From IMG/VR virus record IMGVR_UViG_3300033149_006423, positions 1 through 41,888 of that record: a DNA stretch of 41,888 bases; one strand, given 5' to 3'. The notes under the pieces were generated by a model, which was not told the origin of the DNA, ran no database searches, and saw only the letters and a program-made list of their open reading frames with translations. This DNA comes from a virus. Positions 1 through 41,888 of this stretch are shown here, piece after piece (within the stretch, counting starts at the first letter, position 1; every line of letters begins with the position of its first letter). The translations under genes were made by a program, and so were the position numbers.

Positions 1-80
1 TTGTTTGGTTAAATGCTCATTGGGCAGTAGCTCTTTTATTAACTTTAGCAAGTATAAGATTTGAGTGTGAGGATTATATT
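1..80. repeat. Terminal direct repeat, left copy
   Basis: Bases 1-80 are identical to 41809-41888. A reading frame that begins at 41751 continues in frame through the joint to a stop at 99-101. The repeat is therefore the overlap of a circular (or circularly permuted) molecule, not a gene duplication. Removing one copy leaves about 41,808 bp. Confidence 0.95.
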
Positions 81-101
81 AAATCAAGGGGGGGCTTATG
101 A
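1..101 (+). CDS. Small two-segment membrane protein, 3' part (continues from 41751)
   Basis: This is the C-terminal part of a 52-residue protein whose start codon is at 41751. After closing the circle the frame reads through FECEDYIKSRGGL and stops at TGA 99-101. The stop overlaps the next start codon (ATGA at 98), which suggests translational coupling. The function is not recognised. Confidence 0.75.
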   Translation, partial: VWLNAHWAVALLLTLASIRFECEDYIKSRGGL

Positions 102-655
102 AATATTTTACAAAGGAATACATCAAGGAGTGCGACTGTGAACAGATACAGGGGTTGAGGGCACAGTTAAAACAGGGGGACTGGGTTTTTAGTGATTTTA
201 AAAATTCTACAACATATGATAATTATATGCAGGGTTTTGATTATGGACTTGGAACGATATTAGGAGATACTAAAACAGAAAAAATATATTGGATTGATTT
301 TGTGAAATGGGGAATTGAGGGAGAAAAGCTGACAGATTATACAAGAGAGCAATATAGGAAAACTCTTATCTGGCTACCCACTGGAGACCAACTTGATGAA
401 GAGATAACAAAAATAATATCTGACAAATTTTTTGAGGATAAATTACCTAAAGATGATTTTAATCCTTGGTATCAAATAGAGTTTGATTCATTAAATAAGG
501 TTTGGTGGATTTCATTTTGGAAAGACCATTGTGGACCCGTAGAGATAAATGGTAAAACTTTTTTAGATATAATTGAACCCGATATATTTATACAACACAA
601 CAATCCCTTAATAGCTAAAATAAAATTATTAAAACAATTACTAGAGGCAAAATGA
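98..655 (+). CDS. Phage accessory protein of the IWLPTGDQ type, unknown function
   Basis: This 185-residue acidic protein starts with KYFTKEYIKECDCEQIQGL and has a central IWLPTGDQLDEEI motif. I recall that motif from small accessory proteins of Gram-positive phages, but no catalytic residues are evident. The start is supported by a G-rich Shine-Dalgarno run (AAGGGGGGG) and by ATGA overlap with the preceding membrane-protein gene. It overlaps the next gene by ATGA as well. A degraded copy of its N-terminus lies at 41695. The function is unknown. Confidence 0.8.
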   Translation: MKYFTKEYIKECDCEQIQGLRAQLKQGDWVFSDFKNSTTYDNYMQGFDYGLGTILGDTKTEKIYWIDFVKWGIEGEKLTDYTREQYRKTLIWLPTGDQLDEEITKIISDKFFEDKLPKDDFNPWYQIEFDSLNKVWWISFWKDHCGPVEINGKTFLDIIEPDIFIQHNNPLIAKIKLLKQLLEAK

Positions 656-792
656 TAAAAGAAGCAAATAAGCAAAACTGCCATAATTATCAAACCAATA
701 ACTGTAGCCACAGTGATAAGGATTGTGCTAGTTGCGATGATTGGTGGTATGAGGAAGCAGATGAAAATATACAGGCTTGGAGGGGGAGATAA
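652..792 (+). CDS. Small Cys/His-rich protein
   Basis: This 46-residue frame starts in an ATGA overlap with the upstream stop and ends in a TAATG overlap with the downstream start. It carries four cysteines (C10, C18, C25, C28) and two nearby histidines (H11, H20), which suggests a small zinc-binding fold. The tail is acidic and Trp-rich (DDWWYEEADE). Tight coupling on both sides supports real translation. No family is recognised. Confidence 0.6.
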   Translation: MIKEANKQNCHNYQTNNCSHSDKDCASCDDWWYEEADENIQAWRGR

Positions 793-1334
793 TGCAAGGT
801 ATAGCAATAGGTGGGATAGAGGAATTTAGGATTAAAACAAACCTAATTAAGCATTTATTGTATCATAAACAGTATCTATGTGCTTTTACGGAATATTGGT
901 ATGCTGATGTATTTGCGGTTAAAAGGAGCTTTTATTGTAGTGAATTTGAGATTAAAACCAATAGAGCAGATTTGATGAAGGAATTAAGGGTTATCCAAAA
1001 AATAAAAGATGGGGATTATGGATATAGTGCTAAAAACCGTAAACATTATAACTATTTAAATAATACATTCACAAACGCAATAAAACCCAACGAGTTTAGT
1101 TTTGCAGTTGGCAAGGAATTAGCAGACATTGCTCTAGAAGGGATAAAAGATACACCATATGGACTTTTGGTTATTAATGGCAATTGGTGGGAATATGATT
1201 ATGCTAAAAAGCCAGAAAAAATACATAAGAAAAAATATGAACTTAATAAGGATTTGGGTTTGATTAGAAAAGCCACGACAGAATGTCAGAATTTAAGAGA
1301 AAAAATAATGGAATTTGCAGAGAAAGTGAGGTGA
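792..1334 (+). CDS. MmcB-like PD-(D/E)XK nuclease-fold protein
   Basis: The protein has 180 residues. The block YWYADVFAVKR followed by SEFEIKTNRADL has the spacing of the D...ExK core seen in MmcB-like and VRR-NUC-like restriction-fold proteins. It is followed by a strand-rich NEFSFAVGKEL ... PYGLLVI segment typical of that phage family. The probable role is DNA nicking or repair. An in-frame TTG lies upstream at 777, but the ATG at 792 is preceded by GGAGGGGGAG and overlaps the previous stop, so I prefer it. The exact substrate is unknown. Confidence 0.65.
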   Translation: MQGIAIGGIEEFRIKTNLIKHLLYHKQYLCAFTEYWYADVFAVKRSFYCSEFEIKTNRADLMKELRVIQKIKDGDYGYSAKNRKHYNYLNNTFTNAIKPNEFSFAVGKELADIALEGIKDTPYGLLVINGNWWEYDYAKKPEKIHKKKYELNKDLGLIRKATTECQNLREKIMEFAEKVR

Positions 1335-1337
1335 ACA

Positions 1338-2003
1338 ATGAGATATAAATTTCTGGAATTAGAAGAGGGCAATATAGTATCAGGTTTTAACTATAATTTT
1401 ATATGGGAAATAGGCAAGTGGTATAAAGTTAAGGGTGAATTGGAGATGTGTCAGAATGGCTTCCACTGTTCCCAAAAGCCGCTAGATGCGTTTTCTTATG
1501 TGCATGGAGATATACTTGCAGAGGTTGAGGTTAGAGGTAAATCTCTAAAGCAGCCAGACAAGGAATGTTGGTCTGAAATGAGAATTACAAAAGCTTATAG
1601 GTGGACCAAAAAAGATAGCTTGGCGCTCACCGTGTATTCGGCAGAGCTTGTCATTGATAACTTTGAAAGAGAATATCCTAATGATGATAGACCAAGAAAA
1701 GCAATACAGTCTGCAAAAAACGTATTGGAAAGTGATACAGAGAAAAATAGAAAAGCAGCAATGTTGGCGGCGTGGACAGCAGTAGGAGCGGCAAGAGCGG
1801 CAAGGTCAACGACATGGATAGCAGGTTTAGCAGCATGGACAGCAACGTTAGCGGCAGAAGCAGCAGCAGAGGCGGAAATAACAGCAGCATGGACAGCGGC
1901 AGAAGCAGCAAAGTCAGCAGCAAGGTCAGTAGAAATAGCAAACAAAATAAACAAATGGATGATAAATAGAGTAAAAGAATTGGATTTAATTAAAGGAAGG
2001 TGA
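1338..2003 (+). CDS. Two-domain protein: DUF7666-like N-terminus plus Ala-rich Imm-5-like helical repeat
   Basis: Of 221 residues, positions 1-110 resemble the DUF7666-type phage domain (a GFHCSQKPLDA motif followed by AEVEVRG strands). From about 115 the sequence YPNDDRPRKAI leads into an alanine-rich helical tract with repeated AAWTA units. That tract is the pattern of the 'putative immunity protein' Imm-5 family. The repeats are also visible as near-identical 14-15 bp DNA units around 1765-1900, which could allow slippage. The role is not known; toxin immunity is only a family-name inference. A long opposite-strand frame here is a by-product of the alanine codons. Confidence 0.65.
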   Translation: MRYKFLELEEGNIVSGFNYNFIWEIGKWYKVKGELEMCQNGFHCSQKPLDAFSYVHGDILAEVEVRGKSLKQPDKECWSEMRITKAYRWTKKDSLALTVYSAELVIDNFEREYPNDDRPRKAIQSAKNVLESDTEKNRKAAMLAAWTAVGAARAARSTTWIAGLAAWTATLAAEAAAEAEITAAWTAAEAAKSAARSVEIANKINKWMINRVKELDLIKGR

Positions 2004-2006
2004 GGA

Positions 2007-2258
2007 ATGATGAGCAAAGAAGGATTAAAAGAGCAAATAAAAGAGCTTAAAGAAAAACTAAAGTATGCAAAAGGTTGTCTGTTTTTAGAACCACTGCAAA
2101 CCTGGTTTGATGATTATATGGATAAGGCAGATACAGATTTTCAAGTTGGTTTGTCGGAAAGGGAAAGGGAATTATTGAGTACATTTTTAAGAGATTTTAT
2201 AAAATATGTTGCAGAGAGCGGAGAAGCTATAGAAATTTTAGAAAGTGAGGGGGGATGA
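2007..2258 (+). CDS. Small coiled-coil protein, unknown
   Basis: This is an 83-residue, highly charged protein. Residues 3-22 (KEGLKEQIKELKEKLKYAKG) form a clear heptad-type coiled coil, followed by an acidic helical region. The preceding GGAAGGTGAGGA gives a good ribosome site. Two ATGs lie in tandem and either may be used. It sits in the same operon as its neighbours with gaps of a few bases. The function is unrecognised. Confidence 0.65.
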   Translation: MMSKEGLKEQIKELKEKLKYAKGCLFLEPLQTWFDDYMDKADTDFQVGLSERERELLSTFLRDFIKYVAESGEAIEILESEGG

Positions 2259-2261
2259 ACA

Positions 2262-2438
2262 ATGAAAGATAAGATAGCGAAGATGGTTTTGGATAAAATG
2301 ACGTTGCACGCAAAAGAACATTATAATGGAGCTGGTCTCGGTTATCTTGTATTAGACGAAGTTGGCATGAAAAAAGCAAGCAGGGATATAGCACAAGAAA
2401 TCCTAAATTCTATGACAAGAAATCCTAAATTCTATTGA
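2262..2438 (+). pseudogene. Small gene truncated by a 22-bp tandem duplication
   Basis: The frame gives 58 residues from ATG 2262 and ends NSMTRNPKFY. The unit at 2393-2414 is repeated at 2415-2436 (the first 21 bases are identical). Because 22 is not a multiple of 3, the second copy shifts the frame. Removing one copy joins ...QEILNS to IETLDKNKVRKIVVKSRPNL and a stop at 2494-2496, giving a 70-residue protein with a basic tail. The present gene therefore looks like a recent frameshift derivative. The function of either form is unknown. Confidence 0.6.
2393..2436 (+). repeat. 22-bp tandem duplication
   Basis: ACAAGAAATCCTAAATTCTA(T) occurs at 2393-2413 and again at 2415-2435, a period of 22 bp. 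It lies at the 3' end of the small gene starting at 2262 and breaks its reading frame. No other copy was noticed in the window. Confidence 0.9.
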
Positions 2439-2564
2439 AACGCTGGATAAGAACAAGGTAAGAAAGATAGTTGTAAAAAGTAGACCAAATCTGTAACTTT
2501 GCGCAATAGTATTGAAAAAATTGCTTTGAGTTTACTGACCTGATAGATACAGGTGGAGAAAGAG

Positions 2565-2595
2565 CCCCGCAAAAGCGGGGTTCTTTCCTTTTGCC
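2565..2595 (+). terminator. Intrinsic terminator of the replication/accessory operon
   Basis: The stem CCCCGC (2565-2570) pairs with GCGGGG (2575-2580) around an AAAA loop and is followed by TTCTTTCCTTTT. It lies about 130 bp after the last frame of the rightward operon, so it is the likely end of that long transcript. Confidence 0.85.
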
Positions 2596-2647
2596 GATCT
2601 CGGAATTGACATACGCACTGGACTGTTAATCGGATGTTTGGACTCTA

Positions 2648-2677
2648 TTGGAACACTTTTTCAAAAATTGGTATAAT
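2648..2677 (+). promoter_or_regulatory. Promoter of the tRNA-like gene
   Basis: The -10 box TATAAT is at 2672-2677, preceded by TGG (extended -10). A weak -35, TTGGAA, is at 2648-2653 with an 18-bp spacer. The 15-mer AAAAATTGGTATAAT also occurs in front of the gene at 30996. Transcription should begin a few bases before the tRNA-like 5' end at 2689. Confidence 0.75.
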
Positions 2678-2688
2678 ATTTAACAGGT

Positions 2689-2764
2689 GGGGGTGTATTT
2701 TATGCAGGTAAAATGCTATCGTGAGAAGTTAGCGAAGCGGGTGCAAGTCCCGCCACCTCCACCA
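2689..2764 (+). tRNA. tRNA-like gene, anticodon GAG, alanine-type (G3-U70) acceptor
   Basis: The acceptor GGGGGTG (2689-2695) pairs fully with CACCTCC (2754-2760), followed by A73 and an encoded CCA. The T arm is GCGGG/CCCGC with loop TGCAAGT (G instead of the usual T at position 55). The D arm is a weak TTT/AAA stem with A14, G18G19 and A21 in place. The anticodon stem 2716-2720/2728-2732 has one T-T mismatch, and its 7-base loop GTGAGAA keeps U33 and gives anticodon GAG (2723-2725). GAG would read leucine codons, but the 4-base variable loop is class I, unlike tRNA-Leu. The third acceptor pair is G-U, the alanyl-tRNA synthetase identity element, and the end resembles tmRNA. It has its own promoter and terminator. 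Confidence 0.6.
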
Positions 2765-2815
2765 CAAACAAAAAAACCACTCAAAAGAGTGGCCTTTTTG
2801 CGCTATCGTGAGAAG
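2715..2815 (+). repeat. 14-bp direct repeat flanking the tRNA-like 3' half and terminator
   Basis: GCTATCGTGAGAAG occurs at 2715-2728 (the anticodon arm of the tRNA-like gene) and again at 2802-2815, just past the terminator. The segment between the copies carries the T arm, CCA end and terminator. This could reflect insertion or duplication of a tRNA/tmRNA 3' end. It could also be an attachment-type sequence, although the integrase is of the serine type and has a better candidate site at 31.5 kb. Confidence 0.7.
2770..2799. terminator. Bidirectional intrinsic terminator
   Basis: An A-run at 2770-2776, stem CCACTC (2777-2782)/GAGTGG (2787-2792) with an AAAA loop, and CCTTTTT follow the tRNA-like gene. 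The A-run makes it an equally good terminator for the leftward late operon, whose last gene ends at 2855. It separates two converging transcripts. Confidence 0.9.
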
Positions 2816-2854
2816 CAATTATAATTTACCACCCCCGCAACTATTTGTCAAGCC

Positions 2855-3130
2855 TTACTCTTTTATAGCTCCGTAGGCTTTTAGCAGATCAAAGAAGCTG
2901 CCGGCGGCAAATACGGCTCCGGCATTTACCATTATCTCAAAGAAGTCTCCGCCCAGAATACCTGCCACAATTACCGCATAAACAACTGCTATCGCTCCGT
3001 TGACGGTGGTAATAAGTCTGGGGTCAAAATCCTTTTTGCTGACCGCCTTAGCTATCTGCCAGCCTCCGAAGACTACAAATACCATTAAAAACGTAAGCAC
3101 ATTTATATTAAGTAAAAATGAAAAATCCAT
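2855..3130 (-). CDS. Holin-like membrane protein
   Basis: This 91-residue protein starts at ATG 3130, with GGGGGTGAGATA upstream. In-frame codons before it lack a ribosome site. Three hydrophobic segments lie at about residues 7-25, 42-60 and 63-80. The short charged link WQIAKAVSKKDFDPRL between the first two and the charged end KAYGAIKE are holin-like. It is the last gene of the late operon, in the same transcript as the two lysins, which fits a role in timing membrane permeabilisation. No named holin family is identified with certainty. Confidence 0.65.
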   Translation of the reverse strand: MDFSFLLNINVLTFLMVFVVFGGWQIAKAVSKKDFDPRLITTVNGAIAVVYAVIVAGILGGDFFEIMVNAGAVFAAGSFFDLLKAYGAIKE

Positions 3131-3141
3131 TATCTCACCCC

Positions 3142-3264
3142 CTATATACACTTGGAATAACCGCAGTAAGGGCACTTGGCACAGCCCTCTTCATGGATTA
3201 ATATAATCCTAAACCCATCTTCTAAACATTCAGGGCACAACTGGGTATCGGTATCTTCTTTCAA
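3142..3264 (-). CDS. Mini zinc-ribbon protein (NrdJ C-terminal-like)
   Basis: The frame has 40 residues and a TTG start at 3264 preceded by AAAGGAG. It contains C10-x2-C13, then EEGC28-x2-C31-x2-C34GYSKC39. The EGCxxCxxCGYSKC pattern resembles the C-terminal zinc ribbon of B12-dependent ribonucleotide reductases (NrdJ), here as a free peptide. It lies 17 bp after the exonuclease gene and its stop is 11 bp before the holin start. It may bind nucleic acid or a host protein; that is inference. Confidence 0.6.
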   Translation of the reverse strand: MKEDTDTQLCPECLEDGFRIILIHEEGCAKCPYCGYSKCI

Positions 3265-3281
3265 AAAATCTCCTTTCAGGT

Positions 3282-3848
3282 TTAAAAGTAGCTTTTGCGC
3301 AAAGACCTTACTTCGGGTTTTAAAAGCTCATAGCACTGTTCCAGGGCCTTTACGTCCTTCTTACAGTGCTCCACCAGCTTATTTATGCCTGACTTATCAC
3401 CGGTTATCGCCTGCCGGTAGTACATGGAGTTTATATAGGTCTTTTCTTCGATCTTCTTTTTTCCGCTCCGGGTGGAGTTTAAAAAACATATCAGGGAATT
3501 GAGCTTGTTGTTATGGAGCTTAAGCCGGTACTTGGTAATATAAAACACGTCCACGTGGAACATGTCCTTCATGGGCTCAAGCCCGTAGCATATAAGCTGG
3601 CTTCGTAAGAATGGCAGGTCAAAATTCCTGCCGTTATAGGTGATAAGTCCGTCATACTCTTGCAGGTATTCTCTCACATCCTTTACCAGCGGCTTGTCGT
3701 TGTAGCGTGCCTTTTTCCACACCTTGTAATCGTCAATCCGAAATATATCCATCTTCTCCTTCCCGTACTCTTTGGCTACCACGCATACCACAAAGCCAAA
3801 GTCGGCATTTAGGTTAGAAGTTTCGATGTCAAGTGATACGAACTTCAA
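3282..3848 (-). CDS. DnaQ-like (DEDDh) 3'-5' exonuclease
   Basis: The protein has 188 residues. ExoI motif D7-I-E9-T, ExoII motif YNGRNFD77LPF and ExoIII motif H161-x3-D165 (HCKKDVKAL) make the DEDDh set of two-metal exonucleases. The closest match by eye is the ribonuclease H-like YprB/PolB-exonuclease type. The start is TTG at 3848, with GCAGGAGGT at good spacing. An exonuclease inside the late lysis cluster is unusual; it may trim DNA ends or degrade host DNA. Activity is inferred from motifs only. Confidence 0.8.
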   Translation of the reverse strand: MKFVSLDIETSNLNADFGFVVCVVAKEYGKEKMDIFRIDDYKVWKKARYNDKPLVKDVREYLQEYDGLITYNGRNFDLPFLRSQLICYGLEPMKDMFHVDVFYITKYRLKLHNNKLNSLICFLNSTRSGKKKIEEKTYINSMYYRQAITGDKSGINKLVEHCKKDVKALEQCYELLKPEVRSLRKSYF

Positions 3849-3863
3849 ATAAATACCTCCTGC

Positions 3864-3992
3864 TTAATTGCTGTTTAGTTTGTCAAAAAACTTTCTTGTT
3901 TCATCGTCCAGCCGGACTTTAGAACCGGCAAGGCTTAAAATAGTTAGCAGCCTTATTTTAAGGTTGTCAGTAATTTTAACTAATAAAACCAT
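3864..3992 (-). CDS. Small basic protein coupled to the lysin, unknown
   Basis: This frame of 42 residues starts at ATG 3992 inside the end of the lysin gene and stops at 3864, just upstream of the exonuclease ribosome site. Its N-terminal half is amphipathic/hydrophobic (MVLLVKITDNLKIRLLTILS) and the C-terminal half is charged. Overlap with the upstream stop suggests coupling. No family is recognised. It fills a gap that would otherwise be empty. Confidence 0.45.
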   Translation of the reverse strand: MVLLVKITDNLKIRLLTILSLAGSKVRLDDETRKFFDKLNSN

Positions 3993-4864
3993 AGGGATTG
4001 CCTTTTTCTTCTATCTATGTGCAGAAAATTTTTGCCTATTCCAAACCCCCTGCAATCAGTACTGGCTTTCATGACTTGGTAAAACTGGTAGGTGGTAAGC
4101 CCCCTGGGGGTATATATATCTACCGCATTGGCAGTTTTATGCTGTGACCTACCTGCTCCTCCTGCCAGTATGTTGTAGGTTTCCTGCCTGAACCAGCAAC
4201 CGTTGGGAGTAACTATAAAAGGCTGCCCTACAGCATCCCTTCCTTTCTGTAACTGTATGGCAAGACTCTTGACGGACTTATCATATTCGGGGTAGGGCTC
4301 TATAACCCGGTAGTAGGTTTTTCTGCCCATCCGGACATTGGAGTAGGTTTCTCTTCTTTTGAAATTGGGAGTAAGTCCCGGCACTATCTCTTCTTCCGGA
4401 TCGTGCTCCCAGTCTATCTCGTATATCCTTGTAGAAAGGATAGTTTTGCGCAAAGTTTCCGTGTATGAAGGAGATGTTGCGTAACCATTAAGTCTTACAT
4501 AGTTGGTAGCTTCCCACCAGTCAGGGGATTTTCGTGTCTCCCTATATCTATCAAGCATAAGTATTCTAATATAGCCTTCCTCTATACATTCCTCTATGGA
4601 ATCAAAAATGACAAAGGGAGCCTTAACTGGCCGGTATTTTCCACCTATCCACTCTTTTGTCCATAACATCTGTTTCCTGGATTCAGGGTACCTGGAAGTC
4701 CATTTAATTCCCAGGCAGTTATTGCCGGGAGCATGTTTTAGGTAACTGCTTTCTACCAGTACCTGTCCTATCAGCAGTGACAGTTTACCCTTAAGCCAGC
4801 AGTGCTTTGCCCTCAAACTGTAAGCTATCGGTTTTAAGGTGTTGATTGCTTCGGTTTTAGTCAT
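3980..4864 (-). CDS. Bifunctional endolysin: glucosaminidase plus M15 peptidase
   Basis: This protein of 294 residues starts at ATG 4864 (TAATG overlap with the upstream gene, AAGGT ribosome site). Residues 1-150 match the FlgJ/LytG-type glucosaminidase: catalytic E38 in QVLVESSYL, then NNCLGIKW and a YATSPSYTETL segment. The C-terminal part is an M15 D-Ala-D-Ala peptidase with zinc ligands H242 and D249 (SQHKTANAVD) and H282 (HID). Together they would cut both glycan strands and peptide cross-links. No signal peptide is seen, so release depends on the holins. The long middle (150-190) is a linker. Confidence 0.85.
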   Translation of the reverse strand: MTKTEAINTLKPIAYSLRAKHCWLKGKLSLLIGQVLVESSYLKHAPGNNCLGIKWTSRYPESRKQMLWTKEWIGGKYRPVKAPFVIFDSIEECIEEGYIRILMLDRYRETRKSPDWWEATNYVRLNGYATSPSYTETLRKTILSTRIYEIDWEHDPEEEIVPGLTPNFKRRETYSNVRMGRKTYYRVIEPYPEYDKSVKSLAIQLQKGRDAVGQPFIVTPNGCWFRQETYNILAGGAGRSQHKTANAVDIYTPRGLTTYQFYQVMKASTDCRGFGIGKNFLHIDRRKRQSLWFY

Positions 4865-5925
4865 TACCTTATGCCTATCGCATATTTGTATTGGATGTTG
4901 TCCCAAATATCGGGATAGTTTTTAACCATGTTCTGCATGGTATTGGGTCCTATTGCCCCACCGTACTTAGAAAGGTTGTATTTCTCCTGGTAGGCAAGCA
5001 CGACAGCATTAGTCTTGGGACCCCAGATACCATCTACTACCAGTAAGGGATCAGGTTTCATATCACGGTTTAGCACCATCTGTATAAACCTTACCCCTAT
5101 TCCCCTGCTTCCTTTTTTATAAATTCGGTCTAATTTCATATCCTCATCGTCCCTCTCATATTTGCATAATTTTAGATACTGGTGATAGTAGGGACTGCGC
5201 ACGTCCCCGTTATATTTAAAAGAAAGCCACTCATACTCTGGATGGTTACAAAGCTCTAAGAATATTACGCAGTAATCAGCTCCGATTTCTTTACACTTTT
5301 TGATGTGATACAGAATATTTTCCCATGTAGAAGCATACCTGGGGTCCTGGTAGTTTCCCTCGCTGCAAAGGACCTTCTTTTGGTGTTTTTTAGCCAAAGT
5401 AGCAATAAAATTAATACTATTATCTGTATCCTTCAAACTCAAGCCGCAGTTCTGAAGGTGGAAGGCTATCCCTTCGCAGGCACAGTTTGGTACTATATTT
5501 ATATACCAGTTACGATAACTTGCCTCTTCTCCACCTACATATAAGTCATATGCTCCGCCAATCTCATCATGTATTACATTAGCCTGCCAGCAATACATGC
5601 CCATAGGCACTTTGTATTTAGCTGGCTCATTGTCAAGCTGGAAACAAGCAAGCTCTTTCGGTATTCCGTTAGCTAAAAGCGAGTTCTTTAAGCCTTTTAC
5701 CACCTGCCTTAACTGGGTCTCCCCAGCCTGCAAGTGTCCGGTCTCTTTCCATAGGTCAATAGTTATAACCTGTTTTATCTTATTTGCCTTGCAGTATTTA
5801 AACACTTCCCCAAATGTCTTGACCTTAGAAGTGCTGCTTATCACGTAACGGTTTTCTATTATCTTTACGCCGGAGGGTATGCAGTTCGTACCGTACCACT
5901 TGCCTGCTCCCGATATACCTAACAT
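4864..5925 (-). CDS. Clan GH-A type cell-wall glycosidase with peptidoglycan-binding domain
   Basis: The 353-residue protein carries a probable TIM-barrel glycosidase in residues 1-260. LDN99E100P101 is the acid/base motif of clan GH-A, and E189 in VLCSEGNYQ is a candidate nucleophile. Residues about 270-345 form a PG_binding_1 domain (GSRGIGVRFIQ ... VDGIWGPKTNAVVLAYQ). It sits directly upstream of the second lysin and overlaps it by TAATG. A GH-A fold used as a phage lysin is less common than GH25 or GH24, so it may instead digest capsule or another glycan. The ribosome site GGGGGTAGGAT precedes ATG 5925. Confidence 0.75.
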   Translation of the reverse strand: MLGISGAGKWYGTNCIPSGVKIIENRYVISSTSKVKTFGEVFKYCKANKIKQVITIDLWKETGHLQAGETQLRQVVKGLKNSLLANGIPKELACFQLDNEPAKYKVPMGMYCWQANVIHDEIGGAYDLYVGGEEASYRNWYINIVPNCACEGIAFHLQNCGLSLKDTDNSINFIATLAKKHQKKVLCSEGNYQDPRYASTWENILYHIKKCKEIGADYCVIFLELCNHPEYEWLSFKYNGDVRSPYYHQYLKLCKYERDDEDMKLDRIYKKGSRGIGVRFIQMVLNRDMKPDPLLVVDGIWGPKTNAVVLAYQEKYNLSKYGGAIGPNTMQNMVKNYPDIWDNIQYKYAIGIR

Positions 5926-5928
5926 ATC

Positions 5929-6174
5929 CTACCCCCGTATAAAACTCAAAGTTTCAAATATGGCTATGAGCAGTCCCAGGATTACCGAAATTGTAGTAAA
6001 CAGCTTTCTTGATATAAAATGCCTATGCTCTTTCTTGTTTTCGTTCCTTGTTTCCTTGCAGATTACCAGATGGCTTTTAAGCATGGTTCTAATCTCGGCA
6101 ATATCTTCACGCATGGGGATTATTTCCTTGTATACTTCCCTTATTGAAGCTCTGCCGTTATTTCCGTCTGCCAT
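5929..6174 (-). CDS. XhlA-like holin/haemolysin accessory protein
   Basis: These 81 residues show the XhlA layout. A charged coiled-coil helix (REVYKEIIPMREDIAEIRTM) comes first, then a basic stretch (KKEHRHFISRK), and one C-terminal transmembrane segment (about 58-78) ends in a short tail. XhlA proteins act with a small holin and lysin in Gram-positive phages. The start overlaps the preceding 34-residue membrane peptide, and the next gene follows after 3 bp. Confidence 0.8.
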   Translation of the reverse strand: MADGNNGRASIREVYKEIIPMREDIAEIRTMLKSHLVICKETRNENKKEHRHFISRKLFTTISVILGLLIAIFETLSFIRG

Positions 6175-6262
6175 TTTTTCCTTCTCCTTTGGAAAATATG
6201 AACCAGAATACGAATAAAAGTATCCCGGCGAACGCTATGTAGGTTAGTATGTCTAGTATCAT
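6158..6262 (-). CDS. 34-residue single-span membrane peptide
   Basis: ATG 6262 follows GGGGGTAAGTAGTA, part of which is the end of the large virion gene. The peptide is one hydrophobic span (about 5-23, TYIAFAGILLFVFWFIF) followed by a basic tail (SKGEGKNGRRK). It overlaps the XhlA-like start by 17 bp. Its position and topology suggest a mini-holin or XhlB-type partner. No family was matched; the short length limits certainty. Confidence 0.55.
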   Translation of the reverse strand: MILDILTYIAFAGILLFVFWFIFSKGEGKNGRRK

Positions 6263-6268
6263 TACTAC

Positions 6269-9200
6269 TTACCCCCGTACACTTATTTGTTTATATTTAT
6301 CTGCCAGGGCCTGTAAGTTCTCTATATCCTGGATAGCCTTAATAACTTTAGATTTTTCTCCCTCGTCACTCCATAAGCCCATTTGTTTGTATTTTTCTAC
6401 CAGGGCCTTTAAGTTCTCTATATCCTCGGCAGTCTTAAAGTACCGGGATTTTTCCCCTTCGTAAGGAAAGAATTTAATACCGGTAAGCCAGGAACCAAGG
6501 TGGGTGGCAGTAGTGGGCCTTCTCTCCTGGGGCAGGGATTTGGCTATATTGTGCAGGAAAGGTATCTGCCTTGAGATATACTCTGCCCTTGCAGGTATAT
6601 AAAGCATCTCTTCCCCGGTATCTTCCACCCTCCCAGTTTCGGGGTTATACTTCCTTCTTACCCCCTTGGTAAGCCCGAATTTCTTTAGCCACTCAGCGGG
6701 CAAAGCCAGCAGGGGGGCAAGGTAGCCCGGGGCCTCCACCAATTCACCGTCGTACTGCTCAATCTCTTTTCCGTAAAATATCTCGTGGTTAGTCGCAAGT
6801 TCAAAAGGCACGCTTATCAGGGGATTAAGCATGGAAAAGAAATCCTTGACACTTACCCTGGATATGTCCTGCCATGCAAAGTTGGGATTAAACACCAGCA
6901 TGTTGCCCTCGCTATCCCTTAAGGGGGTGGCTATGGCGTAAAGCTCTTCAAAGTAGTCCGGCTTGTACTGCTCGTAGCCTTCCGGTATGGGGGTACTTGC
7001 CTCTACCAGGGTTTTAAGCTTGGGTATGGCGGCAAACTTGCCTGGCTGTTTTACGAGCTGTTCAAACTCTAAGGGTATATTCTTTCGGGCCCATGTATAA
7101 AACGGCATAATCCTTTTAAACAGTGTTTTTTCCGCATTGGAAAGCTCACTGTAGTCAAACATAAATTTCTTTACTACACCGGCCGCATGGCTGGCATCTC
7201 CGTGCTTGTTAAGTTCAATTAGAAAACCAGTGAGCCTTGCTTCGTCCTCTATAAACCTTCCGCCGATAGTCCCGTACTTGGCAGGAGCTCCTTCACGGGA
7301 AAAAAGCTTCATTCCCCTTAACACCTTTTCCCCTTTGGGCATAACTGCTTCGGCAAGCTGCCTTGAGAGTGCGGTAGGGGTTTCAGAACCCATCCAGCCT
7401 GTACCGGTTATAGCCCATTTTTGGGACAGTTCCAGTAACTGCTCATAGGTATAGGTCTTACCCGCAAGCTTAATTTTTTTGCCTCCTACCCCCCTCAAGA
7501 TATCCACCGCTTTTTTGTGCCATGCCGGGTTTAGCCCCTGCGCACCTTCCATTAGGTACAGCTGCCACCAGTTGGAATACATGTTCCTGAAGTGAAATCC
7601 GGGTATGGGAGCAGTGGCAAAAGTCTTCCCCCAGCCGGTAAACTGGTCGTATAACTTTAGAACCGAATTTGTGCCCTCATCGGACAGGAAATCCTTGGCC
7701 CTGTTTAAAAACTGGGCCTCTTGGGGTTTAAAATACATTCCTTTTAGTTCCGGTATCTCAGTTATCTTCACATACTTGGTTCTCTGGGAAACAGGTACGC
7801 CTTTCCTTCCAAACTTGGTAGCTTGAGTTAAAAATTTTTTCCTCGCAATCTTATTTATGGACTCGGCATTTCGTTTATAAAGTATCTGGATTATGTCCAT
7901 TTCGGCAGGAAAGCCTGCTTGCCTGGCAGCCAGGGGATGGGGAAACACTTTAGGCTGCTGATACCTGGCAGCGGCACTTCCAATTTCTTTCGCCTTTTTG
8001 GAAGTAAGTATGGGAAGCCTTGCCCCTTCTTCGGTAAAGCCGGGTACATAACCCCTTCTATACTTTGAACCCACTCCCCAGGCATGATCGTACTCATAGA
8101 GCTTTTCTAAATTTTCCCTAGCAAACTTGACTAAAAACTTTTCATCGGGGGTAAGTTCCTTGGGCTTTTTAATCCATTTCTTTATCTTGAATATCTGGTC
8201 TACGTACTCAGTAACCTGCTCCTCTATAACCCTTTCCACCTGCTTGGAAGCCTGGCCGGGTATCTGGTAATGTTTGGCAATCTTTAAAGTTCTGTCCGAT
8301 ATCTGGTCGGGGATTAAATTCATAAGCATGGAACGGTGAGTAGTAAGCCTGGTTAAGGGGTCTCCAAACTCCGCCAGCCTGGCAGCGGCAATGGATGCTA
8401 CTTCCTCGGCTTTCATTAGTTTTTCCAGCTTTTCTATATCATCGGGGCTTTTCCTAATTATGTTAGAAACCAAATCCAGGTAATCTTCCTCGGTCATAAG
8501 CTCCCGGCTAAAACCCTTTACGTCAAACTTGGAAGAAGGCTGCTTTAATACATCCAAAAACTTGTGCGCATAGTCACCAGGAATAAGCCCTAATGCCCTC
8601 AAATGCTGGGGATGGGTCTCCCACAATTCCTGAAACCACTGGTCAACGGTAGCAGTTCCCCTGATTCCGGCAGCACTTCTCTCCCTACTCCCTATTAGGG
8701 GGAATAGAGCCTTGTTGGCAGGGTCTTTAAAACTCATTTCAAAATTAACCGGGTCGTAGGCCAGTCCGCCGTGTTTCTTTATAAACTCCTTTATTACCTT
8801 CAAGGGATTTTCCACTCCTGGAATTCCCTCTACACCTTTGAGGACATCGTTGATTTTACCCATAAAGTAGTTGTCAAGCTCATCAATGTAGTTCTGCAAC
8901 TTTATAAGCCTTGCTTTATCAGCTTCCTTCATGGGCACGGTCTCTATAATCTTTTTACGGATCATCTTCCTGATAGGAACTTTCCTTAAGGTCTCTTCAG
9001 GAATAACATCCAGCACGTAGGGCTTACACAAATATTCAGTAACCCTTTTCCTGGATTCCTTGGTATAACCCTTGCCTATCTTGGCCAACATTTTCATAGC
9101 CTGTTTTTTCTCGTAGTTGGCCATCAAGTCCATGTGATACCTGAAAAGCTGGTAAAGCTCCTCCGGGGCCTCACCTTTCATAGTAAACACTTTTTTGCGC

Positions 9201-10486
9201 CAGGAGTTTATGCTGTTTTTTACCTGTCTTGCTACCTGTCCGGGTTTGGTATTGGATATAAAATCGGCTACTTTGGCCAGACCCGTTTTCTGGTATATCT
9301 TTGATATGGTTTCGGGCTTCAGTATGGTATGGCCAAAGACTTTTAAGCCCCCGTAGTCAATAAGCCGGCTTAAGTCTTTGGCAGCCATACTGCCCAGCCT
9401 TCTACCAAAGGTATTAACTGCACTCTGATAGGCAAGCTTCTCCAAGGCTTCCTGCCCCAACTGCTCTGCTACTTCTTTTTGGGCTTTGCTTAAGAGTCCT
9501 GTTATAGGCGTGCCTGCCGATACCTTCTTTAATTGGCCAAGACCTTTTATCCCTGCCTCCTGGACAAACTCTTTTCCCACCCTGGACTTACCTATGAGCT
9601 TCAGCATATCATCGTACAGAGACGAAAGCTGACTTATCCCTGCGGGCTTTAGAAATATTTTGCCTGTCCTAGTAGCCTGGGGCCCCAGTTTCTTTAAAAT
9701 ATCAACAGGAAGTTTTATCGCTTTTGCACCGTGGCCTACTCCCAGGGTCAAGTAGGTCAGGGGGTCAAGCGCAATATCTCCTACAAACCCGGCAGTAGCA
9801 GCCGGAGTTCCTACCAGGGCAGAGGCAATCTTCTGGAACCAGTTTAAACCCTTGGCCCAGTCATCAGTGTCTTTGGCCCAGGCAAAAGGCTTGTCTGGTA
9901 TACCCAGTTCCTTAAAGAAATCCTTATAGCTCCAGTTCTTGTACTTTTCGCTTAAATTCGGTAAAGCTTTAAGCCCCTCCCAGGCACTTTGCAGAATGGA
10001 GCGGGGAAGCTGTTTAAACCTTTCCTGGTAATCCCCAATGCTTTTCATGCTCCTGGCAAGCTCTGTAGAAAAAGCGGAGCCGGCACGGGGAAAGGCCATC
10101 AAGGCCGACATTACGCCGGTCATGGTTTTCTTTCCCAAATCCATACCCTTCTGCCATAGGGAAGCCTGGGGGCTGGTGGGAAGCCCCTGCTCTCCTATCC
10201 TGGTACGGAGGTTGTAAGCCTGCTTTGCCAGTTGGTCCAGGTGGGTAGGATTTGTCCCAACAAGGCTGCCAATAGTACTTATCTTCCGTCTTACGTCCTT
10301 GCTGAGTAAGGGAAAGTACCACTGGTCGGTAAGGGATTTGTAGCCGGAAGGGTACTCAAACTCATGCTCCTGCCTTTTCCTGTTTAGCGCCTCCAGTATA
10401 TCAAGAATCTTTTGCGAGGAAGTTCTCTTACTTGTTGAAATGCCAAGACTACCGGTGTAGTCTATAAGCTGCGATAAATCTGCCAT
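6269..10486 (-). CDS. Giant internal virion/DNA-ejection protein with LPD38-like C-terminal part
   Basis: The 1405-residue protein is the largest in the genome and lies after the tail genes, where short-tailed phages encode ejection proteins. It is rich in long amphipathic helices, and GFHFRNMYSNWW and MFDYSELSNAEKTLFKRIMPFYTW resemble the large polyvalent protein domain LPD38. A hydrophobic stretch near 220-250 could insert in membrane. The C-terminus carries two 30-32 residue repeats (GEKS-x9-DIENL-x-AL-x-x-KYKQ), also visible in the DNA at 6269-6455. No strong ribosome site precedes ATG 10486, which follows the previous gene by 17 bp, so coupled translation is likely. Confidence 0.7.
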   Translation of the reverse strand: MADLSQLIDYTGSLGISTSKRTSSQKILDILEALNRKRQEHEFEYPSGYKSLTDQWYFPLLSKDVRRKISTIGSLVGTNPTHLDQLAKQAYNLRTRIGEQGLPTSPQASLWQKGMDLGKKTMTGVMSALMAFPRAGSAFSTELARSMKSIGDYQERFKQLPRSILQSAWEGLKALPNLSEKYKNWSYKDFFKELGIPDKPFAWAKDTDDWAKGLNWFQKIASALVGTPAATAGFVGDIALDPLTYLTLGVGHGAKAIKLPVDILKKLGPQATRTGKIFLKPAGISQLSSLYDDMLKLIGKSRVGKEFVQEAGIKGLGQLKKVSAGTPITGLLSKAQKEVAEQLGQEALEKLAYQSAVNTFGRRLGSMAAKDLSRLIDYGGLKVFGHTILKPETISKIYQKTGLAKVADFISNTKPGQVARQVKNSINSWRKKVFTMKGEAPEELYQLFRYHMDLMANYEKKQAMKMLAKIGKGYTKESRKRVTEYLCKPYVLDVIPEETLRKVPIRKMIRKKIIETVPMKEADKARLIKLQNYIDELDNYFMGKINDVLKGVEGIPGVENPLKVIKEFIKKHGGLAYDPVNFEMSFKDPANKALFPLIGSRERSAAGIRGTATVDQWFQELWETHPQHLRALGLIPGDYAHKFLDVLKQPSSKFDVKGFSRELMTEEDYLDLVSNIIRKSPDDIEKLEKLMKAEEVASIAAARLAEFGDPLTRLTTHRSMLMNLIPDQISDRTLKIAKHYQIPGQASKQVERVIEEQVTEYVDQIFKIKKWIKKPKELTPDEKFLVKFARENLEKLYEYDHAWGVGSKYRRGYVPGFTEEGARLPILTSKKAKEIGSAAARYQQPKVFPHPLAARQAGFPAEMDIIQILYKRNAESINKIARKKFLTQATKFGRKGVPVSQRTKYVKITEIPELKGMYFKPQEAQFLNRAKDFLSDEGTNSVLKLYDQFTGWGKTFATAPIPGFHFRNMYSNWWQLYLMEGAQGLNPAWHKKAVDILRGVGGKKIKLAGKTYTYEQLLELSQKWAITGTGWMGSETPTALSRQLAEAVMPKGEKVLRGMKLFSREGAPAKYGTIGGRFIEDEARLTGFLIELNKHGDASHAAGVVKKFMFDYSELSNAEKTLFKRIMPFYTWARKNIPLEFEQLVKQPGKFAAIPKLKTLVEASTPIPEGYEQYKPDYFEELYAIATPLRDSEGNMLVFNPNFAWQDISRVSVKDFFSMLNPLISVPFELATNHEIFYGKEIEQYDGELVEAPGYLAPLLALPAEWLKKFGLTKGVRRKYNPETGRVEDTGEEMLYIPARAEYISRQIPFLHNIAKSLPQERRPTTATHLGSWLTGIKFFPYEGEKSRYFKTAEDIENLKALVEKYKQMGLWSDEGEKSKVIKAIQDIENLQALADKYKQISVRG

Positions 10487-10503
10487 ATTCGTTTTAGGTT
10501 AAG

Positions 10504-11946
10504 TTATTTTATAGCATAGGTTACATTTGACTTCAGGCTGCTGAACCTGTAGGGAGCGATTGCCTGGCTTGCTTCCTTCCAGACCAGCTCCTCCAGCAAC
10601 TTGTCAAGGGGTGTCTGTGCCGGTGCAGGTTTATTACGTTCTTCCCAAGCCATATACTCATTGGGGTACATGTAGGTTATCTGCCCGCCAATCTTAACCG
10701 GTATAAACCTGTTTATGTCCTGCCCTTGGGTGGCGGTGGCGTACTGCCGGTTCATGTTAGCAATCTGGGCTTCAAGGCTTCTTTCGGCTAAAGCGTTCTG
10801 GGCCTTTGCGGAGGCTATCTCGGCAGCAAGCTGTCGTTCTCTTATCTTTCTTTCCCATATCATTTGGTTCATGGTAGCTATAAAGTTTGACCTTGCCATC
10901 TCGTTATCAAAAGTCTGCTGCCTTATATCCCTTTCGGTTTCCAGGGCCTCTCTCTTCAGCCTCTCAAAGGTAAGAGCATTGTATAAGCCCTTTTCCCTCT
11001 CCACTCCTGCCCTGAGTTCGTTTATGTTCCTTTCGTACTCGTCCCTGGCAGTTCTTATATCGGTAAGCCTTTCATTTAAGGCTTGTTCTAAAGCACTTCT
11101 TTCCCGTATTCCTGCCGATTGCAGCTTTTCTGCGCCTTCCCCGTACTGCCCGCCTTCCAGCCTTCCTATCTTGTTCAGTCTCTGTGCATAGTCGGCAATG
11201 GCATTGGCTACCGCACCGGCTACGCTGCGCATGGAACGCTCATAGGTGGGTATGGTTTTTTCCTCTGTCTCTTGGCTCATCCTCAGGTTTTCCCTTAGAG
11301 CCCTGTCAAGTTCCCTTAACTGCGGTTCATAGCCCATCATGGCGTACTTGTTGGCTTCCCTTTCAAGCTGGGCTATCTGTTCGGGGGTAAGCTCCACGCC
11401 AAGATCGGGAGCTTCAGGTACAGAAACATCACCCCCGCCTCCAGTCCCGAGACTACCGGATACGGAAGCAAAGTAGTCTTCCCAAGAAAGTACATCATCA
11501 CCGGTAGCTGAAGTAACTATTTCACCCCTACCTTCAGGCTTAGGGCTGGTCTGGTGGGAAGCATACCTAATATACAGCGGTATCCCTGCTTCTCCCTGGC
11601 CGGGAGGAGTAGGCGAAATCTTGGGGGGTGTCAGGGAGCCAGGAGTATAACTGGAAGATTGTGCCTTTCCCCTCAAACTTATAGGCAGTCCTGCTTTGCC
11701 CTGCCCCGGGTAGGTAGAGGTGGAAAGACCCGAATAATCTCCACGCCAGAAAATATCGGATGCTGTACCGGCAGCACTTTTCAGGGCACTACCAGCCTTT
11801 TTTACATAAGGGGAAATAACACTTCCAATATAGCTCGGTGTATATTTCCAGCCTGAATGGGGGTCATAACCAACCTGTCCCGTCTGGTCATGCATAATGT
11901 CATTTAAGACACTGATTAAGTAGTTTTTCATCTTCTTTAAAATCAT
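10504..11946 (-). CDS. Coiled-coil structural/internal virion protein
   Basis: Residues about 60-150 of 480 are low-complexity and rich in P, G, S and T, with two related blocks (PGQGKAGLPISLR and PGQGEAGIPLYIR). From about 190 to 410 the sequence is an almost continuous charged coiled coil. The order tail hub, this protein, giant ejection protein is typical of podovirus internal core proteins. AAGGAG precedes ATG 11946 at slightly long spacing. A specific family is not recognised. Confidence 0.6.
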   Translation of the reverse strand: MILKKMKNYLISVLNDIMHDQTGQVGYDPHSGWKYTPSYIGSVISPYVKKAGSALKSAAGTASDIFWRGDYSGLSTSTYPGQGKAGLPISLRGKAQSSSYTPGSLTPPKISPTPPGQGEAGIPLYIRYASHQTSPKPEGRGEIVTSATGDDVLSWEDYFASVSGSLGTGGGGDVSVPEAPDLGVELTPEQIAQLEREANKYAMMGYEPQLRELDRALRENLRMSQETEEKTIPTYERSMRSVAGAVANAIADYAQRLNKIGRLEGGQYGEGAEKLQSAGIRERSALEQALNERLTDIRTARDEYERNINELRAGVEREKGLYNALTFERLKREALETERDIRQQTFDNEMARSNFIATMNQMIWERKIRERQLAAEIASAKAQNALAERSLEAQIANMNRQYATATQGQDINRFIPVKIGGQITYMYPNEYMAWEERNKPAPAQTPLDKLLEELVWKEASQAIAPYRFSSLKSNVTYAIK

Positions 11947-11968
11947 TTAAGTACTTTCTCCTTGCATT

Positions 11969-11998
11969 AAAAAAGACACCCTGCCTGGTGTCTTTTTT
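11969..11998. terminator. Bidirectional terminator between moron and virion gene
   Basis: AAAAAAGACACC (11969-11980) and GGTGTCTTTTTT (11987-11998) form a perfect 12-bp inverted repeat with a CTGCCT loop. It works in both directions. On the - strand it lies just after the lipoprotein protease gene and before the coiled-coil virion gene, insulating the moron from the late operon. Confidence 0.88.
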
Positions 11999-12025
11999 GT
12001 GTTTTTAAGTTTTTAAATTAAGTCT

Positions 12026-12754
12026 TTAAAATTCTAAAATAAATTCTCCAAATAACGTCAATGCCAATGCCGGACCTCCAGTTAAGATTCCCACTGCCTC
12101 ACCGTTTAAGTTTACAACCGGGCTTCCGCTTTCCCCGCTGGTGCTGTGTGTATTGGAATTTCTTAAAATATTTTTTCCTACATGGTAAGAACCCAAAACA
12201 TAAAGATTGCCTCTAAGCACCTCTCTGGTTATATTTTCAGGTGAATATTTCTTATCTAACGTTACCTTTAAGCCTTCGTTTACGTGGTTACTGACAAATA
12301 CCGCATAATCCAAAAACCTGTTGTTTTTGTAAGTTAAAAGTTCGGGGTAAATCCAGGTTTCGGAAAAATTAGGCTTGAACTTAAAATTCTCCAGTTTAAT
12401 CCCTTCGTACTCCACGCAGTGCCCGGCAGTTACCAGGTAGAACTTGCCTTCATATTCTATACTAAAGGCAGTAAATCCACTTAAAACTATTCCATCCTTT
12501 TCTGCACTTCCGTAATAGACACACTTAAGATAGTTGTTTAAATTGTCCAGTAAAGGAATTAAGCTGTCTACTGCTTCAGCTGCTGTCTCTGTCTCAGCTA
12601 CTGTCCCTGTCTCGGCTGCTGTCCTGGAATGGTCAGTATTAGTATAATTATTTAGCTGGTCAGTATCAGGAGCAACTGCCGCTTCGGGCTGGCAGCCGAC
12701 CAGAACCATAACTATTAACATTAAAATTAGTGCATTTAGTATTTTACATAACAT
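12026..12754 (-). CDS. Secreted lipoprotein trypsin-like serine protease (moron)
   Basis: This 242-residue protein begins with a type II signal peptide with lipobox LVG-C21, so the mature protein should be a lipid-anchored surface protein. Then comes an E/T/A-rich spacer with degenerate AAETGTVAETE repeats, then a chymotrypsin-fold domain: H112 (TAGHC), D149 (LDYAVF) and S209 (GESGSP). It has its own promoter at 12865 and a strong terminator behind it, and is AT-richer than the virion genes around it. These are moron hallmarks, suggesting expression in the lysogen on the host surface. Its target is unknown. No good ribosome site is visible before ATG 12754. Confidence 0.8.
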   Translation of the reverse strand: MLCKILNALILMLIVMVLVGCQPEAAVAPDTDQLNNYTNTDHSRTAAETGTVAETETAAEAVDSLIPLLDNLNNYLKCVYYGSAEKDGIVLSGFTAFSIEYEGKFYLVTAGHCVEYEGIKLENFKFKPNFSETWIYPELLTYKNNRFLDYAVFVSNHVNEGLKVTLDKKYSPENITREVLRGNLYVLGSYHVGKNILRNSNTHSTSGESGSPVVNLNGEAVGILTGGPALALTLFGEFILEF

Positions 12755-12864
12755 TTTATGCTACAGCAGGTATATTTTGTATCTTGTAAGTTAAAAACCG
12801 TCTCTAATGCCCTAATCTGCCTTCTAAGTTATGAGCGAAAAAAACCTGCTGGCCTCCAGTTTTC

Positions 12865-12873
12865 ATTATACCA
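12865..12873 (-). promoter_or_regulatory. Extended -10 promoter of the lipoprotein protease
   Basis: On the - strand TGGTATAAT is present (TATAAT at 12870-12865). No clear -35 is seen, as expected for an extended -10 promoter. It leaves a leader of about 105 bases. In the leader, CTGG-AGG-CCAG followed by CAGGTTTTTTT may act as a weak terminator for the upstream tail gene. Confidence 0.6.
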
Positions 12874-12880
12874 CAAAAGC

Positions 12881-14770
12881 TTAATTCTGGGTTCTCATCA
12901 TCCTGCCCTCCAGCTCAAAGCCTTTAAGAGTAAACTTGGTGGAAGCGGATACGTTGTAAATTTCAAACTGCAAAATTTCGCCGTCTGTACCCAGGTATAT
13001 GGGCTCTCCAATGTTTACTACTGCATTGGTGTATTCTACGTTAGAACCCCACATTCCCTGGCCCCATACTCCCTGCCCCCAGATTATTGAAGAATCGCCA
13101 GTTACGGTAATCCCCTGGACATTACGGGTAATAATCTTAGTCTTTCCAGCCTTGGTTATAAATACCTTTACCGTAAAAAAGAAGTCGACAGAAGCCTCAG
13201 CCAGTATCCTCAGCTTGTAGAAAATCTTTCGGTTAAAGGGCTGGCCCACATGTATCTGCCTGCTCCTTATCAAAGGGCTTATGCCCCTGCCTGCCTCCTG
13301 GCTGGTGGGTTCAAACCTGTATATAACCGGAGTACCTGCCTGGGATATCACCATACAGGAGTTTTCCGCCTCGTCCTTCCATATGCCAGAAGCTGAAACC
13401 GCCATGGGCTCGGCGGTTACCCAGGGAGAGTTTTCAAACATAAGGTCGGCTATAAGTACCAGGTTTTCACTACCGTAGTCTTTGGCGGACACGTACAGAA
13501 AATACTTTCTATCATAATAGAGGGCATGGGCATGTTTGAGCCGGTCAGGGTTAAGCCGGTGCTGCATGGTACCGTCTATAACATCGGAGACCGCCTTGGG
13601 CTCGAAGGTGGTGGTGCTGGCCAGTACCACCCTGGAAAGCCGGTGTACTCTCCGGTCATTGGCCAGAAACAATAAGTCGCTACCTGCCCTCCGTATGGAA
13701 TTGGGAGCAATGCAGCCTATGTTTTTATCTATTACCTCCCGTACCATGGTATCGTCTTCATCGGCATGGGGGGAAGTGCCGCTGTAGGCATAGGTCTCCC
13801 CTTCAGTTAATACTATCATCATATCGGGGTTGAGTGTCCGCTCAATACCGGTTATATTGTGCATAAACTCATCAAAGTCGGAAACCTGTACCTCATCGGG
13901 GGTCATAAGCTGGGAGTAATATAATTTATTGCCTACCGCATAGTACATGTAGCCCTTGTAGTAAAAAACAATAGATGTATCTTCAGGGGGGATATTGTTT
14001 CCATCATAAGGCTCTATCCCTTCCAGCCCTCCATCTGAGATATTGTCCTCATAGGTGGTGGTAGTGTTATCATCAATATAGGTCAGCCTGTTAAGCGTTT
14101 CCCCGCCGGCTGTAGTTCTGTATAACCACCTTCCGATACAGTAAGGCCCGCCGGTAGGAATACCAGAAACATTTATTTTCTGGTTGGTTACGTTTACTTC
14201 ATTACTTAGGGGAGACACGGCAGACTGCCCAAATTTATAAACAAAGGTTACTCCGTACTTGTACTTTCCGGTCAAATCCCCTGCCGCTCCCGCCGCAGCG
14301 GTACAAGAGGAAGCAGGCTTGGGACATCCGATATCCCTTACCGGGTAGGGGAAAGAGCCCTCGTTGGCATCTATAACCTGTGTCTTGCCTGCACCCATAG
14401 CTACATAGCACTTATTCTTGTAGGTTTCACAGCTAAAATACTTATTGGTCGGCAGACCAGTTTTAAGGTCGGTTAGGGTAAGCCCGGTTAAAGCCTTGAT
14501 TTTGCCATCAGAGGTGCAGGCTATAAGGTGCTCGGTGCCATCATCCAGCCTGAATTTGTGTAACAGGCGGTGTTCATAGTCTCCGGTGTCTATGTTAAGC
14601 GGAGTAGTTTTGCCGATAAGGGTAAGGTTTCCTATCTCGTCATAGATAAAATCCCTTATCTTCTCAAACTGGTTGGCACCAATTTTGAGGGGATCAACCT
14701 TGTCGTTCTGCCCTCCGGCTAAATCCATCTGCTGGTATTTGAACCTGTTTAAAGCATTTATAGTAGGCAT
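12881..14770 (-). CDS. Tail hub/stabilisation protein (P22 gp10-like beta-propeller)
   Basis: The protein has 629 residues of mostly beta structure, with repeated short blades (FYYKGYMYYAVGNKLYYS, LIACTSDGKIKAL) and a central region of the kind seen in podovirus tail hub or packaged-DNA stabilisation proteins. The C-terminal WGQGVWGQGMWG motif is typical of this metagenomic phage family. It follows the connector and fibre genes and precedes the ejection proteins, which fits. AAGGAATATTAAT precedes ATG 14770. Assignment rests on fold pattern and gene order. Confidence 0.65.
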   Translation of the reverse strand: MPTINALNRFKYQQMDLAGGQNDKVDPLKIGANQFEKIRDFIYDEIGNLTLIGKTTPLNIDTGDYEHRLLHKFRLDDGTEHLIACTSDGKIKALTGLTLTDLKTGLPTNKYFSCETYKNKCYVAMGAGKTQVIDANEGSFPYPVRDIGCPKPASSCTAAAGAAGDLTGKYKYGVTFVYKFGQSAVSPLSNEVNVTNQKINVSGIPTGGPYCIGRWLYRTTAGGETLNRLTYIDDNTTTTYEDNISDGGLEGIEPYDGNNIPPEDTSIVFYYKGYMYYAVGNKLYYSQLMTPDEVQVSDFDEFMHNITGIERTLNPDMMIVLTEGETYAYSGTSPHADEDDTMVREVIDKNIGCIAPNSIRRAGSDLLFLANDRRVHRLSRVVLASTTTFEPKAVSDVIDGTMQHRLNPDRLKHAHALYYDRKYFLYVSAKDYGSENLVLIADLMFENSPWVTAEPMAVSASGIWKDEAENSCMVISQAGTPVIYRFEPTSQEAGRGISPLIRSRQIHVGQPFNRKIFYKLRILAEASVDFFFTVKVFITKAGKTKIITRNVQGITVTGDSSIIWGQGVWGQGMWGSNVEYTNAVVNIGEPIYLGTDGEILQFEIYNVSASTKFTLKGFELEGRMMRTQN

Positions 14771-14813
14771 ATTAATATTCCTTAATAACTAAACCCCAAA
14801 TCCTTAGGCAATA

Positions 14814-14927
14814 TCAGCCTGCCTCTTTTCCATAACTTGTTGTGCCTTTGCCAGGCTTTAAACCACCTTCAAAATTTAAAAGTGTTCGTGTAAATGTTCT
14901 TGTTCTCTGGTCTATTGTAAGTGCCAT
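14814..14927 (-). CDS. 37-residue conserved-looking basic peptide
   Basis: ATG 14927 has the ribosome site AAGAGGTAATCT and the frame ends at 14814, filling the gap between the fibre and tail hub genes. The sequence (TIDQRTRTFTRTLLNFEGG ... SYGKEAG) is Thr/Arg-rich with a Gly/Lys tail and no membrane span. It resembles the very short virion-associated peptides found next to tail hub genes, but no family is recognised. Confidence 0.5.
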   Translation of the reverse strand: MALTIDQRTRTFTRTLLNFEGGLKPGKGTTSYGKEAG

Positions 14928-14945
14928 AGATTACCTCTTATATTT

Positions 14946-15968
14946 TTAATATGGATATATTATTTGAAATCCTATTCTTCTAAGCGTTCCCAAACCCCAG
15001 TTAGATTGGTCATATTTGTATACTTGTACGTTAACTAACCCTGAAGATATTACTGCAAATCCACTCATATATGAACTATCTACGCATATAGCACCTGTTC
15101 CTATCCACCGCTCGGTACTATTTACAGGTAGTGATACGCTTATGCCACTGCTTGCTGTACCTCCAGTTGTACCCTCTGCAAATACAATAAGTGTTATTGT
15201 CGCTTTATCAACTCTAAGTTTTGCAATTTCAGTTGTAACTGATGTGTATGTCATATCTCCTAAAGCATTATAGGTAGGCGTCCAATTAAACCATTGTGGA
15301 AATCCCTGCGGATTTTCTACTTTACTATAATAATTATCAGTTATTGCAGCATCTGCAAGCGAATAATCACTACCACCAGTTACAGTTATAGTTGTATTAG
15401 GAGATGAGTAACTAACTCCAATGATATAACCATATTTCCAATCCCCACCTTGTTTATATCTTATTTTATCGCCTTTTTGATATTTACCTGTCTTATCTCC
15501 ACTAATTGTAAAAGTAGTAGAAGAAGCGTAAGTCCAAGTTTCATCAGCAGGTATCCAACCTTTTTCTATAATAGTGATTAGTTCACTTATCTTGTAATCA
15601 TGGCTGTCAGGATCTTCCGAATTGTCTATACCTATTTTTTCCTGTGCCGCCTTTACCGCATCTGCCAGTTTGTTTACATAATTGGCGGCGGGGCCAAAAA
15701 ATACCTCGCCTCCTTCTGCGGTCTTCAGGTGGGGAGCGGCAGTGGTGCCGTCAGCCCCACGGATGCACCCGGTAAACTGGGTGGCAGTCTTTCCGGTATA
15801 CCTAATCTGCTCATTTTCAATCCCAAACTGCCCTGAGTCCGGTGCTCCTGCGGTACTGGTAACTTTTATTACATCATCGTCAACCAGGACATCATCAGAC
15901 AGGTCAAGCCTTAGGTTGTTTACCGCTGTGTCAAAACTATCTATATGGATAGGAAAATCGGAAGCCAT
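14946..15968 (-). CDS. Tail fibre/appendage protein with exchanged C-terminus
   Basis: In this 340-residue protein, residues 1-115 (DDVIKVTSTAGAPDSG ... IRYTGKTATQFTGCIRGADGTTAAPH) form the usual virion-attachment region of phage fibres. A helical link and strand-rich receptor-binding part follow. The DNA coding for the C-terminal two thirds (14946-15600) is markedly AT-richer than that for the N-terminus, suggesting exchange of the adhesin by recombination. The ribosome site GAGGGGGTACTAATT precedes ATG 15968. Confidence 0.65.
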   Translation of the reverse strand: MASDFPIHIDSFDTAVNNLRLDLSDDVLVDDDVIKVTSTAGAPDSGQFGIENEQIRYTGKTATQFTGCIRGADGTTAAPHLKTAEGGEVFFGPAANYVNKLADAVKAAQEKIGIDNSEDPDSHDYKISELITIIEKGWIPADETWTYASSTTFTISGDKTGKYQKGDKIRYKQGGDWKYGYIIGVSYSSPNTTITVTGGSDYSLADAAITDNYYSKVENPQGFPQWFNWTPTYNALGDMTYTSVTTEIAKLRVDKATITLIVFAEGTTGGTASSGISVSLPVNSTERWIGTGAICVDSSYMSGFAVISSGLVNVQVYKYDQSNWGLGTLRRIGFQIIYPY

Positions 15969-15970
15969 AA

Positions 15971-16612
15971 TTAGTACCCCCTCATCCTTTGCTCATACTG
16001 GCGTTGAAGCTCCATCATGTCCGAGCTGTCCTCGGTCTCATCGGTATCCTGCAACTGCCAGTTATTGCATTTGTTATAAAACTTTCCCATCATTTCCCGG
16101 TAAGCATTATAATCCTTCTGGAGGTGGTTATACATGGCAGTACCATAATCCACTAAAGCTATATCCCTTATCCTGGTCAGGCAGGTAGGGCTGTCATCAC
16201 TAAGCTCAGGCGGTATATGGTAGTAGCGGACAGTTATGGTATAAGCCTTGTCGGGAGTAGGAGTAAAGTAGATTTTTTTCCCGAATATGGTGGCAAACTG
16301 GGGCACTCCCCGCTCTATATTATCAGGGTCGTAATTTATGCGGTCATAGCGGGTTACAATATTAAACTCTATTACCTGGCACCCTTCCGGCTTTATATTT
16401 ACCATCTTGCGGTAGTCGGAAGGCAGGTCATACTCATAGACACCTGCAAGCGTGGTGATGGTATCTTCCTTATGGAAGTCCTTTAAGTCAAACTCAGACA
16501 TCTCGGCATAACCGTCATTTAGCCACTGCCCCAGCCGGGTGTCTATATCGCTCTGTGCCTCGTAATCCCTTCCCGCCACCGCTTCCTTTAGCTGTCTAAG
16601 GGTTTTGGCCAT
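15971..16612 (-). CDS. Head-tail connector (P22 gp4 / T7 gp11-like adaptor)
   Basis: The 213-residue protein opens with LRQLKEAVAGR ... LGQWLNDGYAEM. The helix-rich start, a central beta region (YEYDLPSDYRKMVNI) and TVRYYHIPPELSDD followed by DYGTAMYNHLQKD match the podovirus tail-adaptor family. It would dock under the portal and receive the tail hub. The gap to the fibre gene is 2 bp and AGGTGAGCT precedes ATG 16612. Confidence 0.72.
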   Translation of the reverse strand: MAKTLRQLKEAVAGRDYEAQSDIDTRLGQWLNDGYAEMSEFDLKDFHKEDTITTLAGVYEYDLPSDYRKMVNIKPEGCQVIEFNIVTRYDRINYDPDNIERGVPQFATIFGKKIYFTPTPDKAYTITVRYYHIPPELSDDSPTCLTRIRDIALVDYGTAMYNHLQKDYNAYREMMGKFYNKCNNWQLQDTDETEDSSDMMELQRQYEQRMRGY

Positions 16613-16621
16613 AGCTCACCT

Positions 16622-16861
16622 CTATTTCTTTTGGGACTTGGGCTTGGAACTGGGACGGTTAAGCTCAAAAATCTTCTGCTGCTCCATGTAGGGATGGTTT
16701 CTTAAAAACTTTATTTCCTTTTCATTTTCGGTCTTGTACTCGCCGCCCAAGAACCTAATCTCTTTCCCATAGACAATCTGGGTCTTGCCGTTTACCACCT
16801 GGTGGTAGGTAGGTTCCATAATCAAAGTTACATTCTTATACTTGGTTATAAAAGTAGGCAT
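16622..16861 (-). CDS. Small head-completion-type protein, unknown
   Basis: This is a 79-residue protein with basic ends, starting at ATG 16861 behind TTAGGAGTGATT. An in-frame GTG two codons upstream overlaps that ribosome site and is unlikely to be the start. Its position between capsid and connector suggests a minor head protein. The sequence (FITKYKNVTLIMEP ... KEIRFLGGEYKT) has no recognised family. Confidence 0.6.
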   Translation of the reverse strand: MPTFITKYKNVTLIMEPTYHQVVNGKTQIVYGKEIRFLGGEYKTENEKEIKFLRNHPYMEQQKIFELNRPSSKPKSQKK

Positions 16862-16892
16862 AATCACTCCTAAAAAAGGTTGGTAATGATGG

Positions 16893-16923
16893 GAGAGAGT
16901 GCTGGGAAATCCGGCACTCTCTC
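16893..16923 (-). promoter_or_regulatory. Perfect hairpin after the capsid gene
   Basis: GAGAGAGTGC (16893-16902) and GCACTCTCTC (16914-16923) form a 10-bp perfect stem with an 11-base loop right after the capsid stop. No U-run follows, so it is more likely an mRNA-stabilising or processing hairpin that raises capsid mRNA over downstream genes than a true terminator. Confidence 0.7.
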
Positions 16924-16933
16924 TGTAGGTGCT

Positions 16934-18085
16934 TTATCCAGTTACTCCAGTAAGCACTGCATGCCTGTCAGGCTGTTTGAGCTGAAGGCCGGCCTCGGTT
17001 AAGTACTCATCCTTCCAGCCGTCAGCGTCATTGTCCTGGATGTTGGTCTTAAGCTTGGTATCCCCGCCCTGCAAGTACCTGTAGGCCACGCACTCGTCTG
17101 CAAAGTCAAGGACTACCATATAACCGCCGTACACTGCCCCTTCGAACAGCCTGTTCTTAATCAGGTTAAGCTCTCCGTGGGCGGATATGTACTTGGTTAC
17201 TGCCAGGCCATAAGTTTTATCCCTGGGGACCGTCTGCAACTTGGAAACACCCCACAGGTTTATTACCGAAAGCACCAGCGGGGAAGCAAACCCGTACTTC
17301 ACATCACTGCCGTATTTGAAGGCATCCCGTACAAAAGCCTCGAAGTCAGCTTCGGTAAGGGTTCCGCCGGCATCAGTGAAGTTGCCAGCCAGAAACTCGA
17401 ACACTCCGCCGGTGTACCTTTCGGGATGGTCTCCGGAAGTATCTATGCCTTTCTCACCGAACCACAGGGCACACTCTATTTTTTTGGCGTGTTCTATACC
17501 TGCTTTCCTTCGGTAATAATTCCGGTCTTTTCCGCCGTAAAGCTCGGAAGAAGACTCGGTTCGGGTAGCCTCCACCGGGGTCCTGAAAATCTGGGTATAG
17601 TTGGTCAGGCTCTCTATCTTGGTGGTCTTGGAAGCCCTGGACTTTGCCCCTTCCTGATTGGCATCCGACATTATCATTAACGGGTCATCGTCAACCAGCG
17701 CAGCAGCGGCAGTTGAACCCACTGACCTGGCAACGGTAATGGTGTTGGTACTGGTATTGATGGCGGTAACCTTCATTATTTCACCAGTCCTGGGAACGTC
17801 AACCAGGCTGCCTATCTCGAAATAAGCAGCATTATCTACCACTAAATCAGTATCAGAGTCGGTGTAACCTGCTCCGTTGTTGATCGCATCCCAAGCCGGT
17901 CTCAGATCGTCCTCCAGCCAGCTAAACTCAGGGTTTATGGCCTTAAGTCTGGCTGCCTTCTGGCTAAGAAGGGTGAGGGGATTGGCGCTGGGGTTAAGCA
18001 GCGCAATCGTTTTAGACATGTCAACGACACGCCTGGCCTGGTTAATATTAAGGGTATCTCTACCCCCTGTTATGATTTCAACCAT
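16934..18085 (-). CDS. Major capsid protein, SU10-like (DUF5309 type)
   Basis: The 383-residue protein has the pattern of the SU10/DUF5309 HK97-fold capsid family. An N-terminal INQARRVVDMSKTIALLNP is followed by a strand-rich insertion, TPVEATRTESSSELYGG with the ARTE-type contact motif, and GIEHAKKIECALWFGEK, then FVRDAFKYGS. Gene order portal, small protein, scaffold, capsid supports it. AGGAGG lies unusually far (12 bp) from ATG 18085. Absence of an N-terminal protease-processed region fits the separate scaffold gene. Confidence 0.82.
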   Translation of the reverse strand: MVEIITGGRDTLNINQARRVVDMSKTIALLNPSANPLTLLSQKAARLKAINPEFSWLEDDLRPAWDAINNGAGYTDSDTDLVVDNAAYFEIGSLVDVPRTGEIMKVTAINTSTNTITVARSVGSTAAAALVDDDPLMIMSDANQEGAKSRASKTTKIESLTNYTQIFRTPVEATRTESSSELYGGKDRNYYRRKAGIEHAKKIECALWFGEKGIDTSGDHPERYTGGVFEFLAGNFTDAGGTLTEADFEAFVRDAFKYGSDVKYGFASPLVLSVINLWGVSKLQTVPRDKTYGLAVTKYISAHGELNLIKNRLFEGAVYGGYMVVLDFADECVAYRYLQGGDTKLKTNIQDNDADGWKDEYLTEAGLQLKQPDRHAVLTGVTG

Positions 18086-18103
18086 TTACTCTATAATCCT
18101 CCT

Positions 18104-18940
18104 CTATATAAGCGGCTTGCCACGGGCATTGAATATGCCCTCCACTATCTCCTTGTCCAAGTCGCTTACTTTGCCTGTTTCTGATCCCTCGTCAGACTCC
18201 ATAAAATCGCCCTGCTTGGACTTAATGCTCCGGTAGGCCTCGTCTTTTCCTTCTTTTCTTGCCTTTTCCAGGATGTCATTAAGCCTTTCGCTTACGGCCA
18301 GCTTATAGATGGTCTTGAGGGTTTGTCCTGTAACCGGCCTATCCTTGAAATTAGGATCAGTTCTAAGGATTTGAGCCATAACCTCCTCGGTTTCCTTGTC
18401 CATATAGGGGAAAGCCTTTTTGTCGGCTCTCATATCCCTGAGGGTATCGTTTACTTCCTTTTGTAGAAACTGCTTCTGAAGAGGCTGGATTTGTGAACCT
18501 ATAACATCCTTAACCAGTTCTTCGACAGCTTCCGGGTTTTTTTCGTATGCAGCCCTCAAATCTTCCTTAGGGTCTTTTGCTTTTCCCTTGCCCTTGTCGG
18601 CTTCATGCTTTCCGGTCATAAACTCGTTAAACGAGTCTTTGTTCTTAACATAAGCCTGGAAGTCGTTAAGGTAGGGGGCAAACTGTGCAATCCATTCCTC
18701 AAGTTCCCGGTTCCTCTGTCCCATACTCCCTATTTTCTTCTCTGCCTCTATGTAGGACTTTGCCAAATCCTCTTCGGACTTGAAGCCCTTTTTCTCTAAA
18801 AGTTCCTTGTAGGCAGAAATCCCGCTATCCTTTTCTGATGCCTGCTCATGCCCTTCGCCTTCGCCAAGGCCTTCACCAAGGCCTTCACCAAGGCTATCGC
18901 CAGGGTCACTGGTATCAGGGGATAAATTTAAATCATTCAT
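18104..18940 (-). CDS. Capsid scaffolding protein
   Basis: This 278-residue acidic protein starts at ATG 18940 with AAAAGGAGAACAAG upstream; an in-frame TTG seven codons earlier lies before the ribosome site. An N-terminal acidic tract holds repeated GEGL units (12-bp DNA repeats at 18865-18895). It is followed by extended charged helices and a C-terminal basic/acidic helix. Low complexity, helicity and position just upstream of the capsid gene are typical of scaffolds. Confidence 0.72.
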   Translation of the reverse strand: MNDLNLSPDTSDPGDSLGEGLGEGLGEGEGHEQASEKDSGISAYKELLEKKGFKSEEDLAKSYIEAEKKIGSMGQRNRELEEWIAQFAPYLNDFQAYVKNKDSFNEFMTGKHEADKGKGKAKDPKEDLRAAYEKNPEAVEELVKDVIGSQIQPLQKQFLQKEVNDTLRDMRADKKAFPYMDKETEEVMAQILRTDPNFKDRPVTGQTLKTIYKLAVSERLNDILEKARKEGKDEAYRSIKSKQGDFMESDEGSETGKVSDLDKEIVEGIFNARGKPLI

Positions 18941-18979
18941 CTTGTTCTCCTTTTCCCACAACGTGGGGGGATTGGTTTA

Positions 18980-19258
18980 CTAATCTATATCAAATCGCTC
19001 CAGGTAATCATTCTTATCTTTTATGGCTTCTTCTATAAACCCAATCAGCTCATAGTAATACCTGATGTTGTGCTGCCATATCCTGATTTGCTCCAAGTTC
19101 TCCTCATCCACGAGGGCCTGCTGGGCGATATCTTTGTTTTCCTCTAAATGCTTCTTAACTATCTGCCAGCCTTGGGAGTGGTTAACCATGTCTTCTAAGG
19201 CACGGCCTTCCTCTATAGCTTGCAGTATTTCTTTGTCCGCTTTTCTCCTCTTAAACAA
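18980..19258 (-). CDS. Small helical protein between portal and scaffold
   Basis: The 92-residue frame uses a TTG start at 19258 with AAGGAGGT four bases upstream and overlaps the portal stop, so it is translationally coupled. It is all-helical and charged (KRRKADKEILQAIEEGRALEDM ... GWQIVKKHLEENK). Proteins of this size and pattern commonly sit between portal and scaffold in podoviruses, but their role is not established. Confidence 0.65.
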   Translation of the reverse strand: MFKRRKADKEILQAIEEGRALEDMVNHSQGWQIVKKHLEENKDIAQQALVDEENLEQIRIWQHNIRYYYELIGFIEEAIKDKNDYLERFDID

Positions 19259-21062
19259 CCTGACCTCCTTCTGGAGGCACTTCTTGGGGCGGCATGCCTT
19301 CCGGCGCCGGCTGCTGTCCCTGCATCTGCGCCATTATCTTTCCAAGTACCTGCGGATTGGCCATGATAGCCTCCACGATCTGCGCTACCTGGGGATTGGA
19401 AGCAAGAGCCCCCACAACCTGCGCCAGACCCTCATCCTTTCTCAAAGTCTCAACCAGCTGAGTTTCAAAGCCTTTAAACAAAATGTCGTCCCTGCCCTTT
19501 ATCTCAAACATATCCAACATAAACTTATTTAGCTCATACACGTTGGCGTTTCCGCTCCCTACCAGCCGGTCATAAAGGGCCATGAAGTTGTTTTGCAGGG
19601 TAATGTCGGATAAGGACTTTATCACGAAGGCATTGGACTCATAAGTGAAAAATTCCCTGTAGTCCTTGGCCAAATCCTTTTTGGACATCTTCTTGTATGC
19701 AGTCTTGCCTTCCGGAGTTACGTATCTGAACCACTTATCGGTATCCAGTTTTGCCAGGCACAATCGGGTAGTTTTTTCCGCCAGGGGAGTAAGAAAAGTC
19801 TTGCAGTTAAAGTTCACCATGGAGTTTATTCTTTCCGAACCCGATTCTTTCATTTCAGCAGTAGTATAAGCAGTCTCTCCCCTGGGCGCCGGTCCGCCCT
19901 TTAAGTACTTGTAAATCCCGGTGGTATCCTCGATATTTCCTTCCGCCACCACTTCCTCGTCAAATATGGAGCGCTTGACCTCCGGCCTCTGGATTTCCTT
20001 GTAACCCTCCATGTCGTCAGTCTTTATAATCTGGAAGGGCTTTATTATCAAATCCTGGTTCCTTATCCTGGCCTTTCTTGAAACCAGGGCTCCCGGATGG
20101 GCCACCCTCTTTAGAATATCCACCCTCAGGTTCTTAACATCCTCTGCATACTGGGGAAGGTCAGCCAGAATTTCAATCTCCCCTTTGGCGTAGAACATAT
20201 TTTCCTGGGGGTAGTCCTTTATGGCAAAGAAAGGCTTAAACCCTTTCTCATTTTCCCCGTCCCTTAAAACCACGGAGCGGTTGGCTATGGTTATAACCCG
20301 GTCATCCTCCCAGTGCTCCAACAGCTCCACATACTTTATTTCCTTGTCCTGGGTATCCAGCCCGCTGATAGTCTGCCCTCCTCCGGAAAGCCCTGCTATT
20401 TCCAGCCTTTCCGCCAGCCGGTCGTTCTCATCTGAAATATTGCCGAAACTCTTATCGGTAATATCATCCACATTTTTGTAAATCCCCTTTTCAGCCATCT
20501 TCTTGATATGGTCTAAAGACTTCAGTACCCTTCTTATCACATAGGGAGCAGAGTCCACGGTAAGGTAAGTTTCAGGGATGTAAAAATTAAACAAATCCAC
20601 CTTCTCAAAGTGGGGGCGGTCTATAAGCTCCCCGCCGTCCTTTTTAAACAGCCACATTAAAGCCAGTATACCTGTCCCTATTTTTAGGGCCTGCTCCAGG
20701 GTAAAAAAGGTGGGAACGTACAGGTACTTTCTGAAGTAATTTTCCAGCATTATCTCGTTGTTCTTGGCCTGCTCCAAAAGCTCTTCATTATCGGTTAAAA
20801 CCTTCATAATGGGAGCCCTGCCGAACATGGAAGCCATAATCCTTGGTTTCTTGGTCTCAATGGTAACCAGCTCACGGGGCATCTTGACGTCAGACTTTAT
20901 ACCCAGCTCAATATCCGCAAGCTCCCTTTCAGTCCTGTCCCTTTGCAAGTGGTACTTTTTCTCGTACTCAATCCATTCGTCCTCTTTGGACCTGCGTCTT
21001 TCCTTCCTGGTTTCAAACCTGTCCACTACTAAACTTATTGTTTTTTTATCCTGTTTTGCCAT
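19251..21062 (-). CDS. Portal protein
   Basis: The 603-residue protein has the overall pattern of podovirus (P22 gp1-like) portals. The helical N-terminus is followed by LVTIETKKPRIMASMFGR, a clip/stem region (VKNLRVDILKRVAHPGALV) and APRGETAYTTAEMKESG. A long C-terminal barrel helix (VVGALASNPQVAQIVEAIMANPQ) and a Gln/Pro-rich tail complete it. It follows terminase and precedes scaffold and capsid. The ribosome site before ATG 21062 is weak (GTGGA). Confidence 0.85.
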   Translation of the reverse strand: MAKQDKKTISLVVDRFETRKERRRSKEDEWIEYEKKYHLQRDRTERELADIELGIKSDVKMPRELVTIETKKPRIMASMFGRAPIMKVLTDNEELLEQAKNNEIMLENYFRKYLYVPTFFTLEQALKIGTGILALMWLFKKDGGELIDRPHFEKVDLFNFYIPETYLTVDSAPYVIRRVLKSLDHIKKMAEKGIYKNVDDITDKSFGNISDENDRLAERLEIAGLSGGGQTISGLDTQDKEIKYVELLEHWEDDRVITIANRSVVLRDGENEKGFKPFFAIKDYPQENMFYAKGEIEILADLPQYAEDVKNLRVDILKRVAHPGALVSRKARIRNQDLIIKPFQIIKTDDMEGYKEIQRPEVKRSIFDEEVVAEGNIEDTTGIYKYLKGGPAPRGETAYTTAEMKESGSERINSMVNFNCKTFLTPLAEKTTRLCLAKLDTDKWFRYVTPEGKTAYKKMSKKDLAKDYREFFTYESNAFVIKSLSDITLQNNFMALYDRLVGSGNANVYELNKFMLDMFEIKGRDDILFKGFETQLVETLRKDEGLAQVVGALASNPQVAQIVEAIMANPQVLGKIMAQMQGQQPAPEGMPPQEVPPEGGQVV

Positions 21063-21168
21063 AAATTTACGTCCACTAAATTTTTTGTTTTAAGCAGCTT
21101 GTTTTAGGGGGGAAGAGGCACAAGCCGCAAAAAAGCCTCTGGGAAGGGAGGTATTGGTAGGGGGACAC
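21063..21168 (-). other. Gap upstream of the portal gene
   Basis: No convincing frame lies here. On the - strand AGAGGC (21144-21139) can pair with GCCTCT (21119-21114), and a T-rich run (TTTAAAACAAAAAATTTAG) precedes the portal. The hairpin may modulate portal translation; it lacks a terminal U-run. Confidence 0.35.
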
Positions 21169-21333
21169 TTAAAATCTTATTTTCTTCCCGTTATCCCTTA
21201 AAAATTTAATAAATTTTTCCCGTATATCCTTATCTATCCGGTTAGCCAGCCAGTAAAATTTCCGGTTTACCTTCCTACACCTTTTCACATCTTCAAGATT
21301 CAGGATTTTGTAATACTCAAGGCTGTCTTTCAT
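21169..21333 (-). CDS. 54-residue basic protein in the terminase-portal gap
   Basis: ATG 21333 follows GCAGGGAGAA and overlaps the previous small frame by ATGA. The product is basic and helical (EYYKILNLEDVKRCRKVNRK then FYWLANRIDKDIREKFIKF). It may bind DNA or the packaging motor; this is inferred only from charge and position. Confidence 0.55.
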   Translation of the reverse strand: MKDSLEYYKILNLEDVKRCRKVNRKFYWLANRIDKDIREKFIKFLRDNGKKIRF

Positions 21334-21449
21334 TTCTCCCTGCTCCTGCCGGCATCCTTACTTAAGTAGGTTATCTCCTTTGCCGCATTTCGCTTAAAAC
21401 TCCGATAGTTATCCACCTTTCCCCAATTTTTCCCGGCCTTTATCCTCAA
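21330..21449 (-). CDS. 39-residue basic peptide downstream of terminase
   Basis: This frame starts at a TTG at 21449, eight bases after the terminase stop, and ends in an ATGA overlap with the next small gene. It is strongly basic (RIKAGKNWGKVDNYRSFKRN). The ribosome site is poor, so translation would rely on coupling to terminase. Confidence is limited by the short length. Confidence 0.4.
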   Translation of the reverse strand: MRIKAGKNWGKVDNYRSFKRNAAKEITYLSKDAGRSREK

Positions 21450-21456
21450 TCTTCTA

Positions 21457-23241
21457 TTAGTAACCCGTTACCGTATTCCTGGGTTTTACAAAAATGGTGG
21501 TCTCGTCATAGTCTATCTGGGGCATAGTCTTGTGCACCTGGTAGGCTATGGCAGTAGCCATGACACAGTCGTCCCAGTAGCCGGACCTTGCTGAAGTAGA
21601 GCCATCAGGCTTTATCATGTAAGCATTCAGCTCGGCCACCGTCCTCTCGCTGGGAATAATTATCTTCTCTTTCCGGATAAGGGCAGCCAGGTCATCAATC
21701 ATCAGGGGCTTGGTAATCCTGTCAGTAATCCACCCGAATTTCCTGGTCTTCCGCTCGGTCTTTTCATCCAGGATAACCCTGAAGTAGAGCATCCCGTACT
21801 TTGCTTCCAGGATCTTATTGGTAAGTATCCCGTGGTTATTGCGCTCCACTCCTACCCAGCAGTAGTGATAGTAATGCCCTATGTTATAGACAATCTCCGC
21901 AAGCTGATCGGGCTCCACCTTGCCGTGCCACTCAGCCACCATCTCAAACGGAGAACGCTTGTAAACATGCACCACTGAAAAGTCGGTTTTTCTCCGATCT
22001 CCCTCTTCAACCTCAATGCCTTCTGCCACGTCCACCCCGATAACATACTGCTCTTTTACCTTCCTATCCTTGTAAATCTTCATGCCGGGATGTTCCCATA
22101 TTTTTAACTTGCCGCCGGGATTTTTCTTAAAAGCCATCTCCGGCACAGTTCCGCCATAATGTTCCTCAACCTCTTCTATGTCTTCCAGGCAAATTATCTC
22201 GCCAACCTCTACGGGCTTCCTTACCTTGTGCAGAAGCCTCTCCAGGGCACGCTTGTTAAACCTGGTCCTGCCGGAAGCTATAAACGCTTCCGTATCATTG
22301 GAAGGATACTCCTGCTTGAATATGTCCAGGTCTCCATCGCAGTTATTCCTGATACACCACCTGCGCCAGGCAAGCTGCCTGAAGCTCAATCCGTAAGCCT
22401 CTATAAGTTCCCGTTCATTTCCGTAAATCTCATGTTCACGGTCAGTAGGCTCAAAGCCTTCCGGAACCTCCATCTGGTACTCTTCATGCCAAAACCAGGG
22501 TATAAACACTGGTATAAAATCGCTCTCCCCTGCTTTGGCCCTGTTCCACTCAGAGTTGAAGTAATCTCCTGCTCCCTTGGCAGTTGATTCAATTACCAGC
22601 ATGGAATTGGGTCCCTTGGGCACAGCCTGTTTTGCAGAGTTCATAACTGCTTTGGCCTTAGCCATCAGGGCAATCTCCGAAAGGTGAATGTTCTGTATAG
22701 TCTCCGACCTTCCCACGTTGGTATTCTGGGCAGTGTCTATCAGTATCTCTGAATCCAGGGAATTTTTAGGATTCCTGGTATCCTGGAACACCAGGCTCCT
22801 CTTGGTATAGTACTTGGTAGCTGGCTTAAGTTCATCAGGCAGGTTGCGGTAGTACCGCTCTGACATCTGGTACAGGTTTATGGCTGAATCCTCATCATAA
22901 GACACAATCTTGGAGCGAGTATACTTGTTTAGGATAGACAGGGTAAAGATAACCGCCTCTATTAGGGTAGATATACCTTCCTGCCTGGCCTTTAGGATTA
23001 TAAGCCTTACCGGTTTTCCCTCTTTCCAGCACTTCTCAATCACACCCATCACGTACCGCTGGGTATAATTGAGTTTAAGCTTTACAAGGTTGCCTTCCTT
23101 GGTCCTTATCCAAAGGTTGTCCTCGATAAACTGTCTTACTTTCCTAATACCCTGGCTGGCCTTTAGCCTACGCTTCTGCCTTTCCGCCAATAAAAGTTTT
23201 AATCTTTCCTTTTCCGCCGCCGATAAGCTGCTTAATTTCAT
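21457..23241 (-). CDS. terL: Terminase large subunit
   Basis: The protein of 594 residues has an ATPase domain with a Walker A variant K84ARQEGIST92, a downstream acidic Walker B region (IQNIHLSEIALM) and coupling motif IESTAKG. The RNase H-like nuclease domain shows GVDVAEG, WVGVERNNHG and the C-terminal acidic GYWDDCVMA. This is the motor that cuts and packages DNA through the portal. It overlaps the small-terminase candidate by 74 bp. Confidence 0.92.
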   Translation of the reverse strand: MKLSSLSAAEKERLKLLLAERQKRRLKASQGIRKVRQFIEDNLWIRTKEGNLVKLKLNYTQRYVMGVIEKCWKEGKPVRLIILKARQEGISTLIEAVIFTLSILNKYTRSKIVSYDEDSAINLYQMSERYYRNLPDELKPATKYYTKRSLVFQDTRNPKNSLDSEILIDTAQNTNVGRSETIQNIHLSEIALMAKAKAVMNSAKQAVPKGPNSMLVIESTAKGAGDYFNSEWNRAKAGESDFIPVFIPWFWHEEYQMEVPEGFEPTDREHEIYGNERELIEAYGLSFRQLAWRRWCIRNNCDGDLDIFKQEYPSNDTEAFIASGRTRFNKRALERLLHKVRKPVEVGEIICLEDIEEVEEHYGGTVPEMAFKKNPGGKLKIWEHPGMKIYKDRKVKEQYVIGVDVAEGIEVEEGDRRKTDFSVVHVYKRSPFEMVAEWHGKVEPDQLAEIVYNIGHYYHYCWVGVERNNHGILTNKILEAKYGMLYFRVILDEKTERKTRKFGWITDRITKPLMIDDLAALIRKEKIIIPSERTVAELNAYMIKPDGSTSARSGYWDDCVMATAIAYQVHKTMPQIDYDETTIFVKPRNTVTGY

Positions 23242-23590
23242 CTTCCAGTTCCTTGTCGCTCTTCTTGCTTATTTCCTTGTGCACTGTCTCGGTCTTCTTT
23301 ACCACCACTTCGGTGTACTTCATAAGCTGCTCCAGGGTAGAAAGCAGGGCTCTTAGGATACGGCTGTACTTATCGCTGTACTGGGGAGTGGTATCTATGG
23401 ATTCAGCATATTTCAGCTTGGTAGCCAGGTATGCAATCTTTTCCAGTATTATTTCAAAGGTGGGATTCTTAAAATCCCTTTCCTTGGTGTAATACCTGAC
23501 CAGCCTTTTATACAAAGCCTTGTACAGCACCTTCCACTCATCGGGGAAGGCAGAATAAAAAAGTAGATGTTTATACTTTGGTTTACTCAT
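23168..23590 (-). CDS. Candidate terminase small subunit
   Basis: The 140-residue, mostly helical, Lys-rich protein is immediately upstream of and overlapping terL. A C-terminal Gly/Lys tail (GGGKGKIKTFIGGKAEA) and a central helical oligomerisation-like region (LRALLSTLEQLMKYTEVVV) fit small terminases, but no clear helix-turn-helix is visible. Assignment is by position. There is little ribosome-site signal before ATG 23590. Confidence 0.5.
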   Translation of the reverse strand: MSKPKYKHLLFYSAFPDEWKVLYKALYKRLVRYYTKERDFKNPTFEIILEKIAYLATKLKYAESIDTTPQYSDKYSRILRALLSTLEQLMKYTEVVVKKTETVHKEISKKSDKELEDEIKQLIGGGKGKIKTFIGGKAEA

Positions 23591-23933
23591 TCTGGTAATC
23601 TTTTAAAGTTCTTTTTTTCCATCCTTATCCTGGTAGATGACGGCAGGATTTAACAGATAGCAAAAAACCCGAACCGTTTCTTGGTATCTGTAAAAGTCCG
23701 GCTTACCTGCACCTTCCAGCCTTATGCTGGCTGTTCTATTTAAACTACGCCAAAGATTCTACCTGCGGGCAGGGAACAGCCTTTATCTAGAATGAGTCCC
23801 TGCAAGCCGGAGGGCACTGGCTCTGTTCAAGCTCCGACAACCCACGTTTGACCCCTTTGATTACTTCCTAAGGGCGGATGTGTTGCCTTACCCACATGCC
23901 GATGGGTTATTCAGCCACCGCAGGTATTTAGTA

Positions 23934-24010
23934 TGGCTGCGTATATGGGATTTGAACCCATGCTAACACCTTGACAGGATGCCGTGCTAACCAGATTACA
24001 CTAATACGCC
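23934..24010 (-). tRNA. tRNA-Asp (anticodon GTC)
   Basis: A complete cloverleaf: acceptor GGCGTAT/ATACGCA, D arm GTGT...GCAC, anticodon arm GCATC-CTGTCAA-GGTGT giving GTC, T arm ATGGG-TTCAAAT-CCCAT, then G73 and encoded CCA. G73 is an Asp identity base. The first acceptor pair is a G1-A72 mismatch, which is odd. The tRNA-Met gene ends 7 bp upstream. Confidence 0.88.
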
Positions 24011-24017
24011 TAAAAAC

Positions 24018-24091
24018 TGGTTGCGGATAAGGGATTCGAACCCTTGGTAGCAGGGCATGAACCTGCTGTGTTTCCGCTACACTAATCCGCT
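24018..24091 (-). tRNA. tRNA-Met (anticodon CAT)
   Basis: The cloverleaf has D arm GTGT...ACAC, anticodon arm GCAGG-TTCATGC-CCTGC (CAT), 4-base variable loop, T arm AAGGG-TTCGAAT-CCCTT, A73 and encoded CCA. The acceptor is GCGGAT/ATCCGC with an A1-A72 mismatch at the end. A 1-72 mismatch is a mark of bacterial initiator tRNA, but the three G-C anticodon pairs are not complete, so elongator, initiator or a lysidine-modified Ile tRNA all remain possible. Confidence 0.85.
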
Positions 24092-24572
24092 TTATTGTCA
24101 AAAAGGATACGGTGATGGTGGTATCGTGTTGTGTCCCGGCGAACTTCTGCTGACCGACTACGAAATCGGTTATCACACCACCGTACCAAACCAAAATAAT
24201 TGCGTTACATATAGGTTACGTGTCCGTTAACCTACATGAAATATATGTACAGGGACTTTTACCGCCTGCTACGCAGTTGGTTGGGTAGTCCCTCATTACC
24301 CAATTGCGGATTACGGGTCCGCAACTAACCCGTGGCACCACGCATGTTACCACCTGGTTTTTGGTTAGCCAGCAACCCACGTTTGCTTTTAAATGGAATT
24401 CGTGCAAACCATTTTTGTTGCAGGTTCAACGGTACTGCAACTATGACCCACGGATATTATCCCTCATGCTTTAGGCATGTGAAAATATCCGTCCGGCTTT
24501 TTTCCGGGAGCTACCCGGAGGGCTTTGCCCGACCGCTACGCAGAGGGGAAGCCGTCGCAACCCAATACTTAC

Positions 24573-24649
24573 TGGTGGAGATGGGGGGAGTCGAACCCCC
24601 GTCAGGTGTGTTCCAAAATGGAACGTACACCACAAACCATTACATCCCC
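24573..24649 (-). tRNA. tRNA-like gene with tmRNA-type ends and no normal anticodon loop
   Basis: GGGGATG (24649-24643) pairs with CATCTCC, followed by A73 and CCA, and the T arm GGGGG-TTCGACT-CCCCC is perfect. The third acceptor pair is G-U, the alanine identity element. The 5' side TAATGGTTTGTGG does not form a D stem, much like the D loop of tmRNA. The middle is one long hairpin (GGTGT, bulge, GTTCC-ATTTT-GGAAC, ACACC) with a 5-base loop and no U33 plus anticodon. It looks like the tRNA-like domain of tmRNA capped by a short P2 helix, in 77 bases. It is the first RNA of the island on this strand. Confidence 0.6.
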
Positions 24650-24702
24650 CCAAGTTACCACCCAAGCTGTTGTCAATTTTGACTACAATTGTTGTATCCA
24701 AA

Positions 24703-25527
24703 TTAATCGCTGTTCCCGGACACCGCCATGAGCCTCCTGGCTTCCTCTTCTTTCTTCTTGCGCTCATCAAAGCACTGCCTGGGAGTAACTAACTCGTCAT
24801 AGAGAAATGTCAGGGACTGTTCCTCGAAGAACTCATATATCCTTTTTATGGGAACAAAGAAGCCCATCCAGGTTATAATATCGCTTCCGAAGCCGAGGTT
24901 AAGGGTAGTAATCCTTGAAGGCACACCTATAAACTCTCCGGTCTCCTTGATAAAGATTGCCCCGCCGGAGTTGCCAAATATGGAGTTGGCATTGCTCATC
25001 CAGTAAAGCTTCTGGTCTATATCTTCCTTAAGAGAAGTAATAGACCCTTCATTTACCAGCGGTTCATGTCCCAGGGAGCATCCGCTGCATACTACGGGAG
25101 TAAACAGCTTAATGCTCTCTACCTTATCCTTGGGACATATCTTCGCTACGTACTTTGCCCTGGTGGGAGTGTCAACTTTGAGGAGCGCAAGGTCATGATC
25201 CTCGTCATAAGCCTTGATTTCTCCCTTAAAGGTCTTCCCGCTGTCCCTCACCGACAGCTTCACGTAGTCAAAATACTCAATTTCGGGTATCCCCAGTACC
25301 TCCTTTTTAATTTCCCTCTTAAGCAGGGAGTCCCATTTCTCCTCGGTCTTTATGAGGTCTTCTATAACATGGTGGTTGGTCAGCACATAGGTCTCGTACT
25401 CGCCGGGAGTATCTGGGTCTGGTTTGGAATAAAGTATGGTTCCCGAACCTCCTGCTTTTTCAGCCCTTATCCTCACTACCGGGTACAAGGTTTGTTCGTG
25501 AAGTCTTTTAATTTCCTTTAGGTTCAT
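24703..25527 (-). CDS. Trypsin-like (HtrA-type) serine protease, cytoplasmic
   Basis: The 274-residue protein has no signal peptide. The chymotrypsin fold is clear from AGGSGTILY, H53 (LTNHHV), D112 (DHDLALLKV) and S187 (GNSGGAI). No PDZ domain is present. It lies upstream of the terminase genes in the late operon, so it could process virion proteins or act on host proteins during infection. It is unrelated in sequence detail to the secreted protease at 12026. No good ribosome site precedes ATG 25527. Confidence 0.82.
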   Translation of the reverse strand: MNLKEIKRLHEQTLYPVVRIRAEKAGGSGTILYSKPDPDTPGEYETYVLTNHHVIEDLIKTEEKWDSLLKREIKKEVLGIPEIEYFDYVKLSVRDSGKTFKGEIKAYDEDHDLALLKVDTPTRAKYVAKICPKDKVESIKLFTPVVCSGCSLGHEPLVNEGSITSLKEDIDQKLYWMSNANSIFGNSGGAIFIKETGEFIGVPSRITTLNLGFGSDIITWMGFFVPIKRIYEFFEEQSLTFLYDELVTPRQCFDERKKKEEEARRLMAVSGNSD

Positions 25528-25594
25528 AATCTAATATAACTTATTACAAGGTTATTTATGTAAAATCCTTACCGGAAGTAGTTTAAATAATACT

Positions 25595-25680
25595 AATACT
25601 ATTTCTAATACTAATTCTATTTCTATTGATCAGTTGATAAACGGTTAGCAAATAGTTGGCAAACAGTTGGCAAACGGTTT
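25595..25680 (+). other. Candidate second replication origin: 11-bp iterons plus AT-rich block
   Basis: Four copies of GTTrGCAAAC-type 11-mers start at 25633, 25644, 25655 and 25666, exactly 11 bp apart. They are preceded by an AT-rich TAATAC-repeat block. Block and iterons match, in the same orientation, the segment inside the initiator gene at 36789-36866 (for example CTATTTCTAATACTAATTCT at both sites). Read in frame the block would encode NTNSISIDQLING then stop, paralleling the initiator linker. It is therefore either a second origin or a captured initiator-gene fragment, sitting between two - strand genes. Confidence 0.7.
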
Positions 25681-25683
25681 ATA

Positions 25684-25896
25684 TTACTTGCGGCTCCAGT
25701 TAAAATAGTTGGGCAGAAGACCGTGTAATTTACATAGCTTCTTTATCATCCTCTTTTCAGCCCTGCTCAAATTAGCGTAGTCATAAAGATTTATAAATTT
25801 TTTTTTATTTATAACACTGCCTCCCATCAAATATCTCTGTAACCTGTTGCCGATAAAATTCCTGGCATGGAACATGGGATTTAACGTGGTTATCAC
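25684..25896 (-). CDS. Small basic protein, unknown
   Basis: This 70-residue frame starts with GTG in a TAGTG overlap with the upstream stop, with GGGAGGTGG as ribosome site. It is basic and helical (SRAEKRMIKKLCKLHGLLPNY). Its 3' end abuts the iteron block. No family is recognised. Confidence 0.55.
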   Translation of the reverse strand: MITTLNPMFHARNFIGNRLQRYLMGGSVINKKKFINLYDYANLSRAEKRMIKKLCKLHGLLPNYFNWSRK

Positions 25897-26090
25897 TACA
25901 TCCCACCTCCCATCATTTCCGGCCTCTCAGCCAGGGCTCCTTCCAACCCTCCCCGCCTGGACCACTGGCGGTAGCACACCGCAGCCCTCTGCTCCTGTTC
26001 GGGAAACTCGGAAAGCATTATCTTATCGGACATGCACCGGGACATGAACTCGTCCTGGCCTTCATTCTCATTTGGTTTAGGTATAGGCAT
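25896..26090 (-). CDS. Small conserved phage protein (FMSRCMSDKIM ... EFPEQEQRAAVC type)
   Basis: The 64-residue protein has the pattern PIPKPNENEGQDEFMSRCM, then EFPEQEQRAAVCYRQW. I recall this short motif from many phage genomes, where it stands alone or is fused to the end of prohead proteases or other head-assembly proteins. Its role is unknown. It is in the late operon, upstream of the protease and terminase, which fits a head-assembly link. Confidence 0.65.
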   Translation of the reverse strand: MPIPKPNENEGQDEFMSRCMSDKIMLSEFPEQEQRAAVCYRQWSRRGGLEGALAERPEMMGGGM

Positions 26091-26092
26091 AC

Positions 26093-26323
26093 TTAACTCC
26101 TCGCTCTTTGCTTTTCTTCCAGCATTTCTAAAAATAAAGCCCTCTTTTTTTTAAGCTTCTTAAGGGGCCAGTCTTTCCCGGCATTATTCTTAAGCCATTT
26201 TTTAAGCTTATTTTCTACATAACGCCCGGATTTAAAATACTTTAAACACTTCTCCTTGTACTTCCCGTACCTCTTGTGCTTTCCCTGGCTGCTTTTCTTT
26301 ACAGCCTTTAAAATTTCCGCCAT
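26093..26323 (-). CDS. Lys-rich small protein, unknown
   Basis: The protein has 76 residues, about one third of them Lys or Arg (KKSSQGKHKRYGKYKEKC ... LKKLKKKRALFLEML). Such charge suggests nucleic-acid binding. Ribosome site GGAAAGGGACG precedes ATG 26323. It is tightly spaced to the next gene. No family is recognised. Confidence 0.55.
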   Translation of the reverse strand: MAEILKAVKKSSQGKHKRYGKYKEKCLKYFKSGRYVENKLKKWLKNNAGKDWPLKKLKKKRALFLEMLEEKQRARS

Positions 26324-26427
26324 CGTCCCTTTCCATACAAAAATTAACTTTACTTAACTCCACCATCAAATATGTGCCTTTGTTTTCTATTCATCAACTT
26401 ATTGCCATAACTGTATGCAAATTGCAG

Positions 26428-26691
26428 TTACTCCACGTGCCACAAATCCACGCCCCACCGGTCCATAATCCGGTAAAGCTCGTCTCTTGCCTGCTCATAG
26501 GCGTTCAGTACTTCATCACTTTCATTACTGTACTTTACCTTAGTAGCTAACCAGTTTTCCATATCGGTCAGAACGAAGTAGAAATCGTCTCCGTGGTAGG
26601 CCATGTACAAACCATTTCTTAGAACCCGGTTTACAGCTTTCAAACATAAAGCCCTTACAGTAGTTGCCAATTTTCCCAGTTTTCTTAACAT
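26428..26691 (-). CDS. Small helical protein, unknown
   Basis: This 87-residue protein has a basic N-terminal helix (LRKLGKLATTVRALCLKAVNR) and an acidic, aromatic C-terminal half (YEQARDELYRIMDRWGVDLWHVE). The start overlaps the end of the preceding frame by 7 bp. The 104-bp gap after its stop shows no further gene. Confidence 0.55.
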   Translation of the reverse strand: MLRKLGKLATTVRALCLKAVNRVLRNGLYMAYHGDDFYFVLTDMENWLATKVKYSNESDEVLNAYEQARDELYRIMDRWGVDLWHVE

Positions 26692-26867
26692 CTTATGTCC
26701 TCCTGCATCGGCTTATACCCTTTCTCGGTCGGCCCGGCAATCCTGATTACCCCGATTTCTACAGCCTGCATCAAGGCCCGAGTAAGAACCTGTTCCAGTT
26801 CTCTTTTAGTCTTCCAGTATCTTGGAGTAAAATACAGCCACCAATGTGTAGGTTTTATACTGAACAT
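26685..26867 (-). CDS. 60-residue protein, unknown
   Basis: ATG 26867 follows AAAGAGAAAACT. The sequence (MFSIKPTHWWLYFTPRYWKT then KRELEQVLTRALMQAVEIGV) has an aromatic start and amphipathic helix, with no recognised domain. It overlaps the next late-operon gene. Confidence 0.45.
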   Translation of the reverse strand: MFSIKPTHWWLYFTPRYWKTKRELEQVLTRALMQAVEIGVIRIAGPTEKGYKPMQEDIRC

Positions 26868-26943
26868 AGTTTTCTCTTTCTATGGTAATAAATTCGCATT
26901 ACTGCTAACCTACCGTAACCAATTCCAGTTCCCAATAGATTCC

Positions 26944-27135
26944 TTACCTGTGCATAGCTTCTGCCAGTTTTTTGTTATACTCTGTCTTAGCTTTCGTATC
27001 CGGCAGTTCTATCCCGTATGTCTTATACAGCCATGTTTTTCTTTTCTCAATACTCTGCCTTTGCCGTCTCTTGAGTTCGTGCAGGTGCTTTGCTTTAAGC
27101 CTTCTTAGAATTTTGTCCCTTTTCTTATTGCTCAT
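26944..27135 (-). CDS. First small basic protein of the late operon
   Basis: This 63-residue, strongly basic, helical protein (NKKRDKILRRLKAKHLHELK) is the most upstream convincing gene of the long leftward operon. Ribosome site AAGAGGCAGTAGT precedes ATG 27135. The 14-mer GTAAGGAATCTATT occurs both in its leader (27165-27152) and at its stop (26947-26934). The function is unknown. Confidence 0.55.
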   Translation of the reverse strand: MSNKKRDKILRRLKAKHLHELKRRQRQSIEKRKTWLYKTYGIELPDTKAKTEYNKKLAEAMHR

Positions 27136-27599
27136 ACTACTGCCTCTTAGTAATAGATTCCTTACTGGATACCTTAATTGTTAAATTTTTTGTACAGATA
27201 AATGTCGTCCGAATAAAACACGCCTGAACCCCGTCCGTTCCACGGCGGTAAACCGGTGGGGCGGGGGGTAGTAAGAATAATTACTACTTAGTAACTATTC
27301 GGAAAGCATAGAGAGATCCACGGCATGGATCACGATATGAGCAACGTTAAAACAAAGCCCAGTCCGATGACGGCATCGAATATAAGCATCGTAGGGTACC
27401 AATCCGAATACCAATCTGGTAAACCGGGTAGGAGGGTAGCAGTAACGGGGGAAGTAAGAAATCGTTCTTTCCCCCCTCTGGATCGCAGAAAGCCCGTATT
27501 TATGCGGGTTTACGGGATCGGCTGTTTTTTGCATACGAACCAGGCTGGAGACTTTTAAGGGCTCTTATCGAACAAAAACAATCTATAAAACACCTATAA
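27136..27599 (-). promoter_or_regulatory. Late control region
   Basis: This 464-bp interval has only two weak overlapping frames (27295-27534 on - and 27325-27558 on +), neither with a ribosome site. It holds alternating half-sites: TAGTAA (27149), TAGTAA (27069+200, i.e. 27269), TTACTA (27281) and TAGTAA (27289). The last three make two nested perfect inverted repeats at 27268-27294. GGTAAACCGG occurs at 27247 and 27418, and GATCCA-CGGCA-TGGATC lies near 27316. No sigma-70-like promoter is obvious toward the late genes, as expected if a phage factor drives them. Assigning it as the late promoter is inference from position. Confidence 0.5.
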
Positions 27600-27845
27600 T
27601 CAGCCACATCTGGGAGGATACCGACCGAAAACTTGCTTATATTCGTGCCTGTACAGGTCGTTTAGAGCATCGTAACATATTTTGATTGTACTCCGGCGAT
27701 CCGTATCTTTAGCCTGGAGCAGTGCAAGCCGGCATTCCTGGATACAGTCCTGTACCTGGAGACCAAATACGACTAGATGGTGCTGTTCCCAGTACCGGCT
27801 TGTTATCTGTTTTAATACTGGTTCGTCCTTAGCATCGTATCTCAT
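27600..27845 (-). CDS. Small regulator resembling sigma region 2
   Basis: The 81-residue protein starts at ATG 27845 with AGAAGGTATT upstream; an in-frame TTG 17 codons earlier overlaps the previous gene. The stretch VQDCIQECRLALLQAK resembles the D-x-x-QE-x-RLALL core of sigma region 2 and of phage sigma-like proteins. TIKICYDALNDLYRHEYKQ follows in the same style. It comes directly after a region 4-like gene. The resemblance is by eye and moderate; ArpU/RinA-type late activators are the alternative. Confidence 0.5.
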   Translation of the reverse strand: MRYDAKDEPVLKQITSRYWEQHHLVVFGLQVQDCIQECRLALLQAKDTDRRSTIKICYDALNDLYRHEYKQVFGRYPPRCG

Positions 27846-27892
27846 AATACCTTCTATAATATATATACGGTAAAACCACCGATGCAGTGCAA

Positions 27893-28225
27893 TCAATCAC
27901 GATTTAACAAGTGCAAAATATCCCTGATCACCCTGTTTTTACGATACTGGTAAGTACGAACCGAACACCGCAATAAACTTGCCCGGATCGGGTCAGAAAG
28001 AGCGGGATCAAGCCAGAGCTCCAGGACATACTTTTCGGTCGGGGCCAGCCGGATGGCTGCTGTTGCTTGCCGGACATCAACGTACTTATTAATCAGGGCG
28101 GTAAAATTTGCATTGCCCGGGACTGATCCGCTGGGTCCCACCTGGATGGGCCCGGAACCCAGGCATAAAAGATCCTCCATATCCAGCAGCAAAAAATATC
28201 GTATGTCGCTAACTTTATAACCCAT
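27893..28225 (-). CDS. HTH regulator resembling sigma region 4 / ArpU
   Basis: The protein has 110 residues, ATG 28225 after CTGGGAGTT. The C-terminal part APTEKYVLELWLDPALSDP then IRASLLRCSVRTYQYRKNRV has the layout of region 4/ArpU helix-turn-helix domains, where a hydrophobic helix is followed by a recognition helix beginning SVRTYQYRKN. It is divergent from the early operon and leads a two-gene unit reading toward the late region. The likely role is late activation; that is inferred. Confidence 0.55.
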   Translation of the reverse strand: MGYKVSDIRYFLLLDMEDLLCLGSGPIQVGPSGSVPGNANFTALINKYVDVRQATAAIRLAPTEKYVLELWLDPALSDPIRASLLRCSVRTYQYRKNRVIRDILHLLNRD

Positions 28226-28259
28226 AACTCCCAGAAATTAATAAATTTTGTATTAAAAA

Positions 28260-28298
28260 CTTGACATTATGATAATATCATGAGATAATCAAGTCAAG
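28260..28298 (+). promoter_or_regulatory. Early operon promoter with internal dyad
   Basis: TTGACA (28261-28266), a 17-bp spacer and GATAAT (28284-28289) make a near-consensus promoter. The spacer holds ATGAT-AAT-ATCAT (28269-28281), and CTTGAC (28260)/GTCAAG (28293) bracket the whole promoter. These dyads are good repressor-site candidates. The octamer AATATCAT is shared with the repressor-gene control region at 33534. Confidence 0.85.
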
Positions 28299-28323
28299 AT
28301 AAAAACTTAATTGGGGGGAAATA

Positions 28324-28515
28324 ATGAAACTAACAGACTTAAATCTTGAGCTTAGGACGTTCAACGCCCTAAGCCAGGCCGGTATATCTGGAGAACAGGT
28401 CGCCAGTATGTACCGCAATAGCGACCTTGGTATCCTTTGCGATTGGATCCGCAATTTTGGAGCCAAGGCCAAGGCCGATTTGGAAACCGCACTTAACAAA
28501 TATTATCAAAAATAA
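28324..28515 (+). CDS. Stand-alone RNA polymerase alpha C-terminal domain-like protein
   Basis: The entire 63-residue protein aligns with bacterial alpha-CTD. DLNLELRTFNALSQAGI matches the helix 1 region, and IRNFGAKAKADLETAL matches the helix-hairpin-helix end. Residues contacting UP-element DNA in E. coli alpha appear kept: R11 (R265), N14 (N268), G46 (G296) and K48 (K298), with A49 for S299. There is no N-terminal dimerisation domain. It is the first gene after the early promoter, with GGGGGGAAATA before the ATG, so it is probably made early and in quantity. It may bind promoter DNA or compete with host alpha; function is inferred. Confidence 0.8.
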   Translation: MKLTDLNLELRTFNALSQAGISGEQVASMYRNSDLGILCDWIRNFGAKAKADLETALNKYYQK

Positions 28516-28528
28516 AAAGGGGAAAACT

Positions 28529-28687
28529 ATGAAAAACATAAGATTAGAGAAAAGCGGACTAAGTTGTCCCAGGTGCGGCCATGAAACACTGATCATCGTC
28601 GAAACAGAAAACGGGGTAGATTATGAAGTTGGGGAAAAATGCCCCGATGGATGTTTTAATATAGTGTTTCAAAAGGAGGAACTATGA
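28529..28687 (+). CDS. Zinc-ribbon protein, 52 residues
   Basis: ATG 28529 follows AAAAAGGGGAAAACT. CPRCGH and a later KCPDGCF give four cysteines in a ribbon-like arrangement, with an acidic strand between. It follows the alpha-CTD mimic by 13 bp and overlaps the next gene by ATGA. A transcription-related role is suggested only by context. Confidence 0.65.
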   Translation: MKNIRLEKSGLSCPRCGHETLIIVETENGVDYEVGEKCPDGCFNIVFQKEEL

Positions 28688-29043
28688 GAGTAACGCTAAC
28701 CAAAAAAAAGATTGATAGCATTTTTAGGGATGCTAAAAATCAGTATGAAGTATTTACCAGGCTCTACAAAGCAACGATACCTAATTGGGACAATGTATCA
28801 AAAATACAAGATTGGCCCATCGTGAACAACAAAACAGGATCTTATATTTTTCAAAAATTTATCGAGTTTGACAGCACGTATCATCCGGACGTTATATCAG
28901 GCGGCCTATGGCTGAACAGCGGTTTTACATTAGATAATTCCAGGAACTTAAAAGACTGGAAAGTTTTTATTCCTAAAAAAGCGGTGATATATAAAGGGGG
29001 GAACTATGAAAAGTATAAATCAAAAAGGCTCAGCAGTTGCTAA
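28684..29043 (+). CDS. Early protein of unknown function
   Basis: The 119-residue protein has a basic N-terminal helix (TKKKIDSIFRDAKNQYEVFT), several Trp residues and a mixed alpha/beta pattern. Its start overlaps the upstream stop (ATGA) with AAAGGAGGAACT as ribosome site. The last 38 bp overlap the next gene. No family is recognised. Confidence 0.6.
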   Translation: MRVTLTKKKIDSIFRDAKNQYEVFTRLYKATIPNWDNVSKIQDWPIVNNKTGSYIFQKFIEFDSTYHPDVISGGLWLNSGFTLDNSRNLKDWKVFIPKKAVIYKGGNYEKYKSKRLSSC

Positions 29044-29320
29044 ACTGCTGGGAACAGACGAAAAAGAAAAAACCATCGGCGACTACTGCACCGAACACGA
29101 CCAGGTATGTAGCAAATATGGGCCTGAATCTGAACAGGCAAAAAGGAAACGGGCAGAAATAAATAATATTTACGGGCTTGATGTCAAAACAGCAATGGAC
29201 GGGCTTTTAGGGTTGCTTGGAGTATATACCGTACAGCCCTGGGAAGTAGAAAATTATCTTGATTGGCAGTTACTACATTTACCATATTTAAAGGGGGGAA
29301 ATAAGAATGAAAACATGTAA
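29006..29320 (+). CDS. Early protein of unknown function
   Basis: The 104-residue charged protein has a helical N-terminal part (TDEKEKTIGDYCTEHDQVCSKYG). Ribosome site AAAGGGGGGAACT supports the start inside the previous gene. The C-terminal overlap with the next gene is 14 bp. No domain is recognised. Confidence 0.6.
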   Translation: MKSINQKGSAVAKLLGTDEKEKTIGDYCTEHDQVCSKYGPESEQAKRKRAEINNIYGLDVKTAMDGLLGLLGVYTVQPWEVENYLDWQLLHLPYLKGGNKNENM

Positions 29321-29624
29321 AGAGAGAATCGATGAAAATCTAAAACACCGGCTGGAAGAGATGAGAGAGATCCTGGAAATAGAAGACCCGGATAAAGCAA
29401 TAGACCGAATTGATGGGATATCCCTTGCTTATTCGGATGACCAGCATTACCGGGCCAAAAACTGGTTACTATCCACCGGGGGACCTGAGGACGGTTTCAG
29501 GTTCTTTGAAGATGGGACAATAGAATATTATTTCAAAGACTGGTTTGATGGAGCAGTTCGGGAACTGTACGGGGAAGAAAAACAGATTATGGAGGAAATT
29601 TACAGCCGGTTTTTTGGCTTCTAA
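29307..29624 (+). CDS. Early acidic protein of unknown function
   Basis: The 105-residue acidic protein opens with KTCKERIDENLKHRLEEMRE, a style common to small phage early proteins (ERIxExLxxRLE). It ends with SRFFGF at TAA 29622-29624. That stop codon is the first base-paired segment of the structured RNA element at 29622-29678. AAGGGGGGAAATAAGA precedes the start. Confidence 0.6.
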   Translation: MKTCKERIDENLKHRLEEMREILEIEDPDKAIDRIDGISLAYSDDQHYRAKNWLLSTGGPEDGFRFFEDGTIEYYFKDWFDGAVRELYGEEKQIMEEIYSRFFGF

Positions 29625-29690
29625 TAATCTGAGGGTTGGGCAAGATATTAATGATCTTGCCTTTCCCTGAAATTATTATAAGGGGATTGG
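29622..29690 (+). promoter_or_regulatory. Structured RNA element, copy 1
   Basis: Three stacked stems begin at the stop codon of the upstream gene: TAATAAT (29622-29628)/ATTATTA (29672-29678), AGGG (29632-29635)/CCCT (29665-29668) and GGCAAGAT (29639-29646)/ATCTTGCC (29654-29661) with loop ATTAATG. AAGGGG, the next ribosome site, follows at once. A second copy at 31421-31490 shows compensatory changes, so the fold is probably real. A regulatory role in translation of the next gene is inferred. Confidence 0.7.
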
Positions 29691-29692
29691 CT

Positions 29693-29845
29693 ATGATAAA
29701 CGATAAAATAAAACACGAACTAAAAAACAGCAGCAATAGCCGGTTGTTTGAACTGATGGTCAAGTATCAGGACAATTTTTTAGTTATAAAGGCAATCGCC
29801 AAAGAACTTAATAAAAGGCTATCACGTTACAAATTAAGGGGGTGA
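29693..29845 (+). CDS. Small early protein, unknown
   Basis: This 50-residue, helical, basic protein (INDKIKHELKNSSNSRLFEL) starts at ATG 29693 behind AAGGGGATTGGCT, immediately after RNA element copy 1. In-frame codons further upstream lie inside that element and are unlikely starts. No family is recognised. Confidence 0.55.
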   Translation: MINDKIKHELKNSSNSRLFELMVKYQDNFLVIKAIAKELNKRLSRYKLRG

Positions 29846-29848
29846 AAC

Positions 29849-30007
29849 ATGGAATTAAAATTTATAAAGGAGAGAGAAACAAAAAACACCATCAGGTATC
29901 AGGAAGATGCAGGGGACGATCCCCAGGTAGTGGGAACCCTGTATATCCAAAAGTGGGCGGTGAAACAACTGGGAAATCCGGACCGCATAACCGTAACAAT
30001 CAAATAA
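29849..30007 (+). CDS. Small conserved phage protein (ELKFIKERETKNTIRYQE type)
   Basis: This 52-residue frame has ribosome site AAGGGGGTGAAAC. The pattern ELKFIKERETKNTIRYQE ... GTLYIQKWAV ... ITVTI is one I recall from many phages and mobile elements as a small beta-rich conserved protein without known function. It sits 3 bp after the previous gene. Confidence 0.65.
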   Translation: MELKFIKERETKNTIRYQEDAGDDPQVVGTLYIQKWAVKQLGNPDRITVTIK

Positions 30008-30066
30008 CCGATCCTGGTTGACTTTATGAGCCAGCCGGGACTGGATTTTAAAAGAAAGGGGGGAAT
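30005..30066 (+). promoter_or_regulatory. Hairpin region before the next early gene
   Basis: After the stop, ATCC...GGAT encloses TGGTT-GACTTTATG-AGCCA and is followed by AAAGGGGGG, the next ribosome site. It shares the 'stop codon, hairpin, ribosome site' layout with the elements at 29622 and 31421 but not their sequence. It is a possible translational control hairpin. Confidence 0.35.
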
Positions 30067-30067
30067 C

Positions 30068-30211
30068 ATGAGACGCAATAATATAGCAGACCGCATCAGC
30101 AGTTTAAAGTACATGGCAGAAAACGGGCAGGTAAAAAGATATGAATATTATAAACAACTAAAAGTTTTAAAACGGCTGGGCGGTAATCATAGCATGGCAA
30201 AAGCAGGATAG
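30068..30211 (+). CDS. Small basic early protein, unknown
   Basis: The 47-residue basic protein (RRNNIADRISSLKYMAENGQ) starts at ATG 30068 with AAAGGGGGGAATC upstream. The helical first half and KVLKRLGG suggest nucleic-acid binding. No family is recognised. Confidence 0.55.
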   Translation: MRRNNIADRISSLKYMAENGQVKRYEYYKQLKVLKRLGGNHSMAKAG

Positions 30212-30275
30212 GGAAAGGCCGGGCAGAAACCCGGCCAATATCCTAAAAGGTAACGCATTTTAAGAAGGGAGGTGA
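30209..30275 (+). promoter_or_regulatory. Strong hairpin between early genes
   Basis: AGGAT/ATCCT encloses GGCCGGG-CAGAAA-CCCGGCC (about 30217-30236) directly after the stop codon. No U-run follows; AAGGGAGGTGATAAGTA then leads the next gene. It is either an mRNA processing/stability hairpin or a weak attenuator. Confidence 0.5.
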
Positions 30276-30281
30276 TAAGTA

Positions 30282-30536
30282 ATGAGCATGGGTACAAGAA
30301 ATTTGAAAGCAATACTTAATTTTGAGAGCAAAGAACTGGAAACTACCCTGGAAAAGGCAAAACTAACCAAAGTAAAATTTAAAAAATTAGAGCCGGATAA
30401 AATACAGATGTGCTTCTACCGACTGGGCAGGGTAATGGCAGTAACAGATATGATACTATCAGACCAACTCAGTAGTCTGACCATGCAAGCTATAAAGGAA
30501 GCAATAGAAGAAGAACAAAAACCGGTAGAAAGTTAA
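30282..30536 (+). CDS. Early protein of unknown function
   Basis: This 84-residue charged protein has the ribosome site GGGAGGTGATAAGTA. The N-terminal helix (FESKELETTLEKAKLTKVKF) is followed by RLGRVMAVTDMILSDQ and an acidic tail. No family is recognised. Confidence 0.6.
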   Translation: MSMGTRNLKAILNFESKELETTLEKAKLTKVKFKKLEPDKIQMCFYRLGRVMAVTDMILSDQLSSLTMQAIKEAIEEEQKPVES

Positions 30537-30554
30537 TTGAAAGGTGGTGTTAAA

Positions 30555-30773
30555 ATGAAAATGAATATAATTTATTTATCCTTTGATTTTCATACTGAAG
30601 ATCGTAAGCGGGTAGCATTTGAGGTTGAATATGATGATTGTTATGACTACTCCATGAATTTTACCATAGACAATCTCCACGTTAAAATCCACCCGGACCG
30701 GAAAGGCCTGGAAATGATAAGGGATGAAATAAATAATGTGCTGGAGAAAGAAAAAGAGCTGATGCCGAGATGA
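30555..30773 (+). CDS. Early acidic protein, unknown
   Basis: The 72-residue protein starts at ATG 30555 behind AAAGGTGGTGTTAAA; an in-frame TTG at 30537 precedes that ribosome site. Alternating strands (IIYLSFDFHTED, VAFEVEYDDCYDYSM) and a C-terminal helix suggest a small alpha/beta fold. It overlaps the next mini-gene by ATGA. Confidence 0.58.
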   Translation: MKMNIIYLSFDFHTEDRKRVAFEVEYDDCYDYSMNFTIDNLHVKIHPDRKGLEMIRDEINNVLEKEKELMPR

Positions 30774-30871
30774 CTTTTAAAAAACGGAAATTTAAGAAGT
30801 GTAAAACCTGTAAAGACTTAGTTTTGCAGTTTTACGATTGTGACATTTGCCCGCTAAGGAAAGGCAGGTGA
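30770..30871 (+). CDS. 33-residue mini zinc finger
   Basis: ATGA overlap with the previous gene, then a basic start (TFKKRKFKK), CKTC and CDIC pairs 10 residues apart, and a basic tail (PLRKGR). The four cysteines and charge suggest a tiny nucleic-acid-binding zinc knuckle. Length limits certainty, but coupling on the upstream side supports it. Confidence 0.5.
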   Translation: MTFKKRKFKKCKTCKDLVLQFYDCDICPLRKGR

Positions 30872-30875
30872 TTGT

Positions 30876-30956
30876 ATGGTAGTAACTATTGTTTTACTCG
30901 TACTGGCATTGATTATTATAGGTCTAGTACTAAGCATGTTTTTTAAAAAAGACTAA
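30876..30956 (+). CDS. 26-residue membrane peptide
   Basis: ATG 30876 follows AGGTGATTGT. The peptide is one long hydrophobic segment (VVTIVLLVLALIIIGLVLSM) ending FFKKD. This single-span mini-protein lies at the end of the first early transcript, just before the promoter at 30962. Its function is unknown; membrane targeting is clear from composition. Confidence 0.5.
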   Translation: MVVTIVLLVLALIIIGLVLSMFFKKD

Positions 30957-30961
30957 AAATT

Positions 30962-30969
30962 GGTATAAT
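30962..30969 (+). promoter_or_regulatory. Extended -10 promoter within the early region
   Basis: TGGTATAAT is present (TATAAT 30964-30969) with no clear -35. The surrounding AAAAATTGGTATAAT is identical to that of the tRNA-like gene promoter at 2663. It would give separate expression of the genes at 30996 and 31246. Confidence 0.65.
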
Positions 30970-30995
30970 TGACTACAAAAAAGGAGGAGTAAAAA

Positions 30996-31193
30996 ATGAA
31001 AACGATAAGAACCACAAGAAACGGAAAGGGACAGATAATCAAAACAGGGAATTATGAGTATTCTTCTCTAGGCTGGAATCATTATCACCGAATTCTCAAG
31101 GGCAGAAATGCTCATGAATGGCACGCTGATCCTAAGGACATGTATAAAACATGTCCAAAGTGTGCCAAAACTTGTAAGGAAGATAAAAAATAA
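30996..31193 (+). CDS. Small protein with C-terminal CPKCAKTC
   Basis: The 65-residue, basic, His/Tyr-rich protein has the ribosome site AAAGGAGGAGTAAAAA. Three cysteines (CPKCAKTC) end it. The compact NHYHRILKGRNAHEWHADPK segment may add histidine ligands. It is the first gene after the extended -10 promoter. No family is recognised. Confidence 0.58.
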   Translation: MKTIRTTRNGKGQIIKTGNYEYSSLGWNHYHRILKGRNAHEWHADPKDMYKTCPKCAKTCKEDKK

Positions 31194-31245
31194 GAACCCA
31201 GAACGTGGAATACAAATAATAAATAATAAAAGCAAGGAGAGCAAA

Positions 31246-31425
31246 ATGGAAACTAAGGAAAAATATATAGTGGTAAACCAATATGGCATAGGTGGGGATA
31301 AGGGAGAAATAGCCTACTCCCCAAAAAGTTATGGAAAAAAGTCTCATGAAGCATGCCAGGAATGGTGCAAGAGAAATGATAGAGTCGGTACAATGATGAT
31401 TGTACGAGATACAGACCTGGAATAG
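31246..31425 (+). CDS. Small early protein, unknown
   Basis: ATG 31246 follows GCAAGGAGAGCAAA. The 59-residue product (ETKEKYIVVNQYGIGG ... EWCKRNDRVGTMMIVRDTD) looks like a small beta-rich fold. Its TAG stop lies in the first stem of the structured RNA element copy 2, as in copy 1. Confidence 0.55.
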   Translation: METKEKYIVVNQYGIGGDKGEIAYSPKSYGKKSHEACQEWCKRNDRVGTMMIVRDTDLE

Positions 31426-31490
31426 TCTGAAGGTCGGGCAGAACATTTAATGCTCTGCCTCTCCTTGAGATTATTAACAAGGAGGGGAAA
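31421..31490 (+). promoter_or_regulatory. Structured RNA element, copy 2
   Basis: Stems AATAGTCT (31421-31428)/AGATTATT (31468-31475), AAGG (31430-31433)/CCTT (31463-31466) and GGCAGA (31437-31442)/TCTGCC (31454-31459) have the same layout, spacing and loop core ATTTAATG as copy 1. At least three pairs differ from copy 1 by two-sided changes. AAGGAGGGG and an ATG at 31491 follow, but the frame there ends after 13 codons at the putative attP. Confidence 0.7.
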
Positions 31491-31532
31491 ATGACGATAT
31501 ACCATACAGTACAGGGGATAAATTCCTGGTAG
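31491..31532 (+). pseudogene. 13-codon frame cut off at the putative attP
   Basis: AAGGAGGGGAAA precedes ATG 31491; the frame MTIYHTVQGINSW stops at 31530-31532, inside the left arm of the dyad. With such a strong ribosome site and RNA element in front, it may be the remaining start of a longer gene that the att region replaced. In an integrated prophage the frame could be completed or altered. It is speculative. Confidence 0.35.
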
Positions 31533-31576
31533 GTGTTTGTACAACTGCCGGTAATAGGTTGTACGGATACCTACCA
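31527..31576. other. Putative attP for the serine integrase
   Basis: A 50-bp interrupted palindrome has outer arms TGGTAGGT (31527-31534)/ACCTACCA (31569-31576) and inner arms GTACAAC (31539-31545)/GTTGTAC (31558-31564), all centred between 31551 and 31552. The centre dinucleotide would be GT. Length, symmetry and position over the integrase stop codon match attP sites of large serine recombinases. Use as attP is inferred. Confidence 0.75.
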
Positions 31577-32968
31577 TGTTATTTTAGCCCATTTTATCAC
31601 GATCCGGCTGGTATCCCTCTGTTTGGTAACTGCCGGTTTTATAACTATACTATCAACCAGGACGGACAGGATAGTCCGCTTGTCTTCAACGGGCATGGGA
31701 CCTATCAAGTCCTTAATGTCCAAATCTTTTATAAACTGGTAGTCTGTACACTCAAAGGTAGCGCTCTTACTCTCAAGCTCGCCTATTTCCTTCTCTACCT
31801 TCCTATACTCGGAAAGGTAACGCCCTTTTTCCATCCTGCCCTCAAGATATTCATCCTGTATCCTTTTAAGCTTACCCTCCAGGTGCTTTTTGGCAATACC
31901 GATATCCGGAGTCATAACTTCACTCTTTTTTAGCTTTTGGGCAGCTTTCTGCTTTAACCTATTTTGCACATTTTTAATTTTTTTGCAAACCTCGCCCAGT
32001 ACATACTCATGGACAAAGCTTTCCCTGATACATACCCCGTGCTTACATATATTAAACTTCTTGTTCCGGCAGTAATACTTACCCCGGCCCTCAAAGATTA
32101 AAGAACCGCCGCATGAGCCGCACCGCATAATGCCGGTCAATAGATGCGAAACCCCAGCCCTTATTCCCTTATGTTTTTTAGCTCTAACCATACGATTAGC
32201 CCGGTCAAAAAGTTTTTGGCTCACAATAGCCGGATGCTGCCCATTATATATTTTATCCTTATGTCTTACAAATCCGCAAAACAGGACGTTACCCACCATG
32301 TAGCGGAGAGTGGATACGTAAAAGAAGCCGCCGGACTTGGTTCTCACACCCCGCTGGTTAAGCTCTTTGGTAAGCGAAGTCATGGTCTGACCCATGGCCA
32401 GCCTTTCAAAGATCATCTTAACTATCTTGGCTTCTTTGGGATTTACTTTAAGAGTTTTACTCTCTTTATCGTAATCATAACCCAGCATGGTGGTAGGGTT
32501 GGATATTACTTTGCCTTCCTGGGCCCTCTGAGCTATGGCCCGCTTGGTTCTCTGCCGTATCATGCCCCTCTCATACTTGGCAAATACCCCCATCATGTCG
32601 CTTAAGGCATCTTTAGCAATATCGGCAAAATCGATTATACCCTCTTTTTCGGTAATAAAAGAGGTTTTTGATTTCTGCATAATGGACTTTATCAGCCAGA
32701 AATCATTGCCCCTGGCTATGCGGTCCTGGTCCAAAGCGATAATATAATCAGGTTTCAAAACCTTTAAATCGTCCAGTAGTTGTAACATCTGGGGGCGCTT
32801 GTCTATGGTAGCCCCGCTGATACCTTCGTCTTCGTAGACCCCCACAATATCGCAATCATGCTTTTGTGCTAACTGGTGGGTGATTTTCCTCTGGACTGGA
32901 AGACTGTAGCCATCTTTCTGCTGGTCGGTTGAATACCGGTGATAGACAAATGCGGTTTTTTTCTCCAT
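31571..32968 (-). CDS. int: Large serine recombinase (phage integrase)
   Basis: The 465-residue protein carries a resolvase catalytic domain with nucleophile S13 (YHRYSTDQQ) and DRIARG near residue 82, then a recombinase domain. A zinc ribbon (C283-x2-C286 ... C300 ... C308) and a long coiled coil (about 325-405) follow. This is the full domain order of serine integrases. It should recombine attP with host attB without host factors. Putative attP overlaps its stop. The start ATG 32968 has weak GTGAGC upstream, and AGTAAG-CATAT-CTTACT forms a hairpin 20 bases earlier. Confidence 0.92.
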   Translation of the reverse strand: MEKKTAFVYHRYSTDQQKDGYSLPVQRKITHQLAQKHDCDIVGVYEDEGISGATIDKRPQMLQLLDDLKVLKPDYIIALDQDRIARGNDFWLIKSIMQKSKTSFITEKEGIIDFADIAKDALSDMMGVFAKYERGMIRQRTKRAIAQRAQEGKVISNPTTMLGYDYDKESKTLKVNPKEAKIVKMIFERLAMGQTMTSLTKELNQRGVRTKSGGFFYVSTLRYMVGNVLFCGFVRHKDKIYNGQHPAIVSQKLFDRANRMVRAKKHKGIRAGVSHLLTGIMRCGSCGGSLIFEGRGKYYCRNKKFNICKHGVCIRESFVHEYVLGEVCKKIKNVQNRLKQKAAQKLKKSEVMTPDIGIAKKHLEGKLKRIQDEYLEGRMEKGRYLSEYRKVEKEIGELESKSATFECTDYQFIKDLDIKDLIGPMPVEDKRTILSVLVDSIVIKPAVTKQRDTSRIVIKWAKITW

Positions 32969-33136
32969 AGTTGCTCACTTGTTTTGCTTAGCAGTAAGAT
33001 ATGCTTACTTCGAAACCATAAAAAATGTATTTCTTTCGGCAGATAAACCTTTACCACCAAACGTTATCACACCTCCCCACTTATATATTATTCTACTATA
33101 ATAACTCAAAATGGAGAGGAAATAAATAAAAATAGA

Positions 33137-33487
33137 TTATTTTGTTTTATTTTCCATAAGCCTGCTGATAATGGCCTGCACTATCTTCCTGGTATCTGAA
33201 TCAAGCTCTTCAAGGCTTACAATACCGTTATTGGTTCCGACAGCAGTCTCAATATCCTGGAAAAAATATTCTATCGGTTTACCTACTGCCGTCGCAACTT
33301 TCATAATATCGTATATGGTGGTTTCTTTAATCCCAGTTTCCAACCGGTATATTACCTGCCTACTAATACCGGATCGCTTAGAAAGCTCTTCCTGGGTTAT
33401 ACCTGCTTCTGCCCTGGCCAGCCTGATCCGCCTACCAATTTTCTGAGCTAATTCATTTTTGATTTCCTTGTCTCTTTCTACTCTCAT
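33137..33487 (-). CDS. XRE-family repressor (CI/Cro-like)
   Basis: The 116-residue protein starts at ATG 33487 behind CAGGGGGGTTC; upstream in-frame codons overlap its control region. Residues 15-75 are a classic XRE helix-turn-helix (IRLARAEAGITQEELSKRSG, ISRQVIYRLETG) and the C-terminal helix may dimerise. It lies beside the integrase and divergent from the replication operon, so it is the probable lysogeny repressor. There is no peptidase domain, so induction would need another signal. Confidence 0.85.
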   Translation of the reverse strand: MRVERDKEIKNELAQKIGRRIRLARAEAGITQEELSKRSGISRQVIYRLETGIKETTIYDIMKVATAVGKPIEYFFQDIETAVGTNNGIVSLEELDSDTRKIVQAIISRLMENKTK

Positions 33488-33524
33488 GAACCCCCCCTGC
33501 ATAATTACTTTAGTAAACCAATTA

Positions 33525-33597
33525 TAACATAAAAATATCATATTTTGTTATTTTTTATGTTATTAGGCTTGACATATATACTTATAGGTGTTATTAT
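33525..33597. promoter_or_regulatory. Repressor/replication divergent control region
   Basis: The + promoter is TTGACA (33569-33574), 17 bp, TATTAT (33592-33597). On the - strand, TATAAT overlaps 33527-33522, facing the repressor gene. Between them TAACATAAAAA (33525-33535) and TTTTTATGTTA (33552-33562) form a perfect 11-bp inverted repeat spaced by 16 bp, overlapping the repressor's own -10. This fits autoregulation and control of the replication operon. Confidence 0.8.
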
Positions 33598-33638
33598 CTT
33601 GGCATAATGTAAATTTTATAATATTATAGTAAAAGGTG

Positions 33639-33791
33639 ATGGGACAAAACACCAACATAATAGACATAATAGATATCATTGCCAATATTATAGCAAAGAA
33701 CGCAAGGGAGGGAAGGTATGCCAAACATAAAGAACCTCTCCATAGCAAGGAATATGGACGAGATAGCGGTTTTAATGGACCTGGAGCTTAA
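33639..33791 (+). CDS. Possible small leader protein
   Basis: The frame of 50 codons starts at ATG 33639 (AAAGGTG directly adjacent, poor spacing) and runs into the next gene in another frame. Its first part (TNIIDIIDIIANIIAKNARE) is an amphipathic Ile-rich helix. It may be a leader peptide or spurious. Confidence 0.3.
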   Translation: MGQNTNIIDIIDIIANIIAKNAREGRYAKHKEPLHSKEYGRDSGFNGPGA

Positions 33792-33873
33792 AGTGAGAGA
33801 ACTCTTTAACAGGATAGCAAAAAGGAAAAAAGCTCTGGTTCGAAATAACAGGCAACTGGAAAAAGTAGCATAA
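33718..33873 (+). CDS. 51-residue protein, first gene of the replication operon
   Basis: ATG 33718 follows GGGAGGGAAGGT, an excellent ribosome site. The protein is basic and helical (DEIAVLMDLELKVRELFNRI, AKRKKALVRNNRQLEKVA), possibly a coiled-coil DNA-binding peptide. It precedes the nuclease by 16 bp. No family is recognised. Confidence 0.6.
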   Translation: MPNIKNLSIARNMDEIAVLMDLELKVRELFNRIAKRKKALVRNNRQLEKVA

Positions 33874-33889
33874 GGGGGAGGTGAATAAC

Positions 33890-34726
33890 ATGGATTTAAT
33901 TTTACCAACGGACCACCTGTCAATCACGCAGATGAGCATGTACCTCAGGTGTCCCATGCAGTATTACTTTAGGTACGTAGAAGGCCGCAAAATACCGCCC
34001 AAGTGGACAATGTTTTTGGGAAGCTGTGGGCACGGAGTACTGGAGTACAACAACCGCCAGAAGATAGAGAGTTTTAAGGATATCAAGACCGATGAAGCAC
34101 TGGAATACTACCACTCGGAGTTTACAAAAAAGAAGGATGAAACCGAGATAGACTGGCAGGACGAACAGCCAGGCAAGGTAAAGGATCGGGGGGCAGGAGT
34201 TTTAAAAACTTATTTTGAGGGCAAATATAACGAACCCATACAGCCCATTGCGGTTGAGGAAAAGATAGAAATAGAATTTGAGGAAACCAACTTCCCCCTA
34301 CTCATGTTCGTTGACGTTATAACTAAGGACGAGATAGGGGACTATAAGTTTGCTTCAAAAAGGCCGTCAGAAGCCAACCTCCAGAAAGATATCCAGCTTA
34401 CCGGTTACGGATTAGGTTTTTACTACAAGTACAACAGACTTCCAGCCAGTTCTTTTTACCAGCACTTGATTTATCAAAAAACCAAAAACGATGTGGTACC
34501 GACACCCGTACCCAGGACTGAAGACGACTACATAAGGTTCAGGGAAGATTTTAAGAATGTAGCCGCCAATATTGCGGACAACTACAAGAAGGGAACCTGG
34601 GTAAGGAACCCGCACAACTATTTCTGTTCACCCAAAAACTGCGGGTACTGGAACCTTTGCAGGAAGGAAAGGGTAATATTTGATTTTATAAAACCAGATA
34701 CTTTGGGGGAGGTGAAATTTTCATGA
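33890..34726 (+). CDS. Cas4/RecB-type PD-(D/E)XK nuclease with Fe-S cysteines
   Basis: The protein of 278 residues starts at ATG 33890 after GGGGGAGGTGAATAAC. The nuclease core is D142 in LLMFVD, D151-Y-K153 and the QYYFRY helix. C21 with C246, C251 and C257 form the four-cysteine set that holds an iron-sulfur cluster in Cas4/AddB nucleases. Followed by ERF and SSB, it is the probable recombination exonuclease, analogous to lambda exonuclease. No Cas genes or CRISPR arrays are present. Confidence 0.83.
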   Translation: MDLILPTDHLSITQMSMYLRCPMQYYFRYVEGRKIPPKWTMFLGSCGHGVLEYNNRQKIESFKDIKTDEALEYYHSEFTKKKDETEIDWQDEQPGKVKDRGAGVLKTYFEGKYNEPIQPIAVEEKIEIEFEETNFPLLMFVDVITKDEIGDYKFASKRPSEANLQKDIQLTGYGLGFYYKYNRLPASSFYQHLIYQKTKNDVVPTPVPRTEDDYIRFREDFKNVAANIADNYKKGTWVRNPHNYFCSPKNCGYWNLCRKERVIFDFIKPDTLGEVKFS

Positions 34727-35427
34727 GTAAGACAGCAGAGAAAGGAAAGCCTAAGACTGCTGAAAACAGCGGGAAAAAGCACCTGTACCAGAAAATACTG
34801 GCGGTGATGAAGGCTGTGCCATACGTATTGAAGGATACCCAGATAGCTTACAAATCGGTCAAGTACTCTGCGGTAACAGCAGAGGAATTTGTACCGATAG
34901 TAAGGGAAGCATTTGAGAAAAACAAGCTGGCAATGTTTCCCATCCAGCAGGACATATCCCATGAGGGATATATCACTACCGTAAATACAGTTTTTAAACT
35001 GGTGGACGCTGACAGCGGAGAGTATGAGCTTATTGCCAGCTCCGGGCAGGGTTATGATACCCAAGATAAGGGCGCAGGAAAGGCCATGACCTACTGCCAA
35101 AAATATGCTTTCAAACAGGCGTTTATTATAGCCTCTACTGACGATCCGGATAAAGTAGCAAGCAGTAAGATAGACGATGACGAGGCCAAAACCTTGGGGC
35201 CTATGCAAGTAGTAGATAACCTGAAGCAGAATAGGTATAACCGTGAAGCAGTACTGGAAGTGTTTAAGCTATACCACAAAGATGAAAAGAAAGCGGCAGA
35301 AGAAATGAGCCTATGGACTGGGCTTCCTTCCAAGGAAGACCAAATACTTGCATTGGAAAACATTGCCAAGCAGATAGAAAAAGGTAACGGCAAAGACAAC
35401 AAAGACAAGTTTGAGATAAAGAAATAA
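34723..35427 (+). CDS. erf: ERF-family single-strand annealing protein
   Basis: The 234-residue protein contains the ERF core: LYQKILAVMKAVPYVLKD at the start, then SSGQGYDTQDKGAGKAMTYC and KYAFKQAFIIASTDDPD. The C-terminal third is variable and charged. It anneals ssDNA made by the upstream nuclease and overlaps it by ATGA. The pair forms a two-component recombination system. Confidence 0.88.
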   Translation: MSKTAEKGKPKTAENSGKKHLYQKILAVMKAVPYVLKDTQIAYKSVKYSAVTAEEFVPIVREAFEKNKLAMFPIQQDISHEGYITTVNTVFKLVDADSGEYELIASSGQGYDTQDKGAGKAMTYCQKYAFKQAFIIASTDDPDKVASSKIDDDEAKTLGPMQVVDNLKQNRYNREAVLEVFKLYHKDEKKAAEEMSLWTGLPSKEDQILALENIAKQIEKGNGKDNKDKFEIKK

Positions 35428-35438
35428 GGGGGTGAACC

Positions 35439-35849
35439 ATGGAATTTAGTAAAGTATGCAACCTAACCAAAGACCCTGAGCTTCACTATACCCCGCAGGG
35501 TAAGGGGGTATGCGAATTTGGGATCGCTTTCGGGCCAGAAGGTAAAACCACCTTCTTTGACGTAGAAGCCTGGAACGGCAAGAGCGACACTTTTGCAGAG
35601 AATATCGCATCCAGCCTGCATAAGGGAGATAGGGTTTATGTAGGCGGGTTTTTTGTAACTAAAAGATGGGAATACCAGGGAAGGCAGATATCTAAGACCA
35701 AAGTAGTAGCCCAAGTAGTAGCACCGGATCTTAGATACGTCAAGGTAACCATAGTCAAAGCGGTAAAGGAAAAAGAAACTACAGAGGAGAATATAAATTT
35801 TGGAGAAGTGGGAGAAACTTATGATGATAACGATATACCGTTTGGTTAA
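35439..35849 (+). CDS. ssb: Single-stranded DNA-binding protein
   Basis: The 136-residue OB-fold protein has KVCNLTKDPELHYTPQGKGV, TTFFDVEAWNGKSDTFAENI and KGDRVYVGG, and the acidic protein-interaction tip DDNDIPFG. Ribosome site AAGGGGGTGAACC. It coats replicating and recombining DNA and probably recruits partners through the tip. Confidence 0.92.
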   Translation: MEFSKVCNLTKDPELHYTPQGKGVCEFGIAFGPEGKTTFFDVEAWNGKSDTFAENIASSLHKGDRVYVGGFFVTKRWEYQGRQISKTKVVAQVVAPDLRYVKVTIVKAVKEKETTEENINFGEVGETYDDNDIPFG

Positions 35850-35865
35850 CTAAATTTCTCTCCTG

Positions 35866-35902
35866 CCCGGATAATTTCCACCTCCTTTATTATCCGGGTT
35901 TT
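35866..35902 (+). terminator. Hairpin terminator after ssb
   Basis: CCCGGATAAT (35866-35875) and ATTATCCGGG (35889-35898) form a 10-bp stem with a 13-base loop, followed by TTTT. The loop contains CACCTCC, an anti-Shine-Dalgarno complement. It is probably an attenuating terminator between the recombination genes and the initiator. Confidence 0.7.
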
Positions 35903-35908
35903 CCCCCA

Positions 35909-35956
35909 AGGGTCCCGGGTTTTTGCCCGGCCATCCGGGATTTTTACCGGGACCCT
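35909..35956 (+). promoter_or_regulatory. Nested long hairpin before the initiator region
   Basis: AGGGTCCCGG (35909-35918) pairs perfectly with CCGGGACCCT (35947-35956); inside, CCCGG (35926-35930) pairs with CCGGG (35935-35939). It directly follows the terminator hairpin. The double structure might be a second terminator half, an RNase-resistant element or a cruciform landmark. Confidence 0.6.
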
Positions 35957-35990
35957 ACTTTATTAAAACTGATAGGGAAAGGAATTTTAA

Positions 35991-36377
35991 ATGTATGAAA
36001 CGCAAATAGTACATAAAAGGATAAGGGGTAAGGACAGAAGGATTTATTGTAACTTGCTATGCGAATATAACGGAAAGGAGCCCTGTATGTTTGTAGTCAA
36101 AGGAAAGGCAACCTGTCATAAGAAAGATAAGTACGATAAGGAATTTGGCAAGAAGCTGGCAGAAATCAGGGCAAAGGAAAAGATGATTCGAGTTGCTAAA
36201 GACTTAATGGTTCAGGAAACCTACAGGCCGGAGTGGAGGAAGAAGCATAAAAAGGTTGTTTTCAAAGGTAGGTGCGAAGATCTCTTGAGTTTTAAATGTA
36301 GGATTTTAAATAGTCTTGATAGTATGGCTAACCACAAAGACTATGGCAAAGTAAAGGTATCAATAGAAAGAATATAA
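35991..36377 (+). CDS. Basic cysteine-containing protein, unknown
   Basis: This 128-residue basic protein has GATAGGGAAAGGAATTTTAA upstream. Cysteines in YCNLLCEYNG ... PCMFVVKGKATCHKK may bind metal. The middle is Lys-rich and helical. Lying between ssb and the initiator, it may act in replication; no family is recognised. Confidence 0.6.
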   Translation: MYETQIVHKRIRGKDRRIYCNLLCEYNGKEPCMFVVKGKATCHKKDKYDKEFGKKLAEIRAKEKMIRVAKDLMVQETYRPEWRKKHKKVVFKGRCEDLLSFKCRILNSLDSMANHKDYGKVKVSIERI

Positions 36378-36392
36378 GATACAGAGGTATGA

Positions 36393-37121
36393 ATGGCTAA
36401 ATATAGGCCAATTTACACAATTATATGGAAAGACCCGGACTTTGAAAAGTACAGGCCGCAGCAGAAACTTTTGTTTCTCTATCTATGCACCAATGAATCA
36501 ACTACAGAATCGGGTATATACCCTATAACCATTAAAACTATCAGCAACGAAACAGGGATACCATCCGCAACGGTTAGCAAACTGTTAGCAAACAGTTTAA
36601 AGAACATAGCCTATGATTTTGCCAATAGCTTTGTCTTTGTAAAGAAGTTTCTAAAGTACAATGGTGGCGGGAGACCAGACCTTCTTAAGAAAGCCATAGA
36701 GAAAAATTATAAGCTGCATCGTACCATCCTATGGAACGAATTTATAAAAATCTATCCAGAGTACTCAGAGAACTTAGATACCGTAAACGATTCTATTTCT
36801 AATACTAATACTAATACTAATTCTATTTCTATTGATCCGTTGGCAAACGGTTTAGAAACCGTTGCCAATAAGGAGAAGAAAAAAAGGTTCATGGATCATG
36901 TCTTTCTATCAGAAGAAGAACATAAACGGTTAATTGAAAAACTGGGTAAGAAAAGAACCCGGGATATGATTGAAAGGCTTAATAATTATATCGGGCAGAT
37001 TGGCGTTGCCAAAGCCAGCAAGAAGTATAAGAGCCATTACTACACCATCCTTAACTGGGACAGGAAAGATAAACCATTTGGCGGAAAGGAGCAAGATGAG
37101 CCGCCGTACAAATATGTGTAA
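36393..37121 (+). CDS. Winged-helix replication initiator (DnaD/replisome-organiser type)
   Basis: The 242-residue protein has an N-terminal winged helix (QQKLLFLYLCTNESTTESGI, TIKTISNETGIPSATVSKLL), an Asn/Thr/Ser linker (SISNTNTNTNSISID), and a C-terminal SHYYTILNWDRK motif common in phage replisome organisers. The gene holds GTTrGCAAAC iterons at 36573-36594 and 36839-36871, so the protein probably binds inside its own gene, as lambda O and SPP1 gp38 do. It would load the DnaB helicase encoded next. Confidence 0.8.
   Translation: MAKYRPIYTIIWKDPDFEKYRPQQKLLFLYLCTNESTTESGIYPITIKTISNETGIPSATVSKLLANSLKNIAYDFANSFVFVKKFLKYNGGGRPDLLKKAIEKNYKLHRTILWNEFIKIYPEYSENLDTVNDSISNTNTNTNSISIDPLANGLETVANKEKKKRFMDHVFLSEEEHKRLIEKLGKKRTRDMIERLNNYIGQIGVAKASKKYKSHYYTILNWDRKDKPFGGKEQDEPPYKYV
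36573..36871 (+). other. Putative replication origin inside the initiator gene
   Basis: Iterons GTTAGCAAACT (36573) and GTTAGCAAACA (36584), then GTTT at 36595, keep an 11-bp register. An AT-rich TAATAC block lies at 36789-36832. GTTGGCAAACG (36839), GTTTAGAAACC (36850) and GTTGCCAATAA (36861) follow, again 11 bp apart. AACGGTTT-AG-AAACCGTT (36846-36863) is a perfect inverted repeat. Iterons plus AT block are the usual parts of a phage origin. Confidence 0.7.
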
Positions 37122-38418
37122 TAACAAAAATTTAGAGCTTGACGTGCTGGCAACCCTGGTGTTTGGAAATGAGCAGCACAAGATTACTATGCTGGACGAA
37201 GAGGACTTTTACAGCCTGGATACCAGAGATATATTTAGAACTTTCCTTAAAACCTATAACCAGAAGGGAGTAATAGACGCCTCTATCCTTTCCAATGAAT
37301 CTAACTACACCCTGATAGTAAACCGCAATACGGCAATCCTACCCTCCCAGCTTGACTTAAGGATAGGGGAGCTTAAAGACCTGACGGGTAGGAGGAAAAT
37401 AAAAGCAATATCGGAACAAGCGAATATTATGGCCCAGGAAAATAAGTCATCGCAGGAAATAAGAAACTGGCAGATAGGAGAACTGGAGAAAATAAGGATG
37501 GTAAAAGATCCCAAGGTGGAAGAGCTGGACCAGCGGTTTGAGGATATCCTGGGAGGAAACCAGACATTGAGTGTCCTTAGCGGTTACAGGAAGTTTGATT
37601 ACCTGGTGGGCGGTTTCCTGGAAGGCACTTTCAACGTAATTGCGGCAGGGCAGGGAGTAGGGAAAACTACTTTGGCAGTAAACATGATGTGCAATATCTG
37701 TAAGCGAGGCAAAAGAGTATTGTTTGCAACTATTGAGATGAGCCCCCAGCTTCTCTATTCCAAAATTATATCTCACCTGACTGGTATATCCTACCGGGAA
37801 ATACTTATGGGTAAGGTTAGAAGAGATGATAAATGGGTAGAGTTTGGCGAGTGGGAGTGGAAAAGGATAAACCAGGCAAGGGCAGAGGTAGCGAGTTACA
37901 GCCTTGAACTGTTCGGTGAGCGGGGGATGACTACCGCAGACATCAAGTCCAAGATAATAGAGATTGGAGGCTGCGATATTGTCTTTGTGGATTACCTTCA
38001 AATGCTTATCCCGGTAGAAGCGGGCAGAAGCAATTATGAAAAGATATCCAATGTTGCGGCTGAGCTTAAGAACGTGGCTTTGGAGACTACCGTACCTCTG
38101 GTGGTTATCTCTTCCATTAACCGGGATTATTCTGACCGTTCTGATTATAAGCCCCAGATAGCAGACCTGAGGGGAAGCGGTGAAATAGAGTTTGCTGCTG
38201 ATATGGTGATACTGCTCCACCGGGAAAGTGCTTTCCGGAAGGCAAGACCGGGAGAGGATGAGATAGAGTTTGAACACCACGGGGAGCTGATAGTAGCCAA
38301 GGATCGGTGCGGCGAAAGCAATCTGGTTATAAGGCTTTACTTTGACGGGGCGAGAAGTCTTATAACCGAAGCGACAGAAATTAAACAGGAAAAGTTAAGG
38401 AGTGATATATATGGTTAA
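37096..38418 (+). CDS. dnaB: DnaB-like replicative helicase
   Basis: The start is ATG 37096 (AAAGGAGCAAG upstream, 26-bp overlap with the initiator); longer frames to 36970 lie inside the initiator. The 440-residue protein has a DnaB N-terminal helical domain and RecA-like motor: Walker A GQGVGK190TT, Walker B IVFVDYLQ, SSINRDYSDR and DLRGSGEIEFAADMVILL. It unwinds the fork at the phage origin. Confidence 0.9.
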   Translation: MSRRTNMCNNKNLELDVLATLVFGNEQHKITMLDEEDFYSLDTRDIFRTFLKTYNQKGVIDASILSNESNYTLIVNRNTAILPSQLDLRIGELKDLTGRRKIKAISEQANIMAQENKSSQEIRNWQIGELEKIRMVKDPKVEELDQRFEDILGGNQTLSVLSGYRKFDYLVGGFLEGTFNVIAAGQGVGKTTLAVNMMCNICKRGKRVLFATIEMSPQLLYSKIISHLTGISYREILMGKVRRDDKWVEFGEWEWKRINQARAEVASYSLELFGERGMTTADIKSKIIEIGGCDIVFVDYLQMLIPVEAGRSNYEKISNVAAELKNVALETTVPLVVISSINRDYSDRSDYKPQIADLRGSGEIEFAADMVILLHRESAFRKARPGEDEIEFEHHGELIVAKDRCGESNLVIRLYFDGARSLITEATEIKQEKLRSDIYG

Positions 38419-38773
38419 ATCTCTTTTGCCGGGAAAATTTGAAGATTTGCTTAAAAGTAATTCTCGTAACTGCTTAAATTGTATCCATTTCAAACTGATA
38501 GACGAAACCAAAAACCTTAAAAACTGGATAAGGGGGACGGGATACAAATACGGTACGGGCCCCCTGGTTATTAGGAAATACAGAGGCATTTTAGACCTCT
38601 CAGCCCAGTGCGAGTTTGCAGGCACAGGCAAGATACCTAAGGAGCTGGAAGCTCCGGTAAAGCTTAATACCTTTTATTTCTATTCAAGGCAGAGATTGGA
38701 AAATGAGAGGATTTGCAGGCTGTTTGACGGAGACTTTAAAAAAGAAAAGGTAAAGGTAAATGAAACTTTATAA
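38411..38773 (+). CDS. Cys-containing protein after helicase, unknown
   Basis: ATG 38411 has AAGGAG eight bases upstream and lies inside the helicase end. The 120-residue protein carries NCLNCIHF, QCEF and ICRLF, a four-Cys set that may form a zinc site seen in several phage proteins of this shape. Function is unknown; the replication-operon context is the only clue. Confidence 0.6.
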   Translation: MVKSLLPGKFEDLLKSNSRNCLNCIHFKLIDETKNLKNWIRGTGYKYGTGPLVIRKYRGILDLSAQCEFAGTGKIPKELEAPVKLNTFYFYSRQRLENERICRLFDGDFKKEKVKVNETL

Positions 38774-38972
38774 ATGCATAGTCTGCGGACATTTAGGCGG
38801 CAGGGATGAATTCAACAGCACTTTGGAAGGAAGAGAATTGTGTAAAAGTAATGGAACATGGGAGTGTGTGCGCAAGTACTATAATGGTGTCTTTGCAGGC
38901 TATAAGCGGAGAAAACAGATGGATAAAGACTGGAGAAAAAGGAAAAAGGAAGGAGTGATAACAAATGCTTAA
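38760..38972 (+). CDS. Small zinc-ribbon, basic
   Basis: The 70-residue protein has CIVCGH near the start and two later cysteines (ELCKSNGTWECVRKYY). A very basic C-terminus (YKRRKQMDKDWRKRKKEG) suggests nucleic-acid binding. It overlaps both neighbours by a few bases. No family is recognised. Confidence 0.6.
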   Translation: MKLYKCIVCGHLGGRDEFNSTLEGRELCKSNGTWECVRKYYNGVFAGYKRRKQMDKDWRKRKKEGVITNA

Positions 38973-39357
38973 GGTAGGTCCTGATTTGGAAATTGAGGTA
39001 AATAAGAACGGCGGCAAGCAGTCGGTGGTGCATTACCGCTTTGACCTGCTTCCTTCTGAAGCTTTGTTTGAAGTAGCAAAGGTGGTTAAGAAGGGGGCTG
39101 ATAAGTACGGTAAGTGGAACTGGGTAAAGATAGGCACACAGGAACACATAAACCATGCCCTGATACACCTTAGGGCTGAACTGGCGGGAGACAATCAGGA
39201 AAACCACCTGGCTCACGCTGCCTGTAGGGTCTTGTTTGCTATCTATACCAGAAAGAAAGAGAAAGAAAAGGAAAAATACGGAAGTATAAAGGTAGATAAG
39301 GATAGAGTAGATAAACTGATAAAACAATTAGCAAAGCAGGCAAATATAACTGACTAA
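38965..39357 (+). CDS. MazG-like dATP/dGTP diphosphohydrolase family protein (DUF5664 type)
   Basis: The 130-residue protein has KKGADKYGKWNWVKIG, HINHALIHLRAELAGD and ENHLAHAACRVLFAIY, the hallmark string of the DUF5664 phage nucleotide-pyrophosphohydrolase-like family with an all-helical MazG-type fold. It probably adjusts dNTP pools. Ribosome site AAGGAAGGAGTGATAACAA. Substrate is not established here. Confidence 0.72.
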   Translation: MLKVGPDLEIEVNKNGGKQSVVHYRFDLLPSEALFEVAKVVKKGADKYGKWNWVKIGTQEHINHALIHLRAELAGDNQENHLAHAACRVLFAIYTRKKEKEKEKYGSIKVDKDRVDKLIKQLAKQANITD

Positions 39358-39369
39358 AAAGAGGTTTAA

Positions 39370-39768
39370 ATGGTAACAAAAGAGAAAACAGAGAAAGGCA
39401 GAGCCGCTGTTCGTAAAGGCAAACGTGGCGAAAAGAAAGTTATAGCTATATATAATAAGTTTGATTTCTGCGAGGTATGGCAGCAGCCAGCCAGTGGTGC
39501 GTCCCCCAACCCCAAATATAAGCAGGACTTATATATCAGGATAAGGATAGGTAAATCGGAATGGGAAATTAAAGATGAGAATAAATACTTTAACAGGATG
39601 TCGATATTCAGATGGTGGGATAAGCTGATTGCTACCCTGCATAGGGGCTATATGCCGGTACTGACTTTGGGAGAAAATTATTCTGATATCCTGATAAGTT
39701 TAAGGCTGTATGACTTTTTGGGGATACTTAATGAACTTAAGGAGCAAATAGGAGACGGGAAAGAGTGA
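39370..39768 (+). CDS. Holliday-junction-resolvase-like PD-(D/E)XK nuclease
   Basis: The protein of 132 residues has KGKRGEKKVIAIYNKFDF, ASGASPNPKYKQDLYI (D of the core) and SEWEIKDENKYF (ExK core), followed by FRWWDKL. This is the layout of Hjc-like phage resolvases that cut recombination or replication junctions before packaging. It overlaps the methyltransferase start. Confidence 0.72.
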   Translation: MVTKEKTEKGRAAVRKGKRGEKKVIAIYNKFDFCEVWQQPASGASPNPKYKQDLYIRIRIGKSEWEIKDENKYFNRMSIFRWWDKLIATLHRGYMPVLTLGENYSDILISLRLYDFLGILNELKEQIGDGKE

Positions 39769-40346
39769 TACTTCCTAATAAAAAATACAATATTGTGCTG
39801 GCAGACCCGCCCTGGACTTATAGAAAATCAGGAAGCATTAAGTCTGCAAGAGGATTGGCAAAGAAATATTACCCTACTATGGAACTGGAAGATATCAAAA
39901 GTTTGCCAGTGTGGGATATTTTAGATACAAACTGCTACCTGTTTCTGTGGGTAACTGCTCCCTGTATGCCGGAAGGTTTAGAAGTTTTGGGTAGTTGGGG
40001 ATTTAGCTTTTTTACCATAGCCTTTACATGGATTAAGACTAATAAGAAATCCGGTACTTTATTTTGGGGAATGGGTAATGCTACAAGAGCCAATCCTGAA
40101 TATGTTTTGCTGGGCAGAAAAGGCAAGTTGAAAAGAATCGCCAAAAACGTTCACTCGGTTATTATCAGCCCGGTAGAAAGGCATAGCAAAAAGCCGGATA
40201 TTTTAAGGGATAAGATTGTCCAGTTATATGGTGATTTGCCCCGTATTGAGCTGTTTGCAAGACAAAAAGCCAAAGGGTGGGATGCCTGGGGTAACGAAGA
40301 ATTAGAGGAAGCATATATTCAAGACGAATTATTAAGCATTAAGTGA
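39765..40346 (+). CDS. MT-A70-family N6-adenine methyltransferase
   Basis: The 193-residue protein starts at GTG 39765 overlapping the previous stop. The catalytic motif D14PPW lies in VLADPPWTYR; KYYPTMELEDI and HSVIISPVERHSKKPDIL match the family, whose phage members are usually orphan DNA adenine methylases protecting against restriction. No matching endonuclease is present. Confidence 0.87.
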   Translation: MILPNKKYNIVLADPPWTYRKSGSIKSARGLAKKYYPTMELEDIKSLPVWDILDTNCYLFLWVTAPCMPEGLEVLGSWGFSFFTIAFTWIKTNKKSGTLFWGMGNATRANPEYVLLGRKGKLKRIAKNVHSVIISPVERHSKKPDILRDKIVQLYGDLPRIELFARQKAKGWDAWGNEELEEAYIQDELLSIK

Positions 40347-40353
40347 AGGTAAT

Positions 40354-40395
40354 ATGAATAATATACAAAAAAATGTATATAAGAATAATTATTAA
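40354..40395 (+). CDS. Possible 13-residue leader peptide
   Basis: AAGGTAAT precedes an ATG with 13 codons (MNNIQKNVYKNNY). ATATAC-AAAAAAAT-GTATAT (40360-40380) forms a hairpin inside it, before the GGGTGGAGTGATAA ribosome site of the next gene. It could be a small leader or chance. Confidence 0.25.
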   Translation: MNNIQKNVYKNNY

Positions 40396-40415
40396 ATAGT
40401 AGGGTGGAGTGATAA

Positions 40416-40823
40416 ATGATATTGCTAAAACAAAAGCGGGATACTAAAAAAATAAAGGTATATGTAGCCGGACCCATGAGTGGTAACGAGCTTGACTACC
40501 TTAAGAATATCAGGCGGGGAATAAGGGCTTCGGTGGAGCTGCTGCTGAAAGGCTTCGTACCCTTCTCCCCGTTTATAGATTATCCCTTCTTTTTGGCACT
40601 GAGGGAAGGGGAAGAGATAACCGCCAAGCAGATTAAAAGCTATTCTTTAGAGTGGCTGGAAGTCTGCGATGCGGTACTGGTGCTTGAAGGCTATGAATAT
40701 TCAGAAGGTACTCAGGCAGAGATAGCAAGGGCGGTGGAGCTGGACATACCGGTATTTTACAGCATGGAAGACTTAATTGAGTGGTATGAGGACGTTAGGT
40801 TAATGACGAAAAAGGTAAGATGA
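40416..40823 (+). CDS. Nucleoside 2-deoxyribosyltransferase-like protein (DUF4406 type)
   Basis: Of the 135 residues, IKVYVAGPMSG then RGIRASVELLLKGFVPFSP, SLEWLEVCDAVLVL and SEGTQAEIARAVELDIPVFY match the deoxyribosyltransferase fold, with an active-site-like D/E pair in the last two blocks. In phages these proteins are linked to nucleotide exchange or remain unassigned. It overlaps the radical SAM start by ATGA. Confidence 0.75.
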   Translation: MILLKQKRDTKKIKVYVAGPMSGNELDYLKNIRRGIRASVELLLKGFVPFSPFIDYPFFLALREGEEITAKQIKSYSLEWLEVCDAVLVLEGYEYSEGTQAEIARAVELDIPVFYSMEDLIEWYEDVRLMTKKVR

Positions 40824-41698
40824 AAATATTAATTATTGATGTTGATAGTAAAATTCCCAATCTGGCTTTGAAAAAGATAGAAAAATATCACCTGGATAGG
40901 GGAGATGAAGTTATCTGGGATATACCTCTATATGCTCATATATCTGACAAGATTTATGTGTCTTGTGTGTTTGCAAAAAATAAAAACAAAGCTAAGGAGT
41001 GGGAAGGTAGGGCTTTGATTGGGGGTAGTGGCTATAGTTTGGATATAGAACTTCCAGCAGAAATAGAAAAAATAAAACCACGGATAAATTTAGGATTTAC
41101 CACCAGGGGTTGTATCCGTAACTGTAAGTTTTGTATTGTGCCCAAAAAAGAAGGCGGGATTCATATAGTTGGTGATTTGCTGGATTTGTGGGATGGGAAG
41201 TCCAAAGACGTGGTTCTGCTTGATAATAACATTTTAGCATTACCAAAACATTTTAAGTTTATCTGTAGGCAGGCAAGAGAAAATAATATCAGGCTGGATT
41301 TCAATCAAGGGTTGGATTGCAGGCTCTTAACTGATGAAATTTGTAGGGAGTTAAAACAGACGAAATTAAAAGATTTAAGATTTGCCTATGATGATATTGG
41401 GAATTTTAAATCAGTTAAAAGGGCGTTGGATTTACTTGATAAATATAATTTACATCATACATTCTGGTATGTACTTATTGGTTTTAATTCCACACTTGAG
41501 GAAGATTTGGAACGTGTAAATTATTTAAAGTCAAGAAATCAGAGGGTATTTGCTATGAGATATAACTTTAATAGAACCGATAGGCGATTAATGATGTTTG
41601 CAAGGTGGGTAAACAAGCAAGATTGGTTTCAAGCAATTACCTGGCAACAGTTTTTAGAGAGGAATTATAAATATGAAAAAGGATTGGAGGCAAAATGA
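40820..41698 (+). CDS. Radical SAM enzyme, phage type, unknown substrate
   Basis: The 292-residue protein holds the Fe4S4/SAM motif C98-x3-C102-x2-C105 (RGCIRNCKFC) in a partial TIM barrel. It continues with FNQGLDCRLLTDEI and YNLHHTFWYVLIGFN, as seen in barrel strands of the phage radical SAM group. No B12 domain or SPASM domain is seen; the N-terminal 90 residues may be a Rossmann-like B12-style fold without its ligand. It is coupled to the deoxyribosyltransferase-like gene. Substrate may be a nucleotide, RNA or protein; unknown. Confidence 0.85.
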   Translation: MKILIIDVDSKIPNLALKKIEKYHLDRGDEVIWDIPLYAHISDKIYVSCVFAKNKNKAKEWEGRALIGGSGYSLDIELPAEIEKIKPRINLGFTTRGCIRNCKFCIVPKKEGGIHIVGDLLDLWDGKSKDVVLLDNNILALPKHFKFICRQARENNIRLDFNQGLDCRLLTDEICRELKQTKLKDLRFAYDDIGNFKSVKRALDLLDKYNLHHTFWYVLIGFNSTLEEDLERVNYLKSRNQRVFAMRYNFNRTDRRLMMFARWVNKQDWFQAITWQQFLERNYKYEKGLEAK

Positions 41699-41751
41699 AC
41701 TTTAGCAAAGAATATATCAAAGAATGTAATTATTATGAAGGAGAGAAATAA
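41695..41751 (+). pseudogene. 18-codon remnant duplicating the start of the gene at 98
   Basis: ATGA overlap with the radical SAM stop, then FSKEYIKECNYYEGEK and a stop that overlaps the next ATG. The string KEYIKEC matches the N-terminus of the gene at 98 (KYFTKEYIKECDCEQ) at nearly every residue. Its end contains GAAGGAGAG, the ribosome site of the next gene. It looks like a degraded paralogue kept for translational coupling. Confidence 0.6.
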
Positions 41752-41888
41752 TGAGAAAATTAATACTGACTATTATTAGAATTTCATTAACAATTGTTAT
41801 ATTAATTTTTGTTTGGTTAAATGCTCATTGGGCAGTAGCTCTTTTATTAACTTTAGCAAGTATAAGATTTGAGTGTGAGGATTATATT
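41751..41888 (+). CDS. Small two-segment membrane protein, 5' part (continues at 1-101)
   Basis: ATG 41751 follows GAAGGAGAGAAAT. The frame is open to the end of the window and, through the terminal repeat, continues to the stop at 99-101 (52 residues in all). Two hydrophobic stretches (LTIVILIFVWL and WAVALLLTLASI) around HN-type polar residues suggest a small integral membrane protein. Function is unknown. Confidence 0.75.
   Translation, partial: MRKLILTIIRISLTIVILIFVWLNAHWAVALLLTLASIRFECEDYI
41809..41888. repeat. Terminal direct repeat, right copy
   Basis: Identical to bases 1-80. See the left copy: the overlap closes the molecule into a circle of about 41,808 bp. Confidence 0.95.

Follow-up and report, generated by a model that had tools for sequence, protein, structure and literature searches.

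Genomic context of the locus

The window analyzed here, an IMG/VR virus record of 41,888 bp, represents a temperate phage that encodes an SU10-type capsid protein and portal. Between its late genes and its integrase lies an operon whose first gene encodes a 63-aa protein resembling the C-terminal domain of the RNA polymerase alpha subunit (alpha-CTD). The features of this region and its surroundings are as follows:

From 28225 leftward, minus strand: late genes
27893..28225, minus strand: 110-aa gene that heads the leftward late operon, without a Pfam family, 31% identity to its equivalent in a cousin phage
28239..28260, plus strand: UP-element-like sequence TAATAAATTTTGTATTAAAAAC, 12/14 consensus positions
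28261..28289, plus strand: sigma-70/A-type promoter TTGACA-17-(TGa)GATAAT, 11/12 matches, extended -10
28269..28281, no strand assigned: 13-bp palindrome ATGATAATATCAT, within the promoter spacer
28269..28297, minus strand: candidate leftward promoter TTGACT-17-TATCAT of the late operon, overlapping the rightward promoter DNA
28313..28318, plus strand: Shine-Dalgarno-like G run GGGGGG, 5 nt upstream of the ATG, recognized by sequence
28324 to about 31425, plus strand: second rightward operon, with the 63-aa ORF first
28324..28515, plus strand: CDS (P0001), 63 aa, free-standing alpha-CTD-type domain
28529..28687, plus strand: second operon gene, 52-aa CPxCG zinc-ribbon protein, with sub-threshold family matches only (Lar-like)
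28684..31425, plus strand: other small genes of the operon, mostly without family matches
31571-32968, leftward: integrase
33137-33541, leftward: cI-like repressor
33569..33597, plus strand: separate early promoter TTGACA-17-TATTAT, beside cI
Behind the promoter at 33569, rightward: replication genes (PD-(D/E)XK nuclease, ERF, SSB, DnaB)

The 110-aa product of the first late gene looks like a late regulator. The host could not be named, because a terminase-based search of GTDB genomes gave no match. Genes for tRNA-Asp and tRNA-Met are situated at 23934-24091, near an Rfam tmRNA match (24573-24649, minus strand) that measures only 77 nt and spans both ends of the model with its middle missing.

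A 41-kb cousin phage (L009/L013/G001) shares 46-48% identity with the window in the terminase, 41% in the integrase and 45% in the nuclease, and no alpha-CTD match was found in it. Its operon in the equivalent slot carries RadC, ArdC-N, DUF2958 and YopX genes; the slot flanked by late genes and integrase is therefore an accessory, partly anti-restriction, region.

Promoter region and operon

The preliminary description had placed the gene first in the early operon, behind a near-consensus promoter. The promoter was borne out: only those at 28261 and 33569 combine 11/12 matches with an extended -10 in the window, and these are the two best-scoring. The gene is indeed the first of an operon, but this is the accessory operon (28324 to about 31425) and not the replication operon, since the replication genes follow the separate promoter at 33569 beside cI.

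The UP score of the alpha-CTD gene promoter is the best among the promoters listed. A match as good as that at 28239-28260 was reached by 0.9% of same-composition shuffles (P about 0.009, for a fixed place in A/T-rich DNA). Matches such as the leftward candidate at 28269..28297 are expected at chance frequency and are weak evidence for a promoter. By its sequence, the palindrome ATGATAATATCAT in the spacer is a possible operator. As to its control by cI, no second exact copy occurs elsewhere in the window, and a site with two mismatches is found at 33529-33541, adjoining cI. Also adjoining cI is a perfect 12-nt inverted repeat, ATAACATAAAAA/TTTTTATGTTAT (33524-33563), a likely operator for the repressor.

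Coding evidence and identity of the 63-aa protein

The ORF at 28324-28515 is confirmed as a genuine coding gene, with a codon score of +0.199 in frame 0, the sole positive value among the six frames. An opposite-strand ORF (28278-28499, minus strand) was ruled out by its codon score of -0.251. A decayed host rpoA was likewise ruled out, as there is no remnant of the N-terminal domain upstream and both promoter and ribosome site are intact.

The Pfam scan returned RNA_pol_A_CTD (PF03118) as the sole family (E=5.5e-4), at 20.1 bits against a curated cut-off of 23.8 bits, and NCBIfam matched the C-termini of rpoA models (E 2.1e-4). All ten matches in a PDB sequence search were RNA polymerase alpha, although they were weak (E 0.15-1.9). 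A local profile was built from 20 alpha-CTDs and run over 946 window segments and 20,000 shuffles; the 63-aa ORF ranked first of the 946 segments (E 6.9e-5) with 19.0 bits, whereas no shuffle exceeded 10.9. The protein is thus confirmed as an alpha-CTD-type domain and nothing else, as proposed in the preliminary description, even though the Pfam score falls below its cut-off. The dimerization and assembly domain at the N-terminus of RpoA and the linker are absent, also as first described: the frame is open only from 28303, and the product has the length of a bare alpha-CTD.

Identity to the alpha-CTDs of B. subtilis and E. coli is only 20-26%, yet the DNA-contact residues are kept. The four equivalents named in the first reading of the sequence, R11 (R265), N14 (N268), G46 (G296) and K48 (K298), are all in place, and N44 (N294) can be added to them. 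By alignment, R265 and G296 correspond to R261 and G292 of B. subtilis, where replacement by alanine proved impossible (PMC4495994). The alpha-CTD-specific N-terminal signature DLxLxxRxxNxLxxAGI is also retained. The equivalents of C269 and S299 are both Ala, and at protein-contact positions that of E261 is Asn and that of K271 is Ser. An insertion of about four residues precedes the hairpin; an alternative alignment has two 2-residue gaps instead.

Structure models

A single-sequence fold of the protein gave a helical model (pLDDT 83.9); a structure search with it returned no PDB matches, and its matches among viral models were only noise. AlphaFold2 was also run on an alignment (A5) of ten phage alpha-CTDs, and the resulting fold is conditional on that alignment. 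This model (pLDDT 90.4) has helices at residues 3-6, 10-18, 23-31, 36-41 and 47-62, in the order of the alpha-CTD. In a PDB search its top eight hits were RNA polymerase alpha or alpha-CTD chains, the kind of protein in the input alignment, with a TM score of 0.78 and an rmsd of 1.2 A to 1lb2_B and a TM score of 0.72 to 9dvt_A; alpha-CTDs in complex with Spx (3gfk_B and 1z3e_B) are matched as well. The preliminary description had named a generic helix-hairpin-helix (HhH) unrelated to alpha-CTD as the structure that would speak against it. The alignment-based model argues against such a fold; because this model was given an alpha-CTD alignment and the single-sequence one had no match, the structural support is not independent.

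Occurrence in other phages

No close homologues of the 63-aa protein were found by tblastn or pattern search in IMG/VR, phages and plasmids. At the level of the domain, free-standing or fused alpha-CTDs are present in other viral records: Goe8 c00050, Microbacterium phage Mazun gp26, mycobacteriophage gp51, faecal phage fusions, contigs L035-L046 and the protein P0002. Several of the contigs from IMG/VR and from faecal samples lack annotation, and host DNA could be among them. Some phage alpha-CTDs that outscore the 63-aa protein have lost G296 or N268.

Several arrangements of the domain were observed among these records. Phage proteins of about 310-340 aa in L007, L008, L041 and L044 combine the alpha-CTD with an HTH and a part resembling sigma region 4, and look like home-made transcription factors. 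In L036, two alpha-CTD genes are adjacent (84 aa at 3443-3697, then 175 aa at 3698-4225). In L046, a good alpha-CTD-like frame (3956-4159, 73 bits) begins immediately behind the stop of an ORF that looks ProQ-like; it has none of the usual start codons, and could be reached by read-through or an unusual start.

No papers on any phage-encoded alpha-CTD protein were found in the open-access literature. Free-standing and fused phage alpha-CTDs are thus already present in databases, the 63-aa protein is unusually small and divergent among them and, as far as we have found, the kind is apparently unstudied. The present finding would draw attention to these scattered proteins, both free-standing and fused to HTH or sigma-4-like parts, which are mostly missed by current phage family libraries.

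Proposed role of the 63-aa protein

An alpha-CTD protein without the alpha N-terminal domain is not incorporable into polymerase, and therefore the 63-aa protein cannot enter the enzyme. The phage probably uses it to adjust the promoter choice of polymerase. The preliminary description, whose interpretation is borne out in part, had suggested that it could compete at UP elements or redirect polymerase. Our leading, still tentative, proposal, to which we give somewhat less than an even chance, is that it serves as a DNA-binding alpha-CTD decoy at UP-like elements, including its own. Through the retained contact residues, the domain would bind the A/T-rich minor groove at such elements and, once bound, would compete with the alpha-CTD of host polymerase and lower UP-dependent transcription. 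Its targets would be host promoters and its own promoter, with its good UP match, so that feedback autoregulation could result; we infer the binding, the competition, this feedback and the timing. The above-chance similarity, the alignment-based model, the kept contacts, the B. subtilis finding on two of them, and the promoter with its extended -10 and UP match speak for a decoy, as do the UP match at the Goe8 c00050 promoter and the precedents of gp67 and T4 Alt/ModA. Against it stand the replacement of C269 and S299 by Ala, the insertion before the hairpin, the lack of PDB matches to the single-sequence model and the location of the UP match in A/T-rich DNA. The isolated alpha-CTD is generally a weak DNA binder, and competition would thus need high amounts or dimerization; no dimer element was seen in the 63-aa protein. 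The cousin phage also counts against the decoy, since a phage of this type without an alpha-CTD implies that the function is dispensable.

Alternatively, the protein could act chiefly on proteins, with DNA contact secondary, by binding host or phage partners of alpha-CTD such as Spx-type factors, activators or sigma region 4. These would then be sequestered, or tethered to promoters of the phage. Activators are known to use the alpha-CTD as a hub, and the matches to Spx-bound structures would suit this role. Fusions in L007, L041 and L044 indicate that phages use alpha-CTD as a connector to HTH or sigma-4-like parts. However, the positions that have changed are protein contacts (E261 and K271) while the DNA contacts are kept. 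We consider this explanation rather unlikely.

It is also rather unlikely that the protein is a small HhH DNA-binding accessory protein, derived from alpha-CTD and repurposed without a promoter role, for example in a counter-defence or DNA-processing operon. The gene content of the cousin's slot would fit such an operon, as would the neighbouring zinc-ribbon gene with its sub-threshold Lar-like match, and the sub-cut-off Pfam score and the insertions are what a repurposed domain might display. Retention of the N-terminal signature and the match to RNA_pol_A_CTD only, with no generic HhH family, argue in the other direction.

More doubtful still is a one-domain switch, in which the protein would act on its own overlapping promoter pair: it would take the place of host alpha-CTD at the UP element (28239-28260), turn down the rightward promoter and thereby free the overlapping leftward late promoter; if this were true, a phage switch would be timed by a copied piece of host polymerase. 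The weak database scores, the short length and the lack of close homologues might suggest that the resemblance is due to chance or that the frame is non-coding, but this is extremely improbable given that all 20,000 shuffles scored at least 8 bits lower and that the gene has a promoter, a ribosome site and the codon bias of a coding frame.

Comparison with known systems

The 63-aa protein has the N-terminal signature, the NxG hairpin and the R265, N268, N294, G296 and K298 equivalents in common with the host alpha-CTD of B. subtilis and E. coli RpoA, as well as, in the alignment-based model, the helix order. It differs from these in its low identity, its lack of the N-terminal domain and linker, the substitutions C269A, S299A, E261N and K271S, and the insertion of about four residues.

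Among phage and plasmid proteins, Bacillus phage Goe8 c00050 (QDP42789.1, annotated 'RNA polymerase subunit alpha') is likewise an alpha-CTD without the alpha N-terminal domain, and has its own promoter with a UP-like sequence (11/14 match). It differs in being 210 aa long with an unrelated N-terminal part, in being present in two copies near both genome ends, and in lying much nearer to host alpha-CTD (78 bits). P0002, the 84-aa protein of viral contig L036, is another small, free-standing phage alpha-CTD (Pfam E 5e-13), but has His for N268 and Val for G296, and has the second alpha-CTD gene adjoining. The 106-aa Aneurinibacillus protein WP_272443785.1 ('alpha C-terminal domain-containing protein'), borne on a large plasmid, is also free-standing, but carries an N-terminal extension and has His for G296.

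Phages attack the contact between alpha-CTD and the UP element by means of enzymes or sigma-binding proteins. Such interference is an established strategy: gp67 of Staphylococcus phage G1 interferes with alpha-CTD/UP contacts via sigma-A (PMC3792026), and T4 Alt and ModA are enzymes that modify Arg265 of alpha (PMC2988021). The decoy proposed for the 63-aa protein would share with them the aim of acting on this contact; it would differ in its route, since the passages cited describe neither gp67 nor Alt/ModA as an alpha-CTD mimic (PMC3792026, PMC2988021). A bare copy of the domain would be another route to the same end, a natural competitor for one domain of the polymerase.
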